Shown here piece after piece: positions 1 to 64,000 of a stretch of DNA of 64,000 nucleotides. The DNA comes from Terrabacter sp. Root85 (lineage in GTDB: Bacteria > Actinomycetota > Actinomycetes > Actinomycetales > Dermatophilaceae). Each line of letters starts with the position of its first letter. Position 1 is the stretch's first letter. The translations under genes and the position numbers were made by a program. The stretch spans positions 310,001 to 374,000 of the forward strand of contig NZ_LMIW01000008.1 in assembly GCF_001429185.1 (NCBI RefSeq). The letters run 5' to 3'. The notes beneath the pieces are model-generated. The model was not told the DNA's origin and did no database searches. It saw only the letters and a program-made list of their open reading frames with translations.

Positions 1-345
1 TACGACTTCCACGTCAACGAGACCGACGACCTCACGGCCCGCCTGCGCGAGCTCATGGAGCGCTACTCGGTGTTCCCGTACCTCGACGGCACGCACATGC
101 AGTGCCACTTCGGTCACCTCGACGGCTACAGCTCGGCGTACTACACGTACATGTGGTCGCTCGTGATCGCCAAGGACATGTTCTCGGCCTTCGACAAGGG
201 CGACCTCTTCGACCCCGAGGTCGCCGGCGCCTACCGGGACAAGGTCCTCGCGCAGGGCGGGCGACGCGACGCGGCCGACCTCGTCGAGGACTTCCTCGGC
301 CGTCCCTACACGTTCGACGCGTATGCCGCGTGGCTCGCGGAGTGA
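1..345 (+). CDS. M3-family metallo-oligopeptidase, C-terminal part
   Basis: The reading frame is open from base 1, so this is the 3' end of a gene that starts upstream of the window. The visible 114 residues match the C-terminus of thimet/oligopeptidase A type zinc peptidases (M3), with the conserved block FGHLDGYSSAYYTYMWSLV followed by a helix ending in FLGRPYTFDAYAAWL. These enzymes cleave short peptides in the cytoplasm. The HExxH zinc site would lie upstream and cannot be seen. The stop overlaps the GTG of the next gene (GTGA), which suggests a shared transcript. Confidence 0.88.
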   Translation, partial: YDFHVNETDDLTARLRELMERYSVFPYLDGTHMQCHFGHLDGYSSAYYTYMWSLVIAKDMFSAFDKGDLFDPEVAGAYRDKVLAQGGRRDAADLVEDFLGRPYTFDAYAAWLAE

Positions 346-1199
346 CCGCGGCGCGGCCTGACGGCCTGCTCGTCACGGCGCTGACCGTCTACCCCGTCAA
401 GTCGCTCGCCGGGGTCCCGGTCGACGAGGCGGTCGTCGAGGCCCGCGGGCTGCACGGCGACCGGCGCTGGGCGGTCGTCGATCCGGAGGGCACCAAGGTC
501 ACGGCGCGCGAGGAGCACGTGCTCCTCGGCCTGAGGGCCGAGCCGCTCGACGGCGGGGGAGTGCGCCTCGTCGCACCCGGCGCGGACGCGCTCGAGCTCG
601 GCCCGCCACGGGGAGCTGCGCCGGTTCCCGTCGCGTTCTCCGGGCAGGACCACGCGCTCCCCGCCGGCGCCGACGCCGATGCGTGGCTGACCGCCCGGGT
701 CGGACGCCCGCTCCGGCTCGTGTGGCAGGACGACGAGACGCACCGGCCCATCCGTCCGGACATGGGTGGCGCCGATGGCGACCGCAACTCGCTCTCCGAC
801 GCCGCACCCCTCCACGTCACGTCGGAGTCGTCCCTCGCGCGCCTCAACGACTGGCTGCTCGAGACGGCGGCCGAGCGTGGCGAGGGGCCGCGAGATCCCT
901 TGGGGCACGACCGGTTTCGGCCCAACGTCGTCGTCTCCGGGAGCGACCCGTTCGCCGAGGACGCCTGGACGACGGTCCGCGTCGGGGACGTGCCGTTCCG
1001 GGCGACGATGGTGTGCGACCGCTGCGTCATGACGACGGTCGACCGCGGCGACCTGCGCACCGGCAAGGAGCCGATCCGCACCCTCGCCCGACACCGGAAG
1101 TGGGACGGTGCCACGTGGTTCGGCATCCGACTCACGCCGGAGCTGCCCCTTGCCGACGGTGCCGTGCTGCGGGTCGGCGACCCCGTCGAGCCGGCCTGA
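342..1199 (+). CDS. MOSC-domain protein (YcbX-like)
   Basis: A 285-residue protein. Residues about 8-115 form the MOSC N-terminal beta-barrel (starts LTVYPVKSLAGV) and the rest is the MOSC domain with the conserved cysteine motif VCDRCVMTTVD near residue 225. The family handles sulfur or N-hydroxylated substrates together with molybdenum cofactor; YcbX of E. coli reduces N-hydroxylated base analogues. The exact substrate here is unknown. The GTG start at 342 was chosen because it overlaps the preceding stop (GTGA) and leads directly into the domain. Confidence 0.85.
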   Translation: MTAARPDGLLVTALTVYPVKSLAGVPVDEAVVEARGLHGDRRWAVVDPEGTKVTAREEHVLLGLRAEPLDGGGVRLVAPGADALELGPPRGAAPVPVAFSGQDHALPAGADADAWLTARVGRPLRLVWQDDETHRPIRPDMGGADGDRNSLSDAAPLHVTSESSLARLNDWLLETAAERGEGPRDPLGHDRFRPNVVVSGSDPFAEDAWTTVRVGDVPFRATMVCDRCVMTTVDRGDLRTGKEPIRTLARHRKWDGATWFGIRLTPELPLADGAVLRVGDPVEPA

Positions 1200-1247
1200 C
1201 CGAGCTGGGCCGAGCCGAGCCGAGGGGCGTGGCGAGAGATCGGCTGC

Positions 1248-1294
1248 GAGATCGCGCGGCTGGGGCACGTCAGCCACCCGACCTGCGCGATCTC
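1248..1294. terminator. Inverted repeat between convergent genes
   Basis: GAGATCGCGC (1248-1257) pairs perfectly with GCGCGATCTC (1285-1294) around a 27-nt loop that contains further complementary pieces (GGCTGG with CCACCC is partial). It sits between the MOSC gene and the convergent reductase gene, so a bidirectional terminator is likely. No T-run is visible. Confidence 0.5.
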
Positions 1295-1321
1295 ACGCAC
1301 GACGAGCCGGGGCGCGAGGCG

Positions 1322-2239
1322 TCAGGTGAGTCGGGACAGGACCTCGCGCAGGTCGGTGAGGCCGCGTGCCTCCTCAGGGCTGAGGGCCGCCAGCGGCGTG
1401 GACGACAGCCGGCGATAGACCGCGGCCATCCCCTCGAAGAGCTCGGGCGAGACGCCGGCCGAGCGCTGGGTGGCCGCGATGCTCTCCATCTCGTCGACGA
1501 AGCGCCCGCTCTTGGCCGCAGCCACGGCGACCCGTCGGGCGGCGCCCTCGACCTGGGCGGGGAGCTCCTCGGCGAGGTCGTCGAGGACCGGCGCGAGCAC
1601 CCCGAGCGCCTCGGCCGTCTGGAGGGCCTGCGCCCAGACGGCCGTCGTGCCCTTGTAGACGGACGCCGTGCACATCTTCACGGCCGAGGCCTGGCCGACG
1701 CGGTCGCCGACGATGCGCCGTCGCAGCCCGACGGCCGGGACCCGAGCCACCTCGGCCGCGCGGGCGCCGGAGAGGTAGAGCATCGTGTCGCCGTCCGGCT
1801 CCGGCGGACCGCCGCTGACGGACCCGTCGACGAGGTCGAGGCCCTCGGCGGCCGCCCGGCCCGCGAGGCCGGAGACCCGGTCGGGCGACACGGCGTTGGC
1901 GTCGAGGATCAGCGGTGTCGAACCGGTCGCCCCGGCCGCGTCGATGACCGATCGGAGCACTGCGTCGGCAGCTCCGGGAGGGCAGATGCTGACGACGAGG
2001 TCGACAGCGGCCACGACGGCCTCGAGGTCGGGCAGCAGCTCGAGCCCGCGGGCCAGGGCGGCCGTGCGGTCGCTGCGTCCCCGCACGGTCGCGACGACCC
2101 GGGTGCCGCCGGCCGCCCACGCGCGCCCCAGGGCCGCCCCCATGGCTCCCGGGGAGACGATGGCGATGGTCCGGACGGCGCGGGCTCCCGGCTGGAGCTC
2201 GGCCGTCGGGGAGGGTGCGCGCGCCGGCCCGACGCTCAC
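1322..2239 (-). CDS. NAD(P)-binding 6-phosphogluconate/hydroxyisobutyrate dehydrogenase-like protein
   Basis: A 305-residue protein. A Rossmann fold near residues 22-45 shows the nucleotide-binding motif GAMGAALG, and the C-terminal half looks like the DUF1932 helical domain found in this subgroup, with KMCTASVYKG where beta-hydroxyacid dehydrogenases place their catalytic lysine. Substrate cannot be told from sequence. The GTG start at 2239 overlaps the stop of the upstream acyltransferase gene (GTGA), so the two are probably co-translated. About 20 residues precede the first beta strand, so a later start is possible. Confidence 0.78.
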   Translation of the reverse strand: MSVGPARAPSPTAELQPGARAVRTIAIVSPGAMGAALGRAWAAGGTRVVATVRGRSDRTAALARGLELLPDLEAVVAAVDLVVSICPPGAADAVLRSVIDAAGATGSTPLILDANAVSPDRVSGLAGRAAAEGLDLVDGSVSGGPPEPDGDTMLYLSGARAAEVARVPAVGLRRRIVGDRVGQASAVKMCTASVYKGTTAVWAQALQTAEALGVLAPVLDDLAEELPAQVEGAARRVAVAAAKSGRFVDEMESIAATQRSAGVSPELFEGMAAVYRRLSSTPLAALSPEEARGLTDLREVLSRLT

Positions 2240-4227
2240 GGGATCGGGAGCTCCTTGAGCACGACCGCCTTGCCGGTGCTGCGCTGCGACAGGTCGGCCA
2301 TGGCCTGGCGCACCGTCTTGGAGAAGAGGTGCGCACCCTTGATCGTCGGGTGGATGCGGTCGGACTGGACCTGCTCGGGGTGGGCCCGGATGGCGTCGGC
2401 CCAGTCGGCCACGATGACGTTGGGCCGCCCGCGGGCGATGAGGTCGAGCGTCGCGTTGTCGGTGTCGACGCGGGCGAACGGTCCCATGATGTTGACGAGC
2501 ACGACCATGCGGCCCGGGCCGAGCACGTCGAGCACCTGCTTGACGCGGTCCTCGTCGACGCCGGCGTTGGTGCCGAAGGCGAGGATGATCGCGCGCCGGT
2601 TGCCGTCACCGCGCGCGGAGACCTCGGCGAGACCGTCGGACCAGCGACGGTTGGACTTCGCGTCGATGCGGATGCCCGGGAAGTAGTAGCGCAGCGCCTG
2701 GAGGCTGCCGACCATGATCGAGTCGCCGTACGCGTCGATCTCGGGCCCGGAGGGCATCGTGAACGAAGCCTGGGCCGCGGACGCCGCTCCCGACGAGGAC
2801 GGGCTCGCACCGGTCGTCGCGACGGGATGCGACACCGCCGAACCGGGCGCCGTGGTCGCGGGGGAGTGGCTCGCCATGCCGTCGGCGGCCGCCTCGTTGG
2901 CGGCGAGCATGCGCGCGGTCTCGCTCTGGTCGGGGGCGGTGAGCACGATGACCGCCGTCACGACGGCCAGGGCGGCGACGCCCGCGCCGACGACCTGCTT
3001 GGTGCGTCGGGTCAGGCCCGAGACGTGCCCGCGCAGCCGCGTCGCCACGCCCCGGAAGCCGAGGGTGCGGAACGGCGTCTCGACGAAGCGGAACGTGAGG
3101 TCGGCGAGTGCGAACGTCACGAGCACGCACCACAGCCGCGTCAGCAGGTGCGACGTGGTGCCGGGCGCAGACGGGTTGTCGAGCGCCACGAGCAGGATGA
3201 CGGGCCAGTGCCAGAGGTAGATGGAGTAGGACCGGGCGCCCACCCAGCCCGCGACCGGGTGCCGCATGACCCGCTGCACGCCGGTGACCCGGTCGGGGCG
3301 TCGCTCGATGACACCCATGACGAGGACCGCCGTCGCGAGCGACGCGAGCACGATCCCGCCGCGGAAGGTCACCGTGGACTGCTCGTCGAGGAGGACCATC
3401 TCGGCGAGCAGGACCACGAGGGCCAGCGGGACGGCATACGACCCGAAGCGACCCCACCGCGATGGCGCCACCCACAGCGCGAGCTGCGGGCTGGCCCAGG
3501 CGAAGGCGAGGGCGGCGCCGGCCATCAGCCCCACGACGTGGGTGTCGGTGCCGTAGTAGACGCGCGTGGCGTCGGTGCCCGGCGTGAAGAGCAGCGCCAT
3601 GAGCAGTGACGAGCCCACCCCGACGGCCACCGCCACCCCGACGCGAACCCGGCTCGACACCGCGAGCAGGGCGAGGGTCACGAGCGGCCAGAGCAGGTAG
3701 AACTGCTCCTCGACCGCGAGCGACCAGAAGTTCATGAACAGCTGCGGCGCGGTCTGGTCGAAGTAGCTCGTGCCGGCCGTGATCTCGGTCCAGTTCGTCG
3801 AGAAGGTCAGGGCCCCGACGATCTGCCGGGCGATGTCGACGAGGAGGTCCTGGCTGACGGCCCGTGCAATGAGCACGCTCGTCACGACGCAGAGGACCAG
3901 GGCGGGCACGAGCCGGCGCGCTCGCCGCACCCAGAACTGCGAGAGCGCGATCCGGCCGGTGCGGTGGTGCTCGCGGACGAGCAGCGTCGTGATGAGGAAG
4001 CCCGAGACGACGAAGAAGACGTCGACGCCGAGGAAGCCGCCGGGCAGCCACGAGGCGTTGAGGTGGTAGACGAGGACCCCGACGATGGCGAGGGCCCGCA
4101 GCCCGTCCAGGCCCTCGATCCGAGCCGGGCGTCCCGACGGCGCACGCCCCGATCGGGGGGTGGCCCCCGTGGCCGTGTCGGCGGTCTGACCCGTGTCAGC
4201 CGCCCGTGAAATCGCCGACGTCGTCAC
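2236..4227 (-). CDS. Acyltransferase 3 family protein with C-terminal SGNH domain (OafA/OafB type)
   Basis: About 663 residues. The N-terminal part (residues about 35-390) has some ten membrane segments and the acyltransferase 3 signature GLDGLRALAIVGVLVYH with RxxR-type RRARRLVPAL. A linker rich in Ala, Ser and Thr leads to an extracytoplasmic SGNH hydrolase-like domain from about residue 480 (YGDSIMVGSL block, then DRIHPTIKGA containing the D-x-x-H pair). Such enzymes O-acetylate cell-wall polymers or surface glycans. I chose the GTG at 4227 because a good Shine-Dalgarno GGAAGGAG lies just upstream; longer starts would run into the divergent acyP gene. Confidence 0.85.
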   Translation of the reverse strand: MTTSAISRAADTGQTADTATGATPRSGRAPSGRPARIEGLDGLRALAIVGVLVYHLNASWLPGGFLGVDVFFVVSGFLITTLLVREHHRTGRIALSQFWVRRARRLVPALVLCVVTSVLIARAVSQDLLVDIARQIVGALTFSTNWTEITAGTSYFDQTAPQLFMNFWSLAVEEQFYLLWPLVTLALLAVSSRVRVGVAVAVGVGSSLLMALLFTPGTDATRVYYGTDTHVVGLMAGAALAFAWASPQLALWVAPSRWGRFGSYAVPLALVVLLAEMVLLDEQSTVTFRGGIVLASLATAVLVMGVIERRPDRVTGVQRVMRHPVAGWVGARSYSIYLWHWPVILLVALDNPSAPGTTSHLLTRLWCVLVTFALADLTFRFVETPFRTLGFRGVATRLRGHVSGLTRRTKQVVGAGVAALAVVTAVIVLTAPDQSETARMLAANEAAADGMASHSPATTAPGSAVSHPVATTGASPSSSGAASAAQASFTMPSGPEIDAYGDSIMVGSLQALRYYFPGIRIDAKSNRRWSDGLAEVSARGDGNRRAIILAFGTNAGVDEDRVKQVLDVLGPGRMVVLVNIMGPFARVDTDNATLDLIARGRPNVIVADWADAIRAHPEQVQSDRIHPTIKGAHLFSKTVRQAMADLSQRSTGKAVVLKELPIP

Positions 4228-4358
4228 GTCGCTCCTTCCGTGGGCCGCGGTGAGTGGAGTCACCGCCGTGCCTGATGTGAGCATAGGTACGCGTGGGGCT
4301 CCCGTTGCGGCGCCACGCGGCATACCGTGTCGGGGTGGGTGTCGAGCAGGAGGCCGAG

Positions 4359-4652
4359 GTGACCGGCGCGCCGGTCCGCGTGACGCTGTTCGTGCGCGGG
4401 GAGGTGCAGGGCGTCGGCTTCCGCTGGTGGACGCGCGCCCGCGCGCTCGAGCTCGGTCTGGCAGGGCACGCCCGCAACACCGCCGACGGTCGGGTCGAGA
4501 TCGTCGCCCAGGGGCGACGCGCGGCCGTCGACGCGCTCGAGGCGCTGCTGCGCGAGACCCCGTCGACGACCCGGCGCCCGGGACACGTCGAGAGCGTCGT
4601 CGTGCAGCAGGGCGTTCCGAGGGACGGAATCTCCGGGTTCGTCGAGCGCTGA
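4359..4652 (+). CDS. acyP: Acylphosphatase
   Basis: 97 residues, the usual family size. It has the conserved phosphate-binding loop GEVQGVGFRWW, whose Arg binds acyl phosphate, and NTADGRVEIVAQG with the catalytic Asn. It hydrolyses carboxyl-phosphate bonds in small acyl phosphates. The GTG at 4359 is preceded by AGGAGG with a 5-nt spacer; an upstream start (4293 or 4335) would add residues without homology. It is divergent from the acyltransferase gene. Confidence 0.9.
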   Translation: MTGAPVRVTLFVRGEVQGVGFRWWTRARALELGLAGHARNTADGRVEIVAQGRRAAVDALEALLRETPSTTRRPGHVESVVVQQGVPRDGISGFVER

Positions 4653-4670
4653 CCCGCCTAGGCTGACCGG

Positions 4671-4973
4671 GTGAGCGACGTGCCCGAGGTCCCCGCCGAG
4701 CTCGCTCGGCTGCGCAGCAGCATCGACAACATCGACGCCGCGCTCGTCCACCTGCTCGCGGAGCGCTTCAAGTGCACCCAGCAGGTCGGCCGGCTCAAGG
4801 CCGAGGAGCACCTACCCGCGGCAGACCCGCAGCGCGAGGAGCGCCAGATCGCGCGGCTGCGGGCGCTCGCCGACAGCGCCGGCCTCGACCCGGTGTTCGC
4901 CGAGGCGTTCCTGGGCTTCATCATCGCCGAGGTCATCCACCACCACGAGCGCATCGCCAACGGCGACTCGTAG
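4671..4973 (+). CDS. Chorismate mutase (AroQ class)
   Basis: 100 residues, all helical, of the AroQ fold. LRSSIDNIDAALVHLLAERF carries the active-site Arg and the family Asp-Asn-Ile-Asp pattern, followed by GRLKAEEHLPAADPQREE with the catalytic Lys and the downstream Arg/Glu. It converts chorismate to prephenate for Phe/Tyr synthesis. The protein resembles the stand-alone actinobacterial enzymes that are activated by partnering with DAHP synthase; that partner is not in this window. GTG start. Confidence 0.88.
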   Translation: MSDVPEVPAELARLRSSIDNIDAALVHLLAERFKCTQQVGRLKAEEHLPAADPQREERQIARLRALADSAGLDPVFAEAFLGFIIAEVIHHHERIANGDS

Positions 4974-5010
4974 CCGTCGTGCCGGAGGGCGCCGCGCCGG
5001 GCCGGTGCCC

Positions 5011-5661
5011 TCAGTAGAGGGTCGCGTCCTGGCGCTTGTCGAGGGCCGCGTCATAGGCCGCGGCCTCGTCGTCGGAGGCGAACCCGCCGGCCTCACGCGT
5101 CATCGCCCCCGCCGTCGGCAGGGTCTTCGGGTCCACCCGTGACGCGCTGTCCCACAGGCGGCTTCGCTTGATCGCACGCGCGCACTGGAAGTAGACGCGC
5201 TCGACGGCCACGACGAGCACCGAGGCCGGCAGCACGCCCTTGACCTCGTGGCGGGCCAGCTCGTCCGGGTCCGTCGAGACGACGGCGGTGCCGCGCACAC
5301 GAAGCTCCTCGCCGAGGCCCGGCACGAGGAAGATCAGGCCCACCCGCGGGTCGGCGAGGACGTTGCGCAGGGTGTCGAGGCGGTGGTTGCCGCGGCGGTC
5401 GGGGATGACGAGCGTGCGCTCGTCGCGCACGACGACGAAGCCGGGACGGTCGCCCCGCGGCGACTGGTCGAGGCCGCCGTCGCCGACCGTGGCCACGACG
5501 ACGAAGGGTGCCGCGTCGATGATCCGCGCCTGGCTCGGCGTGATGGTCGCCGACTCCTTGGCGAGGCTGTTGGCCGCCGGCGCCGCGGGGTAGACCTCGA
5601 GCAGCCGTTCGAGGGTCGTGACCGTGTGTTCGTCGTGCGCTGCGCGCTCCTCGGCATCCAC
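5011..5661 (-). CDS. Pyridoxamine 5'-phosphate oxidase-family FMN-binding protein
   Basis: A 216-residue protein of the PPOX split-barrel type. Residues 60-140 contain the flavin-binding core (DQSPRGDRPGFV, then DRRGNHRLDTLRNVLADPRVGLIFLVPG). The C-terminal segment with CARAIKRSRLWD resembles the MSMEG_1061-type subgroup of actinobacterial flavoproteins. Redox substrate unknown. The GTG at 5661 was chosen as the first plausible start; it is convergent with chorismate mutase and divergent from smc. Confidence 0.8.
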   Translation of the reverse strand: MDAEERAAHDEHTVTTLERLLEVYPAAPAANSLAKESATITPSQARIIDAAPFVVVATVGDGGLDQSPRGDRPGFVVVRDERTLVIPDRRGNHRLDTLRNVLADPRVGLIFLVPGLGEELRVRGTAVVSTDPDELARHEVKGVLPASVLVVAVERVYFQCARAIKRSRLWDSASRVDPKTLPTAGAMTREAGGFASDDEAAAYDAALDKRQDATLY

Positions 5662-5780
5662 CCGACCACGGTATGCCGTCCGTCCCAGCACGCGCAGGCG
5701 CTCACCTCCCCGGAGCACGGCCCCACGACTAGTACGCTGACCGGGATCGCTGGCTGGCTGGACAAAGGATTTCTCGGGTC

Positions 5781-8700
5781 GTGTACGTCAAGAGCCTCAC
5801 CCTGAAGGGCTTCAAGTCCTTCGCCTCGGCGACCCACCTGCGTCTCGAGCCCGGCATCACCTGCATCGTCGGCCCCAACGGCTCCGGCAAGAGCAACGTC
5901 GTCGACGCGCTCGCCTGGGTCATGGGAGAGCAGGGCGCCAAGTCGCTGCGCGGCGGCAAGATGGAGGACGTCATCTTCGCCGGCACGTCCGGCCGGGCGC
6001 CGCTCGGTCGCGCCGAGGTGGCCCTCACCATCGACAACACCGACGGCGCGCTCCCGATCGACTACACCGAGGTGACGATCGCCCGCACGATGTTCCGCAA
6101 CGGTGGCTCGGAGTACGCCATCAACGGCACCCCGTGCCGCCTGCTCGACGTGCAGGAGCTGCTCTCCGACAGCGGCATCGGCCGCGAGATGCACGTCATC
6201 GTCGGCCAGGGCCAGCTCGACACCGTGCTGCGCGCGACCCCCGAGGAGCGCCGCGGGTTCATCGAGGAGGCCGCGGGCGTCCTCAAGCACCGCAAGCGCA
6301 AGGAGCGCGCGCTCCGCAAGCTCGACTCGATGGAGGCCAACCTCACCCGGGTCCAGGACCTCACCGGTGAGATCCGCCGGCAGCTCGGTCCGCTCGGGCG
6401 CCAGGCCGAGACCGCGCGCAGGGCGGCCGTCATCCAGACGGACGCCCGCGACGCGCGCCTGCGCCTCGTCGCCGACGACCTCGTCCAGCTGACGTCGACC
6501 CTCGAGCAGGAGGTCGCCGACGAGTCCGCCCTCATCGAGCGTCGCTCCGAGGTCGAGGCGTCCATCGGCGACCTCGGCCACCGGCTCTCCACCCTCGAGG
6601 AGGCCGCCGAGGCCGCTCGTCCGGCCCTGACCCGGGCCCAGGACGAGTACGTCTCGCTCGGCCGGCTCGTCGAGCGGATGGCCTCGACCCGGTCCCTCGC
6701 CGCCGAGCGCGTGCGCCTGCTGAGCGAGGACGACGGGCCAGAGGCCCCCGGCCAGAGCCGCGACCCCGAGCAGCTGCGCGCCCAGGCCGCCGACGTCCGC
6801 GAGCAGGAGGCGTTCCTCCTCGAGGAGATCGCCGAGGCCAAGGCCGCCCTCGAGAACGCCGTCCTGACCCGCACCGAGGCCGAGCACGGTCACGCCGAGG
6901 AGACCACCCGCCTGCAGCGCGAGGCCCGAGCCGCGGCGGACCGTCGCGAGGGCCTGGCCAAGCTCGGCGGCCAGGTCGGCGCCAAGGCCTCGCGCATCGA
7001 GGCCCGCGAGGCCGAGGTTGGACGCCTGCGCGGCACCATCGAGGCCGCCCAGGCCCGCGCCGCCGAGGCCGAGCACGAGTTCTCCCGTCTCGAGTCCAGC
7101 GTCGCCCAGGACGAGGAGGGTGAGGAGGGGCTCGACACGGCCTACGAGGAGGCTGCCGCGCGCCTCGACGCCGCCGAGGCCGAGCTCGCCCGCTGGAAGG
7201 AGGCCGAGGCGACCGCCGAGCGTGCCCGCACCACGGCCGCCGCCCGGGTCGAGGCCCTCGGTCTCAGCCTGAGCCGCAAGGACGGCGCCGCGGCGCTCCT
7301 CGCCGCCGCCGACGAGGGCCATCGCATCCTCGGCTCGGTCGCCTCCCTCGTCACCGTCGAGCCGGGCCTCGAGAACGCCGTCGCCGCCGCCCTCGGGACG
7401 GCCGCCGAGGCCTTGGCCGTCGGGTCGCTCGACGCCGCCGCCGCGGCCCTCGACGCGCTGCGCGACGGCGACAACGGCCGGGCCAGCCTTCTCGTCGCGG
7501 AGTCCGCGACCCGCGTCGACCCCGCGTCATGGCCGGCTCTGACGGGCGATGCCCGCTGGGTCCGCGACGTCGTCGAGTGCCCCGACTCCGTGCGTCCGGC
7601 CGTGGAGCAGGTGCTCGAGCGCGTCGCCCTCGTGCCCGACGGCGCGGCCGCCCGCACGCTCGTCCGCAGCCACCCCGGAGTCACGGCCGTGACCCGCGGC
7701 GGCGACGTCTACGCCCCCGGTGCGGTCCGCGGTGGCAGCACGACGGCGCCCAGCCTGCTCGAGCTGCAGGCCGCGTTCGACGACGCCCAGGACGCGATGG
7801 CGCGGGCCACCCGGGAGGGCGAGGAGGCCCGCTTCCGCGTCTCGGGCGCCGACGCCACGCGCGCCGAGCTCGCCGACGCCGTCGAGGCCGCGCTCGAGCG
7901 CCTCAACGAGAGCGACGCCCGGATGGCGGCGATCGCCGAGAAGCTCGGCTCGCTCGGCCAGACCCTGCGGGCTGCGCGCTCCGAGGTGGAGCGCACCGAG
8001 AAGGCGATCGCGGACGCCACCGCGGCCCTCGAGGCCGACCAGACCGAGCACGCCGCCCTTCTCGAGCGGCTCGAGGCGGCGAGCGGTGAGGGCGACTTCG
8101 CCGACGAGCCGTCGACCGAGGAGCGCGACCGCCTCGAGGCCGTGGCCCGCGAGGCCCGTGCCGCCGAGACCGAGCTGCGTCTGGCGCTGCGCACCCGCGA
8201 GGAGCGTGCGCGCGCCCTCAAGGACCGCGCCGACGCGCTCGAGCGCGGCGCCCGCCACGAGGAGGAGGCCCGTCAGCGCCTCGCCGAGAAGCGGGCCCGA
8301 CGCCAGCGCGAGGCCGCCGTGGCCGGGGCCGTCCGCACGGCCGCGGCCTGGGCGCACGAGCTGCTCGCCGAGTCGGCCGAGCAGGCGGGTCGCGCCCGCG
8401 CTGCCGGGGAGGCCGAGCGCACCGAGCGGGACGCCGAGCTCGCCGTCGTGCGCCGTGACATCGCGACCCTGCAGGCCGAGCTGCGCGAGCTCACCGACAC
8501 GGTCCACCGCGACGAGGTCGCCCGCACCCAGCAGCGGCTGCGCATCGAGCAGCTCGAGACGAAGGCCGTCGAGGAGCTCGGCATCTCGCCGTCCGACCTC
8601 GTGGAGGAGTACGGCCCGCACCAGCTCGTCCCGGCCGTGCCCGACCCCGACGCCGATCCGGACGCGCCCCAGCCCGATCCGGTCCCGTTCGTCCGCGAGG

Positions 8701-9359
8701 CGCAGGAGAAGCGGCTGCGCCAGGCCGAGCGCAAGCTGAACGCCCTGGGTCGCATCAACCCGCTCGCGCTCGAGGAGTTCACGGCGCTCGAGGAGCGGCA
8801 CAAGTTCCTCACCGAGCAGCTCGAGGACCTCAAGAACTCCAAGCGTGACCTGCTCGACATCGTCAAGGAGGTCGACGAGCGCGTCGAGCGCGTCTTCGCC
8901 GAGGCCTTCGAGGACACCGCGGTCCAGTTCGAGCGCGTCTTCCAGCGACTCTTCCCGGGTGGCGAAGGGCGTCTCGTCCTCACCGACCCGTCCAACATGC
9001 TGACGACGGGTCTCGAGGTCGAGGCTCGCCCGCCCGGCAAGAAGATCAAGCGGCTCTCGCTGCTCTCCGGTGGCGAGCGCTCGCTCGTGGCCGTGGCGCT
9101 GCTCGTCGCCATCTTCAAGGCCCGGCCCTCGCCCTTCTACATCATGGACGAGGTCGAGGCCGCCCTCGACGACGCCAACCTCGGCCGCCTCATCACCCTC
9201 TTCGAGGAGCTGCGCGACAGCTCGCAGCTCATCGTCATCACCCACCAGAAGAAGACGATGGAGATCGCCGACGCCCTGTACGGCGTCAGCATGCGCGGCG
9301 ACGGCGTCACGACCGTCGTGTCGCAGCGACTGCGCGACGTGGCCGACCGAACCGCCTGA
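5781..9359 (+). CDS. smc: Chromosome segregation protein SMC
   Basis: 1192 residues, full length. Walker A GPNGSGKS is at residues 31-38, followed by the Q-loop region. Two very long Glu/Arg/Ala-rich coiled coils flank a hinge near residues 500-650. The C-terminal head shows the signature LSLLSGGERSL and Walker B FYIMDEVEAALDD. SMC dimers with ScpA/ScpB compact and segregate the chromosome. The GTG start gives the canonical YVKSLTLKGFKSF N-terminus. A TACGCT -10-like hexamer lies at 5733-5738. The gene is followed by ftsY, as usual in actinobacteria. Confidence 0.97.
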   Translation: MYVKSLTLKGFKSFASATHLRLEPGITCIVGPNGSGKSNVVDALAWVMGEQGAKSLRGGKMEDVIFAGTSGRAPLGRAEVALTIDNTDGALPIDYTEVTIARTMFRNGGSEYAINGTPCRLLDVQELLSDSGIGREMHVIVGQGQLDTVLRATPEERRGFIEEAAGVLKHRKRKERALRKLDSMEANLTRVQDLTGEIRRQLGPLGRQAETARRAAVIQTDARDARLRLVADDLVQLTSTLEQEVADESALIERRSEVEASIGDLGHRLSTLEEAAEAARPALTRAQDEYVSLGRLVERMASTRSLAAERVRLLSEDDGPEAPGQSRDPEQLRAQAADVREQEAFLLEEIAEAKAALENAVLTRTEAEHGHAEETTRLQREARAAADRREGLAKLGGQVGAKASRIEAREAEVGRLRGTIEAAQARAAEAEHEFSRLESSVAQDEEGEEGLDTAYEEAAARLDAAEAELARWKEAEATAERARTTAAARVEALGLSLSRKDGAAALLAAADEGHRILGSVASLVTVEPGLENAVAAALGTAAEALAVGSLDAAAAALDALRDGDNGRASLLVAESATRVDPASWPALTGDARWVRDVVECPDSVRPAVEQVLERVALVPDGAAARTLVRSHPGVTAVTRGGDVYAPGAVRGGSTTAPSLLELQAAFDDAQDAMARATREGEEARFRVSGADATRAELADAVEAALERLNESDARMAAIAEKLGSLGQTLRAARSEVERTEKAIADATAALEADQTEHAALLERLEAASGEGDFADEPSTEERDRLEAVAREARAAETELRLALRTREERARALKDRADALERGARHEEEARQRLAEKRARRQREAAVAGAVRTAAAWAHELLAESAEQAGRARAAGEAERTERDAELAVVRRDIATLQAELRELTDTVHRDEVARTQQRLRIEQLETKAVEELGISPSDLVEEYGPHQLVPAVPDPDADPDAPQPDPVPFVREAQEKRLRQAERKLNALGRINPLALEEFTALEERHKFLTEQLEDLKNSKRDLLDIVKEVDERVERVFAEAFEDTAVQFERVFQRLFPGGEGRLVLTDPSNMLTTGLEVEARPPGKKIKRLSLLSGGERSLVAVALLVAIFKARPSPFYIMDEVEAALDDANLGRLITLFEELRDSSQLIVITHQKKTMEIADALYGVSMRGDGVTTVVSQRLRDVADRTA

Positions 9360-9432
9360 CGACACGGCATACGCCCTCCGTCCGCGCGCCCTCCGGGCCG
9401 CGGGGCGGGGGAGTGCGCGTCGGCGCCTCGGG

Positions 9433-9460
9433 TTGCGAAATCGTCACTCCGTGCTATTTG
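9433..9460 (+). promoter_or_regulatory. Putative sigma-70-type promoter
   Basis: TTGCGA (9433-9438) and TATTTG (9455-9460) are separated by 16 nt, in a locally AT-rich stretch after smc. It would drive the small membrane ORF at 9494 and possibly ftsY. Two GTCACATG repeats follow between the promoter and that ORF. Confidence 0.45.
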
Positions 9461-9493
9461 CATCACACGGGTCACATGCGTCACTCTTGTCAC

Positions 9494-9676
9494 ATGGTTT
9501 ACCTGGTCATCTCGATGCTCGTCGTCACCGTGCTCGCTGTGGCGGTCGTCGGCGTCGTCGCGGTGCCTGCGCACCGCGGCGGCCGGGACCTGCTCACCGC
9601 CAAGGGGGAAGGGGTCGCACGCTCGGCACGTCGCCGTGCAGGCACCCTCGGTCGTCCGCGCGCCCGCACGCACTAG
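9494..9676 (+). CDS. Small single-span membrane protein
   Basis: 60 residues: a hydrophobic segment (about residues 3-25, rich in Val) followed by a basic tail with GGRDLLTAKGEGVARSARRR. The ATG at 9494 opens with the hydrophobic segment and lies about 30 nt downstream of a plausible promoter. An ATG at 9413 in the same frame would extend it upstream across that promoter and is less likely. I do not recognise a family. Support is the promoter, the membrane segment, and a strong terminator right after it. Confidence 0.5.
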   Translation: MVYLVISMLVVTVLAVAVVGVVAVPAHRGGRDLLTAKGEGVARSARRRAGTLGRPRARTH

Positions 9677-9702
9677 CCGCGCCCGACCGCCTGCCCACCC
9701 TC

Positions 9703-9732
9703 CTCGGCCACCGGCCACTGCCGGTGGCCGAG
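9703..9732 (+). terminator. Strong hairpin terminator
   Basis: CTCGGCCACCGG (9703-9714) pairs perfectly with CCGGTGGCCGAG (9721-9732) around a 6-nt loop, 12 bp of almost pure GC. It separates smc and the small membrane ORF from ftsY. Confidence 0.75.
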
Positions 9733-9808
9733 CCGCGTCCCGGGCTGCCCGGGGCCGTGATCGAGGTCGTGATCGCGGCGTCCGGGACCTCCACCCCAGC
9801 GTGGTTGG

Positions 9809-11023
9809 ATGGCTGACGTGGACACTGTCTGGACATACGTCATCATCGGCGTCGCCATCCTCGTCGGCGCGGTCGCCTACGGCGTCAGCCTCGTGCGCGG
9901 CCGCGGCCGCACCGTCGAGCGCGAGGCCCCGCCGACCCGTCCGGGGCTGCCCGGCGAGGACCTCGACCGCCGGCCACCGAGCGGCACCACCGACACCGTC
10001 GCTCCGCCTGCGGGGCCGCCCGCGTCCACGACGCTCGAGCCCGAGGCGCCCACGGCACCGGAGCCGACGCCGGCCCCCGAGCCGACCCTCGAGCGACCGG
10101 AGTCCGCACGGGGTCGCCTCCAGCGCCTGCGGGCCCGTCTGGCCAGGTCCAACTCCTCCATCGGCCAGGGACTGCTCGCACTGCTCTCCCGTGGCAAGCT
10201 CGACGAGGAGGCCTGGGAAGAGGTCGAGGACACCCTCATCTCCTCCGACCTCGGCGTCGAGGCCGCGACCGAGCTCGTCGACTCGCTGCGCACCCGCGTC
10301 AAGATCGACGGCACCACCGACGAGGCAACGGTGCGGGGCTGGCTCCGCGACGACCTGCTCGCCCTCGTCCAGCCCGACATGGACCGCCGCATCGCGAGCA
10401 GCCGCATCGGCGACCGCCCCGCCGTCATCCTCGTCGTGGGCGTCAACGGCACCGGCAAGACGACGACCGTCGGCAAGCTGGCGCGCGTCCTCGTCGCCGA
10501 GGACCGTGAGGTCCTGCTCGGTGCTGCCGACACCTTCCGCGCCGCAGCCGCCGACCAGCTCGAGACGTGGGGATCCCGCGTCGGGGTCGCCACCGTGCGC
10601 TCCGACAAGGACGGCGCCGACCCTGCGGCCGTCGCCTTCGACGCCGTCAAGGCCGGTATCGAGGAGGAGGTCGACGTCGTCATCATCGACACCGCCGGCC
10701 GCCTCCACAACAAGGTCGGCCTCATGGACGAGCTCGGCAAGGTCAAGCGCGTCATCGAGAAGCAGAGCCCCATCGACGAGGTGCTCCTCGTCCTCGACGC
10801 GACGACCGGGCAGAACGGTCTCCAGCAGGCCAAGGTCTTCTCCGAGGCGGTCGACGTCACGGGCATCGTCCTGACCAAGCTCGACGGCACCGCCAAGGGC
10901 GGCATCGTCGTCGCGGTCCAGCGCCAGCTCGGTGTGCCGGTCAAGCTCGTCGGCCTCGGCGAGGGCCCCGACGACCTCGCCCCCTTCGACCCCGAGGCCT
11001 TCGTCGACGCCATCGTCATGTGA
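9809..11023 (+). CDS. ftsY: Signal recognition particle receptor FtsY
   Basis: 404 residues. A membrane segment at residues 8-28 is followed by a Pro/Glu-rich linker (to about 95), then the N and G domains of SRP GTPases: G1 GVNGTGKTTTVGKLA, DTFRAAAADQLETW, G3 DTAGRLHNK, G4 TKLDGTAKGG. FtsY docks Ffh-ribosome complexes at the membrane; ffh itself lies at 16058. The N-terminal membrane anchor is typical of actinobacterial FtsY. Confidence 0.97.
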   Translation: MADVDTVWTYVIIGVAILVGAVAYGVSLVRGRGRTVEREAPPTRPGLPGEDLDRRPPSGTTDTVAPPAGPPASTTLEPEAPTAPEPTPAPEPTLERPESARGRLQRLRARLARSNSSIGQGLLALLSRGKLDEEAWEEVEDTLISSDLGVEAATELVDSLRTRVKIDGTTDEATVRGWLRDDLLALVQPDMDRRIASSRIGDRPAVILVVGVNGTGKTTTVGKLARVLVAEDREVLLGAADTFRAAAADQLETWGSRVGVATVRSDKDGADPAAVAFDAVKAGIEEEVDVVIIDTAGRLHNKVGLMDELGKVKRVIEKQSPIDEVLLVLDATTGQNGLQQAKVFSEAVDVTGIVLTKLDGTAKGGIVVAVQRQLGVPVKLVGLGEGPDDLAPFDPEAFVDAIVM

Positions 11024-11048
11024 CGACGCGCGCTCCCGGGCCACGACG

Positions 11049-11082
11049 ACGAGCACGTGTGCCGGACGGCATACGTGCTCGT
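11049..11082 (+). terminator. Hairpin after ftsY
   Basis: ACGAGCACGT (11049-11058) pairs with ACGTGCTCGT (11073-11082) around a 14-nt loop that holds part of a GGCATAC motif. Positioned 26 nt after the ftsY stop. Confidence 0.55.
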
Positions 11083-11163
11083 GGCGTCCGGTGGACGAAC
11101 GGGGGAGTCCACGATCTGGACGCCCACGGTGCGGGAAACCATCCGCTAACAACCCCCACCGGT

Positions 11164-11184
11164 TGTTGACACGGCTGTAACAAA
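11164..11184 (+). promoter_or_regulatory. Possible nitrogen-regulator (GlnR-like) site upstream of amt
   Basis: TTGAC (11166-11170), six bases, then GTAAC (11177-11181) resembles the GTNAC-n6-GNAAC half pair bound by GlnR upstream of actinobacterial amt genes. Only one pair is visible and the match is by eye. The same bases include a TTGACA that could be a -35 element, though no good -10 is placed 16-18 nt further on. Confidence 0.3.
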
Positions 11185-11226
11185 CGACGCGGTCGCCCGA
11201 AATTCGGCCCGTCCATCGTTCTCGCC

Positions 11227-13022
<1,796 letters not shown>

Positions 13023-13090
13023 GCGTCGACGGTCCACTCGCAGTACCGAAGAAGCACCACACGCAACTCAAGGGGACGGCGAGACCTGAC

Positions 13091-15454
13091 ATGACGGATG
13101 TGACCTCACGACGTCTGGACCTCGCCGGCACCCGAACCTTCGCGACGCCCGGCGCGGGCCAGACCCGCCGCCGGGCGCTCGCGGAGTTCGGGTTCGGGTG
13201 GCTCCAGGAGCTCTGGCGCGAGGCGTGCGCGGGACGTCGCCACGAAGGTGTCGCCCTCGCCGCGGTCGGCTCGCTCGCCCGCGGCGACGGCGGACCGCTC
13301 AGCGACTACGACCTCGTCCTCGTCCACCACCCACGAGGCCTGTCGGGCAAGGAGGTCGGCGCCTTCGCCGACAAGCTCTGGTACCCGATCTGGGACGCCG
13401 GGGTGCGGCTCGACCACAGTGTCCGCACCGTGGCCGACTGCCGGGCCGTCGCGTCCGACGACCTCTCCGCGGCGGTCGGGCTGCTCGACCTCACCCACGT
13501 GGCCGGGGACGCCGACGTCGTCAACGCGGCGCGGTCCACCGTGGCGCACGACTGGCGGGCCAACGCCCGCACCCGGCTCGGTGAGATGCAGGAGTCGGTG
13601 ATCCAGCGCCACGCCCGCCAGGGCGACCTCGCCCACCTCATCGAGCCGGACCTCAAGGAGGCCCACGGCGGCCTCCGCGACATGTCGGTGCTGCGGGCCC
13701 TCACGGCCGCCTGGCTGACCGACCGGCCGCACGGCGAGGTCGACGAGGCCTACGAGCGCATCCTCGACGTGCGTGACGCCATCCACGTCGTCACGGGGCG
13801 CGGGAGGGACCGGCTGACCCGCGACGACCAGGACGCGTGCGCTGCCCTGCTCGGCTACACCGACGCCGACGACCTCCTCACCGACCTCTCGACGTCGGCA
13901 CGCACCATCGCGTATGCCGTCGACGGCACCCTGCGCCGCGCCATGCAGTCCCAGCGCGCCCGCACCCTGCGGGTCGGTCCCCGCCGTCCGCAGCTGGCAC
14001 CCCTCGGCTACGGCCTCTACCGGCACGACGGCGAGGCCGTCCTCGGGCCGTCCGCCGACCTGTCGTCCGACCCGATCACCCCGCTGCGCGCGGCCGTCGT
14101 GGCTGCACGCGGCGGCATACCGCTCTCGCCGACGACGCTGAAAAACCTCGCCGCCACCGCTCCGGTCCTGCCGGAGCCCTGGCCCGAGGTCGCCCGCAAC
14201 CTCTTCGCCGACCTGCTCGCGTCGGGCCCCGGGCTCGTCACCGTGTGGGAGGGCCTCGACCTCGCGGGCGTCGTCGAGCGGTGGATCCCGGAGTGGAAGG
14301 CCGTGCGCAGCCGCCCACAGCGCAACGCCGTGCACCGGCACACGGTCGACCGCCACCTCATCGAGACCGTCGTGGCGGCGAGCGGCATGGTCCGCGACGT
14401 CGCCCGGCCCGACCTGCTCATGCTCGCCGCGGTGCTCCACGACATCGGCAAGGTGCCGGGGTCGCAGGACCACAGCGTCACCGGGGCCGAGCTCGCCGAC
14501 ACGGTGCTGCAGCGGATGGGCGTCACCGACGCCGATCGCCGGACCATCGTGCGGCTCGTGCGCGAGCACCTCACCCTCGTCGACCTCGCCACCCGCCGCG
14601 ACCCCGAGGACCCGGCCACCATCGCCGCCCTCTCGGAGGCCGTCGACGGGTCGGCCATGACCCTCGACCTCCTGCGCGCCCTCACCGAGGCGGACGCGTC
14701 GGCCGCCGGCCCCAAGCCCTGGAGCGACTGGCGCGCCGGTCTCGTCCAGCGCCTGTACCAGGCCTGCCGCACCGCCCTGACCAACCAGACCCAAGGAGAG
14801 GGGCCTCTCGTCGTGGAACCGATCGAGACCCTGCCGCTCGGGGGCGACGCGCTCGACCGCATCGCGTCCGGAGAGCCCTACGTCACCGTGTCATCCCTCG
14901 GTGGCGCCCACCGCATCGACATCATCGACCGCGACCGCGCCGGCCTCTTCGCCGACACGGCCGGGCTGCTCGCCGCGCACGGCTTCGTCGTGCGCTCGGC
15001 CATCGTCCGCACCATCGACGGCCTTGCCGTCAACGAGTGGTGGGTCGACTCACCGGGCAGCGAGACCCCACTGCCCGAGGTCATCTCGCGCGACCTCGTC
15101 CGCGTCGCCAAGGGGGACCGATCACCCCTCGGCAAGCTCCAGCGGCGCAAGTCGAGCGGGGTGCGCAGCCCCGGCTCGGGCTCCGTCGACTCGACGCGCG
15201 CCATGGTCATCAGCAGCGCGTCCGACAGCGCGACCGTGGTCGAGGTCCGCGCGACCGACCGTCCCGGACTGCTCCAGGACATCGGCATCACGCTCGCCCG
15301 GGCGTCGCTGTCGGTGCGCTCTGCACACATCGCGACGTATGCCGGCCAGACGCTCGACACGTTCTACGTGACCGAGTTCGGCGGGGGCCAGCTCGCGCCC
15401 GCTCGGGCCGCCCAGGCCGTCGCGATGATCATCGACACCTGCGACGCCGACTGA
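13091..15454 (+). CDS. glnD: PII nucleotidyltransferase / removing enzyme GlnD
   Basis: 787 residues. Domain order: nucleotidyltransferase with GSLARGDGGPLSDYDL (residues about 60-75), a helical GlnE-like region with LIEPDLKEAHGGLRDM, an HD hydrolase domain with HRHTVDRHL and VLHDIGKVPGSQDH, and two C-terminal ACT domains that bind glutamine (HRIDIIDRDRAGLFADTAG and EVRATDRPGLLQDIGI). It modifies and demodifies GlnK from the same operon. ATG at 13091, 68 nt after glnK. Confidence 0.95.
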   Translation: MTDVTSRRLDLAGTRTFATPGAGQTRRRALAEFGFGWLQELWREACAGRRHEGVALAAVGSLARGDGGPLSDYDLVLVHHPRGLSGKEVGAFADKLWYPIWDAGVRLDHSVRTVADCRAVASDDLSAAVGLLDLTHVAGDADVVNAARSTVAHDWRANARTRLGEMQESVIQRHARQGDLAHLIEPDLKEAHGGLRDMSVLRALTAAWLTDRPHGEVDEAYERILDVRDAIHVVTGRGRDRLTRDDQDACAALLGYTDADDLLTDLSTSARTIAYAVDGTLRRAMQSQRARTLRVGPRRPQLAPLGYGLYRHDGEAVLGPSADLSSDPITPLRAAVVAARGGIPLSPTTLKNLAATAPVLPEPWPEVARNLFADLLASGPGLVTVWEGLDLAGVVERWIPEWKAVRSRPQRNAVHRHTVDRHLIETVVAASGMVRDVARPDLLMLAAVLHDIGKVPGSQDHSVTGAELADTVLQRMGVTDADRRTIVRLVREHLTLVDLATRRDPEDPATIAALSEAVDGSAMTLDLLRALTEADASAAGPKPWSDWRAGLVQRLYQACRTALTNQTQGEGPLVVEPIETLPLGGDALDRIASGEPYVTVSSLGGAHRIDIIDRDRAGLFADTAGLLAAHGFVVRSAIVRTIDGLAVNEWWVDSPGSETPLPEVISRDLVRVAKGDRSPLGKLQRRKSSGVRSPGSGSVDSTRAMVISSASDSATVVEVRATDRPGLLQDIGITLARASLSVRSAHIATYAGQTLDTFYVTEFGGGQLAPARAAQAVAMIIDTCDAD

Positions 15455-15460
15455 CCCGTC

Positions 15461-15538
15461 GGGTCAACCAACCGGCACGACGGCGTCTCCGGCGGCCGAC
15501 CGAGCGCGGCCGCGGGCGAGCGTCCTGTTGGTTGACCC
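15461..15538. terminator. Inverted repeat between convergent glnD and NUDIX gene
   Basis: GGGTCAACCAAC (15461-15472) pairs perfectly with GTTGGTTGACCC (15527-15538). The 54-nt loop is GC-rich. CTGACCCG just before the first arm and CGTCAG just after the second may extend the pairing. The position between convergent genes fits a bidirectional terminator. Confidence 0.55.
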
Positions 15539-15539
15539 G

Positions 15540-15971
15540 TCAGTCGAGCAGGCCGGCGTCGTGGAGGTGGTCGAGGACGAGCCGGTCGACGGCCGACACC
15601 CGGTCGCCGTCGCCGGCCGTCAGCCAGGCGATCTCGTCGATCTCCCGCGACGGCACGAGCTCGCCCGTGTGCGTCGCCGTGTAGCAGGTGAGGCGCACGA
15701 CGAGCCCGTCCGTGCGGGCGTCGGCGAGCGCCTCGAACGTGCCGACGTGGGCCGCGGTCGACGGGTCGACGGACACCGCGAGCTCCTCGTCGAGCTCGCG
15801 GACCAGCGTCTCGAGGTCGCTCTCGCCCGGCTCTCGCTTGCCACCCGGCAGGTAGAAGCGGTCCCGGCCGGCGTTGCGGGCCGTGAGGAGCCGGCGCTCC
15901 TCGAGGTGGATCCACGCGATCTTGTCGATGAACGGCGGGGTCGTGGACGGCAGGGCACGGGGGTCACTCAC
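15540..15971 (-). CDS. NUDIX hydrolase
   Basis: 143 residues with a complete Nudix box, GGKREPGESDLETLVRELDEEL, described here by its key residues: Gly, Glu, Arg-Glu and the Glu-Glu pair at about residues 48-69. Such enzymes hydrolyse nucleoside diphosphates linked to another moiety; the substrate is unknown. GTG at 15971 was chosen; a longer form would overlap the start of ffh on the other strand. Confidence 0.85.
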   Translation of the reverse strand: MSDPRALPSTTPPFIDKIAWIHLEERRLLTARNAGRDRFYLPGGKREPGESDLETLVRELDEELAVSVDPSTAAHVGTFEALADARTDGLVVRLTCYTATHTGELVPSREIDEIAWLTAGDGDRVSAVDRLVLDHLHDAGLLD

Positions 15972-16057
15972 CTGCGCGACCCTACGCGGCGGCCCCCGCC
16001 CTCGCCCCGGGAGGCCACCGAGTCGGAAGTGGTCGGCGGAGCGGATAACCTTGCCGG

Positions 16058-17698
16058 GTGTTTGCATCCCTGTCTGACCGCCTGACCGCGACGTTCAAGA
16101 ACCTCCGCGGCAAGGGCCGACTCACGGAGTCCGACGTCAACGCGACGATCCGCGACATCCGCCTCGCCCTGCTCGACGCCGACGTCGCCCTGCCCGTCGT
16201 CAAGCGGTTCACCGGGTCGGTGCGCGAGCGCGCCCTCGGTGCCGAGGTCAGCCAGGCGCTCAACCCGGCCCAGCAGGTCGTCAAGATCGTGCAGGAGGAG
16301 CTCGTCGCCATCCTCGGCGGGCAGACGCGCACGATCCGCTTCGCCAAGCAGCCGCCGACGGTCATCATGCTCGCCGGCCTCCAGGGCTCGGGCAAGACGA
16401 CCTTCGCCGGCAAGCTCGGCAAGTGGCTCAAGGACCAGGGCCACACGCCCCTCCTCGTCGCCGCCGACCTCCAGCGCCCCAACGCCGTGACCCAGCTCGA
16501 GGTCGTCGGCGAGCGCGCCGGTGTCCCCGTCTTCGCGCCCGAGCGCGGCAACATGGGCGGACACGACGCCGTCCTCGACTCCGGCGAGGGCACCCGGTCG
16601 TTCGGCGACCCGGTCACCGTGTCGCGGATGGGCATCGAGCAGGCCCGCGCCAAGCAGTACGACGTCGTCATCGTCGACACGGCCGGCCGTCTCGCGGTCG
16701 ACGCCAACCTCATGCAGCAGGCGTCCGACATCCGCTCGGCGATCTCGCCCGACGAGGTCCTCTTCGTCATCGACGCGATGATCGGCCAGGCCGCCGTCGA
16801 GACGGCCCAGGCCTTCCACGAGGGCGTCGCCTTCACCGGTGTCGTCCTGTCCAAGCTCGACGGTGACGCCCGTGGTGGCGCCGCCCTGTCGGTCGCCGAG
16901 ATCACCGGCGAGCCGATCATGTTCGCCTCGACCGGTGAGAAGGTCACCGACGTCGAGGTGTTCCATCCCGACCGCATGGCGAGCCGCATCCTCGACATGG
17001 GCGACGTGCTGACGCTCATCGAGCAGGCCGAGCGCGCGTTCGACAAGCGCGAGGCCGACGAGATGGCCCGCAAGTTCCTCGCGGAGGAGGACTTCACCTT
17101 CGAGGACTTCCTCTCGCAGATGAACGCCATCAAGAAGATGGGCTCGCTCAAGTCGATGCTCAAGATGATGCCGGGCATGCAGGGGATGCGTGACCAGCTC
17201 GACGCCTTCGACGACCGCGAGTTCGACCGCGTCGAGGCGATGGTCCGCTCGATGACGCCCTTCGAGCGCACCCACCCCAAGCAGATCAACGGCTCGCGCC
17301 GCGCCCGCATCGCCAAGGGCTCCGGCGTCACCGTCACCGAGGTCAACCAGCTCCTCGAGCGCTTCGGCCAGGCCCAGAAGATGATGAAGTCGATGGCCCG
17401 CGGCGGCGGGGGCGGCCTGCCGGGCATGCCCGGCATCCCCGGCACGGGCAAGCGCGGCAAGCAGCAGCAGCCGCAGCGCAAGAAGAGCAAGAGCGGCAAC
17501 CCCGCCAAGCGCGCCGCCGAGGAGCGGGCCGCCGCGGAGAAGGCCGCCTCCGGGCGCGCCGCGTCGGCGGCCGGCGCCTTCGGGGCTCCCGGCGCCAACG
17601 GTGCGGACGGCGCCGGTGCGGCCGACGAGGACCCGCTGGCCGGCTTCGACCCGTCGAACCTGCCCAAGGGCTTCGAGAAGTTCCTCGGCGGTCGCTGA
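16058..17698 (+). CDS. ffh: Signal recognition particle protein Ffh
   Basis: 546 residues. N domain, then G domain with GLQGSGKTTFAGKLGKWL, DTAGRLAVD and SKLDGDARGG, then the methionine-rich M domain from about residue 330 (MNAIKKMGSLKSMLKMMPGM and the RNA-binding NGSRRARIAKGSG). After about residue 450 there is an added basic and Ala/Gly-rich tail (QQQPQRKKSKSG) not found in short Ffh proteins but common in actinobacteria. GTG start. GATAAC about 10 nt upstream suggests a nearly leaderless transcript. Confidence 0.97.
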   Translation: MFASLSDRLTATFKNLRGKGRLTESDVNATIRDIRLALLDADVALPVVKRFTGSVRERALGAEVSQALNPAQQVVKIVQEELVAILGGQTRTIRFAKQPPTVIMLAGLQGSGKTTFAGKLGKWLKDQGHTPLLVAADLQRPNAVTQLEVVGERAGVPVFAPERGNMGGHDAVLDSGEGTRSFGDPVTVSRMGIEQARAKQYDVVIVDTAGRLAVDANLMQQASDIRSAISPDEVLFVIDAMIGQAAVETAQAFHEGVAFTGVVLSKLDGDARGGAALSVAEITGEPIMFASTGEKVTDVEVFHPDRMASRILDMGDVLTLIEQAERAFDKREADEMARKFLAEEDFTFEDFLSQMNAIKKMGSLKSMLKMMPGMQGMRDQLDAFDDREFDRVEAMVRSMTPFERTHPKQINGSRRARIAKGSGVTVTEVNQLLERFGQAQKMMKSMARGGGGGLPGMPGIPGTGKRGKQQQPQRKKSKSGNPAKRAAEERAAAEKAASGRAASAAGAFGAPGANGADGAGAADEDPLAGFDPSNLPKGFEKFLGGR

Positions 17699-18011
17699 CC
17701 GGTCGCGAACGGCCCGACGAGGCCGCGGTGACCGCGGGCGTCGGTCGGCTGGCCGACCCCGCAAGATTCGGGCTGACCGAGGGATCCGACGACGCCCGCG
17801 GGGCGTCGGAGGCGCGTCCTGACGAGTCGTCACGACGACCCCATGGCCGAGCTCGTGACGCAGCGCGACTTCCACCCGGCCTCGATCGTGGCCGCGGCCG
17901 TGCAGCTCGCGGTGTCGCTCATCGTCGTCGCCTCGATCGCGTGAGCGGTCCCCGTCCGGAGCGCGACCCGACGCCCGTGACGGTGCCCGCCGGGCGGCAT
18001 ACGCTCGATGC
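17699..18011. other. Intergenic region after ffh
   Basis: Over 300 nt with no established gene. It contains a short palindrome GGTCGGC-TG-GCCGACC (17741-17756) that could act as the ffh terminator, the 33-codon ORF listed separately, and one GGCATAC motif (17996-18002) just before the alpha/beta hydrolase start. Confidence 0.6.
17843..17944 (+). CDS. Possible 33-residue hydrophobic peptide
   Basis: An ATG-started 33-codon frame whose last 20 residues (IVAAAVQLAVSLIVVASIA) are hydrophobic enough to span a membrane. No clear Shine-Dalgarno. Given the high GC, chance open frames of this size are common, so this is tentative. Confidence 0.25.
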   Translation: MAELVTQRDFHPASIVAAAVQLAVSLIVVASIA

Positions 18012-18863
18012 GTGGTCACCACCGACGGACGTTCGCGGGTGCGGCTGCCCGACGGGCGGCGTCTCGACGTGTGGCTCGGAGGTGACCCGCGGGGCACCCC
18101 GCTCGTCTTCTTCCACGGCACCCCGGGCGGGCGGCTGCAGGCCGCGCTCGGCGACGGCGCGGCCTCCCGCGCCGGCGTCCGGCTGGTCGCGTTCTCCCGT
18201 CCGGGCTACGGCGGTTCCACGGACGGACCCACGACGCTGACCTCCGTCGGGACGGACGCCGGCTCGGTCGCGGACGCGCTCGGGATCGACGCCTTCGCCG
18301 TGCTCGGCGTCTCCGGAGGAGGGCCGTATGCCGTCGCGGCCGCAGCCGTCCTGCCCCAGCGCGTGCGCGTGGTCGGGGTCGTCGCCGGGATCGGGCCTCT
18401 GCTCGAGCTCGACCCGTCCGCGGCGGCCGACCCCGCGGTCCGCGCGGCGCTCGCCGGGGACCTCGACGAGGCGGTCGCCCTCCAGGACGGCGCGATGACC
18501 GACCGCGGGCGGGGGAGCGGACCGGGTGCTCGGGCGAAGGTCCGCGTGGGCGGCTTCGTCTCGCCCGAGATCCTCGAGCCGTGGACCGGCAGCGGTCGCC
18601 CCGGCGTGCCGTCCTACCGCGGGGTGTCGCGGGACGCGCTCGCCTTCACGGCCGGCTGGGACGTCGACCTCGGAGACGTCCGCGCCCCGGTCCACCTCTG
18701 GTACGGCGACCGTGACCGGACGGTCGGGCTCGAGCACGGGCAGTGGCTGCACGCCCACCTGCCGACGTCCCGGCTCATCGTCCGGGAGGGCGCCGGACAC
18801 CTCGCGACGCTCCTGGCGCACTGGGCGGACGTCCTCACGGATCTGGCGCGCGACGGAGGTTAG
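18012..18863 (+). CDS. Alpha/beta hydrolase
   Basis: 283 residues of the alpha/beta-hydrolase fold. Oxyanion region FFHGTPGGR, nucleophile elbow GVSGGGP (Ser), acid in YGDRDRTV and catalytic His in GAGHLATL are all present and ordered correctly. The substrate cannot be assigned. The GTG at 18012 directly follows a GGCATACGC motif. The next gene, an amidohydrolase, starts 10 nt after its stop, so the two may form an operon. Confidence 0.85.
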   Translation: MVTTDGRSRVRLPDGRRLDVWLGGDPRGTPLVFFHGTPGGRLQAALGDGAASRAGVRLVAFSRPGYGGSTDGPTTLTSVGTDAGSVADALGIDAFAVLGVSGGGPYAVAAAAVLPQRVRVVGVVAGIGPLLELDPSAAADPAVRAALAGDLDEAVALQDGAMTDRGRGSGPGARAKVRVGGFVSPEILEPWTGSGRPGVPSYRGVSRDALAFTAGWDVDLGDVRAPVHLWYGDRDRTVGLEHGQWLHAHLPTSRLIVREGAGHLATLLAHWADVLTDLARDGG

Positions 18864-18873
18864 GGTCGGTGCC

Positions 18874-19962
18874 ATGAGTGCACCGGTGCTCCACGTCCGC
18901 GGTCGGGTGCTCGTCGGTCCCGACGACGTCGTCGACGAGCTGTGGGTCATCGGAGGGCGTGTCTCGTTCACGCCGCCGAGCGACGGAAGCGACGTGCAGA
19001 CGCTCGAGGGCTGGGTGCTGCCCGGTCTCGTCGACGCCCACTGCCACGTCGGTCTGGGGCCGCACGGTGGGGTGCCGCGCGAGGAGGCCGAGCTGCAGGC
19101 GATCACCGACCGTGACCGCGGCACGCTGCTCATCCGCGACGCGGGGCAGCCCGGCGACACGCACTGGGTCGACGAGCGCGACGACCTGCCCAAGATCATC
19201 CGCGCCGGCCGCCACATCGCCCGCACCCGGCGCTACATCCGCAACTACGCCCACGAGGTCGAGGAGGACGAGCTCGTCCGCCACGTCCGGCTCGAGGCGC
19301 ACCGCGGCGACGGGTGGGTCAAGCTCGTCGGCGACTGGATCGACCGCGACGTCGGCGACCTCGCGCCGAGCTGGTCGCGGCAGGCCGTCGCCGACGCCAT
19401 CGCGGCCGCGCACGAGGAGGGGGTCCGGGTCACGGCGCACTGCTTCGGCGAGGAGTCCCTGCGCGACCTCGCCGCCGCCGGCATCGACTGCACCGAGCAC
19501 GCGACCGGTCTGCGCGAGGACTCGATCGACACCTTCGCCGCCCAGGGCATCGCCATCGTGCCGACCCTCGTCAACATCGCGCAGTTCCCCGACCTCGCCG
19601 AGCCGGCGAAGGAGAAGTTCCCCGAGTACCACCGCCACATGCTCGACCTGCACGAGCGGCGCTACGCCACGGTCGGCGCGGCGCACGAGGCCGGCGTGCC
19701 GATCTACGTCGGCACCGACGCCGGTGGCAGCCTCCCGCACGGTCTCGTCGCGCAGGAGATGGTCGAGCTGACCAAGGCCGGCCTGACGAACGCCGAGGTC
19801 GTCGCGGCCGCGACGTGGGGCGCGCGCGAGTGGCTCGGACGCCCCGGCATCGTCGAGGGAGAGGACGCCGACCTCGTCGTCTACGCCGCCGACCCGATCG
19901 CCGACGTCACCGTCGTCGGCGAACCGCGAGGTGTCGTGCTGCGAGGTCGCGTTGTCGTCTGA
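18874..19962 (+). CDS. Amidohydrolase-family metal-dependent hydrolase
   Basis: 362 residues. The metal-binding pattern of the amidohydrolase superfamily is visible: HxH in DAHCHVGLG, a possible bridging Lys in GWVKLVGDW, His in RVTAHCFGEES, His in CTEHATG, and the catalytic Asp in YVGTDAGGSLPHG. It resembles imidazolonepropionase/prolidase-like subgroups; substrate unknown. ATG with GGAGG upstream. Confidence 0.85.
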   Translation: MSAPVLHVRGRVLVGPDDVVDELWVIGGRVSFTPPSDGSDVQTLEGWVLPGLVDAHCHVGLGPHGGVPREEAELQAITDRDRGTLLIRDAGQPGDTHWVDERDDLPKIIRAGRHIARTRRYIRNYAHEVEEDELVRHVRLEAHRGDGWVKLVGDWIDRDVGDLAPSWSRQAVADAIAAAHEEGVRVTAHCFGEESLRDLAAAGIDCTEHATGLREDSIDTFAAQGIAIVPTLVNIAQFPDLAEPAKEKFPEYHRHMLDLHERRYATVGAAHEAGVPIYVGTDAGGSLPHGLVAQEMVELTKAGLTNAEVVAAATWGAREWLGRPGIVEGEDADLVVYAADPIADVTVVGEPRGVVLRGRVVV

Positions 19963-20899
19963 GCACCTGCCCGGGCCCGCCGCCGACGAGGCGCCGCTCA
20001 CCGCCGTGGGCGAGCGTGTCGAGGTGCGTCCCCCGTCGACGGCCGACATCGAGTCGTATGCCGCAGCCGTGACCCTCTCGGAGCGGCGCCTCGCGGACTT
20101 CGCCATGCCCAACCCGCACAACCTGCCGGTCGTCCTCGACCACCAGTCGCCGACCTACCGCACCTTCATGGTGCACGCGCTCGACCCCGAGGCCTCACAC
20201 GGCCTCGTCGGGCGCATCAACGTCGCGAACGTCGTCGAGGGAGCCTTCCGCAGCGCGACCGTCGGCTACGACTCCTACGACCCGTATGCCGGCCGCGGAC
20301 TCTTCGTCGAGGGGCTGCGCCTCACGCTCGACCTCGTCTTCGCCGACCAGCCGCACGGGATGGGCCTGCACCGCGTCGAGGCGAACATCCAGCCGGCCAA
20401 CCACCGCTCCGCCGGGCTCGTGCGCTCGCTCGGCTTCGTCCACGAGGGCTTCTCGCGCGACTTCCTGCACCTGCCCGGCATCGACGGGCGCCGGGACTGG
20501 CGCGACCACGACCGTTTCACCCTGCTGTCCACCGACTGGCCGGCCGTGCCCTACCGGCCGCACGGCCACCGCCGCATCGCCTGCGTCGTGAACGGTTCGG
20601 GGTCCACGGCCTTCGGCGCCTACGGCGGCACGAGCCTGGCCTCGGCCCTGGCAGCCGAGCTCGGCATCCCGCTCTACACCGCGTCCATCGTCGAGAGCCC
20701 GGCCACGCTCTTCGAGCTGCTCCGCGTCTCACCCGTCGGCGGCGTCGTCGAGTGCCGGCTCGGCGGGCCGCAGCTGCGGATGGGCCTGGCCCGCGCGGGC
20801 TTCGAGCCCTCCGGGGTGCCGGTCCTCGAGGGCGCCACCGACGTGTCCCGGCGCGAGGTCGTGCGCCACGCCCTCGCGGTCCGCGCAGCCCACGCCTGA
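19952..20899 (+). CDS. GNAT acetyltransferase fused to an unrecognised C-terminal domain
   Basis: About 315 residues. Residues 15-195 form a RimJ/RimL-type GNAT domain (RVEANIQPANHRSAGLVRSL is the acetyl-CoA region followed by GFVHEGF). The last 110 residues begin RRIACVVNGSGSTAFGAYGG and continue in alternating beta/alpha style; I do not recognise this part and it lacks a true P-loop. The frame overlaps the amidohydrolase end; the TTG at 19952 was preferred over GTG at 19931, but either is possible. Confidence 0.7.
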   Translation: MSSEHLPGPAADEAPLTAVGERVEVRPPSTADIESYAAAVTLSERRLADFAMPNPHNLPVVLDHQSPTYRTFMVHALDPEASHGLVGRINVANVVEGAFRSATVGYDSYDPYAGRGLFVEGLRLTLDLVFADQPHGMGLHRVEANIQPANHRSAGLVRSLGFVHEGFSRDFLHLPGIDGRRDWRDHDRFTLLSTDWPAVPYRPHGHRRIACVVNGSGSTAFGAYGGTSLASALAAELGIPLYTASIVESPATLFELLRVSPVGGVVECRLGGPQLRMGLARAGFEPSGVPVLEGATDVSRREVVRHALAVRAAHA

Positions 20900-20985
20900 G
20901 GGCGCGGACGGCATACGCCATCGGGGTGGACGAGTCGCGCGCGCTCGCCCACTCGCGGGTGCGTGTCCGGAGCACCCCTTCGGGT

Positions 20986-20995
20986 CTGGCAGAAT
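20986..20995 (+). promoter_or_regulatory. Extended -10-like element upstream of rpsP
   Basis: TCTGGCAGAAT (20985-20995) includes a CAGAAT hexamer about 120 nt before rpsP. The same TCTGGCAGA core occurs before rplS at 24628-24636. A GC-rich stem (GTCCGG...CCGGAC) follows in the leader. Confidence 0.4.
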
Positions 20996-21116
20996 GGAGG
21001 GCTGTACCCGTCCGGCCGCTTCCGGCTGGACCGGACGCCTACACACCGAGCGTCGGCACCCCGGCTGAACCCAGCCGGTCTCGCCGCGCTCACTACTGGT
21101 TGAGGAGACCGCCACC

Positions 21117-21602
21117 ATGGCAGTCAAGATCCGTCTGAAGCGCATGGGCAAGATCCGTGCACCGTTCTACCGCGTCGTCGTCATGGACTCGCGCACCAAG
21201 CGTGACGGCCGTGCCATCGAGGAGATCGGCAAGTACCACCCCACCGAGCAGCCGTCGCTCATCGACATCGACATCGAGCGCGCGCACTACTGGCTGGGCC
21301 AGGGCGCGCAGCCGACCGAGGCCGTCGCGGCGCTCATCAAGATCGTCGACGAGGGCAAGCTCCAGACCAAGGAGCCGAAGACCCCGAAGAAGGACCTCTA
21401 CGAGGCTGCGATCGCCGCTGCCGGCGGCAAGACCGACGCCGGCACCGACGGCCCGACGCCGCGCAAGAAGGCCGCCAAGAAGGCCGAGCCCAAGGCTGAG
21501 GCCAAGGCCGACGAGCCCAAGGCCGACGAGCCCAAGGCCGCCGAGACGACCGAGGCTCCGGCCGAGGCTGCCGGCGACGACGCCGCGAAGGCCGAGGCCT
21601 GA
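21117..21602 (+). CDS. rpsP: 30S ribosomal protein S16
   Basis: 161 residues. The first 80 or so are S16 ([20 protein letters not shown], then [12 protein letters not shown]). The remaining half is a Lys/Ala/Glu-rich tail with near repeats of KADEPKA, as seen in actinobacterial S16. ATG preceded by GAGGAG. First gene of an rpsP-khpA-rimM-trmD cluster. Confidence 0.97.
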
Positions 21603-21604
21603 GC

Positions 21605-21847
21605 ATGCTCGAGGAGGCGCTCGAGCACCTCGTCAAGGGCATCGTCGACCACGACGAGGACGTCGTCGTGGTCCGCAAGGAGCTGCGCCGCGGTGAGCTG
21701 CTCGAGGTCCGGGTCCACCCCGACGACCTCGGCCGCGTCATCGGCCGCTCCGGCCGCACGGCGAGCGCGCTGCGCACCGTCGTCGGCGCCCTCGCGGGCA
21801 ACAACAACGTGCGCGTCGACATCGTCGACACCGACCGCGTGCGCTGA
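21605..21847 (+). CDS. khpA: KH-domain RNA-binding protein KhpA
   Basis: 80 residues with a single type II KH domain; the GRSG loop (GRVIGRSGRTASALRTVV) is the RNA-binding GxxG motif. KhpA pairs with a second KH protein and binds many RNAs. It begins 2 nt after rpsP, the standard location between rpsP and rimM. Confidence 0.93.
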   Translation: MLEEALEHLVKGIVDHDEDVVVVRKELRRGELLEVRVHPDDLGRVIGRSGRTASALRTVVGALAGNNNVRVDIVDTDRVR

Positions 21848-21870
21848 GCGCCGACTCTGACAGAGTCACC

Positions 21871-21906
21871 GAGAGGGGCGTCCCGGACCACCGGGGCGCC
21901 CCTCTC
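21871..21906 (+). terminator. Hairpin between khpA and rimM
   Basis: GAGAGGGGCG (21871-21880) pairs with CGCCCCTCTC (21897-21906); the loop itself contains CCCGG...CCGGG. A smaller GACTCTG-A-CAGAGTC hairpin lies at 21853-21867. Together they look like a terminator or attenuator that partly separates rpsP-khpA from rimM-trmD. Confidence 0.7.
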
Positions 21907-21972
21907 GCGTGCCAGCGCCCGACCTTCGCGCACCGGTCTCCGACCGCCCCCAAACCTGAGAGGATTCGGCCC

Positions 21973-22500
21973 ATGAACGTCGTCCTCGCCCGCATCGGCA
22001 AGCCCCACGGTCTGCGTGGAGAGGTGACCGTCCAGCTGCACACGGACGACCCCGAGACCCGCTTCGCGGTCGGCACCGTCATCGAGACCGAGGCCGAACC
22101 GGGGTCCGGAGTGCCCACCACGCTGACCATCGCGTCGACGCGCGTGCACCGCGGCATCTGGCTCATCACCTTCGAGGAGATCCCCGACCGCGTCGGCGCC
22201 GAGAGCCTGCGCGGGACGCGCCTCGTCCTGCCGGAGTCCAACCCCCAGGTCGAGGACGACGCCTTCTACGAGGAGGACCTCGTCGGGCTCGAGGCGCGCG
22301 ACCCGAGCGGCGAGAAGGTCGGCACCGTGAGCGGCCTCGAGATCGGTCCCGCCCAGGACCGGCTCGTCCTCACCCTGACCGACGGCGTCACGGCCTACGT
22401 CCCGTTCGTCAAGCGCATCGTGCCCGTCGTCGCGGAAGACCACGTCGTCGTCGACCCGCCGCCCGGCCTCTTCGACCTCTACCGCGAGGGCACCGAGTGA
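21973..22500 (+). CDS. rimM: Ribosome maturation factor RimM
   Basis: 175 residues. N-terminal RimM barrel ([20 protein letters not shown]) and C-terminal PRC-barrel ending [11 protein letters not shown]. It assists 30S maturation and interacts with S19. Stop overlaps the GTG of trmD. Confidence 0.96.
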
Positions 22501-23738
22501 CCGTGCCCGACCCGCGTCGCGACCCGCGTCCGCCCAGGCGTCCGGCCATGCGCGTCGACGTCGTCTCGATCTTCCCCGACTACCTCGCCCCGCTCGACCT
22601 GTCCCTCATCGGCAAGGCGCGCGAGGACGGCCTCCTCGACGTCCGTGTCCACGACCTGCGCGACTTCACGCACGACCGGCACCGCACCGTCGACGACACC
22701 CCGTACGGCGGGGGAGCCGGCATGGTCATGAAGGCCCAGCCGTGGTCCGAGGCGCTCGACCACGTTCTCGCACAGGACAACCCGTCGCAGGCGAAGCCCC
22801 GGCTGATCGTCCCCGGGCCCGGTGGGCAGCCGTTCACGCAGGCGCTCGCGCGCGAGCTCGTCGACGAGCCGTGGCTCGCGTTCGCGTGCGGACGCTACGA
22901 GGGCATCGACGAGCGCGTCTACGACCACGCCCGCGAGGACCTCGGGCTCGAGGTGTCGGTCGTGAGCCTGGGGGACTACGTCCTCAACGGCGGCGAGGTG
23001 GCTGTCCTCGCCATGGTCGAGGCCGTCGGCCGGCTGGTGCCCGGCGTCATCGGCAACGCCGAGTCGCTCGTCGAGGAGTCGCACGAGGACGGCCTGCTCG
23101 AGTACCCCATCTACACCAAGCCCGCCTCGTGGAGCGGCCGCGACGTCCCGCCGGTCCTCCTCTCGGGCAACCACGGCGCCATCGCGGCCTGGCGGCACGA
23201 GCAGCGGCTCGCACGCACGGCGGAGCGGCGGCCCGACCTGCTCCACGCCTCGCACGCCGCCCCCGACGGCGGTGACGTCGTCATCAGTGCTGCGACGCCG
23301 GGCGACGTGCCCGAGCTCGCCGTGCTCATGCGCGCGTGCTGGGTCCAGGAGGCCGTCGCCAACGACACCCTCGACATCCCGGCCCTGCACGAGAGCCTCG
23401 ACGACGTCCGGGCGAGCCTCGACACGACGCAGACGTGGGTCGCACGCAGCGGCGGCCGCCTCGTCGGAGCCGTCCGCACGAGCGCGGGCGCGTCCGACGA
23501 CGACTGGTTCGTCGGGCGCCTCTGCGTCGCCCCGGACCTCCAGGGTCGTGGACTCGGCAAACGCCTCCTCGAGCACGCCGAGTCGACGGCGCCGGACGGC
23601 ATACGCACGTTGACGCTGCACACGGGCGCGCGGAGCACCGACAACCTGCGGATGTACAAGAAGGCCGGCTACCGCCTCGTCGACACGGCCGCGCCGATCC
23701 CGGGCGCGGTCACCCTCGTCAAGCGCCGCCGCCGCTGA
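22497..23738 (+). CDS. trmD: tRNA (guanine37-N1)-methyltransferase TrmD fused to a GNAT domain
   Basis: 413 residues, far longer than the usual 230-270 of TrmD. Residues about 18-260 are Trm[12 protein letters not shown], the deep-knot region [22 protein letters not shown], and [13 protein letters not shown]. From about residue 262 a GNAT acetyltransferase follows ([20 protein letters not shown] is the acetyl-CoA motif, then MYKKAGYR). There is no stop or frameshift between the two parts. GTG at 22497 overlaps rimM; ATG at 22548 is the alternative and gives the canonical TrmD N-terminus. Confidence 0.93.
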
Positions 23739-23742
23739 GGGC

Positions 23743-23811
23743 GGGGCCTGCCTCAGGACGGGGCCTGCCTCAGGACGGGGCCTGCCTCAGGACTGGGGGC
23801 CTGCCTCAGGA
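23743..23811. repeat. 17-bp tandem repeat, four copies
   Basis: The unit GGGGCCTGCCTCAGGAC occurs three times head to tail (23743-23759, 23760-23776, 23777-23793) and a fourth time after a 2-nt shift (23796-23811, last base changed). Each unit contains the small inverted repeat CCTG-CCT-CAGG. It fills the gap between trmD and the convergent permease gene, whose stop codon lies inside the fourth copy. Confidence 0.9.
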
Positions 23812-24570
23812 GACGAGGGCCACGCCGAGGTCGGCGGGCAGCAGGAGGCGCCGGCGGATCAGCGCCGCCTGCACGCCGGCCGTGATCGACTGCGTCGCCA
23901 TGATGGCGAAGAGGACGAGCACCTGTGCCGTGGCCGCCTGCACGGCGCTGCCACCACCGAGCATGACGCCGATGAAGGCGCCGGGCAGCGTGACGATGCC
24001 CGAGGTGCGCACCTGGTCCAGGCTCGGCAGGATCCCCTCGGGCACCCGTCGGGCGATGATCTCGTCGATGGCCTGGCTCGACGTGAGTCCCAGGGACAAC
24101 GACGCCTCGTACTGCCCGTGCTCCTCGCGCAGCGCTGCGAAGGTGCGCCGCCCGACGAGCGTGTGCACCGTCATCGTGTTGCCGATGACGATGCCGGCGA
24201 CCGGGATCACGGCGATCCCTGTCAGCGGGACCGCGCCGGTGGCGAGCACGATGGCGACGACGGGCACGACGCCACAGGCCATCGCGGCCGCGGCCCACGG
24301 CCACGTGCGTGGCGCACCGACCCGTTTGGACGTCGTCGCCACCGCCGTCGCGAACATGGCGCCCACGGCGAGGAACGACAGCCCCAGCGACCCGACCACC
24401 GCCGTGATGACGAGCGCCACGAGGGAGAGCTGGACGACCGCCCGGGCGCCGGCGATCGCCGACTGGCGTCCCAGACCCACGCCGCTCAGCCGGTTGGCGA
24501 GCAGCGTCACGACGAGCAGGACGGCGAGACAGAGGTACACGGGCCAGCCGGGGGAGACGTCCACGGGCAC
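23806..24570 (-). CDS. FetB/UPF0014-family ABC-type membrane permease
   Basis: 254 residues with about seven membrane segments. The family hallmark VIPVAGIVIGNTMTV is present, as are IIARRVPEGILPSLDQVRTSG and LPGAFIGVMLGGGSA. In E. coli FetB works with the ATPase FetA in iron export; no ATPase gene lies next to this one in the window. GTG start at 24570. Confidence 0.85.
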   Translation of the reverse strand: MPVDVSPGWPVYLCLAVLLVVTLLANRLSGVGLGRQSAIAGARAVVQLSLVALVITAVVGSLGLSFLAVGAMFATAVATTSKRVGAPRTWPWAAAAMACGVVPVVAIVLATGAVPLTGIAVIPVAGIVIGNTMTVHTLVGRRTFAALREEHGQYEASLSLGLTSSQAIDEIIARRVPEGILPSLDQVRTSGIVTLPGAFIGVMLGGGSAVQAATAQVLVLFAIMATQSITAGVQAALIRRRLLLPADLGVALVS

Positions 24571-24608
24571 ACGCTAGGGCACCGAGGGTCGGCGTCCACC
24601 GCTGCCGA

Positions 24609-24638
24609 TTTCTGGTATGCCGTGTGCTCTGGCAGACT
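24609..24638 (+). promoter_or_regulatory. Putative rplS promoter
   Basis: TTCTGG (24609-24614) and CAGACT (24633-24638) with 17 nt between. The TCTGGCAGA core around the -10 is identical to that before rpsP. About 155 nt of leader follow before rplS. Confidence 0.4.
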
Positions 24639-24793
24639 TGCTCCTTGCGTCCGGCACACGACGGCCCCTGCCACAGGGGGAGTCGGGTCACCACCAGCTC
24701 GACCAGATCCACCGGTGACTCGACGCGGCCCGACGGACGCGACCCACACCTTTGTGACGAGGTGGCCTGTGGCACCCAGGAAAGCGAAGCATC

Positions 24794-25168
24794 ATGCACA
24801 CGTTTGACGACATCAACGCGGCATCGCTGCGCTCGGACGTTCCCGACTTCCGCGCCGGCGACACCCTCAAGGTCCACGTCAAGGTCATCGAGGGCACGCG
24901 CTCGCGTGTCCAGGTGTTCCAGGGCATCGTCATCCGTCGCCACGGCGGCGGCATCGGCGAGACCTTCACGGTCCGCAAGATCTCCTTCGGTGTCGGCGTC
25001 GAGCGCACCTTCCCGGTGCACACCCCGGTCATCGACAAGATCGAGGTCATGACCCGCGGTGACGTCCGCCGCGCGAAGCTGTACTACCTGCGCGGTCTGC
25101 GCGGCAAGGCTGCCAAGATCCGCGAGAAGCGCGACAGCATCCCGGCCAAGACCGGCGCCAAGAGCTGA
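24794..25168 (+). CDS. rplS: 50S ribosomal protein L19
   Basis: 124 residues, standard length: [68 protein letters not shown] structural protein at the 30S-50S interface. It stands just before the signal peptidase genes. Confidence 0.97.
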
Positions 25169-25210
25169 CGACCTGCTGACGCAGACGTCCGTCCAGTAAC
25201 GCGAGGCGCG

Positions 25211-26005
25211 GTGGACCCCGAGCGGGCCGTTCCGGAACGATCCGGTACGTCCCAGCAGGCGGGGTCCGCCGCGCCTTCGTCGCGTCCGGGGGACGTCGCG
25301 ATGTCGCCGTCGACGTCGCCGTCAGGGCGCGGCGGTGGCCGGGCCACCCACGCGGCGTATGCCGCCGCGCGACGTCACCGGTGGCTGCTCGGACCCGCGC
25401 TGCTCCTCCTCGCGATCGTCGTCGTCCGGGCCTTCCTCGTCACGCCCTTCGGCATCCCGAGCGAGTCGATGCAGGACACGCTCCTGATCGGCGACCGGAT
25501 CCTCGTCAGCCGCACCACGGCGCCGACCGACCTCCAGCGCGGCGACATCATCGTCTTCGACGCCTCCCAGGCGTTCAACCTGCGGGTGCCCGAGCGCGGC
25601 ATCGTGCAGACCCTCGTCGAGGCCGTCGAGAGCCTGGCCGGCAAGGGCCAGCCCACCGACTACGTCAAGCGGATCATCGGTCTGCCGGGCGACCGCGTCA
25701 GGTGCTGTTCGGCCGACGGACGGCTCGAGGTCAACGGCGTCGCCGTCAGCGAGCCCTACGTCGCACCGGGCCAGAAACCGAGCGCCCTGACCTTCGACGT
25801 GACGGTGCCCGCCGACCGGTTCTGGGTCATGGGCGACAACCGCGGCTCGTCGTCCGACTCCCGTGCGCACCTCGGCGATCCGGGGGGCGGCATGGTGCCG
25901 GGGGACGACATCATCGGCAAGGTTTGGGTGCGATACTGGCCGCTCGGTCGGCTCGGATCGGTCGACCAAGGACAAATTGCCTCCGTCCCACGAAATGGTG
26001 AGTGA
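25211..26005 (+). CDS. lepB: Signal peptidase I (first copy)
   Basis: 264 residues. One membrane segment (about residues 58-78), then the catalytic Ser in GIPSESMQDTL, the catalytic Lys in DYVKRIIGLPGDRV, and the box RFWVMGDNRGSSSDSR. It removes signal peptides at the membrane outer face. A GTG at 25211 opens a Ser/Pro/Gly-rich N-terminus; ATG at 25301 is a possible later start. It is coupled to the second copy by a TGATG overlap. Confidence 0.93.
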   Translation: MDPERAVPERSGTSQQAGSAAPSSRPGDVAMSPSTSPSGRGGGRATHAAYAAARRHRWLLGPALLLLAIVVVRAFLVTPFGIPSESMQDTLLIGDRILVSRTTAPTDLQRGDIIVFDASQAFNLRVPERGIVQTLVEAVESLAGKGQPTDYVKRIIGLPGDRVRCCSADGRLEVNGVAVSEPYVAPGQKPSALTFDVTVPADRFWVMGDNRGSSSDSRAHLGDPGGGMVPGDDIIGKVWVRYWPLGRLGSVDQGQIASVPRNGE

Positions 26006-26901
26006 TGTCGCAGTACACCGGACGCCCCGAAGACCCGACGCGCGGGCGCAGTGCTGACGACATCGACGGTGACCTCGACGACGACAACCTCGACGACGAC
26101 TACGACGACGAGCCCCGCGGTTTCGGCGCGACCCTTTTCGCCGGCGTCAAGGAGCTCGTCATCGTCGTCGTCCTCGCGATGGCGCTCTCCTTCGTCGTCA
26201 AGACGTGGCTCTTCCAGGCCTTCTACATCCCGTCCGGGTCGATGGAGAACACCCTCGTCAAGGACGACCGCGTCATCGTCAGCAAGCTGACACCCGGACC
26301 GCTCGACCTCAAGCGCGGCGACGTCGTCGTCTTCGAGGACCCGGGCGTGCCCAGCCCGTGGCTCGGCGACCTCGGTGAGCAGCACAGCACCGTCGGTGGC
26401 CCCTTCCACGACGCCCTGGTCTTCGTCGGCCTGCTGCCCGAGGACTCCGAGAACCACCTCATCAAGCGCGTGATCGGCCTGCCGGGCGACCACGTCCAGG
26501 CCGACGGCGACACCGGCAAGCTCAAGGTCAACGGCGTCGAGATCACCGAGCCCTATGTCAAGCCCGGCGACTACCCGAGTGAGGGCAAGAAGTTCGACAT
26601 CACGGTCCCCGCCGGGCGCGTCTGGGTCATGGGCGACCACCGGAGCGACTCCTCCGACAGCCGCTGGCACGACGACGGCACCGGGGCCACCGGCTCCGTG
26701 CCGATGGACAAGATCGTCGGTCGCGCCCTCTTCGTCGTCTGGCCGATCGACCACGTGACGTGGCTCGGCGTCCCCGAGCGCACCTTCTCGCAGGTCCCGA
26801 CGCCCACGACGCCGTCGACGACCCCGACGAAGAAGGCCACGGTCAACCCCAGCCAGAGCGGCAAGCCGAGCGCCACGACGACGAAGGCCGCGGCGGGCTG
26901 A
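26005..26901 (+). CDS. lepB: Signal peptidase I (second copy)
   Basis: 298 residues. An unusually acidic N-terminus (runs of Asp, residues about 20-37) precedes one membrane segment, catalytic Ser in [11 protein letters not shown], catalytic Lys in [14 protein letters not shown] and the [15 protein letters not shown] box. The C-terminus is a Thr/Pro/Lys-rich tail. Tandem lepB genes are common in actinobacteria and suggest separate substrate sets. ATG at 26005 chosen (TGATG overlap). Confidence 0.93.
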
Positions 26902-26918
26902 TCCGCTCGAGCTACGCC

Positions 26919-27689
26919 ATGGCACGCCCTGCTCCCTCCAAGAAGCCCTCGCTGCGCGTCGAGCGCGCCCTGCAGCGATCCGGTCACCGACTCCTCGCCG
27001 GCATGGACGAGGTGGGCCGCGGCGCGCTCGCCGGGCCGGTCAGCGTCGGTATCGTCGTCATCGACGAGACGGTGCGCTCGGCGCCCATCGGCGTCAAGGA
27101 CTCCAAGCTCTTGACCGAGCGTGCTCGAACGGTGCTCGTGCCGCGCATCCAGCGCTGGGCCGTGGCCCACGCCGTCGGGCACGCGAGCCCTGACGAGATC
27201 GACGAGATCGGCATCATGGGTGCTTTGCGCCTTGCCGGGATGCGGGCCCTGGCGGGACTCGGGGTCGTGCCGGACCTCGTCATCCTCGACGGCAACCACG
27301 ACTGGCTGACGGCCCCGACCGAGGTGGGGCTCTTCGCCTTCGCCGACGAGTCCGCACCGACCACGCCGCCGGTGACGACGATGATCAAGGCCGACATGAA
27401 GTGTTCCTCGGTCGCGGCCGCGAGCGTGCTGGCCAAGGTCGAGCGCGACGACATGATGGTGGCCCTCTCGGCCGACCACCCGGCATACGGCTGGTCGCTC
27501 AACAAGGGCTACTCCGCGCCCGAGCACATGGACGCGCTGGCGCGTCTGGGCCCCTGCGAGCTGCACCGCCGCTCGTGGCGCCTGCCCGGCGTGTACGTGG
27601 GCGAGCCGGTCGAGGTGTTGAATGAGGGGACGGAGTCGTTCGCTCCGGCGCCCATCACGGCAGAGCAGACAGGGACGGCGATCAGGTGA
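26919..27689 (+). CDS. rnhB: Ribonuclease HII
   Basis: 256 residues. The active site is seen as [14 protein letters not shown] (Asp-Glu), [11 protein letters not shown] (Asp) and a later Asp in [21 protein letters not shown] and [11 protein letters not shown] are conserved. It cleaves RNA in RNA-DNA hybrids and misincorporated ribonucleotides. The stop overlaps the GTG of the DUF2469 gene. Confidence 0.95.
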
Positions 27690-28006
27690 GTTCGGAAGAT
27701 CTCGAGAAGTACGAGACCGAGATGGAGCTCCAGCTCTACAAGGAGTACCGCGACGTCGTCGGCCTCTTCACCCACGTCGTCGAGACCGAGCGCCGCTTCT
27801 ACCTCGCCAACTCGGTCGACGTGAAGGTGCGCTCCGACGGTGGTGAGGTCTTCTTCGACGTCACGATGGCCGACGCGTGGGTCTGGGACATCTACCGGCC
27901 GGCGCGGTTCGTCAAGAACGTGCGCGTCGTGACGTTCAAGGACGTCAACGTCGAGGAGCTGCCCAAGCCCGACATCAAACTGCCGGAGAACGGCGACTTC
28001 AGCTGA
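27686..28006 (+). CDS. DUF2469 protein
   Basis: 106 residues, the small conserved actinobacterial family DUF2469. [17 protein letters not shown] opens it and [27 protein letters not shown] closes it. Always found beside rnhB and yraN; function unknown. GTGA overlap with rnhB. Confidence 0.9.
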
Positions 28007-28108
28007 GCCGTCGGGCTTCGTCCACACCCCCTCGCCGATCGCGTATGCCGTCCACAGCCGCGCGCTGACGGGTGTCCTCGCCGGGTCGGCGCCGGGAGGG
28101 TGGTCGTC

Positions 28109-28474
28109 ATGGACCTCTCCACCCGCGCCCTCGGTGACTACGGCGAACGCCTCGCGTGCCGCTACCTGCTCGCTGAGGGCCTGACGATCATCGACCGCAA
28201 CTGGCGCTGCGCGCGCGGCGAGATCGACGTCGTCGCCGTCGACGGCCGCGAGCTCGTCGTCTGCGAGGTCAAGACCCGCACGAGCGAGGCCTTCGGCGCG
28301 CCGTTCGAGGCCGTGACGTGGCGCAAGCAGCGTCGGCTGCGGCGACTGGCCGGGCTCTGGCGCGACGACCACGACGAGCTCGCGCGGGGACTTGCCCTGC
28401 GCATCGACGTCATCTCGATCCTGCGGCCGCGCTCGGGACGGGCCAGCCTCCAGCACCTGCGCGGGGTGTGCTGA
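28109..28474 (+). CDS. YraN/UPF0102 family nuclease-like protein
   Basis: 121 residues. GDYGERLACRYLLAEG and the restriction-endonuclease-like core GEIDVVAVDGRELVVCEVKTR (Asp, Glu, Lys) are visible. The family has a Holliday-junction-resolvase-like fold; the role is not settled. ATG at 28109 has GGGAGGG 8 nt upstream; an in-frame GTG at 28100 would sit inside that site. The stop overlaps the comM start (TGATG). Confidence 0.9.
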   Translation: MDLSTRALGDYGERLACRYLLAEGLTIIDRNWRCARGEIDVVAVDGRELVVCEVKTRTSEAFGAPFEAVTWRKQRRLRRLAGLWRDDHDELARGLALRIDVISILRPRSGRASLQHLRGVC

Positions 28475-28730
28475 TGGGCACCGGCCTCGGCCGCACCCGG
28501 TCGGTCGGGCTGCGTGGTGTGCACGGGTTCGTCGTCGACGTCGAGGCGCACGTGACGCCCGGCCTGCCCGGCTTCGCGATCAGCGGGCTCGGGGACTCGG
28601 CGGTCAAGCAGTCGTCCGACCGGATCAAGGCCGCCGCCGCCCGCATCGACGACATGCCGGTCAGCCAACGTCGCGTCACGGTCAACCTCTCGCCCGCGGG
28701 GGAGCGCAAGATCGGCACCGGCTTCGACCT
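28474..28730 (+). pseudogene. comM: comM, 5' fragment (interrupted by integrative element)
   Basis: The first 85 codons plus two bases of the 86th codon of the ComM/YifB AAA+ helicase (N-terminal Lon-protease-like domain: RSVGLRGVHGFVVDVEAHV, PGLPGFAISGLGDSAVKQS, RRVTVNLSPAGERKIGTGFD). The gene breaks at 28730 and resumes at 36330. The joined sequence would be one 520-residue frame. The fragment is not closed by a stop: the frame runs on without interruption into the element's first gene, ending at 29550 (358 codons in all). It should be inactive as ComM. Confidence 0.93.
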
Positions 28731-28740
28731 CGGAAAGCAC
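28721..28740. other. attL site
   Basis: Chromosome side GCTTCGAC, crossover CT (28729-28730), then element side CGGAAAGCAC. The element side is the mirror arm of the sequence at attR. Confidence 0.8.
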
Positions 28741-28866
28741 AGTTTCCGACATACCAAACGACCGCTTGCTTTTGAGACGCGAATTCCATTGTGCTGCAGG
28801 GGAATTCGATGCCACATTTCCGCTCGCGACCACTCCGTGTCGGTGCACGGTGCCATGATGCGCTGC

Positions 28867-29550
28867 ATGACCGAGCCTTTATGGACAGACAAGCTGTCAG
28901 CGTGGTCCACCTTCGCCACAGCGGCATTGACGTTCCTGCTCTTCATTGCCGCGGTCGTGGCTGGAATCGCTGCTCTCCACACGTTAAGGGTCTCAAGGCA
29001 GGCAAGCGTCGCTGCCATGGCCGCCGCCGAGGCTGCTCGGGCCGCGAACGAACAGGCTCGCCTTGACAGCATCGAGCAGACTCGCCCGTACGTGTATGCC
29101 GAGATTGTCCCCAGCCTGACCGGCATCCACCACTACGACCTGAAACTTCGCAACAGCGGCAAGAGCGCTGCGCGTAATCTCACGCTCGACTTCTCTGACT
29201 GGCCCGACCCGCTCGATGAAGTGGCGACCTCAGTCCGCACTCTCTTCCAGACGCCTAGAACCCTCCCGCCCGAATGCAGCATCCGCGCCATCTGGCGACT
29301 CCAGGGCCAGTTCACGGATGGGAGCACAGAAGCCGGAATGCCGAAGGCGGGCCAGATCAGCGTCCTCTACACCAGTGACGACCCCTCGTGCCCCCAGTAT
29401 CGAGAGCACTTCGACGTCCAGATCAGCACGTCGGGCATGTGGCCGGTGGGCGAGGAAGGGCCGACGCCTCAGGGGATGAACGGCGACGTCAAGGCCTTCT
29501 ACGTCTTGGGCCAGAGGCTGCTCCGTCGAGTCGCCGAACTCGGACGCTGA
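28867..29550 (+). CDS. Membrane-anchored element protein of unknown function
   Basis: 227 residues. One N-terminal membrane segment (about residues 12-35, ATAALTFLLFIAAVVAGIAA), a short Ala-rich coiled-coil stretch, then a soluble domain of about 170 residues with beta-rich character (YVYAEIVPSL, YDLKLRNSGKSAARNLTLDF). This architecture is frequent in phage and island cargo; I cannot assign a function. ATG at 28867 is the last of three in-frame ATGs; CATGAT just before it may serve as a -10. The frame is also open upstream into comM. Confidence 0.65.
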   Translation: MTEPLWTDKLSAWSTFATAALTFLLFIAAVVAGIAALHTLRVSRQASVAAMAAAEAARAANEQARLDSIEQTRPYVYAEIVPSLTGIHHYDLKLRNSGKSAARNLTLDFSDWPDPLDEVATSVRTLFQTPRTLPPECSIRAIWRLQGQFTDGSTEAGMPKAGQISVLYTSDDPSCPQYREHFDVQISTSGMWPVGEEGPTPQGMNGDVKAFYVLGQRLLRRVAELGR

Positions 29551-29592
29551 CCACCCGGGGCCGAGAGGCACGTCACCCCCGACCCCGGGTGG
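29551..29592. terminator. Hairpin between convergent element genes
   Basis: CCACCCGGGG (29551-29560) pairs perfectly with CCCCGGGTGG (29583-29592); 22-nt loop. It begins right after the stop of the membrane protein gene and precedes the end of the convergent cysteine-rich gene. Confidence 0.65.
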
Positions 29593-29642
29593 CGTTCAGA
29601 GGCCCCTGAGGGCTTGGGCGAGATGCGCCCACGGCGCGGTGC

Positions 29643-30689
29643 TCAGAGGTGGTCGAGTCCGACGTGCTCCCACGGCGTGCGGCTGCCGGCCAGGGGTTTC
29701 TCGCCGCGGCGGTGGGCGCGGTGAGAGAGTGCACCCCAGCCGATCAGACCCTGCACGTCTCCGAGGCTGAGGCGGTCGGCCTCCTCGCCGCGCCCGGTCG
29801 CGCGCAGGTGCTCGGTGAGCGCTCGCTCCATCGCGCTGGGGCCCATCGCCCCGACGTGCTCGACGGCGGCCGCGCAGGGGGCGCAGAGGTGCCCCACGAG
29901 GTAGTCCGGGGAGGCGCGCCCACCGAGGGAGCCGACCGAGGCGCGCTTGGGCTCCCACACCCGCGAGGCGGCGGCTTTGTGACCGCCGAGGCGGCTGACC
30001 TCCTGGGCTGGCAGCGTCTGGGCCTCGACCCCGCACATGAGGCACCCGTGGATCGCGAACACCTCTCCGGCTCTCTGCGGGAACGGCGGGAACGGCGGGG
30101 CGAGCCGCACGTCTGGCGCGGTGGCGGCGACCATCTCGGCCAGCATCGCGCCGTAGGCCTGACGCAGCTGTGCCCTCGCCCCGAGGCGGACGTGCGCCCA
30201 CCGGTACGGCGAGCAGGTCGCCGGGCTGGCCCCCGCCTCGATCAGCGGCACGAACCGGGCGACCCAGCGCACTTGGGCGCCGGGCACGGACAGGTGCCGC
30301 AGCATCAGGTCGACCCTCGGCGGGGCGGGCTTGCCGATGACCTCGAGCGCGAGCAGCGCGCACTCGACCCGGTGCCTCGCGGTGTCGGGGCCGAGCCGAG
30401 CGGCGAGCCCGGGGTTGGCGTCGACGATCTGCTCGGCCTCGGAGGCGATGCGGGCGCACGAGGCGCAGCGGACGAAGGACAGCGGCCCACCGCGCGGCGT
30501 CCCGCCCGGCGCGGCCGGCGGCTGGTCGGCGCGACCGAGGGTCTCCACGGTGACGACCTTCGGGCCCTCGGCCACGGCCACGCCGCAGGCGAGGCAGGCG
30601 AGGTGTCCCTCAGGCAGCCGGACGGGGCTGTCGGGCACCTGCAGGTGCACCGGGTCGAGGTCGGCGGTGACCGCTGTGGTCCGGGTCAT
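29643..30689 (-). CDS. Cysteine-rich (zinc-ribbon-like) element protein
   Basis: 348 residues with four CxxC pairs: CLACG, CASC, CLMCG and CAPC, two near the N-terminus and two in the C-terminal half, suggesting two structural zinc sites. The middle (residues about 90-210) is helical with no motif I recognise. The ATG at 30689 is coupled to the preceding gene (ATGA). A longer frame extends upstream but would swallow that gene. Nucleic-acid binding is a guess only. Confidence 0.65.
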   Translation of the reverse strand: MTRTTAVTADLDPVHLQVPDSPVRLPEGHLACLACGVAVAEGPKVVTVETLGRADQPPAAPGGTPRGGPLSFVRCASCARIASEAEQIVDANPGLAARLGPDTARHRVECALLALEVIGKPAPPRVDLMLRHLSVPGAQVRWVARFVPLIEAGASPATCSPYRWAHVRLGARAQLRQAYGAMLAEMVAATAPDVRLAPPFPPFPQRAGEVFAIHGCLMCGVEAQTLPAQEVSRLGGHKAAASRVWEPKRASVGSLGGRASPDYLVGHLCAPCAAAVEHVGAMGPSAMERALTEHLRATGRGEEADRLSLGDVQGLIGWGALSHRAHRRGEKPLAGSRTPWEHVGLDHL

Positions 30690-30910
30690 CGCCGGGCCTG
30701 CCGTACCGGCTTCGGCTCTCCGTGAGCCCGGCGGATGCGGCCCCCGCAGAGGGCGACGGTGTCCTGCGGGGTGGCTGTCTCGATCGTCCAGCACGGCTCC
30801 TGCCGCCGGGCGTCGTGCTTCGCGCACGGGACGGCGAGCACGGCGAGGAACGCGCGCCGCTGGGTCGCCCTGACGGCCAGGTCGTCGAGCAGTGGTCGGG
30901 GTCTGGGCAT
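30686..30910 (-). CDS. Small element protein with Cys/His motif
   Basis: 74 residues. CAKHD...C...C spacing (CAKHDARRQEPCWTIET, then ALCGGR) may bind a metal. ATG at 30910 follows GAGGC. Overlaps the cysteine-rich gene by four bases (ATGA), so the two are translated together. Family not recognised. Confidence 0.55.
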   Translation of the reverse strand: MPRPRPLLDDLAVRATQRRAFLAVLAVPCAKHDARRQEPCWTIETATPQDTVALCGGRIRRAHGEPKPVRQARR

Positions 30911-31249
30911 GGGGCTGCCTCGCTTTTCGCGACTCAGCCGAGGCCCTGCTGCCATCCCGGCGGTGGTGGGTTGTGTGCCCGCTCCGCGCTCGGCCCGTGA
31001 AAGGAAGATCGTCGCGGAGCGGACGCCTCAACGGTAACCCCGAGGACCGACGGCGAAGGGGCATTCGCGCCGGGCCGTGCGAGCCGCGCAGCGTACTACG
31101 CGCCGGATGTCTCAGGGTGACCGAATGACATGACTGAGGCCGTAGGGACGCTTCGGTCTTGAGCAGAGCGGGGCGCTCTACTCCGTCTGGCCGTCCTCAC
31201 ATGCCGATGTGCGGACGTTGTGAATCCGCTGTCGTCTACGCTGCTGAAC
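30911..31249. other. Intergenic region between divergent element genes
   Basis: 339 nt without a convincing gene. It holds copy 1 of the 41-bp repeat (31068-31108) and a short hairpin AGAGC-GGGG-GCTCT around 31164-31177. TACGCT at 31237-31242 is spaced as a -10 for the OB/S1-like gene. The region probably contains the promoters for both flanking transcripts. Confidence 0.5.
31068..31108. repeat. 41-bp element repeat, copy 1 (operator-like)
   Basis: Matches copy 2 (31604-31644) at 36 of 41 positions in direct orientation. Its core GCGTACTACGC (31091-31101) is an 11-bp dyad (GCGTA-C-TACGC) identical in both copies, which looks like a repressor site. It lies about 160 nt upstream of the minus-strand cysteine-rich operon and about 140 nt upstream of the plus-strand gene at 31250. 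Confidence 0.75.
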
Positions 31250-31528
31250 GTGGCAAATGAGGTGCGGTGCTTTCACTCACACCCGCCCAAGCGTGAGACA
31301 CGGCTGTCGGACGGGACTGAACATCGCGGGGTCGTCGTGTGCCTGCACCCGTTCGGGCTGGGTGTGTTTCTTCCGGACCAGGAGACCTTTGGGCATGTCG
31401 ATACCCCGATGATGGGCCGGTCCGCGACCTCGGGGCTTGACGACTATCCCCCGGTTGGCAGCGTCGTGTTGTTGACGGTGCTGGGCTACTCGGGCTTGGA
31501 GCAACTGCGCCTATCGGTCAACACCTGA
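31250..31528 (+). CDS. Small OB/S1-like element protein
   Basis: 92 residues from the GTG at 31250 (102 from GTG at 31220). The central part, GVVVCLHPFGLGVFLPDQE and later VGSVVLLTVLGYSG, follows the strand order of an S1/OB nucleic-acid-binding fold (hydrophobic strand, turn with FGxGVF, then GS-V-x-V-L). This is a fold-level guess. 31250 was preferred because TACGCT lies 7 nt upstream, the spacing of a leaderless actinobacterial transcript. Confidence 0.5.
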   Translation: MANEVRCFHSHPPKRETRLSDGTEHRGVVVCLHPFGLGVFLPDQETFGHVDTPMMGRSATSGLDDYPPVGSVVLLTVLGYSGLEQLRLSVNT

Positions 31529-31603
31529 TCGTCCGCTCGTGCCGCGATGCGTGCGGTCGCGCCAATGACAGACGCAGCCGGGGTCCGTCTAGACCGTGCG
31601 GGT

Positions 31604-31644
31604 CGCCGGGCCGTGCGGGCTGCGTAGCGTACTACGCCCCCGAT
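31604..31644. repeat. 41-bp element repeat, copy 2 (operator-like)
   Basis: Second copy, 536 bp after the first, with the same GCGTACTACGC dyad (31627-31637). It ends 40 nt before the ATG at 31685 and so covers that gene's likely promoter. Confidence 0.75.
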
Positions 31645-31684
31645 ACCCCTCCGGGCATACTTGGAGCCGGAGAAGGAGGTCACC

Positions 31685-31873
31685 ATGACGACCGCAACGG
31701 AGACGACCGCTCGACCGGAACACCGGCCACACCGGCAGCCCTCTCAAAGGGCTCTCGCCACACGCTCGCTCACGGCCGCCCTGCGCCTGACCGGGGACGA
31801 CAGGCGTGAGGCCCTGCGGGCGCACTTCGACGAGTTCGTGCCCCCGCGCCGGGCGACGTGCCCGCTCCGGTGA
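31685..31873 (+). CDS. Small basic element protein
   Basis: 62 residues, Thr/Arg-rich at the N-terminus, then LTAALRLTGDDRREALRAHFDEFVPP. A very strong Shine-Dalgarno (AAGGAGGT, 31673-31680) precedes the ATG, and an operator-like repeat covers the promoter region; both argue that it is really expressed. Function unknown; a small regulator is possible. Confidence 0.55.
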   Translation: MTTATETTARPEHRPHRQPSQRALATRSLTAALRLTGDDRREALRAHFDEFVPPRRATCPLR

Positions 31874-31884
31874 GGGCTTCAGTT

Positions 31885-31951
31885 CTTCGGTCTTCAGTCT
31901 TCAGTCCTTGAGACAAGTCTCAAGGGGACTGAAGACTGAAGGAGACCGAAG
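31885..31951. terminator. Very long imperfect hairpin
   Basis: Left arm 31885-31914 (starts CTTCGGTCT, ends TTGAGAC) pairs with right arm 31917-31951 (starts GTCTCAA, ends AGACCGAAG), about 30 bp with two small bulges and a loop of only two bases. The left arm also contains the direct repeat TCTTCAG. It separates the convergent 62-residue gene and the ATPase gene. Confidence 0.75.
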
Positions 31952-31967
31952 CGGCTGTGCGCACCAC

Positions 31968-33221
31968 TCATCCGGGGGCGTCGGCGGGCCAGTAGTGCAG
32001 GCGTCGGTAGTACGGCTTGTCGCAGAGGTTGCAGTCGGTCAGGCACTTCTCCTCGCGGACCAAACCGCGGTCGAGTGCCAACGCCCTGCCCTCCAGGTTC
32101 AACGCCTTCGAGCCAGCCTCGATGTTGTCGGTGAGCTCCTGACCGTGCGCGCCGGGATGCTCCGCCACGTAGGCGGCGGTGCGCAGGGCAACGGCCTCGA
32201 CCTCCTCAGCTCGGGTCTTCTTCGGGGCGCCGCCTCTGGCGGCGGCACCCGTGGGCTCGGCCACCAACCGGCCCTCGACAAGGTCCACTCTCATCGGCGG
32301 GATCGCGACTCCACCGAGGCGTGGGACGACGCCGAACCGGCGCGTCGAGGTGGGGTTGTCGGGGTTGTCCGACGAGTACGTCCAGAGCCCGTCCGCGCCG
32401 GCCTGAGCCTCGACACCTCCCATCAGGTGGCCACCGGCCAGGGTGTTGTGACCGGTCACGAGGGCGCTGGGCACGTCGACCTCGCGCATCAGCCGACGGA
32501 AGGCGGCGTACCACTTGCCGTACCAGTCGGTTCCCTTCCCCGCCGTGTTGAGGATCGCGGTGAGCCCGTCCACCATCACGATGAACGGCGTGGTGTCGTC
32601 CCTCCCCTCACACTCCTGGCAGAACGCCAGCCGGTGCGCCCACCAGTCGTAGATGTCCGGGTCGGTCAGATCGAGGATCTGCGGGCCACCGAGGGTCTCG
32701 AGGTGGTCCACGACGACATGGGCCCCGACGACCACGCCCTGCGCTTCGAGCTCCGCCTCGAAGTCGGCAGCAAGCGTCTCCACGTTGATCAGATAGATAT
32801 CAGCCTCCGCCTCGGCGAGGTCTGGCACCTCGAAGCGGTCGAGGAAGCGCCGCCCGGGCGTGATTAAAGCCGCCGTCAGGTCGATGATGAGGGTCGTCTT
32901 CCCGGCCTTGGGGTTGCCGCCGACCATCGGCATCGTGCCGAAGGCCCAGACGTCCTGCACCAGCCACCTCTTCGGCTCGCCGTTGCGACCACCGTGGCCG
33001 AGCGGCAGCGGCTCCGGCATCGCGGCGTAGGTCCCCAGCAGCCGGTCGCGGACGCGCTGCAGCATCCGCCCGGTCAGCACCACGCCGTCGTCGTCGCTGA
33101 TGAGGCCTTCGCTTGCCCGTATGCGCATCGCTGCCTGCTTCTCGGATGACGCTCCCGCCCACGCGGCCGCCCACTCGCTCATCGAGAAGGTCTCGGTGAC
33201 TCCACCGTGGATGATCCTCAT
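31968..33221 (-). CDS. RepA-like AAA ATPase
   Basis: 417 residues. Walker A GGNPKAGKTTL at about residues 101-111, a Walker B-like strand FIVMVDGLTAIL, and DDTTPF/SALVTGHNTLAGGH in the position of the sensor region. This is the RecA-like core of AAA_25/RepA hexameric helicase-type proteins often found in actinobacterial islands and phages. The C-terminus looks like a winged-helix region ending with CxxC (CNLCDKPYY). ATG at 33221 with GGGAGG upstream, and overlapped by a tiny coupled frame. A role in element replication is likely but inferred. Confidence 0.75.
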   Translation of the reverse strand: MRIIHGGVTETFSMSEWAAAWAGASSEKQAAMRIRASEGLISDDDGVVLTGRMLQRVRDRLLGTYAAMPEPLPLGHGGRNGEPKRWLVQDVWAFGTMPMVGGNPKAGKTTLIIDLTAALITPGRRFLDRFEVPDLAEAEADIYLINVETLAADFEAELEAQGVVVGAHVVVDHLETLGGPQILDLTDPDIYDWWAHRLAFCQECEGRDDTTPFIVMVDGLTAILNTAGKGTDWYGKWYAAFRRLMREVDVPSALVTGHNTLAGGHLMGGVEAQAGADGLWTYSSDNPDNPTSTRRFGVVPRLGGVAIPPMRVDLVEGRLVAEPTGAAARGGAPKKTRAEEVEAVALRTAAYVAEHPGAHGQELTDNIEAGSKALNLEGRALALDRGLVREEKCLTDCNLCDKPYYRRLHYWPADAPG

Positions 33222-33262
33222 CGGCCGGCCTCCCGGTCGTCGTTGTTCTGCTTGTCGTTCAC
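33218..33262 (-). CDS. 14-codon leader frame coupled to the ATPase gene
   Basis: A GTG at 33262 with a good Shine-Dalgarno (AAGGAG, complementary strand of 33268-33273) opens a 14-codon frame (VNDKQNNDDREAGR) whose TGA overlaps the ATG of the ATPase gene (ATGA). Together with the hairpin just upstream this looks like translational coupling or a leader peptide rather than chance, but it is short. Confidence 0.4.
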   Translation of the reverse strand: MNDKQNNDDREAGR

Positions 33263-33286
33263 GTGCTCTCCTTGTGCATGGTGGGT

Positions 33287-33312
33287 AGGAGCCCCGGTTC
33301 TCCGGGGCTCCT
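33287..33312 (-). terminator. Hairpin inside the element's minus-strand operon
   Basis: AGGAGCCCCGG (33287-33297) pairs perfectly with CCGGGGCTCCT (33302-33312) with a 4-nt loop. It lies between the zinc-finger gene and the leader frame of the ATPase gene, so it may terminate or attenuate transcription before the ATPase. Confidence 0.7.
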
Positions 33313-33325
33313 GCTTTGTGTGGGG

Positions 33326-33685
33326 TCAGGCGCTCTGCCGGGCGACAACCGCGCGCAGGTTCTCCAGCGCGGCAAGGCACTCGGCGGCGATCTCCGCGAG
33401 CGTGGGTGGCACGGGCCGAAGGTGCGCGGCCTGCCACCGAGGGTCAGCCGTCCCCAGCGCGAAGCCGGTCCGGTGCCAGCGCATGTAGTGCATCGGGCAC
33501 AGGCCGCGGGTCTTCGAGCGTGTGTGGCAGCCGTCGACGGCGCACGAGCGGGCCTCCCGCTCCCGGCGCGCCGCCACGGCGGCGATGAGGCGCTGGTTGT
33601 CGAGGTAGCGCCCGTAGCCGCCGGGCAGCCGGTGCACGGGGTAGACCTCGGCCAGCATCTCGTCCATCGAGCGGGCGGCGCTCAT
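33326..33685 (-). CDS. Zinc-finger element protein
   Basis: 119 residues. The central motif CAVDGCHTRSKTRGLC with PMHYMRWHRTG has the C-x4-C-x9-C-x2-H spacing found in small phage and island zinc-finger/HNH-like proteins. No HNH catalytic triad is visible, so DNA binding is more likely than cleavage. ATG overlaps the stop of the 37-residue frame (ATGA). Confidence 0.65.
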   Translation of the reverse strand: MSAARSMDEMLAEVYPVHRLPGGYGRYLDNQRLIAAVAARREREARSCAVDGCHTRSKTRGLCPMHYMRWHRTGFALGTADPRWQAAHLRPVPPTLAEIAAECLAALENLRAVVARQSA

Positions 33686-33795
33686 CGCTCCCCGCCTCCC
33701 TCGGCCGCCTCGTCCGGCACGAACGGCCTCAGCAGCTCAACGACCTTCGCCACCTGCTCGTCGCTCAGCGGCGGCAGGGTCGGCTGGGTGCTCAC
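33682..33795 (-). CDS. 37-residue element protein
   Basis: GTG at 33795 overlaps the stop of the HTH gene (GTGA), and its own TGA overlaps the start of the zinc-finger gene (ATGA). The peptide has a helical core, PLSDEQVAKVVELLRPFV. The two overlaps on both sides are the evidence that it is a real gene. Confidence 0.6.
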   Translation of the reverse strand: MSTQPTLPPLSDEQVAKVVELLRPFVPDEAAEGGGER

Positions 33796-34133
33796 TCCTG
33801 CTCACCGCCCTCGACGATGCTCCCGGCGTTGACGGCGGAGGACAGGTCGACGATGCGGGACTTGGGGCCGTAGGCGTACCGGCCGGACCGGACCTTGGTC
33901 GACGGCATGGTGCGCAGCATCCGGTCCACCTCATCGAGGTCGACCACGACCTGGCGGGCGCCGATGCGGTAGCCGGTGATGTAGCCGTTGCCGATCCAGT
34001 TGCGGATCGTTCGCTCGGTGACCTGCGCGTGCTTCCCGGCCTGTGCCAGGGTGACGAGACGACGGCGCGTCTCGCGGTTCTGTGGCTGGGCCGGCTGGGC
34101 GGACCGGGTGAGGTCGGCATTGGACTGGGACAT
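33792..34133 (-). CDS. Helix-turn-helix (excisionase/MerR-like) protein
   Basis: 113 residues. Residues about 25-75 form an excisionase-type winged HTH: LVTLAQAGKHAQVTERTIRN, WIGNGYITGYRIGARQVVVD, LDEVDRML. In integrative elements such proteins act as recombination directionality factors or as regulators. ATG at 34133 has GGAGGAG 8 nt upstream; an ATG 24 nt further upstream is possible. First gene of the coupled minus-strand operon. Confidence 0.75.
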   Translation of the reverse strand: MSQSNADLTRSAQPAQPQNRETRRRLVTLAQAGKHAQVTERTIRNWIGNGYITGYRIGARQVVVDLDEVDRMLRTMPSTKVRSGRYAYGPKSRIVDLSSAVNAGSIVEGGEQE

Positions 34134-34443
34134 GACAGGGCTCCTCCGTGGAGCCACGCTGTTTCACCGAGCGCGTGGCCGCTGGGGGAGCCTTACGTCG
34201 TGCTGGCCCTCGCCAATATGGGGCCTGTCCCTTTCGCACGGAGCACCGTCTGGATGTCGAGGCGCGGTGCTCATTTCCTCAAGCCCAAGTCTACCCGACC
34301 CGCACAGGGTCACCTAGGGCCACCAGAGGCGCTGTGCGCCCTCCTACCGGCCTCTCAGCCCTGCCGGGTATCCCTGCCGCACCCATGACGCGGGAGCCCG
34401 CACAGGGCGAATTTCCGCTGGCAGCAAGGGGATTCGTTGGGGC
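34134..34443. other. Intergenic region between HTH operon and integrase operon
   Basis: 310 nt with no gene I can support. It should carry the promoter of the HTH operon on the minus strand; TAGACT (complement of 34292-34297) is a candidate -10 without a good -35. CGAATTTCC (34408-34416) and GGGGATTCG (34428-34436) form an imperfect hairpin at the end of the integrase operon. Confidence 0.45.
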
Positions 34444-34836
34444 TCAGTCGGACTCGGGCAGCCGCAGCTTCTCGAGCACGTCCTCGTCGAAGTCGGTCTG
34501 CGGCCCGTAGGTCTTCTCGGTCGTCGCGAGGTTGATCAGGGTCGGGTCCCAGTCGTCCCGAGGCGGGCTGGACCACATGCACCAGAACTTGAGCGTGCGC
34601 GGCCCGAGGCGCCCGTCGGCGAACAGGTAGAGGTTCGTCGTGCCGTAGAACTTGCCGGGCTCGCCGAACGTGCGGATCACGCGGCCGGCTCGCACGTAGT
34701 CCTCGTGGGTCATGCCCTCGGTCCGGTCCTGAACGACGTACCAGTGCGGCGCCGAGTCGGCGTAGGTCTTGGCCCAGGTCCACGACAGCGTCGGCGCGAG
34801 GTCCAGCCACCACGCCAAGTCCCCGCGGTCACTCAC
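34444..34836 (-). CDS. Conserved-type protein coupled to the integrase
   Basis: 130 residues; Trp- and Tyr-rich: WWLDLAPTLSWTWAKTYADS, HWYVVQDRTEGM, RVIRTFGEPGKFYGTTNLYL, KFWCMW. I recall similar proteins beside serine integrases of actinobacterial elements but cannot name a function. GTG at 34836 overlaps the integrase stop (GTGA), so it is produced together with the integrase; a partner or directionality role is possible but unproven. Confidence 0.6.
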   Translation of the reverse strand: MSDRGDLAWWLDLAPTLSWTWAKTYADSAPHWYVVQDRTEGMTHEDYVRAGRVIRTFGEPGKFYGTTNLYLFADGRLGPRTLKFWCMWSSPPRDDWDPTLINLATTEKTYGPQTDFDEDVLEKLRLPESD

Positions 34837-36305
34837 GCCGTGGCCTCGACCTCGACCTCGACGGGCCGGCCGAGCAGGTCGGTCAGCCGCAGGCGGTCCT
34901 TCGTCCACGGCACGCCCTTCCTGGTGGCGCGTAGCACCTCCACCCGGAGCACGGCGGCGGTCACGGCGCGCTGGACCTCGACCGGAGCCGCCTTGAACGC
35001 CGCGCCGGGGTCGACCGCGCCGAGGATCGGGTTCGTCGTGCTCCGGGCCACGGCATCGGCCAGCCGGGTCTCAACCTGCTCCATCTCGGCCTCGACCGTT
35101 GCCGTCGCCTTCGCCAGCTGACTGCCGGTGATCTTGCCGAGCGCGTAGTCCGTCTCGAACTGGTCGAGGCGGGTGGTCAGCACGGCCCGGCGCTCCCGGT
35201 CGGCGCTGATGAGGTCGCTGGTGTCGCTCGGCGTCAGTCCGGCGATGACCCGAGGGTCGCGGATGAGCGCGGCGACGACCTCACGGACGTACTTGTCGGT
35301 GTCCTTCGAGCCGATCGTCACGTGGGTCGCGACCGCGCACCGGTAGTAGTTGAACTGCGTCGGCTCCTTGGTCTTGTTCGGGCGCGTGCTGCTGCTGGGT
35401 CGCATGACGGCACCGCACTCGCCGCAGGTGTAGAGGTTCGTCCCGATCCACCGCGAGCGGCTCGTGTGGTTCGCGGCCTTGCGGCTCGGTTCGGTGAGCA
35501 GGGTGTGAACGGCGTGCCAGGTGTCCTCGTCGATGATCGCTGGCCACTTGGCCTTGGCGATGATCTGCGGGTCGCGGGTCCGCACCCGGCCGGTGCTGAC
35601 CTTCCCTGCGTTGCGGGGTCGGAGCAGCATCTCCCGCAGTGCAATCGGGCTCCACTCGTTGCCTGAGGTGGTGACGATCTTCCGGTCGTTGAGGACGGCG
35701 GCGAGGGAGCGCAGCGAGCGACCGTTGAGGATGGCAGTGGTCATCTCGCGGATGACCTCGGCCTCCTTCTGGTTGACGGTCACGCCGTCCTTGGCGTAGC
35801 CGAAGGGCCGCCGGCCTCCGCGCCAGAGCCCGGCCTCCGCCGCCTGCGCCTTCTGGGATCGCAGCCGATCACGGGTGTTGTCGACCTCGGCTCGAGCGGC
35901 TGCACCGAGCATCCGGGCCACCATCCGGCCACTCGAGGTGGAGAGGTTGAGGTCACCGGACTTGACCGTCTGGACCTGGAGCTCACGAGCCTCCGCCAGC
36001 GAGATGAACTCCTCCAGTTCGGTCGGGCGTCGGTGCAGCCGGTCGGTGTGCCACGCGACGATGGCCTTGACTTCACCCCGCCGTACCGCGTCGAGCATGG
36101 TGCGGTAGCCAGGTCGCCACTTGCCGCTGGCGGCGCTGATGTCGTTGTCGACGTATACCCCGACGACGTCCCACCCGAGGCGCTCGGCGAGGGCTCGGCA
36201 GTCGGCCTCCTGCCGCTCGACGCCGAGGCCGGCACCCTCCCTGTCTCGGCTGATTCGTGCGTAGATCGCGGCTTGGACGGGGGCTCTCGGCGGGTGTTTT
36301 TCCAT
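34833..36305 (-). CDS. Large serine recombinase (integrase)
   Basis: 490 residues. N-terminal resolvase domain with catalytic Ser19 in YARISRDREG and the Arg-containing block WHTDRLHRRPTELEEF; recombinase domain with GRRPFGYAKDG; zinc-ribbon with CGECG and a later Cys in YYRCAVATH; C-terminal coiled coil (LDQFETDYALGKITGSQL). It catalyses attP x attB recombination. The gene starts 24 bp from the crossover, reading away from it, as in many phages and islands. The target is comM. Confidence 0.95.
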   Translation of the reverse strand: MEKHPPRAPVQAAIYARISRDREGAGLGVERQEADCRALAERLGWDVVGVYVDNDISAASGKWRPGYRTMLDAVRRGEVKAIVAWHTDRLHRRPTELEEFISLAEARELQVQTVKSGDLNLSTSSGRMVARMLGAAARAEVDNTRDRLRSQKAQAAEAGLWRGGRRPFGYAKDGVTVNQKEAEVIREMTTAILNGRSLRSLAAVLNDRKIVTTSGNEWSPIALREMLLRPRNAGKVSTGRVRTRDPQIIAKAKWPAIIDEDTWHAVHTLLTEPSRKAANHTSRSRWIGTNLYTCGECGAVMRPSSSTRPNKTKEPTQFNYYRCAVATHVTIGSKDTDKYVREVVAALIRDPRVIAGLTPSDTSDLISADRERRAVLTTRLDQFETDYALGKITGSQLAKATATVEAEMEQVETRLADAVARSTTNPILGAVDPGAAFKAAPVEVQRAVTAAVLRVEVLRATRKGVPWTKDRLRLTDLLGRPVEVEVEATA

Positions 36306-36311
36306 ATGTCC

Positions 36312-36317
36312 ATACTA
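36312..36317 (-). promoter_or_regulatory. Candidate -10 of the integrase gene
   Basis: TAGTAT on the minus strand, 6 nt before the ATG, which is leaderless spacing. The -35 region would lie in comM in the integrated state and in the left end of the element after excision, so promoter strength may change with recombination. No strong -35 is visible in either arrangement. Confidence 0.35.
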
Positions 36318-36340
36318 GTGCTTTGCCCTGGCCATCTTCG
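36318..36340. other. attR site
   Basis: Element arm GTGCTTTGCC (36318-36327), crossover CT (36328-36329), then comM sequence GGCCATCTTCG. Confidence 0.8.
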
Positions 36341-37635
36341 TCGCGGTCGCCGCCGCGATGCGGCTGGTGCCACCCACGGTGGTGCGCGACCTCGTGCACA
36401 TCGGAGAGGTGGGTCTCGACGGGACGGTGCGACCCGTCCCCGGCGTGCTGCCCCTGGTCCGGGCGGCCGCGATGACCGGGGTGCGTCATGTCGTCGTCCC
36501 CGTCGCCAACGCCGGCGAGGCCCGTCTCGTCTCGGGCACCCGCGTCCACCCCGTGGCCGACGTGACCGAGCTCGTCCGGCGCTATGACGCGCTGGGCAAG
36601 GGCCGGGGCGTCGACGAGGTTCCGGTGCCGCTCGTCGTGCCGCCTCCTCCCGAGGCGGTGCGCGACCTCAGCGAGGTCGTCGGGCAGGCCGACGCGAAGC
36701 TCGCCCTCGAGATCGCGGCGGCCGGCGGTCACCACCTGCTGCTCGCCGGTCCACCCGGTGCAGGCAAGACGATGCTCGCCGAACGGCTGCCGGGACTGCT
36801 GCCGGCCCTCGACGAGGCCGAGTCGATGGAGGTCACGGCGATCCACTCCGTCCTGGGTGCCCTCGGCGCCGGTGAGGACGTGCGACTCATCTCGAGACCA
36901 CCGTTCGTCGCGCCGCACCACGGCGCGTCACAGGCCGCGGTCATCGGTGGCGGCAGCGGACACATCCGGCCCGGCGCCATCACCCAGGCCCACCGAGGAG
37001 TCTTGTTCCTCGACGAGACCCCCGAGTTCGACAAGGGGGTCCTGCAGTCGCTGCGCACGCCGCTCGAGCGCGGGTCCGTCTCCATCGCCCGCGCCCAGGA
37101 GACCGTGACGTTCCCGTCGCGCTTCCAGCTCGTCCTCGCCGCCAACCCGTGTCCGTGCGGCAACGGGTGGGGCAAGGGTCTCGACTGCACGTGCACGCCG
37201 CTCATGCGCCGCTCCTACTTCGGCAAGCTGAGCGGGCCGCTCCTCGACCGGGTCGACCTGCAGGTCCATGTCCAGCCTCCGGGCCTCTCGATGGCGGGGG
37301 CACCCGCGGGCGAGTCGACGACGTCGGTGGCCGCGCGGGTGGCGGGGGCGCGCGAGGCACAGGGTGAGCGCTGGTGCGAGGTGCTCGAACGCCGTCGCGG
37401 GGTCAACGCCGACGTCCCCGGCTCGGTCCTGCGCGGTCGGCCGTGGCGGCTCCCGACCTCGGCGACGACCACCCTCGACCGCGCCCTCGAGAGCGGCTCG
37501 CTCAGCCTCCGCGGCTATGACCGCACCCTGCGCTGCGCCTGGACCATCGCCGACGTCATGGGGCTGCAACGCCCCGGGCGCGAGGAGGTCGACCTCGCAC
37601 TGTCGCTGCGCCACCGGGCCGGGGTGGCCGCATGA
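36330..37635 (+). pseudogene. comM: comM, 3' fragment
   Basis: Codons 86 to 520 of ComM. After the rest of the N-terminal domain (VVRDLVHIGEVGLDGTVRPV) come the AAA+ core with Walker A GPPGAGKTMLAERLPG, Walker B VLFLDETPEF, the zinc-like NPCPCGNG...CTCTPL segment, and the arginine finger region SGPLLDRVDLQV. An internal ATG at 36358 could start a truncated 425-residue protein containing the intact ATPase core, but it would lack the N-terminal domain and there is no clear Shine-Dalgarno. ComM promotes branch migration during natural transformation. Confidence 0.93.
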
Positions 37636-37698
37636 ACGTGCGAGGCCGGCGCCGTTGGGCGGCTCACGGTCGCGTGGGCTCGATGGTGGGGGTGCGCC

Positions 37699-38805
37699 GT
37701 GGACGCTGACCGGTTCGCCCGAGCGGCGCTGTCGCGTCTCGCGGAGCCGTGCGACAAGGAGGTGCCCGGTCTCGTCGACGAGCTCGGAGCCGTCGAGACG
37801 TTCGAGCGCATCCGCGCCGGCCGGGGCACCTTGACCCGGTTCCGGGCCCGGCTGGCCACTCTCGACACCGAGCGCGACCTCGACATCGCCGCGAGGGTCG
37901 GCGCGCGGGTCGTCGTGCCCGGCGACGACGAGTGGCCGGAGCGGCTCGCGCAGATCCCCGTACCGCCCTACTGCCTCTGGGTCCGCGGGCCGCTCGACCT
38001 TGCCGAGACGGTGGAGCGCTCCGTCGCGATCGTCGGCTCCCGGACCGCCACCGGCTACGGCGAGCAGGTCGCCTCTGACATCGCAGCCGGCGTCGCGCGG
38101 AGGGGATGGAGCGTCGTGTCCGGCGCCGCGTTCGGCATCGACGGCAGTGCCCACCGCGGTGCCCTGGCCGTCGACGGAGCGACCATCGCCGTCCTGGCCG
38201 GAGGGGTCGAGCGGCCCTACCCCTCGGCGCATGCCACCCTCATCTCACGGATCGCCCGCGACGGACTCGTCGTGTCGGAGGTGGCCCCCGGGTCGGCGCC
38301 GATGAAGTCACGGTTCCTCGCCCGCAACCGGCTCATCGCCGGGATGACGCGCGGCACGATCGTCGTCGAGGCCGACCTGCGCTCCGGCTCGCGCAACACC
38401 GTCAAGCACGCGATCGAGGCCGGCCGCCACGTCGGCGCCGTGCCCGGTCCGACGACGTCGATGACGTCGGCCGGCTGTCACCAGGAGATCCGCGACGGCC
38501 GGGCGGTCCTCGTCACGAGTGCCGACGAGGTCATCGACCTCGTGGGCGACCTCGGCGACGACGCGTGCGAGCCGGCCCGCGGGCCGGTCCGGCCGGAGGA
38601 CGACCTGCCACCTCTCGATGCCTCGGTCCTCGAGGTCGTGCCCTTCCGTTCCGGCCTGACCCTCGACGCCGTCGTCCGCCAGGTCGCCCTCGCGCCGCTC
38701 ATGGTCCGGGCGGCGCTCGGACGCCTCGAGCGGAAGGGCCTCGTGACCGAGTCCGCCGGCACCTGGCGCAAACGCCCCCAGCCCCGCCAAGCCAAGCCCG
38801 ACTGA
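37699..38805 (+). CDS. dprA: DNA processing protein DprA
   Basis: 368 residues. Rossmann-like DprA fold with VAIVGSRTATGYGEQVASDI, VVSGAAFGIDGSAHRGAL, VLAGGVERPYPSAH, SRFLARNRLIAGM and the C-terminal winged helix (RAALGRLERKGLVTE). It loads RecA on incoming single strands. It normally follows comM directly; here a 63-nt gap separates them. GTG start. Confidence 0.95.
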   Translation: MDADRFARAALSRLAEPCDKEVPGLVDELGAVETFERIRAGRGTLTRFRARLATLDTERDLDIAARVGARVVVPGDDEWPERLAQIPVPPYCLWVRGPLDLAETVERSVAIVGSRTATGYGEQVASDIAAGVARRGWSVVSGAAFGIDGSAHRGALAVDGATIAVLAGGVERPYPSAHATLISRIARDGLVVSEVAPGSAPMKSRFLARNRLIAGMTRGTIVVEADLRSGSRNTVKHAIEAGRHVGAVPGPTTSMTSAGCHQEIRDGRAVLVTSADEVIDLVGDLGDDACEPARGPVRPEDDLPPLDASVLEVVPFRSGLTLDAVVRQVALAPLMVRAALGRLERKGLVTESAGTWRKRPQPRQAKPD

Positions 38806-38820
38806 GCGCCAGGTCCCCGT

Positions 38821-38853
38821 CGAGTGAGCGCGCAATCGCACTCGAGTGGCCGC
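38821..38853. repeat. Intergenic CTCGAG-containing repeat, copy A
   Basis: 33 bp that match, in inverted orientation, 31 of 33 positions of 40677-40709. It contains the palindrome CACTCGAGTG (38839-38848) and a GAGTGAGCGCGC segment. A further partial copy CCACTCGAG lies at 38902-38910. Confidence 0.8.
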
Positions 38854-38999
38854 TCCGCCACACGGGTCCCAAGGGGGTGAGTGACGGATGGGGTCACGCG
38901 GCCACTCGAGGACGGCGCGCCTCAGGCTCGAGCCCGGGACGTCGCTCCCGACGCGGTGCGGTACTTGCCTAACCACCGGCGCTTTGCGATGGTGCGGGA

Positions 39000-39938
39000 G
39001 TGACGGATGTGGTCAGGGCGGTGCCGGACGTGCTCGAGCAGCACTCCGAGCTGCTCCACGCATACGCCCGTCACCTCGGCGCCGAGCGGGGTCGCTCGGT
39101 CCACACCCGGCGTGCCTACCTCGGCGACGTCCGGCACCTGCTGACGTTCGCGGCGACGCGCGGGATCGACGAGATCGGTGACCTGCGCATCGGGGACCTG
39201 CGAGCGTGGCTGGGGGTCCAGGCCGACGCTGGCGCTGCCCGAGCGACGATCGCGCGCCGCGCTGCGTCCGCGCGCACCTTCCTCCGGTGGGCCGAACACA
39301 CCGGTCGCATCCCCACCGACCCGTCCCTGCGCCTCGTCGCACCCAAGCGGTACGCCACGCTCCCCGGCGTCCTTCGTCAGGGCGAGGCCAGCGAGATGCT
39401 CGACCTCGCCGCCACCCGAGCCGACGACGAGGATCCGATCCACGTGCGTGACCGCGCGGTGCTCGAGCTGTTGTACGCCAGCGGCATTCGGGTGGGGGAG
39501 CTCGCAGCGCTCGACATCGACGACCTCGACCTGGCGCAGGGCGTCGTGCGCGTCATGGGCAAGGGCGCCAAGGAGCGGATCGTGCCGTTCGGTGCCCCCG
39601 CAGCGCGTGCCATAGAGGCGTGGCTGGCGGTCAGGTCCAGGCTCGTCGGTGAGCACTCCGGACCTGCGCTCTTCCTCGGCCGCCGGGGCCGGCGCGTCGA
39701 CGCACGGCAGGTCCGATCCGCCGTGCACGAGCTGCTCTCGCACCTTCCCGATGCGCCGGACCTCGGTCCGCACGGTCTGCGTCACAGCGCCGCCACCCAC
39801 CTGCTGGAGGGCGGCGCGGACCTCCGGATGGTCCAGGAGATCCTCGGCCACGCGAGCCTCGCGACGACGCAGATCTACACGCACGTCTCCGTCGACCGGC
39901 TCCGCCGCAGCTACGAGCAGGCCCATCCTCGAGCGTGA
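39000..39938 (+). CDS. xerC: Tyrosine recombinase XerC
   Basis: 312 residues. N-terminal core-binding SAM-like domain, then the catalytic domain with Arg in [13 protein letters not shown], Lys in [24 protein letters not shown] (His-x-x-Arg), [13 protein letters not shown] (His and the nucleophile Tyr). Resolves chromosome dimers at dif with XerD. It is host-encoded and unrelated to the comM element. GTG start. Confidence 0.9.
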
Positions 39939-39954
39939 CCGGGGCCGGTGGCTC

Positions 39955-40500
39955 CTACGTGAGCGGGAGCAGGACGACCGGCACCCGGCCGACGAACGAC
40001 AGCGGGTCGAGGTAGGTCTCGCCCCGGAGGACGCCCCAGTGCAGACAGGTGCGAGGGGCGCAGTGACCCGGGGTCGCCGTCAGGACGCCGACGGTGTCGC
40101 CGCGGCCCACCGCGGTGCCGACGGGTGCGGCCGCGGCGACCGGCTCGAAGGTGCTCCTCAGGCCGCTGTCGTGCGCGACGACGACGACGGCACGTCCGGC
40201 GATGACGCCGCTCCAGGAGACGCGCCCCGCGGCCTGAGCCCGGACGGACTGACTCACGGTGGCGGCGAGGTCGACGCCGCGGTGGCCGGGCAGCCACGGC
40301 TGGTCGGGCGGGTCGAAGCGCCGCACCACCTCGGGCTCGGGGTCGAGCGGCCAACCCCACCGAGCAGCCGAGGGGCTCGACGCGACCTGAGTGGCCGGCC
40401 GGGCTCCCGCCATGCCCACGGGGGCGAACGGCGCCGCACTCGCCCCGGACACAGACGCAACGGCAAGGACGGTGCTGAGCAGTGCTGACCCGATGGACAT
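39955..40500 (-). CDS. Secreted M23-family peptidase
   Basis: 181 residues. A signal peptide (residues about 1-28, SALLSTVLAVASVSGASA) is followed by the LytM fold: GHRGVDLAA (zinc His and Asp) and CLHWGVLRGETYLDPL. The usual HxH of M23 is Cys-Leu-His here, a variant I recall as common in actinobacterial members, so activity is uncertain. It stands between xerC and rpsB as in relatives. ATG at 40500 chosen because it opens the signal peptide. Confidence 0.8.
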   Translation of the reverse strand: MSIGSALLSTVLAVASVSGASAAPFAPVGMAGARPATQVASSPSAARWGWPLDPEPEVVRRFDPPDQPWLPGHRGVDLAATVSQSVRAQAAGRVSWSGVIAGRAVVVVAHDSGLRSTFEPVAAAAPVGTAVGRGDTVGVLTATPGHCAPRTCLHWGVLRGETYLDPLSFVGRVPVVLLPLT

Positions 40501-40622
40501 CCCGTCATGCTCGTCCTGCAACCGCGGCCGTGCGACGTGTCCTCGTCTGCCTGTGGATGACCAGCCCATTCGCCCGGTGGCTGTGGAAGGCCGTCACGTG
40601 ACGGCCAGGTGTGGCGTCGCGG

Positions 40623-40709
40623 CCACTCGAGTGGGGTAGGACCGGCCGCTGACTCCACTGGGTCAGGTGTGACGGCGGGGCCACTCGAGTGTGATTGCGC
40701 GCTCACTCG
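40623..40709. repeat. Intergenic CTCGAG-containing repeats, copies B
   Basis: The palindrome CCACTCGAGTGG occurs at 40623-40634 and as CCACTCGAGTG at 40681-40691. The second is followed by GATTGCGCGCTCACTCG and makes up the inverted match to 38821-38853. A further GCGCTCACTCG is repeated at 40721-40731. The stretch 40501-40752 has no gene. Confidence 0.75.
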
Positions 40710-40752
40710 TGTGGGACGGGGCGCTCACTCGACTGGGCGGGCGTTGGGGCGG

Positions 40753-41922
40753 TCAGGCGGTTCGGGTGCCGGCGGCGGCGAGGCGGCGGCTGGCCTCGAG
40801 CAGCACCTCGTCCTTTTTGCAGAAGGCGAACCGCACCAACGTGCGCGCCGCCTCCTGGTCGTCGTGGAAGACGGACACCGGCACCCCGACGACCCCGGCG
40901 AGGTCCGGCAGCCGGCGGGCGAACTGCAGCCCGTCGACCGCACCCAGCGGCGCGGCGTCCGCGATGACGAAGTACGTGCCCGACGGCCGGGCGACCTGCA
41001 GGCCCGACGCCTCGAGCGCCGAGCACAGCAGGTCGCGCTTGGCCTGGAGCGAGTCCCGCAGGCCGGCATACACCTCGTCGCCGAGCCCGAGGGCGAGGGC
41101 CACGGCCGGCTGGAACGGTCCGGACGCGACGTACGTGAGGAACTGCTTGACGGTGCGCGCCGCCGCGACCGCCTCGGCGGGACCCGAGAGCCAGCCGACC
41201 TTCCAGCCGGTGGCCGAGAACGTCTTGCCGCCCGAGCTGATCGTGATGGTGCGGTCGGCCATGCCCGGCAGGGTCGCCATCGGCACGTGCTCGGCGTCGT
41301 CGAAGACGAGGTGCTCGTAGACCTCGTCGGTGACGACCCAGGCGTCGTGCTCGCGCGCGAGCGACGCGATGAGATCGAGCTCGGCCCGCGTGAAGACCTT
41401 GCCGGTCGGGTTGTGCGGCGTGTTGAGCAGCACGAGACGGGTCCGCGAGGAGAAGGCTGCCCGCAGCGACACCTCGTCGACCGCGAAGTCGGGGAAGCGG
41501 AGCACCGACGTGCGGCGGGTCGCTCCCGCGAGAGCGATCGTGGCGGCATACGAGTCGTAGTAGGGCTCGAAGGTGACGACCTCGTCGCCTGGCTCGCAGA
41601 GGGCGAGGACGACCGACGCGATCGCCTCGGTCGCACCGGCAGTGACGAGCACCTGCGACGCGGGGTCGAGCGAGATCCCGTAGAAGCGCTGCTGGTGCGC
41701 GGCGACGGCCTCGAGCAGCTCCGGGACCCCCGGCCCCGGCGGGTACTGGTTGCGGCCGCCGTCGATCGCGGCCTTGGCCGCCTCGAGCATCTCGTGGGGC
41801 CCGTCCGTGTCGGGGAAGCCCTGCCCGAGGTTGATGGCGCCGGTCCGGGTCGCGAGCGCCGACATCTCGGCGAAGATCGTCGTCCCGAAGGGCTGCATGC
41901 GCGAGATCAGCGGCGAGCTCAT
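40753..41922 (-). CDS. PLP-dependent aminotransferase (class I/II, DapC-like)
   Basis: 389 residues of fold-type I. INLGQGFPDTDGP at the start, LNTPHNPTGKVFTRAEL, VTDEVYEHLVFD, and the PLP lysine in SSGGKTFSATGWKVGW, then RPSGTYFVIAD. The actinobacterial relatives are annotated as N-succinyldiaminopimelate or kynurenine-type aminotransferases; which substrate applies cannot be decided here. ATG at 41922. Confidence 0.88.
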   Translation of the reverse strand: MSSPLISRMQPFGTTIFAEMSALATRTGAINLGQGFPDTDGPHEMLEAAKAAIDGGRNQYPPGPGVPELLEAVAAHQQRFYGISLDPASQVLVTAGATEAIASVVLALCEPGDEVVTFEPYYDSYAATIALAGATRRTSVLRFPDFAVDEVSLRAAFSSRTRLVLLNTPHNPTGKVFTRAELDLIASLAREHDAWVVTDEVYEHLVFDDAEHVPMATLPGMADRTITISSGGKTFSATGWKVGWLSGPAEAVAAARTVKQFLTYVASGPFQPAVALALGLGDEVYAGLRDSLQAKRDLLCSALEASGLQVARPSGTYFVIADAAPLGAVDGLQFARRLPDLAGVVGVPVSVFHDDQEAARTLVRFAFCKKDEVLLEASRRLAAAGTRTA

Positions 41923-41960
41923 GGCTCGAGCGTAGCCACGACCGACCCGAGGACGGGGGA

Positions 41961-41991
41961 GAGCCCCCGCCTGGGCACCGGGCGGGGGCTC
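41961..41991 (-). terminator. Hairpin terminator
   Basis: GAGCCCCCGCC (41961-41971) pairs perfectly with GGCGGGGGCTC (41981-41991), 9-nt loop. It lies downstream of the large membrane protein gene and upstream of the aminotransferase, both on the minus strand. Confidence 0.7.
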
Positions 41992-42036
41992 TGCGCCCTG
42001 CGGCGGCTGTGGAGGGGTCCTTTGCCGCGGACGTGA

Positions 42037-42079
42037 GTGGAGATCCCACCCGGTCAGGGGGTCCGTGTGGGATCTCCAC
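42037..42079. terminator. 13-bp inverted repeat
   Basis: GTGGAGATCCCAC (42037-42049) and GTGGGATCTCCAC (42067-42079) are perfectly complementary around a 17-nt loop. It is in the same gap as the hairpin at 41961, so a tandem terminator or a regulatory dyad. Confidence 0.55.
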
Positions 42080-42165
42080 CCCCACCATCGCGGTCGGGCC
42101 GAGAGTGTTACGCGCCGTCCACGAGTCGGCTCGGCAGACCCCAGGGCGTATGCCGTCCGGCCGGC

Positions 42166-44091
42166 TCAGGAGGCCGCCGCGGCGCCCAGCCCGCACCCGG
42201 TGACGCGGTAGAGCGTGTAGTCGCCGTCGGTCTGCACGGGCTCGACGCCGTCCACGTTTGCGAGGTCCTTGAGCCCGGACGAGCGCTCCGGGCGGTCGAG
42301 CCAGTAGACGTGCGTCGAGTCGATGGCCCAGCGGATGTCGTGGCGCGCCATGGCGGCGCAGACGTCCGGCCGATTCGCCATGTCGTCGAAGCCGGTGCCG
42401 ATGACGATCTCGTCGCCGGTCGTGGGGATCGGGATCGAGCGGTAGAGGGTGTTGGTGCCGAAGAGCGGCCACATGAGCGGCGAGCCGTTCTCGGGGCGCC
42501 CGACGACGCCCTGGCCGGGCGGGATGAGGGCGTTGAGCCGGCGCAGCGAGTCCTGCGCCTCGAACGACAGGATGACCTTCTTCGGGTCGTCCGGCTGGAA
42601 GAAGCCGGTGAGCATCCGTTCGCGGGTGGCGCCGTTGAGCCCGAGCGTGAGGACCGGGATGACGAGCACCGCGACGAGCCCGACGACGACGGGCCGCGAC
42701 CCGAGGCCGGGCACCTTGCGCAGCAGCTCGCGCAGGGCCGGGGCGGCCGCGGCGACGAGGACGACGCCGGGGACGGCGGCGAGCGAGGCGAGCCGGACCT
42801 TGTCGTTGTACCAGTAGCCCGTGATGAGGGAGGTCCACGACATCGTCGACGACGCGGCCATGACGTAGAGGACGACGACGGCTCCCCACATGGCCACGAC
42901 CGGCAGGGCGGCCCTGGCGCGCAGCGCGATCCAGCCGATCCCGAGGGCGATGAGCAGGACGAGGCCCCAGAGCACGTCGGGGATCTGCAGCCGGCCGCCG
43001 ACGACCTCGACGAGGGCGGTCCAGGCCGAGACCCGGTCCTTCCACTCGTAGGACTGGGTCGAGGCCAGCTGGGCCGACACGACGGGAGCCGCCACGAGCC
43101 CGGCCACACCGACGACGGCGACGATCGCGAGGTCGCGCGCGACGACCCACCACGAGACGTGGTGCAGCAGTCCGGCCCGCACCCTCGCGGTGACGAACCA
43201 GACGAGCGCGAAGAGCACGAGGGCCACGAGCGCGTTGGGCTGGATCAGGGCGAGGCCCGGCAGGGCGGCGCCGAAGGCGAGCCACTGCCCGATGCGCCCG
43301 GACCGCGCGGCCTGGAGCATGAGGGCGAGCGCGCCGGGGGTCAGCGCGGTCGCCATGAGGTTGGGCCAGAGGACGCCCCAGCCGAGGAGGATCGTCGGGA
43401 AGGCGATGAAGGCTGCGGAGGCGAACCCGGCGGCATACGTCACGAGGCGGGAGGTGCCGAGCGCGTGGCGCACGAGGGCCACGCAGCCGACCGGCCACAC
43501 GAGGGCCGCCAGCACGATCGTCGCGACGTTGGTGCCGGGCAGCACGTCGGCGACCCCGGGCAGGAGGCTGGTCGCGATCCAGGAGTGGAAGCCGTTGGGG
43601 TAGAAGGTCGGGTTGGCGATCGAGAAGTTGCCGGTCTCGAGGAAGGTCTTGATGCGCCCGAGGTGGTAGACGGCGTCGGGGGAGTCGACGAGCTCGTCGG
43701 GTCGCCCGATCGCCGGGAGGATCGTGGCGAGCGCGAGGACGGCACCGATGGCGATGGCGACGACCGCGTCGGGCCGCGGCCGGCCGAGGAGACGGCGGGC
43801 CGCGCCGAGCTCCGGGTCCTGGCGCCCGAAGAGCCGCATCCCGAGCCAGGCGACGGCCACGGCGACCGCCGTGACGACGACGAGCGGCAGCAGCCCCCAG
43901 CGCACCCCGACCCGCTGCGCGAGCGTCGCGCAGACGGCGATGATGCCGACGGAGACCGCCGGGGAGACGGCCAGAGCCTCGAGGCCCCGCGCGCCCAAGG
44001 CGCGCACGACGAGCCAGCCGGGCAGGAAGAGCACCAGCGAGAGGACGACGAAGGCCGGGATCGTCTCCACCCAGTGCGCCATGCGGGACAT
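42166..44091 (-). CDS. Large polytopic membrane protein (DUF6541/GT-C-like)
   Basis: 641 residues with about 12 membrane segments in the first 450 residues (FVVLSLVLFLPGWLVVRALG at the start, ILPAIGRPDELVDSPDAVYH in the first large loop), followed by an extracytoplasmic C-terminal part (GDEIVIGTGFDDMANRPDVC). The early loop with Asp residues and the layout resemble GT-C glycosyltransferase-like proteins of the DUF6541 type, implying cell-envelope glycan work; I am not certain of the family. ATG at 44091 or 44082. Confidence 0.65.
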   Translation of the reverse strand: MSRMAHWVETIPAFVVLSLVLFLPGWLVVRALGARGLEALAVSPAVSVGIIAVCATLAQRVGVRWGLLPLVVVTAVAVAVAWLGMRLFGRQDPELGAARRLLGRPRPDAVVAIAIGAVLALATILPAIGRPDELVDSPDAVYHLGRIKTFLETGNFSIANPTFYPNGFHSWIATSLLPGVADVLPGTNVATIVLAALVWPVGCVALVRHALGTSRLVTYAAGFASAAFIAFPTILLGWGVLWPNLMATALTPGALALMLQAARSGRIGQWLAFGAALPGLALIQPNALVALVLFALVWFVTARVRAGLLHHVSWWVVARDLAIVAVVGVAGLVAAPVVSAQLASTQSYEWKDRVSAWTALVEVVGGRLQIPDVLWGLVLLIALGIGWIALRARAALPVVAMWGAVVVLYVMAASSTMSWTSLITGYWYNDKVRLASLAAVPGVVLVAAAAPALRELLRKVPGLGSRPVVVGLVAVLVIPVLTLGLNGATRERMLTGFFQPDDPKKVILSFEAQDSLRRLNALIPPGQGVVGRPENGSPLMWPLFGTNTLYRSIPIPTTGDEIVIGTGFDDMANRPDVCAAMARHDIRWAIDSTHVYWLDRPERSSGLKDLANVDGVEPVQTDGDYTLYRVTGCGLGAAAAS

Positions 44092-44134
44092 TCTGTCGGG
44101 TCGCCACGATTTCTCCACAACCCGGGTCAGGACG

Positions 44135-44209
44135 TACGATGGTCGGCGGTCCCGTGTGCTCGTCGCACGGACCGTAATTCGCGCGTCTTCTGCCGGTCCG
44201 CCGGACCGG
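44135..44209 (+). promoter_or_regulatory. rpsB promoter and leader hairpin
   Basis: TACGAT (44135-44140) is a plausible -10 with a poor -35. The leader, about 220 nt, contains the perfect hairpin CCGGTCC-GCC-GGACCGG (44193-44209). A long structured rpsB leader would suit feedback by S2, but this is inference. Confidence 0.35.
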
Positions 44210-44367
44210 GTCACACCACGGCAGTCCCCACCGTTCGCGGCGGGGCGGGGTGCGTCAGGCGCCAGGAGTGAGGTCGTATGCCGCCCGCCGGGCCACGTCT
44301 GTGACGTGACCGCCGGGCGTCGGCGCCCACGCACAACTGACAACATCGAACCAAGGGAGAACACGGC

Positions 44368-45312
44368 ATGGCCGTCGTCACCATGCGCCAGCTCCTCGAG
44401 AGCGGCGTCCACTTCGGGCACCAGACCCGTCGCTGGAACCCCAAGATGAAGCGCTTCATCATGACCGAGCGCAACGGCATCTACATCATCGACCTGCAGC
44501 AGTCGCTGACGTACATCAACAACGCGTACGACTTCGTCAAGGAGACGGTCGCCCACGGTGGCACCATCCTCTTCGTCGGCACGAAGAAGCAGGCCCAGGA
44601 GCCCATCGCCGAGCAGGCGACGCGCGTCGGCATGCCGTACGTCAACCACCGCTGGCTCGGTGGCATGCTCACCAACTTCCAGACGATCTCCAAGCGCCTC
44701 ACGCGCCTCAAGGAGCTCGAGGAGCTGAACTTCGACGACGTGGCCGGCTCGGGCTACACGAAGAAGGAGCTGCTCATCCTCAAGCGCGAGATGATCAAGC
44801 TCGAGCGCACCCTGGGCGGCATCCGCACCATGGCCAAGGTCCCCTCGGCCGTGTGGATCGTCGACACCAAGAAGGAGCACCTCGCCGTCGACGAGGCGCG
44901 CAAGCTCGGCCTCCCGGTCATCGCGATCCTCGACACGAACTGCGACCCCGACGAGGTCGACTACAAGATCCCCGGCAACGATGACGCGATCCGCTCCGTC
45001 ACGCTGCTGACGCGGGTCATCGCCGACGCCGTCGCCGACGGTCTCGTCCAGCGCTCGTCCGGCAAGTCCGGTGGCGACGCGCAGGCCGAGGAGCCGCTGG
45101 CCGAGTGGGAGCGCGAGCTCTACGCCGACGCCGCTGCCGGCACGGAGACCACCGAGGCCCCCGCCGCCGAGGCGACCGAGGCTCCGGCCGCTGACGCCAC
45201 GGAGGCTCCGGCCGCTGAGGCTCCGGCTGCTGAGGCTCCGGCTGCTGAGGCTCCGGCCGCTGAGGCCAGCGAGGCCCCCGCCGAGGCGACGGCCGGTGCC
45301 GAGAAGGCCTGA
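44368..45312 (+). CDS. rpsB: 30S ribosomal protein S2
   Basis: 314 residues. Residues 1-235 are S2 ([71 protein letters not shown]). The last 60 residues are an added tail of repeated EAPAA units. ATG after AAGGGAG. Paired with tsf. Confidence 0.97.
45181..45267 (+). repeat. In-frame repeats coding the S2 tail
   Basis: Near-identical 15-nt units of the type GCTGAGGCTCCGGCT encode repeated AEAPA; the closest copies are at 45216-45260. Prone to slippage in multiples of five residues. Confidence 0.7.
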
Positions 45313-45376
45313 CGGTCTTCCGCACCAGCCGCACCACACGAGTCAATCTCCACTGACGAAAAGAGCGATACAGAGC

Positions 45377-46207
45377 ATGGCGAACTACACCGCCGCTGAC
45401 ATCAAGGCGCTGCGCGAGCAGACGGGCGCCGGCATGATGGACGTCAAGAAGGCCCTCGACGAGGCCGAGGGCGACCGCGCCAAGGCCATCGAGATCCTTC
45501 GCGTCAAGGGCCTCAAGGGCGTCACGAAGCGTGAGGGCCGCTCGGCCTCCAACGGCCTCGTGGCGGCCTCGGCCACCGACGGCGTCGGCACCCTGGTCGA
45601 GGTCAACTGCGAGACCGACTTCGTCGCGAAGGGCGAGAAGTTCATCGCCCTGGCCGACCAGGTCCTCACGCAGGCCGTCGCCGCCGGCGCCACCGACGCC
45701 GACTCGCTCCTCGCCAGCACGTTCGAGGACGGCAAGACCGTCCAGGAGCTGCTCGACGAGGCCAACGCCACCATCGGCGAGAAGATCGAGGTCCGCCGCG
45801 TGGCGCGCCTCGAGGGCGACAAGGTCGTGTCCTACCTCCACAAGACGAGCCCCGACCTGCCCGCGCAGATCGGTGTCCTCGTCGCGCTCGAGGGTGGCGA
45901 CGAGACCGTCGGTCGCGACGTCGCGATGCACATCGCCGCGTTCAGCCCCACGGTGCTGACGCGCGAGGAGGTCCCGGCCGAGACGGTCGAGAACGAGCGT
46001 CGCGTCGCCGAGGCCACGGCCAAGGAGGAGGGCAAGCCCGAGGCTGCCCTTCCCCGCATCATCGAGGGTCGCGTCAACGGCTTCTTCAAGGAGAACGTCC
46101 TGCTCGAGCAGGCCTTCGCCAAGGACGCCAAGAAGACCGTCGGCAAGGTGCTCGAGGAGGGCGGCGCCACGGCGAAGTCCTTTGCGCGCTTCCGCGTCGG
46201 CCAGTGA
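45377..46207 (+). CDS. tsf: Elongation factor Ts
   Basis: 276 residues. YTAADIKALREQTGAGMMDV opens the UBA-like domain, followed by CETDFVAKGEKF (the EF-Tu contact with Thr-Asp-Phe-Val) and the dimer-like core. Nucleotide exchange factor for EF-Tu. ATG 64 nt after rpsB. Confidence 0.97.
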   Translation: MANYTAADIKALREQTGAGMMDVKKALDEAEGDRAKAIEILRVKGLKGVTKREGRSASNGLVAASATDGVGTLVEVNCETDFVAKGEKFIALADQVLTQAVAAGATDADSLLASTFEDGKTVQELLDEANATIGEKIEVRRVARLEGDKVVSYLHKTSPDLPAQIGVLVALEGGDETVGRDVAMHIAAFSPTVLTREEVPAETVENERRVAEATAKEEGKPEAALPRIIEGRVNGFFKENVLLEQAFAKDAKKTVGKVLEEGGATAKSFARFRVGQ

Positions 46208-46271
46208 GGTCCTGACCCCACTCGTGCCCTCGCAGCACGCGTAGCGCAGAACCCGCGCATCACGACGACGT

Positions 46272-46303
46272 ATGCCGGTCGCCCCCTCCGGGGCGGCCGG
46301 CAT
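46272..46303 (+). terminator. Terminator after tsf
   Basis: ATGCCGG-T-CGCCCC (46272-46285) pairs with GGGGCG-G-CCGGCAT (from 46290 to 46303), a 13-14-bp stem with one mismatch and a 4-nt loop. A GTATGCC motif forms the start of the stem. Confidence 0.75.
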
Positions 46304-46358
46304 CGTCGCGTTCCGGGGCCGTCACCGGCCGCTCCGGACCCACCCCAGGAGGAGTCCC

Positions 46359-46958
46359 ATGAGCACGAGCACCGACACGCCGGCCGATGCCGAGGTCGAC
46401 GGCCCACTGACCGTCTCGATCACCCGTCGCGTGGCCCCCGAGGACGAGCTGCTCATGCAGGCCTGGGTCCACGCCGGGACCTCGATGGCCGAGCACTTCG
46501 AGGGCTTCCTCGGCGCCGGATGGGTGCGGTCCGGCACCGAGGACTGGCACATGCTCTACCGCTTCGACTCGCGCGCCCACCTCGACACGTGGGAGCGGTC
46601 GCCCGAGCGGCTGCGGTGGCTGCGCTCGGCGGCCGACCTCGTCGAGCACCGTCGCACGGAGTACCGCACCGGCATCGAGGGTTGGTTCGACGAGCCGGCG
46701 TCGTCGTCGGTGCACGAGGTCGGGGCGACCGGACCGGCGGGACCGCCTGCGCCGCCGCGCTGGAAGCAGGCGAGCGTCATCTGGATCGCCTTCTTCCCGA
46801 CCAGTCTGGCGCTGTCCTACCTCCTCTCGCCGTGGAGCGGGGACTGGCCGGTCGTCCTGCGCGTTTTCGTGACGACCTTGCTCGCGACGCCGTGGATGAC
46901 CTACGTCTTCCTCCCGTTCGTGACCCGGCTCTTCGGTCGGTGGCTCAAGGCCGACTGA
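46359..46958 (+). CDS. ABM-domain protein with two C-terminal membrane segments
   Basis: 199 residues. Residues 15-115 are an antibiotic-biosynthesis-monooxygenase-type (ABM) ferredoxin-like domain (TVSITRRVAPEDELLMQAW, GFLGAGWVR, WHMLYRFDS). Residues about 145-165 and 172-192 are membrane segments. This ABM-plus-two-TM form is a recognised actinobacterial type whose role is not known. ATG after AGGAGG. Confidence 0.8.
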   Translation: MSTSTDTPADAEVDGPLTVSITRRVAPEDELLMQAWVHAGTSMAEHFEGFLGAGWVRSGTEDWHMLYRFDSRAHLDTWERSPERLRWLRSAADLVEHRRTEYRTGIEGWFDEPASSSVHEVGATGPAGPPAPPRWKQASVIWIAFFPTSLALSYLLSPWSGDWPVVLRVFVTTLLATPWMTYVFLPFVTRLFGRWLKAD

Positions 46959-47060
46959 CGACTGGCGTCCGGCCGACAGCGACGTCGGCGAAATCGCTTG
47001 TGAGGCAAGCCTTTGTCTCGCACCTCACAGTCCTTCTGTCTGGTGGCTCACAGCGCTCCT

Positions 47061-47077
47061 GATACCCACGGGGGTAC
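47061..47077 (+). promoter_or_regulatory. CsoR/CstR-type operator
   Basis: GATACCCACGGGGGTAC is a dyad (TACCC-ACGG-GGGTA) of the kind bound by CsoR-family repressors, including the persulfide sensor CstR. It overlaps a TACTTT -10 (47075-47080) placed 6 nt before the ATG at 47087, so the transcript is probably leaderless and blocked when the site is occupied. No CsoR-family gene is in the window. Confidence 0.6.
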
Positions 47078-47086
47078 TTTTGGAGC

Positions 47087-48334
47087 ATGACCACCACCAT
47101 GAGAACCCTCGTGGTCCTGGGAGCGGGCACGGCCGGCACCATGGTCGTGAACAAGCTGAGGCACCGCCTCCCCACCAGCGAGTGGCGCATCACCGTCGTC
47201 GACAAGGACGACCTGCACGACTACCAGCCGGGCTACCTCTTCCTGCCCTTCGGGCTCATCGAGCCGGAGCAGGTCAGAAGGACCCGTCACGGTCTCATCA
47301 CCGAGGGTGTCGAGCTCGTGCTCGGCGACATCGACCGCGTCGACCCGCAGGCCTGTGAGGTGTCGCTCCTCGACGGACGCACCCTCGTCTACGACGAGCT
47401 CGTCATCGCCTCCGGCACGAGCCCGCGTCCCGACCAGACGCCGGGGATGCTCGGGGCCGAGTGGCACCGCAGCGTCGGCGAGTTCTACACCTACGACGGC
47501 GCCCTGGCGCTCCGCGAGTCGCTCGCCGGCTTCTCGGGCGGCCGGCTCGTCGTGCACGTCACCGAGATGCCGATCAAGTGCCCGGTGGCGCCCCTCGAGT
47601 TCGCGTTCCTCGCCGACGACTTCCTGCGCCGCCGTGGTCTGCGCGACCGCTCCGAGATCGTCTACGTGACCCCGCTCGACGGCGCCTTCACCAAGCCGGT
47701 CGCGAGCCGCGAGCTGGGCCACCTGCTCGCCGACAAGGGGATCACCCTCGAGACCGACTTCATGGTCGAGCACGTGGACCAGGAGCGGCGCGTCCTCGTG
47801 TCCTACGACGAGCGCGAGGTCGCCTACGACCAGCTCGTGACGATCCCGCTCAACATGGGCGCCGACTTCGTCGCCCGGTCGGGACTCGGCGACGAGCTCA
47901 ACTACGTCCCGGTCGACAAGCACACGATGCGCTCGACCGAGCACCCGGCGATCTGGGTCCTCGGCGACGCGAGCACCATCCCGACCTCCAAGGCCGGCTC
48001 CGTCGCGCACTTCTCCGTCGAGGTGTTCGTCGACAACTTCGTCGAGCACGCTCGCGGGCAGGCCATGACGCACTCCTTCGACGGGCACGCCAACTGCTTC
48101 GTCGAGTCCGGTGGCGGCAAGGCGATGCTCCTCGACTTCAACTACGACACCGAGCCGCTGACCGGCACGTTCCCGCTGCCACACCTGGGTCCGATGACCC
48201 TGCTCAAGGAGTCGCGGGCCAACCACGTCGGCAAGCTCGCGTTCCGCCACATCTACTGGAACCTCCTGCTCCCCGGACGACCTCTCGGCCTGCCCGCGCA
48301 GATGTCGATGGCGGGGAAGGTCCCCGCCGCCTGA
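47087..48334 (+). CDS. Sulfide:quinone oxidoreductase-like flavoprotein
   Basis: 415 residues. FAD-binding VVLGAGTAGTMVVNKL at the N-terminus, second dinucleotide region, KCPVAPLEFAFLADDFLRR with a conserved Cys, and the FAD segment HPAIWVLGDASTIPTSKAGS. A second Cys lies in HANCFVESGGGKAMLLDF. This is the SQR/FCSD-type group, which oxidises sulfide (or a persulfide) and passes electrons to quinone or a thiol. The following sulfur-relay genes and the CsoR/CstR-type operator support this role. Confidence 0.82.
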   Translation: MTTTMRTLVVLGAGTAGTMVVNKLRHRLPTSEWRITVVDKDDLHDYQPGYLFLPFGLIEPEQVRRTRHGLITEGVELVLGDIDRVDPQACEVSLLDGRTLVYDELVIASGTSPRPDQTPGMLGAEWHRSVGEFYTYDGALALRESLAGFSGGRLVVHVTEMPIKCPVAPLEFAFLADDFLRRRGLRDRSEIVYVTPLDGAFTKPVASRELGHLLADKGITLETDFMVEHVDQERRVLVSYDEREVAYDQLVTIPLNMGADFVARSGLGDELNYVPVDKHTMRSTEHPAIWVLGDASTIPTSKAGSVAHFSVEVFVDNFVEHARGQAMTHSFDGHANCFVESGGGKAMLLDFNYDTEPLTGTFPLPHLGPMTLLKESRANHVGKLAFRHIYWNLLLPGRPLGLPAQMSMAGKVPAA

Positions 48335-48365
48335 GCTCGACCAGACACAGACAAGGAGCGTCACC

Positions 48366-48680
48366 ATGCCCACCACGACGATCGCCGGCCAAGCCGTCGA
48401 GGTCAACGACGAGGGCTTCCTCACCCGTCCCGACCAGTGGTCCGACGACCTCGGCACCGAGCTCGCCCGGCTCATCGGGATCGAGCTGACGGCCGACCAC
48501 TGGAAGCTCCTCCACTTCCTCCGCGACGACTTCGCCCACCAGGGCGAGACCGCGACCCTCCGCCGCGTCAGCACGCAGACCGGCACCCCGATCAAGTCCC
48601 TCTTCGACCTCTTCCCCGGCAAGCCGGCCAAGAAGATGGCCTACGTCGCGGGGCTGCCCAAGCCGAAGGGATGTGTGTGA
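48366..48680 (+). CDS. TusE/DsrC family sulfur-relay protein (single C-terminal Cys)
   Basis: 104 residues. DEGFLTRPDQWSDDL, then HWKLLHFLRDDF and the C-terminal arm FPGKPAKKMAYVAGLPKPKG ending Cys103-Val. DsrC used in dissimilatory sulfite reduction has a second Cys eleven residues before the last one; here that position is Ala. A single-Cys form is expected to carry a persulfide (TusE-like) rather than a trisulfide. ATG preceded by AAGGAG; TGATG overlap with the next gene. Confidence 0.88.
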   Translation: MPTTTIAGQAVEVNDEGFLTRPDQWSDDLGTELARLIGIELTADHWKLLHFLRDDFAHQGETATLRRVSTQTGTPIKSLFDLFPGKPAKKMAYVAGLPKPKGCV

Positions 48681-49198
48681 TGACTACGCACGCCGACCAG
48701 ACCACCCCGTTCGTGCCGAGGTTCGACGCGCCCGAGTCGCAGGGCCGCAAACTGGCGATCATCTGCAGCAAGGGCAACCTCGACATGGCCTACCCGGGCC
48801 TCATCCTCGCCAACGCGGCCCTCGGTGAGGGCGTCGAGACCCACCTCTTCTTCACCTTCTGGGGCTTCGACATGATCAACAAGAAGACCTCGGGCGACCT
48901 GAAGTTCACGATGCTCGGCAATACCGCGACGCACCTGCCGCAGGGCCTCGGCGGCATCCCCGGGATGACGCACCTCGCCACGTCGCAGATGAAGAAGGCC
49001 ATCGCCGACCTCGACGTGCCCGAGGTCCCGGAGTTCCTCGACCAGATCGTCGGCTCGGGCGGGCACCTGTGGGCCTGCCGGATGTCGGCGGACATGCAGC
49101 ACCTGACCGAGGTCGACCTCCGGGACGACGTCGAGGGGATCATCTCGGCCTCGGACTTCATCGAGCTGACGGAGGGCGCGCAGCTGCTCTTCATCTGA
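48680..49198 (+). CDS. DsrE/DsrF-like sulfur carrier (DsrE2 type)
   Basis: 172 residues. Begins with a short leader, then the DsrE fold KLAIICSKGNLDMAYPGLIL, FFTFWGFDMINKKTSG and the Cys of the active loop in LWACRMSADMQHL. DsrE2-like proteins take up or pass persulfide sulfur, normally next to TusE/DsrC genes as here. Strong terminator follows. Confidence 0.88.
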   Translation: MTTHADQTTPFVPRFDAPESQGRKLAIICSKGNLDMAYPGLILANAALGEGVETHLFFTFWGFDMINKKTSGDLKFTMLGNTATHLPQGLGGIPGMTHLATSQMKKAIADLDVPEVPEFLDQIVGSGGHLWACRMSADMQHLTEVDLRDDVEGIISASDFIELTEGAQLLFI

Positions 49199-49215
49199 GC
49201 CACCGTGGTGGGTGC

Positions 49216-49247
49216 GGCCGGTCGGGCCGGTGTGGGCCCGGCCGGCC
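49216..49247 (+). terminator. Terminator of the sulfur operon
   Basis: GGCCGGTCGGGCC (49216-49228) pairs with GGGCCCGGCCGGCC (49234-49247), one mismatch, 5-nt loop, followed by TTC. Confidence 0.7.
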
Positions 49248-49309
49248 TTCACACGATCTCCACACGTCGCACCCTCGCCCCCCGTGCGCCCGCTCCTAGG
49301 CTCAGGGGC

Positions 49310-50086
49310 ATGAACCAGGGGTATGCCGCACCGTCCTCGAGCGCCAGCGCTCCCGTGCTGCTCGTCGTCGAGGACGACCCGACGATCAACCAGGCCGTCA
49401 CGGATCGACTTGTGGCAGAAGGCTTCCGGGTGGTCCAGGCCTTTGACGGGCCCGGAGCCGTCGCCGCCCACGCGGAGCACGCCCCCGACCTCGTCGTCCT
49501 CGACCTCATGCTGCCCGGCTTCGACGGGCTCGAGGTGTGCCGACGCATCCAGGGGGAGCGCCCGGTGCCGGTCCTCATGCTCACGGCGCGCGCGGACGAG
49601 ACCGACCTGCTCGTCGGTCTCGGCGTCGGCGCCGACGACTACGTGACCAAGCCGTTCCGCATGCGTGAGGTCGTCGCCCGCATCCGCGCCCTGCTGCGTC
49701 GCGTCGAGCGGGCGCGCGAGCTGGCCGCCGAGCAGCCGCCCGTGCTGACCGTCGGCGACCTGACCGTCGACCGCGGGTCGCGCCGCGTCTCGGCACGGGG
49801 GAGCGAGGTGCACCTGACGCCGCTCGAGTTCGACCTCCTGCTGGCCCTCGCGGCCGAGCCGGGGGCGGTGCGCGAGCGCGACGGGCTGATGCGCGAGGTC
49901 TGGGGCTGGGCGGACGCCGGCGGCACCCGCACCCTCGACAGCCACGTCAAGTCCCTCCGCGCCAAGATCGGGGCCGACCGCGTCCGCACCGTCCACGGCG
50001 TCGGCTACGCGCTCGAGGCCGGCGAGCCCCTCGTGGCCGCCGACCACGACGACACCCCCGAGGCGCCCGACGAGCCGCGGCCGTGA
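49310..50086 (+). CDS. OmpR/PhoB-family response regulator
   Basis: 258 residues. Receiver with acidic pocket EDD (21-23), phospho-acceptor Asp65 in VVLDLMLPG, Lys in YVTKPF; C-terminal winged helix with LTPLEFDLLLALA and SHVKSLRAKIG. Coupled (GTGA) to the kinase gene. TAGGCT, 7 nt before the ATG, would make a leaderless transcript. Confidence 0.93.
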   Translation: MNQGYAAPSSSASAPVLLVVEDDPTINQAVTDRLVAEGFRVVQAFDGPGAVAAHAEHAPDLVVLDLMLPGFDGLEVCRRIQGERPVPVLMLTARADETDLLVGLGVGADDYVTKPFRMREVVARIRALLRRVERARELAAEQPPVLTVGDLTVDRGSRRVSARGSEVHLTPLEFDLLLALAAEPGAVRERDGLMREVWGWADAGGTRTLDSHVKSLRAKIGADRVRTVHGVGYALEAGEPLVAADHDDTPEAPDEPRP

Positions 50087-52806
50087 ACGCCGACCGGCCC
50101 CTCGACGGCATCCGCTCGATCAAGGCCAAGCTCGGTCTGCTCGTCGCGGCCAGCATCGTGGCCGCGTCGCTCGTGTCCGTCATCGGTGACCGGGCCGGTG
50201 TGCCCGGCTGGCTCACCCTCCCGGTGACGGTCGCCGCCGCCCTCGGGGTCACCCAGTGGCTGGCTCGCGGGATGACCTCACCGCTGCGCGAGATGACGAC
50301 GGCGGCGTCGCGGATGGCGACGGGGGACTACTCGCAGCGCGTCACGGCGACGTCCGCCGACGAGGTGGGGGTGCTCGCCGACGCCTTCAACACCATGGCG
50401 GCCGACCTCGCCGGCGCCGACCAGCAGCGACGCCAGCTCGTCGCCACCGTCTCCCACGAGCTGCGCACACCGCTCGCCGCCCAGCAGGCCCTGCTCGAGA
50501 ACCTCGTCGACGGTGTCGTGCGCCCCGACGACGCCGTCCTGCGCACCGCGCTGGCCCAGGCCGAGCGGCTCGGCACGCTCGTCGGCGACCTGCTCGACCT
50601 CAGCCGCGTCGACGGCGGTCGCGCTCCGCTCGCGCTCGCGGACGTCGACGTCCGCGAGCTCGTCGAGGGCGCCGTGGCCGAGGCCGGCGTCTCCCGGCGC
50701 GGCACCGTCCACGTCGTCGACGTCCCCGCCGACCTTCGCGTCACCGGGGACGCGGCCCGCCTCGCGCAGCTGCTCGCCAACCTGCTCGACAACGCCGACC
50801 GGCACAGCCCGGCCGGTGGCCGGGTCACCGTGAGCGCGGGTCCCGACGGCCCGGACCGGTGGTGGCTCATGGTCGCCGACGAGGGACCGGGCATCCCGCC
50901 CGAGCACGTGCACCGGATCTTCGACCGTTTCGGGTCGGGCGACGACGCCGGGGGAGGCACGGGCATCGGGCTCGCCATCGCGAGCTGGGTGTGCGAGCTG
51001 CACGGCGGGTCGATCTCCGCGGTCTCGCCGCCCGAGGGGGAGCACGGCGCCCGGCTCCGGGCCGTCCTGCCCCGCACCCCTGCCCGCACGTCGCCGTCTG
51101 CCACCGAGGGCCTCGTGGAGGTCCCCTCCGGTCCCCCGATCCCCAGGATCCCCTCGATCACCACCGACGCGACCGCGCCCGCCGCGGCGCCCGACACCGA
51201 GGAGCCCACCGTGCCCGCACCCATCCCCGCCGCGGCGGGACCCACCCCGTCCGGAGCGCCGGGCGCCCCGGGCTCCGAGGGCCGCCCGACGGCATACGCC
51301 GGCGTTCCGGTGGGGGCGCCCAGGCCCGTCGTCGACTCGCTCTTCGGCGACCTCTGGCCGGAGGCCGGCCTCGGGCCGCAGGTGCGCCTGCTGCTGCTCT
51401 GCCTCGGCGTCGGCGTCCTGTCCGCCGTCCTGCTGCCCTACCGCGACATCGGGGTCGCCCTCTTCGGGGTGCTCCTGCTCGGCGGCGTCGTGCTGTGGCG
51501 CTCGACGCGCCATCGTGCCGGCCGCTGGACCACGGCGAGCAGCGTGCTCTGCGTCGTACTCGCCTCCTTCTCGGTGCTGCGAGCCGCCGAGTGGCTCACG
51601 GTCATCTCCGTCATGCTCGGGGTCGTCGTCCTGACCACGGCCCTCACCGACGCCAGGGGATTCCTCTCCGTCGTCGCCGGCCTCGCCTCCTGGCCCCTCG
51701 CCGCCGTGCGCGGACTGCCGCTGCTCGGGCGCACCGTCGCCGCGACGAGCCGCATCAACGTCGTGTGGCCGGTCGTGCGCACGGCCGCCATCTCGCTCGT
51801 CGCGCTCGTCGTCTTCGGGGGCCTCTTCGCCTCCGGCGACGCGGTCTTCGGGTCGTGGGCGCAGGCGGTCGTGCCGCACTTCGCGTGGGACGGGCTGACC
51901 TTCCGCTTCTTCGTCGGCTTCGTCATGGGTGGTGCCCTGCTCGCCGCCGGCTACGTCGCCCTCAACCCTCCGCGCGTCGACCGGGTCGCGCTCCCGGAGG
52001 GACGCCCGGTGGCCCGGCTCTGGGAGTGGGTCGTGCCCGTCGGCCTGGTCGTCGCCCTCTTCGCCGCGTTCGTCGTCGCCCAGGCCGCGGCGCTGTTCGG
52101 CGGTCACGACTACGTCCAGCGCACGACCGGGCTGACGTATGCCGAGTACGTCCACCAGGGCTTCGGCCAGCTCACGGCCGCCACGGTGCTCACCCTGGCG
52201 ACCGTGGCGCTCGCGGTCCGCAAGGCGCCACGCTCCACGTCCCGGGAGCGTCTCGTGCTGCGGGTCGCGCTCGGAGCGCTGTGCGCCCTGACGCTCGTCG
52301 TCGTCGCCTCGGCCCTGCACCGGATGGACCTCTACCAGCAGGCCTACGGCTTCACGCTGCTCCGGGTGCTCGTCGACGGTTTCGAGCTCTGGCTCGGCCT
52401 GCTAGTCGTGCTCGTCCTCGTCGCCGGGGTGCGTCTCTCGGGCTGGTGGCTGCCGCGGGCCGCACTCGTCTCTGCTGTTGTCATCGTGCTCGTCGGGGGC
52501 CTGGCCAACCCCGAGGCGTGGGTCGCACAGCGCAACATCGACCGCTACCAGGCGACGGGCAAGCTCGACGCGGCCTACCTCCGGACGCTGGGAGCGGACG
52601 CCACCCCGGCGATCGTCGCCGGCCTGCCGCGCGACGTCTCGGCCTGCATCGTGCTCCCGTCGACGATCTCGGCACGCGCCTCCCGCGAGGACGCCCTGTC
52701 GTGGAACCTCGGCCGCTCCCGGGAGGCCTCCGTGGACGTCGCGCCGATGACCCCCGCCGAGGCGGCCCGGTGCCCGGGCCTGATGTCGGGCGGTCTCAAC
52801 CCCTGA
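50083..52806 (+). CDS. Sensor histidine kinase fused to a DUF4173/DUF4153-type membrane domain
   Basis: 907 residues, one uninterrupted frame. Residues 15-65: two membrane segments; then HAMP, the phospho-acceptor His in ATVSHELRTP (about 125), and the ATPase domain with LLANLLDNADRHS, VADEGPGIPPEHVH and GTGIGLAIASWV. After a Pro-rich linker (about 345-420) follow some ten membrane segments of a DUF4173-like domain (FGGLFASGDAVFGSW, YAEYVHQGFGQL, YQQAYGFTLLRVLVD, NPEAWVAQRNIDRY). The fusion suggests that the second membrane part senses or feeds a signal to the kinase. Partner regulator is upstream. Confidence 0.85.
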   Translation: MNADRPLDGIRSIKAKLGLLVAASIVAASLVSVIGDRAGVPGWLTLPVTVAAALGVTQWLARGMTSPLREMTTAASRMATGDYSQRVTATSADEVGVLADAFNTMAADLAGADQQRRQLVATVSHELRTPLAAQQALLENLVDGVVRPDDAVLRTALAQAERLGTLVGDLLDLSRVDGGRAPLALADVDVRELVEGAVAEAGVSRRGTVHVVDVPADLRVTGDAARLAQLLANLLDNADRHSPAGGRVTVSAGPDGPDRWWLMVADEGPGIPPEHVHRIFDRFGSGDDAGGGTGIGLAIASWVCELHGGSISAVSPPEGEHGARLRAVLPRTPARTSPSATEGLVEVPSGPPIPRIPSITTDATAPAAAPDTEEPTVPAPIPAAAGPTPSGAPGAPGSEGRPTAYAGVPVGAPRPVVDSLFGDLWPEAGLGPQVRLLLLCLGVGVLSAVLLPYRDIGVALFGVLLLGGVVLWRSTRHRAGRWTTASSVLCVVLASFSVLRAAEWLTVISVMLGVVVLTTALTDARGFLSVVAGLASWPLAAVRGLPLLGRTVAATSRINVVWPVVRTAAISLVALVVFGGLFASGDAVFGSWAQAVVPHFAWDGLTFRFFVGFVMGGALLAAGYVALNPPRVDRVALPEGRPVARLWEWVVPVGLVVALFAAFVVAQAAALFGGHDYVQRTTGLTYAEYVHQGFGQLTAATVLTLATVALAVRKAPRSTSRERLVLRVALGALCALTLVVVASALHRMDLYQQAYGFTLLRVLVDGFELWLGLLVVLVLVAGVRLSGWWLPRAALVSAVVIVLVGGLANPEAWVAQRNIDRYQATGKLDAAYLRTLGADATPAIVAGLPRDVSACIVLPSTISARASREDALSWNLGRSREASVDVAPMTPAEAARCPGLMSGGLNP

Positions 52807-52820
52807 GGCAGGATGTCCGG

Positions 52821-53960
52821 GTGCGCCGCGACATCGCCGACCTGTTCGAGCTCGACCCGGCCCTGACCCACCTCAACCACGGTGCGTTCGGGGCGGTGCC
52901 CCGATCGGTCCGCGAGGCGCAGGACCGCGCCCGGGCCCGCATCGAGGGGGCGCCGATGCGGGCCTTCCGCGACGAGCTCCCCGCGACGCTCTCGGGTGCC
53001 CGCGAGGCGGCCGCGACCTTCCTCGGCGTGCCGGCAGGGTCGACCGCCCTCGTGCGCAACGTCACCGAGGCGGTCGGGGTCGTGCTCCAGGGTCTCGGCA
53101 TCGGCCCCGGTGACGACGTCGTCGTCGGCAACCACGGCTACCTCACGGCCGGCTGGTCCGCCGAGGCGCGCGGTGCGACGCTGCGGACGGCGGTCTTCGG
53201 CGTCGACAGCGACCCGGACGACGTCGTGGCGGCCTTCGCGGCCGCCGTGACCGACCGCACCCGCCTCGTCGTCATCGACCAGATCACCTCCCCGACGGCC
53301 CTCGTCCTCCCGGTCGCCGAGGTGGCAGCCGCCGTCGCACCCGTCCCGGTTCTCGTCGACGCCGCCCACGTGCCCGGAGCCCTGCCGGACCTCGACGTCG
53401 AGGCTCTCGGGGTGGCGTTCTGGGCGGGCAACCTGCACAAGTGGGCCTACACGCCGCGCGCCGCCGCCACGCTCTGGGTGGCTCCCGAGCACCGCGACGG
53501 GATGCGTCCGCTCGTCACCTCGTGGAGCCACGGGCTGCCCTTCCCCGAGCGCTTCGACCTCCAGGGCACCGTCGACCACTCGTCGTGGGTGGCCGTGCCC
53601 GACGGCCTGGCCGCCTGGGCCGCCCTCGGTGGCTGGGAGCAGGTCCGGTGCAACGCCGACCTGCTCCTGCGCGGGGCCGAGCTCGTGCGGGACGCACTCG
53701 GCACGGACGGCCCGCACGGCGGCATACCCTCCGCCCCGTGCCTGCGCCTCGTCGCGCTGCCCGACGGGGTGGCGACGACGACCGAGGACGCCGAGGCCCT
53801 GTGGCAGCGGTTGTATGCCGTCGGGCTCGTCGTGCCGCCCGTGGCCTTCGAGGGGCGCGGCTACGTGCGGCTGGCCGCCGCGCCGTACAACGACGAGGAC
53901 GACTACGCCCGCCTCGCGGCCGTGCTGCCGGGCCTGCTGTCCGACGTCCGAACCGCCTGA
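52821..53960 (+). CDS. Class V aminotransferase-like PLP enzyme
   Basis: 379 residues, close to isopenicillin-N-epimerase/cysteine-desulfurase-like proteins: [41 protein letters not shown] and the PLP Lys in [14 protein letters not shown]. No persulfide-forming Cys loop is obvious, so a desulfurase role is unlikely; substrate unknown. GTG at 52821. Confidence 0.85.
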
Positions 53961-54039
53961 ACCCGATGCGGCCGATGTCCGCCGGATGTGGAAAGATCGA
54001 CCGACCGCCGGAACGCTGCCCACGAGGAGGCCCTGCGCC

Positions 54040-54768
54040 ATGACCGACGCCCAGACAACCCCCTTCCACCGGGTCCTTCTCAAGCTCTCCGGTGAGGTGT
54101 TCGGGGGCGGGAGCATCGGCCTCGACCCGGCCGTCGTCTCCGGCATCGCCAAGCAGATCGCCGACGCCGTGCGCGGGGGCGTCGAGGTCGCCGTCGTCAT
54201 CGGCGGCGGCAACTTCTTCCGCGGCGCCGAGCTCCAGCAGCGCGGCATGGACCGCACGCGTGCCGACTACATGGGCATGCTCGGCACCGTCATGAACTGC
54301 CTCGCCCTGCAGGACTTCCTCGAGAAGGAGGGCATCGAGACGCGGGTGCAGTCCGCGATCGCCATGCAGCAGGTCGCCGAGCCGTACATCCCGCGCCGGG
54401 CCATCCGCCACCTCGAGAAGCACCGCGTCGTCATCTTCGGCGCCGGCGCCGGCATGCCGTTCTTCTCCACCGACACGGTCAGCGCCCAGCGCGCCCTCGA
54501 GATCAAGTGCGACGCCGTGCTCATCGCCAAGAACGGCGTCGACGGTGTCTACGACGCCGACCCGCGTACCAACCCCGACGCCAAGAAGCTCGAGACAGTC
54601 ACGTTCCAGGACGCCATCGTCGAGGGGCTCAAGGTCGTCGACGCGGCGGCCTTCAGCCTCTGCATGGAGAACAAGCTGCCCATGGTCGTCTTCGGCATGG
54701 AAGGCGCGGGCAACATCACGCGCGCCCTGCTCGGTGAGAAGATCGGCACGCTGGTCACCAACGCCTGA
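54040..54768 (+). CDS. pyrH: UMP kinase
   Basis: 242 residues. [40 protein letters not shown] and [16 protein letters not shown] are the amino-acid-kinase-fold motifs of PyrH. It phosphorylates UMP for pyrimidine supply. ATG after GAGGAGG. pyrH-frr-cdsA-rlmN is the normal order. Confidence 0.97.
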
Positions 54769-54892
54769 GCGCCACGGCACCTGCCGCGCGCGAGCACGAC
54801 CACCGCGAAGCACCCGAACCACCTGTCACCCTGCACCACCCCTGCAGCACCCCCGCAGCACCCCACGAACGAGGGACGAGGAAGCCAGAGCC

Positions 54893-55450
54893 ATGATCGA
54901 AGAGACGATGTTCGAGGCCGAGGAGAAGATGGACAAGGCCGTCGAGGTCCTCAAGGAGGACTTCGCGGGCATCCGCACCGGGCGCGCCAACCCGGGCCTG
55001 TTCAACAAGCTCACGGTCGAGTACTACGGCGCGCCGACCCCGCTGCAGCAGCTCGCCTCGTTCCAGAACCCCGAGCCCCGCACGATCCTCGTCATCCCGT
55101 TCGACAAGTCGGCGATGCACGAGATCGAGCGCGCCATCCGCGACTCCGACCTCGGCGTCAACCCGAGCAGCGACGGCAACCAGATCCGCTGCGTCATGCC
55201 GGAGCTGACCGAGGAGCGCCGCCGCGAGTACATCAAGCTCGCCAACCACAAGGCCGAAGAGGCACGGGTCTCGGTGCGCAACATCCGTCGCAAGGCCAAG
55301 ACCGACCTCGACAAGCTCGTCAAGGACGGCGAGGTGGGCGAGGACGACGGGTCGCGTGCCGAGAAGGAGCTCGACGGCCTGACCAAGAAGCACACCGACC
55401 TCGTCGAAGGACTCGTCAAGGCCAAGGAGGCCGAGCTGCTCGAGGTGTGA
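54893..55450 (+). CDS. frr: Ribosome recycling factor
   Basis: 185 residues: [63 protein letters not shown]. Splits ribosomes with EF-G after termination. ATG 125 nt after pyrH. Confidence 0.97.
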
Positions 55451-55466
55451 CCTCGATGCTCGACCG

Positions 55467-56435
55467 ATGATGACGACTGACTCCCCGTCGGACCCCGTGG
55501 ACCCCGCACCCGCGGCCCAGGCCGGCGACGGCGGGGCCGGGCCGCTCGAGCCCGTCCCCTACGACCCTGCGCTCGACGAGCTCGCCGGCCTCCCCGCCGA
55601 GGAGGTCATCGAGCAGAAGCAGAGCCGCGCGGGACGCAACCTGCCCGCGGCCATCGGGGTGGGTGTCGGCCTCGGAGCGCTCATCGTCGCGACCCTGCTC
55701 ATCCGCAAGGAGTCGTTCATCGTCCTCGTCGCGCTCGCCGTGGCCGTGGGCATCTGGGAGCTGCGGGCGGCCCTGCGGCACGCAGCGGTCCGGGCTCCGC
55801 TCGTCCCACCGGTCGTGGGCATGGTCGTCATGCTGTGGGCGGCCTTCGTCCACGGGCCTGCCGGTCTCGTCGTGGCCTGGTCGCTGACGTGCCTCGCCGT
55901 CGTGCTCTGGCGCGGCACCGGCCGCCTCGACGGAGCCGGGCGCGACGTCCTCGGCGGCATCTTCATCGCCACCTATCCGACCTTCCTCGTCGGCTTCGCC
56001 ATCCTCCTGCTCGCACCCGAGGACGGCGTCGCTCGTCTCTTCGTCTTCCTCATCACGACCGTGTGCAGCGACGTCGGCGGGTACGCCGCGGGCGTCCTCT
56101 TCGGCAAGCACCCCATGGCGCCCACCATCAGCCCCAAGAAGTCGTGGGAGGGCTTCGCGGGCTCGGTGCTGCTGTGCGTCGTCGCCGGCTCGCTCACCGT
56201 CCACTTCCTGCTCGACCACTCGTGGGTCATCGGGATCGCGCTGGGTGTCGGGGTGGCCGTCGCTGCGACGGTCGGCGACCTCATGGAGTCGCTCATCAAG
56301 CGGGACCTCGGCATCAAGGACATGTCCAACGTCCTTCCCGGTCACGGCGGTGTCATGGACCGGCTCGACTCGCTCGTCGTCGTGGCCCCCATCGTCTGGG
56401 CCGTGCTGACGCTCCTCGCCGCCAAGCCGGGCTGA
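55467..56435 (+). CDS. cdsA: Phosphatidate cytidylyltransferase
   Basis: 322 residues, about eight membrane segments after an acidic, Pro-rich N-terminus of roughly 55 residues. The CDS signature GDLMESLIKRDLGIKDMSNV followed by LPGHGGVMDRLDSL is intact. Makes CDP-diacylglycerol for phospholipid synthesis. Confidence 0.94.
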   Translation: MMTTDSPSDPVDPAPAAQAGDGGAGPLEPVPYDPALDELAGLPAEEVIEQKQSRAGRNLPAAIGVGVGLGALIVATLLIRKESFIVLVALAVAVGIWELRAALRHAAVRAPLVPPVVGMVVMLWAAFVHGPAGLVVAWSLTCLAVVLWRGTGRLDGAGRDVLGGIFIATYPTFLVGFAILLLAPEDGVARLFVFLITTVCSDVGGYAAGVLFGKHPMAPTISPKKSWEGFAGSVLLCVVAGSLTVHFLLDHSWVIGIALGVGVAVAATVGDLMESLIKRDLGIKDMSNVLPGHGGVMDRLDSLVVVAPIVWAVLTLLAAKPG

Positions 56436-56439
56436 CCGG

Positions 56440-57270
56440 GTGGTCGCGGAGCGGGTGGCCGCGGACCGGGCGTCCGGCTCCGAGGCCGTGCCTTTCGACC
56501 AGACCGGCCGGGTCGTGCTCGTGACGGGTGCCGGAAGCGCGAGCGGCATCGGCTTCGCCACCGCACGGATGCTCGGTCGGCTCGGTGCCGCCGTCGTCGT
56601 CGCGGCCACGACCGACCGGGTGCACGAGCGCGTCGCCGAGCTCCGTCGCGACGGCGTGACGGCCAGTGGCCACGTCGGCGACCTGACCCGGGAGCTCGAG
56701 GCCGGAGCGCTCGTGGCCGCCTGCCTCGCGGAGCACGCTCGCCTCGACGTCGTCGTCAACAACGCCGGCATGACGAGCGCTGCCGACCCCGACCCGCTCG
56801 GCGGAGACCTGGGGTCCACCGACCCGTCGCGCTGGCGAGGCTCGCTCGCCCGCAACCTCGACACCGCCTATCTCGTGAGCCGGGCGGCCCTGCCGCACCT
56901 TCGGGTGTCCGGGGCAGGCCGGCTCGTGCTCGTGAGCAGCGTCACCGGCGGCGTCATGGCGATGCGGGGCGAGGTCGCCTACGCCACGGCCAAGGCCGCG
57001 CTCGTCGGGCTCGCCCGGGCCCTCGCGGTCGACGAGGGCCCGCACGGCACCACGGTCAACGCCGTCGCCCCGGGCTGGGTCGCCACCGGCTCCCAGACCG
57101 ACGAGGAGGCGCGCGACGGGCGGGCCACACCGCTCGGTCGCTCAGGCAGCGCCGACGAGGTGGCCGCGGCCATCGCCTTCCTCGCCAGCCGTGAGGCGTC
57201 CTACGTCACGGGCCAGGTACTCGTCGTCGACGGCGGCAACGCGGTCAGCGAGCAGCGCGCGCAGGCGTGA
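56440..57270 (+). CDS. Short-chain dehydrogenase/reductase
   Basis: 276 residues: cofactor motif TGAGSASGIG, VVNNAGMTS, catalytic Ser in LVSSVTGG, Tyr-x3-Lys in YATAKAALVGL, and DEVAAAIAFLAS. Fits fabG-like oxidoreductases; substrate unknown. GTG start 5 nt after cdsA. Confidence 0.85.
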   Translation: MVAERVAADRASGSEAVPFDQTGRVVLVTGAGSASGIGFATARMLGRLGAAVVVAATTDRVHERVAELRRDGVTASGHVGDLTRELEAGALVAACLAEHARLDVVVNNAGMTSAADPDPLGGDLGSTDPSRWRGSLARNLDTAYLVSRAALPHLRVSGAGRLVLVSSVTGGVMAMRGEVAYATAKAALVGLARALAVDEGPHGTTVNAVAPGWVATGSQTDEEARDGRATPLGRSGSADEVAAAIAFLASREASYVTGQVLVVDGGNAVSEQRAQA

Positions 57271-57407
57271 CCCTTCGAGACCGCGGACGTGACCCAGGCG
57301 TGACCCTGGGCGTGGGCACCGGCGGCGGGAGGGCGGCATACGCCCTCGGTGCCGGCCACGGCGCCCGGCCGACCCGTTTTGACTCCACCTGAGAGACTGG
57401 AGGGGAG

Positions 57408-58643
57408 ATGATCGACACCCCAGCCCCCGCCTCCGAGTCCGCCTCCGAGTCCGCTACTGAGCCCGCGTCCGTGCCGGCGCCCGTCGTGCTGCCCGAGCCG
57501 ACGACCGCCCGCCCCGTGCCGGGGCAGCTGACCTTCCAGGCGCCCCGTCGCGGCAAACCGCCGCGGCACCTCGCCGACTTCACGCCGGCCGAGCGCAAAG
57601 AGGCCGTGGAGTCGTTGGGGCACAAGGGTTTCCGGGCCAAGCAGCTCTCGACCCACTATTTCGAGCGGCTCGAGGACGACCCCGAGCAGATGACCGACCT
57701 GCCGAAGGCCGTGCGGTCCGAGCTCGTCGCAGGCCTGCTCCCGACGCTGCTGACGCCGATCGTCCAGCGCGTCGCCGACGACGGCCAGACGATGAAGTAC
57801 GCGTGGCGGCTGCACGACGGCGCGATCGTCGAGTCCGTGCTGATGCGCTACCCCAAGCGCGTCACCATCTGCATCTCGAGCCAGGCCGGCTGCGGCATGA
57901 ACTGCCCGTTCTGCGCGACCGGCCAGGCCGGCCTGACCCGCAACATGTCCGCCGGCGAGATCGTCGAGCAGGTCGTCTGGGCGGCCCGGGCGCTGCGACG
58001 GGGTGAGCTCGCCGGGGGCGGTGACGACGACCGCGAGGCGCCGCTGCGCGTCAGCAACGTCGTCTTCATGGGCATGGGCGAGGCCCTCGCCAACTACAAG
58101 GCGTCCATCGGTGCGATCCGCCGGCTCACCGACCCCGCGCCCGACGGCCTCGGCATGTCGGCCCGCGGCATCACGATGTCGACGGTCGGGCTCGTCCCCG
58201 GCATCGACAAGCTGACGGCCGAGGGCATCCCGGTGACCCTCGCCCTCTCCCTGCACGCCCCGGACGACGAGCTGCGCAACGAGCTCGTGCCGATCAACAC
58301 CCGGTGGTCCGTCGACGAGGCGCTCGACGCCGCCTACCGCTACTTCGAGGCGACCGGCCGTCGCGTGTCCATCGAGTACGCCCTGATCCGCGACATCAAC
58401 GACCAGGGCTGGCGCGCCGACCTGCTCGGCGAGAAGCTCAACCGGCGGGGCCGGGGGTGGGTGCACGTCAACCCGATCCCGCTCAACCCGACGCCCGGCT
58501 CGAAGTGGACCGCGAGCCGGCCCGGCGTCGAGCAGAACTTCGTCGAGCGCCTGCGTGCCCACGGCATCCCGACGACGATCCGCGACACCCGTGGCCAGGA
58601 CATCGACGGGGCCTGCGGCCAGCTCGCCGCGTCGACCGCCTGA
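57408..58643 (+). CDS. rlmN: 23S rRNA (adenine2503-C2)-methyltransferase RlmN
   Basis: 411 residues. An Ala/Pro-rich leader of about 40 residues precedes the radical-SAM protein: [14 protein letters not shown], the cluster motif [40 protein letters not shown], and the late Cys in [10 protein letters not shown]. It methylates A2503 of 23S rRNA and A37 of some tRNAs. ATG with GAGGGGAG upstream. Confidence 0.96.
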
Positions 58644-58705
58644 CCCGTCGACTCGACGACGTGACGGGGCCTGCGGCCGGCTCGGCGCGTCAACCGGCTC
58701 ACCCG
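58605..58705 (+). repeat. Duplicated 3' end of rlmN
   Basis: 58605-58647, which includes the last codons and stop of rlmN, is repeated at 58663-58705 with 38 of 43 identical positions. The second copy lies outside the gene and seems to be a decaying duplication. Confidence 0.75.
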
Positions 58706-58791
58706 CGTACGCTGGCGGGGTCGTGCCCGGCTCGGGCACTGGTGACGAGTCGCCGGGCAGAGCACGGGGCGGCCCACCAGGAGGTCCTCGC

Positions 58792-59940
58792 ATGGTCCAG
58801 CTCAGCCTCGGCGTCATGGCCCGGTCCCTCAAGGAGAACGAGCACCGGCTGCCACTGCACCCCAAGCACGTCGACCGCATCCCCGAGGAGCTGCGCGAGC
58901 GGATCTTCCTCGAGACCGGCTACGGCGATCGACACGGCGTGTCCGACGACCAGCTCGAGCGCTACGTCGGCGGGTTCCTCAGCCGCGAGGAGCTCGTCGC
59001 GCAGTGCGACGTCATCCTCGCGCCGAAGCCCCTGCTCAGTGACATCTCGGCCCTGCGGGTCGGGCAGGTGCTCTGGGGCTGGCCGCACTGCGTGCAGGAC
59101 GCCGAGCTGACGCAGGTCGCCATCGACCGGAAGCTGACGCTCATCGCCTTCGAGGCGATGAACCACTGGAACAAGGACGGCTCGTTCAGCCTCCACGTCT
59201 TCCACAAGAACAACGAGCTCGCCGGCTACTGCTCGGTGCTCCACGCCCTCCAGATCGCGGGGATCACCGGTGACTACGGTCCCCAGCGCCGTGCGGTCGT
59301 CATCGGGTTCGGCGCCACGGCCCGCGGGGCGGTCACCGCGCTCAACGCGCTCGGGATCGGCGACGTCGACGTGCTGACCCACCGCCAGAAGGCGGCTGTC
59401 GCCTCGCCGATCCACTCGGCCCGGATCGTGCACTTCGACACCGACGACACGACGGCGCGCGTCAGCCACGCGGTCACCGAGGACGGCCCGGTGGCCCTCG
59501 GGGAGTTCCTCGCCGAGCACGACATCGTCGTCAACTGCGTGCTCCAGGACACCGACGCCCCGATCACGTTCATGACGGACGACGACCTCAAGCGGATGAC
59601 GCCGGGCAGCATCGTCATCGACGTGTCGTGCGACGAGGGCATGGGTTTCAGCTGGGCGAAGCCGACGACCTTCACCGACCCCACCTTCCTCGTCGGCGAC
59701 CACGTGCTCTACTACGCCGTCGACCACAGCCCGTCCTACCTCTGGGACGCCGCCACGTGGGAGATCAGCGAGGCGCTGCTGCCCTTCCTGCCGACGGTCA
59801 TGGGCGGGCCCGAGGCCTGGGACGCCAACTCGACCGTCCGGCGGGCGATCGAGATCCGGGACGGCGAGATCCAGAACCCGGCGATCCTGTCGTTCCAGGG
59901 CCGCTCGCCGAAGCACCCGCACCTGCCCCTCGCGACGTGA
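58792..59940 (+). CDS. AlaDH/PNT-family dehydrogenase
   Basis: 382 residues. N-terminal KENEHRLPLHPKHVDRIP matches the substrate-binding start of alanine dehydrogenase/transhydrogenase and N5-(carboxyethyl)ornithine synthase-type proteins; the Rossmann part reads VVIGFGATARGAVTALNALG. The closest role (alanine dehydrogenase or CEO synthase-like) is uncertain. ATG at 58792 with a strong AGGAGGT. Confidence 0.8.
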   Translation: MVQLSLGVMARSLKENEHRLPLHPKHVDRIPEELRERIFLETGYGDRHGVSDDQLERYVGGFLSREELVAQCDVILAPKPLLSDISALRVGQVLWGWPHCVQDAELTQVAIDRKLTLIAFEAMNHWNKDGSFSLHVFHKNNELAGYCSVLHALQIAGITGDYGPQRRAVVIGFGATARGAVTALNALGIGDVDVLTHRQKAAVASPIHSARIVHFDTDDTTARVSHAVTEDGPVALGEFLAEHDIVVNCVLQDTDAPITFMTDDDLKRMTPGSIVIDVSCDEGMGFSWAKPTTFTDPTFLVGDHVLYYAVDHSPSYLWDAATWEISEALLPFLPTVMGGPEAWDANSTVRRAIEIRDGEIQNPAILSFQGRSPKHPHLPLAT

Positions 59941-60001
59941 CGAGGGGTCGTATGCCGGGTGCTGCGGCCCGCTCGGGCCCGGCCGGCGCGGGCGTGGCCG
60001 T

Positions 60002-61009
60002 TCAGGCCGGCTCCGCCCGGTAGGTGCGACGGTAGGCGAGGGGCGAGAGTCCCACGGCGGCCGCGAGGTGCTGGCGCAGCGAGGCGCTCGTGCCGAAGCC
60101 GGCCGCGGCGGCCACACGGTCGACGGGCAGGTCGGTCGTCTCGAGCAGGTGTCGGGCTCGGTCGACGCGAGCCCGCGCGAGCCACGTGCCCGCCGTCTCG
60201 CCCGTCTCCTCCCGGAAGCGGCGGGTGAACGTGCGCACGCTCGTCCCGGCGTGCCGGGCCAGGTCGGCCAGGCCGATCGGCTCGTCGAGGTGCTCGAGGG
60301 CCCACGTCCGTGTCGACCCGGTGCCCGCGTCGGACGCGTCGGGCACGGGTCGCTCGATGAACTGGGCCTGCCCGCCCGCCCGCCAGGGCGCGACGACGGC
60401 GCCACGCGCGACCCGGTTCGCGGCCTCGGTGCCGAGGTCGCTGCGCAGCACGTGGAGCAGCAGGTCGATGCCCGCGGCGTTGCCGGCGGAGGTGAGGACG
60501 TCGCCGTGGTCGACGTAGAGCACGTCGGGGTCGAGGTGGACGGTGGGGAAGTGGCGGCGGAAGAGGTCCTCGTAGACCCAGTGCGTCGTCGCCTCGCGGC
60601 CGTCGAGCTTGCCGAGGCCCGCGAGGACGAAGGCGCCCGTGCAGATCGAGAGCCACCGCGCGTCGGGGCGGGCCCTGCCGGCGAGCGCGACGAGGTCGGC
60701 GGGCAGCTCGCCCCGCGTGACGATGGGGGTGTTCGTGATGCCCGGAACGACGACCGTGTCAGCTTGCGCGACAATGGAGTTCGGGTGCGTCGGCAAAGCG
60801 GCATAGCCGGCCGACGTCATGACGGGTCCGTCGTCGAGCGTGCACATCGAGACCTCGTAGGGCGGGGGAGCGCCGGTGAGGCGGCCGGGCCAACCGGGGT
60901 CGAGGGCGCTCGCGCTGAAGAAGCGGTGTGGCAGCCCGAGCTCGAACGCCACGACGCCGTCGAGGGCGAGGACGGCCACGCGGTGCGGTCGCGGGAGAGC
61001 TGCGGTCAT
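60002..61009 (-). CDS. GlxA-type AraC-family regulator
   Basis: 335 residues. N-terminal DJ-1/PfpI-like domain (RVAVLALDGVVAFELGLP, WLSICTGAFVLAGLG with the nucleophile-position Cys) and a C-terminal AraC double HTH (LADLARHAGTSVRTFTRRFR, RVAAAAGFGTSASLRQHL). It is divergent from the MFS gene 71 nt away and may control it. Confidence 0.88.
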   Translation of the reverse strand: MTAALPRPHRVAVLALDGVVAFELGLPHRFFSASALDPGWPGRLTGAPPPYEVSMCTLDDGPVMTSAGYAALPTHPNSIVAQADTVVVPGITNTPIVTRGELPADLVALAGRARPDARWLSICTGAFVLAGLGKLDGREATTHWVYEDLFRRHFPTVHLDPDVLYVDHGDVLTSAGNAAGIDLLLHVLRSDLGTEAANRVARGAVVAPWRAGGQAQFIERPVPDASDAGTGSTRTWALEHLDEPIGLADLARHAGTSVRTFTRRFREETGETAGTWLARARVDRARHLLETTDLPVDRVAAAAGFGTSASLRQHLAAAVGLSPLAYRRTYRAEPA

Positions 61010-61080
61010 GGCCAGATCTTTGCACATCATGTCCTTCTGGCCACTCGTCGTGACGGACTCCGATCCCGCACAGTGGGTCC

Positions 61081-62454
61081 GTGAGCCTGACCGACCGCCG
61101 CGCCGACGTCCCCGACGACGCCACACCCGACCCTGCCGTCACTCCGGGCCGATCCGGCCACCGGATCCACCCGGCCTGGTGGGTCGCCGCCGTCACCTTC
61201 CTGACGATCATCGGCGCGGCCGGCTTCCGTTCGACGCCGGGCGTGCTCATGACGCCGCTCCACGAGGAGTTCGGCTGGCCGATGGGCGTCATCGGTGGCG
61301 CCGTGTCGGTCAACCTCGTCCTCTTCGGGCTCGCGGCACCGTTCTCGGCGGCCCTGATGGAGCGCCTCGGCATCCAGCGGGTCGTCGCCGTCGCCCTCGT
61401 GCTCGTCAGCGTCGGTTCCCTCCTGCCGATCTGGATGACGGCCTCGTGGCAGCTCGTCCTGTGCTGGGGGATCGTCGTCGGCCTCGGCACCGGCGCCATG
61501 GCGATGAGCCTCGTCGCGACCGTCACGGGGCGCTGGTTCGTCGAGCGACGCGGCCTCGTCACCGGCGTGCTCACGGCTGCGGGTGCCACGGGCCAGCTCA
61601 TCTTCCTGCCCGTCCTCGCGTGGCTCGCCGAGAACCACGGCTGGCGCACCGCGGCGATCGTCACCTCGGCCGCCGCCCTGACCGTCGTCCCGCTCGTGCT
61701 CTGGAAGCTGCACGACCACCCGAGCGTCCTCGGCATCACGGCCTACGGCGCCCCGGCCGGCACCCCGGTCGGTCGTCCGCCTCGGCCGACGGGCCACCCG
61801 GCGCACCTGGCCCTCGCGACCCTGCGTGACGCGGCGCGCACCAAGGTGTTCTGGCTGCTCGCCGGCAGCTTCGCCGTCTGCGGTGCCTCGACGAACGGCC
61901 TCGTCGGCACGCACTTCATCCCGGCCGCCCACGACCACGGCATGCCGACGACGACCGCCGCAGGCCTCCTCGCCCTCGTCGGCGTCTTCGACATCGTCGG
62001 CACCGTCTTCTCCGGCTGGCTCACCGACCGGGTCGACCCACGGATCCTGCTCGCGGCCTACTACACGCTGCGCGGCGGCTCGCTCTTCCTGCTGCCGGCG
62101 CTCTTCAGCGACTCGATGCACGTCAACATGCTCGCGTTCGTCCTCTTCTACGGCCTCGACTGGGTCGCGACGGTGCCCCCGACGATCGCCCTGTGTCGCA
62201 GTGCGTACGGCGAGCGCGCGCCGATCGTCTTCGGCTGGGTCTTCGCCTCGCACCAGATCGGGGCCGCCGCAGCGGCCCTCGGGGCGGGTCTCGTCCGCGA
62301 CCAGGTCGGCACCTACGACCTCGCCTGGTACGTCGCCGGCGCGCTGTGCCTCGTCGCCGCCGTGATGTGCGTCGCGATCACGACCGCTCGTCTGTCAGAT
62401 GCGTCACCTCGGCGCACCGACTCTGGCGCGGCGGCGCCACCGGCGGCACAGTGA
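61081..62454 (+). CDS. MFS transporter
   Basis: 457 residues with twelve predicted membrane segments. Typical MFS features: the loop after helix 2 (ALMERLGIQRVVAVALVLV), RWFVERRGLVTGVLTAAGAT and the central hydrophilic loop. The group resembles MFS carriers next to GlxA-type regulators; substrate unknown. GTG start. Confidence 0.85.
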   Translation: MSLTDRRADVPDDATPDPAVTPGRSGHRIHPAWWVAAVTFLTIIGAAGFRSTPGVLMTPLHEEFGWPMGVIGGAVSVNLVLFGLAAPFSAALMERLGIQRVVAVALVLVSVGSLLPIWMTASWQLVLCWGIVVGLGTGAMAMSLVATVTGRWFVERRGLVTGVLTAAGATGQLIFLPVLAWLAENHGWRTAAIVTSAAALTVVPLVLWKLHDHPSVLGITAYGAPAGTPVGRPPRPTGHPAHLALATLRDAARTKVFWLLAGSFAVCGASTNGLVGTHFIPAAHDHGMPTTTAAGLLALVGVFDIVGTVFSGWLTDRVDPRILLAAYYTLRGGSLFLLPALFSDSMHVNMLAFVLFYGLDWVATVPPTIALCRSAYGERAPIVFGWVFASHQIGAAAAALGAGLVRDQVGTYDLAWYVAGALCLVAAVMCVAITTARLSDASPRRTDSGAAAPPAAQ

Positions 62455-62458
62455 GGCC

Positions 62459-64000
62459 ATGAGCGACGGCGCTTCGACGGCATACCACCGCATCCACGAC
62501 GACAGCCTGCGCGACCCGGAAGGGTTCTGGCGTGCGGCCGCGGAAGGCATCGACTGGGTGACGCCGCCGACGCGCATCCTCGACGACTCGAGACCGCCGT
62601 TCTACCGGTGGTATCCCGACGCCGAGCTCAACGTCTGCTTCAACGCCGTCGACCGCCACGTGGTCGCGGGGCGCGGCGAGCAGCCCGCGATCCACTACGA
62701 CTCGCCGGTGACGGGCACGAAGAGCACGCTGACGTATGCCGTCCTGCTCGAGCGGGTGCGCGCGGTGGCCGGTGGGCTGCGTGGGCTCGGCGTCGGCAAG
62801 GGCGACCGGGTCGTCATCTACATGCCGATGGTCCCCGAGGCCGTCATCGCGATGCTCGCGTGCGCCCGCATCGGTGCCATCCACTCCGTCGTCTTCGGCG
62901 GCTTCGCCCCGCAGGAGCTCGCCGCGCGCATCGACGACGCCGCGCCGAAGGTCGTGCTGTCGGCGTCGTGCGGCGTCGAGCCGAGCCGCGTCGTGCCCTA
63001 CAAGCCGTTCCTCGACGAGGCCATCCGCCGCTCTGCGCACCAGCCCGAGCGCTGCGTCGTGCTCCAGCGCGAGCAGCTCGTCGCCGAGCTCGGCGAGCGC
63101 GACATCGACTGGGCCGACTTCGAGTCCGGCGACGCGGCCAGCGAGGGCAGCGAGTGCGTCACGGTCGCAGCCACCGACCCGCTCTACATCCTCTACACGT
63201 CCGGGACGACGGGGAAGCCGAAGGGCATCTACCGCGACTGCGGTGGCTATGCGGTGGCCCTGCGGTGGTCGATGGCCAACCTCTACGACGTCGCCCCGGG
63301 CGAGACGATGTTCACCGCGAGCGACGTCGGTTGGGTCGTCGGGCACTCCTACATCGTCTACGCGCCCCTGCTGACGGGCGCCACGACGGTGCTCTACGAG
63401 GGCAAGCCCGTGGGGACCCCCGACGCCGGTGCGTTCTGGCGGGTCATCGCGGAGTACGGCGCCGTCTGCATGTTCACCGCGCCGACGGCCTTCCGCGCCA
63501 TCAAGAAGGACGACTCGACGGCGTCCAAGGTCGCCGAGCACGACCTCTCCCGCTTCCGCGCCCTCTTCCTCGCCGGAGAGCGGCTCGACCCCGACACGTA
63601 CGAGTGGGCCTCCGCCGCGCTCGGCAAGCCGGTCATCGACAACTGGTGGCAGACCGAGACTGGGTGGCCGATCGCCAGCAACCCCGTGGGGATCGGGCTG
63701 CTGCCGGTCAAGGCCGGCTCGCCCACGGTCGCCGTGCCGGGCTACGACGTGCGGGTGCTCGACGCGACGGGCGAGCAGGTCGAGGCCGGCACCGAGGGTG
63801 CCATCTGCATCAAGCTGCCCATGCCGCCCGGCACGCTGCCGACGCTGTGGGGCGACGACGACCGCTACGTCAGCTCCTACCTGTCGGCCTATCCCGGCTA
63901 CTACCTCACCGGAGACGGCGGCTACCTCGACGAGGACGGCTACCTCTACGTCATGGGTCGGACCGACGACGTCCTCAACGTCGCCGGCCACCGCCTCTCG
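62459..64000 (+). CDS. Propionyl-/acetyl-CoA synthetase-type enzyme, 5' part
   Basis: 514 codons are present and the frame is open at the right edge, so the C-terminus lies outside. ANL-family signatures: YTSGTTGKPKGIYR (P-loop), TASDVGWVVGHSYIVYAPLL, NWWQTETGWP and YYLTGDGGYLDEDGYLY. The N-terminal FNAVDRHVVAGRGEQPAIHY and DSPVTGTKSTLTY are of the PrpE type, favouring propionate. ATG at 62459, 2 nt after the MFS stop region. A GTATGCC motif lies at 62734. Confidence 0.9.
   Translation, partial: MSDGASTAYHRIHDDSLRDPEGFWRAAAEGIDWVTPPTRILDDSRPPFYRWYPDAELNVCFNAVDRHVVAGRGEQPAIHYDSPVTGTKSTLTYAVLLERVRAVAGGLRGLGVGKGDRVVIYMPMVPEAVIAMLACARIGAIHSVVFGGFAPQELAARIDDAAPKVVLSASCGVEPSRVVPYKPFLDEAIRRSAHQPERCVVLQREQLVAELGERDIDWADFESGDAASEGSECVTVAATDPLYILYTSGTTGKPKGIYRDCGGYAVALRWSMANLYDVAPGETMFTASDVGWVVGHSYIVYAPLLTGATTVLYEGKPVGTPDAGAFWRVIAEYGAVCMFTAPTAFRAIKKDDSTASKVAEHDLSRFRALFLAGERLDPDTYEWASAALGKPVIDNWWQTETGWPIASNPVGIGLLPVKAGSPTVAVPGYDVRVLDATGEQVEAGTEGAICIKLPMPPGTLPTLWGDDDRYVSSYLSAYPGYYLTGDGGYLDEDGYLYVMGRTDDVLNVAGHRLS

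Follow-up and report, generated by a model that had tools for sequence, protein, structure and literature searches.

The AbaR islands of Acinetobacter are found in comM, where they enter by transposition with target duplication. In Listeria, the A118/comK prophage switch places a serine integrase within a competence gene, from which exact restoration of the gene is possible. According to the available text of Durrant et al. (2022, PMC10083194), 12.4% of the site-specific serine integrases predicted there target magnesium-chelatase genes, so the original prediction that a serine integrase in comM is a departure from known cases is not supported. The locus reported here is very probably a large-serine-recombinase integrative element, a member of a family, that entered comM when attP and attB recombined conservatively at the CT in the Leu86 codon.

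Limits of the element within comM

The window (the whole stretch of 64,000 nucleotides analysed) carries a 7,599 bp element in comM at Leu86, and its presence there is confirmed as a real insertion. The target is a YifB/ComM Mg-chelatase-like gene with PF01078 above cut-off; the 3′ part alone gives 337.7 bits with TIGR00368 (cut-off 362.4). The parts are as follows.

28731–36329, no strand: the 7,599-bp insert bounded by attL and attR (the join restores the frame, both ends have CCT, and the site is empty in 8/8 congeners)
28474–28730, forward strand: comM 5′ part, codons 1–85 and two bases of Leu86
36330–37635, forward strand: 3′ part of comM, with the domains Mg_chelatase and Mg_chelatase_C
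28474–29550, forward strand: frame open for 358 codons from the comM start, across attL and on into the cargo gene

The 5′ part starts with the ATG at 28474 and ends at 28730, and reading resumes at 36330. Joining 28730 to 36330 yields a 520-residue comM frame with one terminal stop, so the break points and restored frame claimed earlier are borne out by the rejoined sequence. Strict identity between the element ends consists of CCT (28728–28730 and 36327–36329). The shared CT of the original prediction is present as the last two bases of this 3-bp repeat, and the predicted limits agree with the join, the repeat and the empty sites.

The comM frame is open across the site in each of the 8 congeneric genomes searched, one of which (G005) is only 74% complete. 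The expectation that relatives have an intact comM bearing the predicted join holds for this open frame; the exact 15-mer, TTCGACCTGGCCATC, is found in just two of the 8 (G002 and G007), with near variants in the others. In one of the 8 congeners, G003, a different serine-recombinase element interrupts comM at another position.

Integrase and attachment sites

The integrase is situated at the right end of the element, and its start codon is overlapped by one arm of the predicted attP.

34833–36305, reverse strand: large serine recombinase (integrase), 490 aa (Resolvase PF00239, Recombinase PF07508, phrog_95 integrase)
28729–28730, forward strand: crossover dinucleotide CT in attL
36328–36329, forward strand: crossover dinucleotide CT in attR
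28731–28755, forward strand: attP distal arm (CGGAAAGCAC...GACATAC), dyad with 36303–36327
36303–36327, forward strand: attP arm next to the integrase (CATATGTC...GTGCTTTGCC), which overlaps the start codon of that gene

PF00239 (E = 1.5e-29) and PF07508 (E = 5e-17) each score above their cut-offs and, with phrog_95, uphold the identification as a serine integrase, which was also part of the original prediction. The zinc-ribbon PF13408 gives 20.9 bits against a cut-off of 25.3. An ARISRD motif, which we take to be catalytic, starts at residue 16.

The rebuilt attP displays the dyad GTGCTTT/AAAGCAC around CT, the seven-base inverted repeat that had been claimed, plus an outer pair CATATGTC / GACATA. 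Symmetry about CT extends to 15 of 25 pairs, with 8 or fewer at the 11 other centres tried, which spanned −4 to +7 bp. At least 15 symmetric pairs occur by chance in 604 of 200,000 random joins, and at 192 of 63,948 window centres. Alternative joins of the element ends within 30–40 bp give up to 14 of 25 pairs with just 2 shared bases. CT occurs at both ends and forms the centre of a pseudo-palindrome in attP, as in large serine recombinase elements, and the rejoined frame and dyad support the claim that attB, attP and the CT crossover can be reconstructed. Among relatives at the comM position designated site A, CT-centred attP symmetry is weak in three (10, 9 and 10 of 25), where other placements are equal or better; a fourth was left unscored.

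The right-end integrase would hold the element in place, and the Xis-like helix-turn-helix protein listed below, or another element factor, would allow exact excision with restoration of comM. The element probably replicates after excision via its own ATPase and may spread as a satellite or by mobilisation, these two steps being the least certain.

Target genes of related integrases

An alignment of five integrases used as query gave 145 loci, of which 80 were kept; a scan of genome contigs with the integrase alone gave 123 pattern stretches and no relatives. The related loci lie in CpaF/TadA pilus-ATPase genes (27/80) and in comM (16/80), with 37/80 showing no target assignment, and since all were picked by similarity to one query they are not independent. 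The nearest integrases sit in CpaF/TadA genes, and several positions are found in both CpaF/TadA and comM.

Insertions in actinobacterial comM occupy at least four positions. At least eight two-ended insertions, the window element and seven others, are at the same codon and in both orientations; the seven others rebuild an attB with CT in that codon. Sites A and C fall in conserved coding motifs, G-F-D-L at A and FLDE codons, presumably Walker B, at C. The split counts are lower bounds, as candidate splits were taken from a per-genome table with 50 genomes rechecked, and split comM genes in G193, G232 and G502 were missed by the first survey and found later. Left out of the count were G201, whose adjacent pieces resemble a frameshift, genomes such as G206 and G312, in which comM is divergent but continuous, and G272, G338, G342, G387 and G460, where it meets a contig edge (G387 may be a real split). 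In G481 and G544, with comM split at site C, no serine recombinase was found in stretches of up to ~3 kb beside the breaks.

There is about an even chance that comM is a safe harbour, hit as an old, conserved, non-essential gene that offers the same codons, any effect on DNA uptake being a by-product. The placement of sites A and C within conserved motifs and a comM match in 382 of 396 order genomes fit this explanation, and many unrelated genes serve as integrase targets. It does not readily account for one integrase group in two DNA-uptake-linked families, as found for the 16 comM and 27 CpaF/TadA loci, similarity-picked as these are. A more tentative proposal is that a distinct non-phage family moves between comM and CpaF/TadA, since breaking DNA uptake would prevent replacement by element-free DNA. 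The two targets would then belong to one pathway, because TadA1/CpaF is essential for transformation/pilus assembly in Micrococcus luteus, according to the available text of PMC8467076. Strain trpE16 of that species is a laboratory strain with natural transformability (PMC8467076).

The host has an intact cpaF of its own, in which 18 of 32 bases agree with the comM attB and the CT core is retained. As an explanation of a comM–cpaF move, a shared attB is no more than suggestive: 31 of 7,610 cpaF-locus positions reach 18 or more matches, the best 19.

If mobile elements repeatedly settle in DNA-uptake genes, they would shape which actinobacteria are transformable. The integrase, its predicted attP, attB and core, the empty-site sister species and the opposite-orientation relatives at the same site form a matched set, with which harmless bacteria could serve for direct tests of target choice, of orientation control and of the competence hypothesis.

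Gene content, family and comparison with known systems

The remaining genes of the element, from the integrase leftward, are listed here.

34444–34836, reverse strand: small conserved protein, 130 aa, overlapping the integrase stop
33792–34133, reverse strand: Xis-like helix-turn-helix protein that may act as directionality factor or regulator (phrog_66, E = 2.3e-8)
33326–33685, reverse strand: HNH/zinc-type small protein (phrog_5351, phrog_1271; no Pfam match)
31968–33221, reverse strand: AAA_25 ATPase, RepA-helicase-like (PF13481; its profile weakly matches RepA of a plasmid, 1g8y, at E = 0.0027)
31685–31873, forward strand: short open frame that clusters with a single frame of L074
31220–31528, forward strand: open frame, 102 codons, no family match
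29643–30689, reverse strand: orphan double zinc-knuckle protein, two CxxCG...CxxC...WxH modules, family marker (alignment of 11, cluster of 13 loci)
28867–29550, forward strand: membrane protein predicted from sequence, left-end cargo, start codon seen

Homologues of the 130-aa protein adjoin the integrase in G149 and Nocardioides donggukensis, and in 5 phage records from Microbacterium a stretch of a methyltransferase is 34–36% identical to the protein. The Xis-like protein gives HTH_17 and TIGR01764 matches below cut-off and also matches terminase small-subunit phrog_57 (E = 1.2e-4), the excisionase match being stronger. No match to the AAA protein was found among phage records. The RepA-like ATPase and the size of the element would fit a phage satellite.

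The cargo membrane protein shows no Pfam, NCBIfam or PADLOC match and two weak PHROG matches; that to tail-fibre phrog_38233 has E = 0.0017. The zinc-knuckle protein yields a below-cut-off E of 0.095 with Phage_tail_X, no match in phage or plasmid records, and no relatives in 4 viral-contig stretches retrieved by one peptide pattern. Its model has a pLDDT of 85.9 and a pTM of 0.58. A known fold was rejected, as none of 74 PDB and none of 156 viral Foldseek matches reach E ≤0.001, and the best PDB sequence relative is no better than E = 0.21. In a defence-system search, none of the 4 submitted window proteins matched, as against 3 of 6 proteins from relatives.

The nine element frames scanned show no capsid, portal, terminase or tail genes beyond weak matches, and no relaxase or TraB/FtsK-type translocase (the ICE/AICE criterion). 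Because no transfer gene was found, mobility is read from the distribution. The zinc-knuckle protein is common to 13 loci, with HTH clusters in 11 and the RepA-like ATPase in 9 of these. Six elements with both ends mapped measure ~7.3–9.0 kb. The layout has the integrase at one end and the zinc-knuckle protein near the other, an HTH protein and usually the RepA-like ATPase between them, and variable cargo. No capsid, terminase or relaxase genes were recognised in the family proteins scanned, which for PHROGs were just ten proteins of relatives. A similar gene set recurs in distant genera, and the zinc-knuckle protein is patchy, occurring in 3 of the 186 genomes of the family and in 2 of the 394 from the class sample, where one of the two is partial.

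It is unlikely that the element is a decayed prophage and not a member of a distinct family. Actinophages commonly carry the integrase group, with matches in 1,292 phage records (a separate viral-contig scan with the integrase gave 54 loci), the G003 comM element carries a capsid-like frame that we take to be a capsid, and weak terminase small-subunit and tail-fibre matches occur in the window. However, the recurrence of the gene set in distant genera without recognised structural genes (within the ten proteins scanned), and a zinc-knuckle protein unmatched in phages, plasmids and, by one pattern, viral contigs, argue for a distinct family.

While the element is integrated ComM would be lost, if it acts here as elsewhere. 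For the 3′ half of comM, and for this half only, dN/dS is 0.079 with one sister and 0.047 with the other, as between the sisters themselves (0.064), a lack of decay that agrees with a recent or a reversible insertion equally well. A competence switch in which the element would excise on cue and restore ComM, as at comK in Listeria, is quite improbable: exact restoration is possible, the 3′ half is undecayed and the host encodes a ComEC-type protein, but a recent insertion gives the same signal, and we know of no natural transformation in this genus. Tn7-like or other transposition, for which the AbaR islands share the target gene, can be dismissed, as no Tn7/tns protein was matched among the nine frames, no 5-bp target duplication was found, the ends share CCT only, and ends and integrase fit serine recombination.

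Compared with the element favoured here, an integrative element of the large serine recombinase type, AbaR islands have the same target gene and other machinery. Listeria A118/comK likewise has a serine integrase in an exactly restorable competence gene; it differs in its regulated excision, and no structural genes of a phage are recognised in the present element. Among mycobacteriophages, serine integrases such as those of Kumao and prophiGD54-2 are homologous to the integrase at ~36% identity, in phages of 70–79 kb. Phage WO carrying sr1WO, which sits in the magnesium chelatase gene of Wolbachia (PMC9203015), shares a serine recombinase, a same-named gene family and flanking gene halves, but is a full tailed prophage, whereas no structural gene is recognised here. 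The elements of Durrant et al. (PMC10083194) have the same recombinase type, target gene family and broken target gene; the available text of that paper gives no actinobacterial site map, orientation or gene content, whereas codons, cores and both orientations are mapped here. Serine-integrase insertion in comM-type genes is therefore already known, and what appears to be added is the comM position map, the two orientations and the CpaF/TadA relatives.

Interruption of comM and the reconstructed attachment sites

The comM reading frame starts with an ATG at 28474, breaks after base 28730 and continues at 36330. Joining the two parts restores a frame of 520 residues, as the original prediction had stated, and this frame has one terminal stop. 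The intervening element and its neighbours are as follows.

28100-28474: frame upstream of comM, presumably YraN-like
28474-29550: open frame running from the comM start across attL into the left cargo gene
28731-36329: element, inserted in the Leu86 codon
29643-30689, minus strand: zinc-knuckle protein
34833-36305, minus strand: integrase
37699-38805: frame immediately 3′ of comM, which we take to be DprA-like

The dinucleotide CT, predicted to be shared by both element ends, is indeed common to them, but the full shared stretch is CCT. The attP dyad is centred on the CT of CCT, bases 1-2 of the Leu86 codon; the rebuilt attP contains the predicted GTGCTTT/AAAGCAC repeat there, with an outer pair CATATGTC/GACATA beyond it, and a similar outer pair is present in relatives. 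Symmetry at CT is 15 of 25 flanking pairs, compared with at most 8 at 11 other centres tried. At least 15 symmetric pairs occur in 604 of 200,000 random joins and at 192 of 63,948 window centres, and alternative joins of the two element ends within 30–40 bp give up to 14 symmetric pairs with 2 shared bases. The frame is open across the site in all eight other genomes of the genus searched, as expected of empty sites, and two of the eight carry the exact predicted 15-mer. At the sequence level a frame-exact insertion is established, together with the predicted attB, attP and core.

The 3′ half of comM shows no sign of decay in comparison with two surveyed genomes, G002 and G007 (dN/dS 0.079 and 0.047, respectively; G002 vs G007 0.064; the row of the window's genome starts one codon before the others, which the alignment absorbs). 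This is compatible with a recent and with a reversible insertion alike. The host has a ComEC-type gene, and no tRNA gene is found at 27000-38000.

Gene content and the zinc-knuckle family

The 34833-36305 protein carries Resolvase and Recombinase domains and matches PHROG integrase 95, in agreement with its prediction as a serine integrase; 22 bases separate its start codon and the core. Next to the integrase is a 130-aa protein whose frame overlaps the integrase stop, followed by an Xis-like HTH protein (excisionase match, E = 2.3e-8; weaker terminase small-subunit PHROG match, E = 1.2e-4), a small HNH-type protein, an AAA_25 ATPase that by profile weakly resembles plasmid RepA helicase (E = 0.0027), the zinc-knuckle protein, with four CxxC knuckles arranged as two repeated modules, and the left-end cargo protein, which has a membrane-like stretch and a weak tail-fibre PHROG match (E = 0.0017). 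Neither a relaxase nor a clear structural phage gene is found in the nine element frames scanned. The open frame from comM into the cargo gene extends 358 codons without a stop, which may be chance in GC-rich DNA; if not, it would give a ComM-cargo fusion.

Among 13 loci selected for presence of the zinc-knuckle protein, the HTH protein is found in 11, an integrase in 11 and the AAA protein in nine. Two lie in comM (the window and G149) and nine in CpaF (three Microbacterium, Pseudoclavibacter, Curtobacterium, Brevibacterium, Demequina, Nocardioides and one metagenome locus), while an Actinomadura locus has no assigned target. The remaining locus, L243 of G008, from the window's genus, shows no related integrase in the 18 kb read; an Mrr-type nuclease sits between the zinc-knuckle and AAA_25 relatives, and comM is intact. 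Cargo varies in the frames scanned: an AbiV-type HEPN protein in one locus, a restriction-enzyme-like protein in another and an Mrr-type nuclease in a third.

The zinc-knuckle protein is rare (3/186 family genomes; 2/394 class-sample genomes, one partial), with no match in 50,697 phage records, in 72,556 plasmid records, or in viral contigs searched with one peptide pattern. Its AlphaFold model is fairly confident (pLDDT 85.9, pTM 0.58) and gives no Foldseek match at E ≤0.001.

Insertions in comM and in CpaF/TadA

In 396 order genomes, 382 with a comM match at E ≤1e-40, comM is split in at least 15: G000 (the window genome), G003, G083, G193, G218, G232, G240, G315, G336, G481, G497, G502, G506, G521 and G544. 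Fourteen are within the 382, G521 meeting only a looser limit; in G232 and G502 the break is seen from the 5′ side only. The count is a lower bound because G193, G232 and G502 escaped the first filter. A serine recombinase adjoins the break in 13 of the 15, with none in the flanks read in G481 and G544. Five more split genes are found in family genomes outside the order sample (G048, G103, G105, G149, G184). Insertions occupy four positions.

Insertion sites within comM
Site A: Leu86 codon
Site B: ~codon 490
Site C: ~codon 316; core GA within CTCGAC|GA
Site D: ~codon 218-239; a single insertion, core placement uncertain

The GA core of site C is found in all six two-ended cases with a recombinase, although in G315 and G506 another placement scores equally; the integrase is on the 5′ side in four and the 3′ side in two. 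Close integrases occupy site C in G083, G240 and G336 (L054, L056, L060), which belong to different families; their end branches of 0.06–0.10 suggest recent inter-family spread. G003, of the window's genus, has a different serine recombinase near codon 490, in an element (L011 3900-12000) with frames we take to be methylase-like and capsid-like. In G521, an uncultured Isoptericola (L069, L070), comM appears broken twice: the 5′ piece stops near codon 88 beside an integrase, the 3′ piece starts near codon 312 on a separate contig, and codons 89-310 were not found.

The integrases closest to that of the window (≤56% identity; including L072-L076) sit in a type II/IV secretion ATPase gene of CpaF/TadA type, not comM. 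PF00437 is found in all four target-gene pieces scanned (L073, L075, L076, L080); the remaining assignments are by tblastn. From 145 loci found, 80 named loci were retained, not all separate events (L098, L102, L081 and L105 match surveyed genomes, and L084 and L085, with identical scores, are possibly duplicates): 16 in comM, 27 in CpaF/TadA-like genes and 37 without an assigned target. In 25 of the 27 a gene piece lies ≤400 bp from the integrase start, and two are assigned by the far end only. Insertions in CpaF fall at ~codons 155, 233 and 320. The best-scoring core of the cpaF insertion in Microbacterium oxydans BEL163 (L072) is AT (19/25 pairs); since AT is its own complement, orientation there should be unconstrained. 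PMC8467076 describes M. luteus TadA1/CpaF as essential for transformation/pilus assembly; the word comM is absent from its main text.

Orientation at site A, proposed mechanism and known cases

Both ends are mapped in eight site-A elements: the window, G149, Mobilicoccus caccae, M. pelagius, Arthrobacter wenxiniae, Microbacterium sp. ASV81, Sinomonas sp. ASV486 and Isoptericola halotolerans. The rebuilt attB has CT in the same Leu codon in all eight; since attB determines which dinucleotide the ends share, this agreement is in part built in. Five elements, the window's among them, have the integrase next to the 3′ half of comM, and G149, A. wenxiniae and I. halotolerans have it next to the 5′ half. 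Starting from the integrase end, the core therefore reads CT in the window and, in the latter three elements, AG. According to PMC3783163 (citing Ghosh 2003, Smith 2004), serine integrase sites can align in either direction, but recombination is efficient only when they are parallel about the dinucleotide. A core that is CT or AG by orientation is the serine-integrase prediction. Independent support comes from attP symmetry, scored at CT in all but Sinomonas: the dyad is centred on CT in four elements (15, 16, 16 and 16 of 25). However, M. caccae, M. pelagius and ASV81 give only 10, 9 and 10 of 25, and other placements equal or beat CT.

In a tree of 59 of the 97 collected integrases, made by a quick method with several forks open or unstarred, the 13 site-A rows require at least four orientation changes, and site-B integrases form one clade. 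The window and G149 integrases fall in a starred 12-row group apart from other site-A rows; its other ten rows are CpaF loci or loci without an assigned target.

The integrase would catalyse insertion; excision would involve a directionality factor, for which the HTH protein is a candidate. The RepA-like ATPase may replicate the element, and ComM would be lost while it is integrated.

The original prediction set a serine integrase in comM apart from known cases. Serine recombinases in comM-type genes are already in print, in PMC10083194 and PMC9203015, so the window insertion is a further case of a known kind. To these the present analysis adds a map of comM sites with orientations, a link between comM and CpaF inside one integrase group, and an element family with the zinc-knuckle protein.
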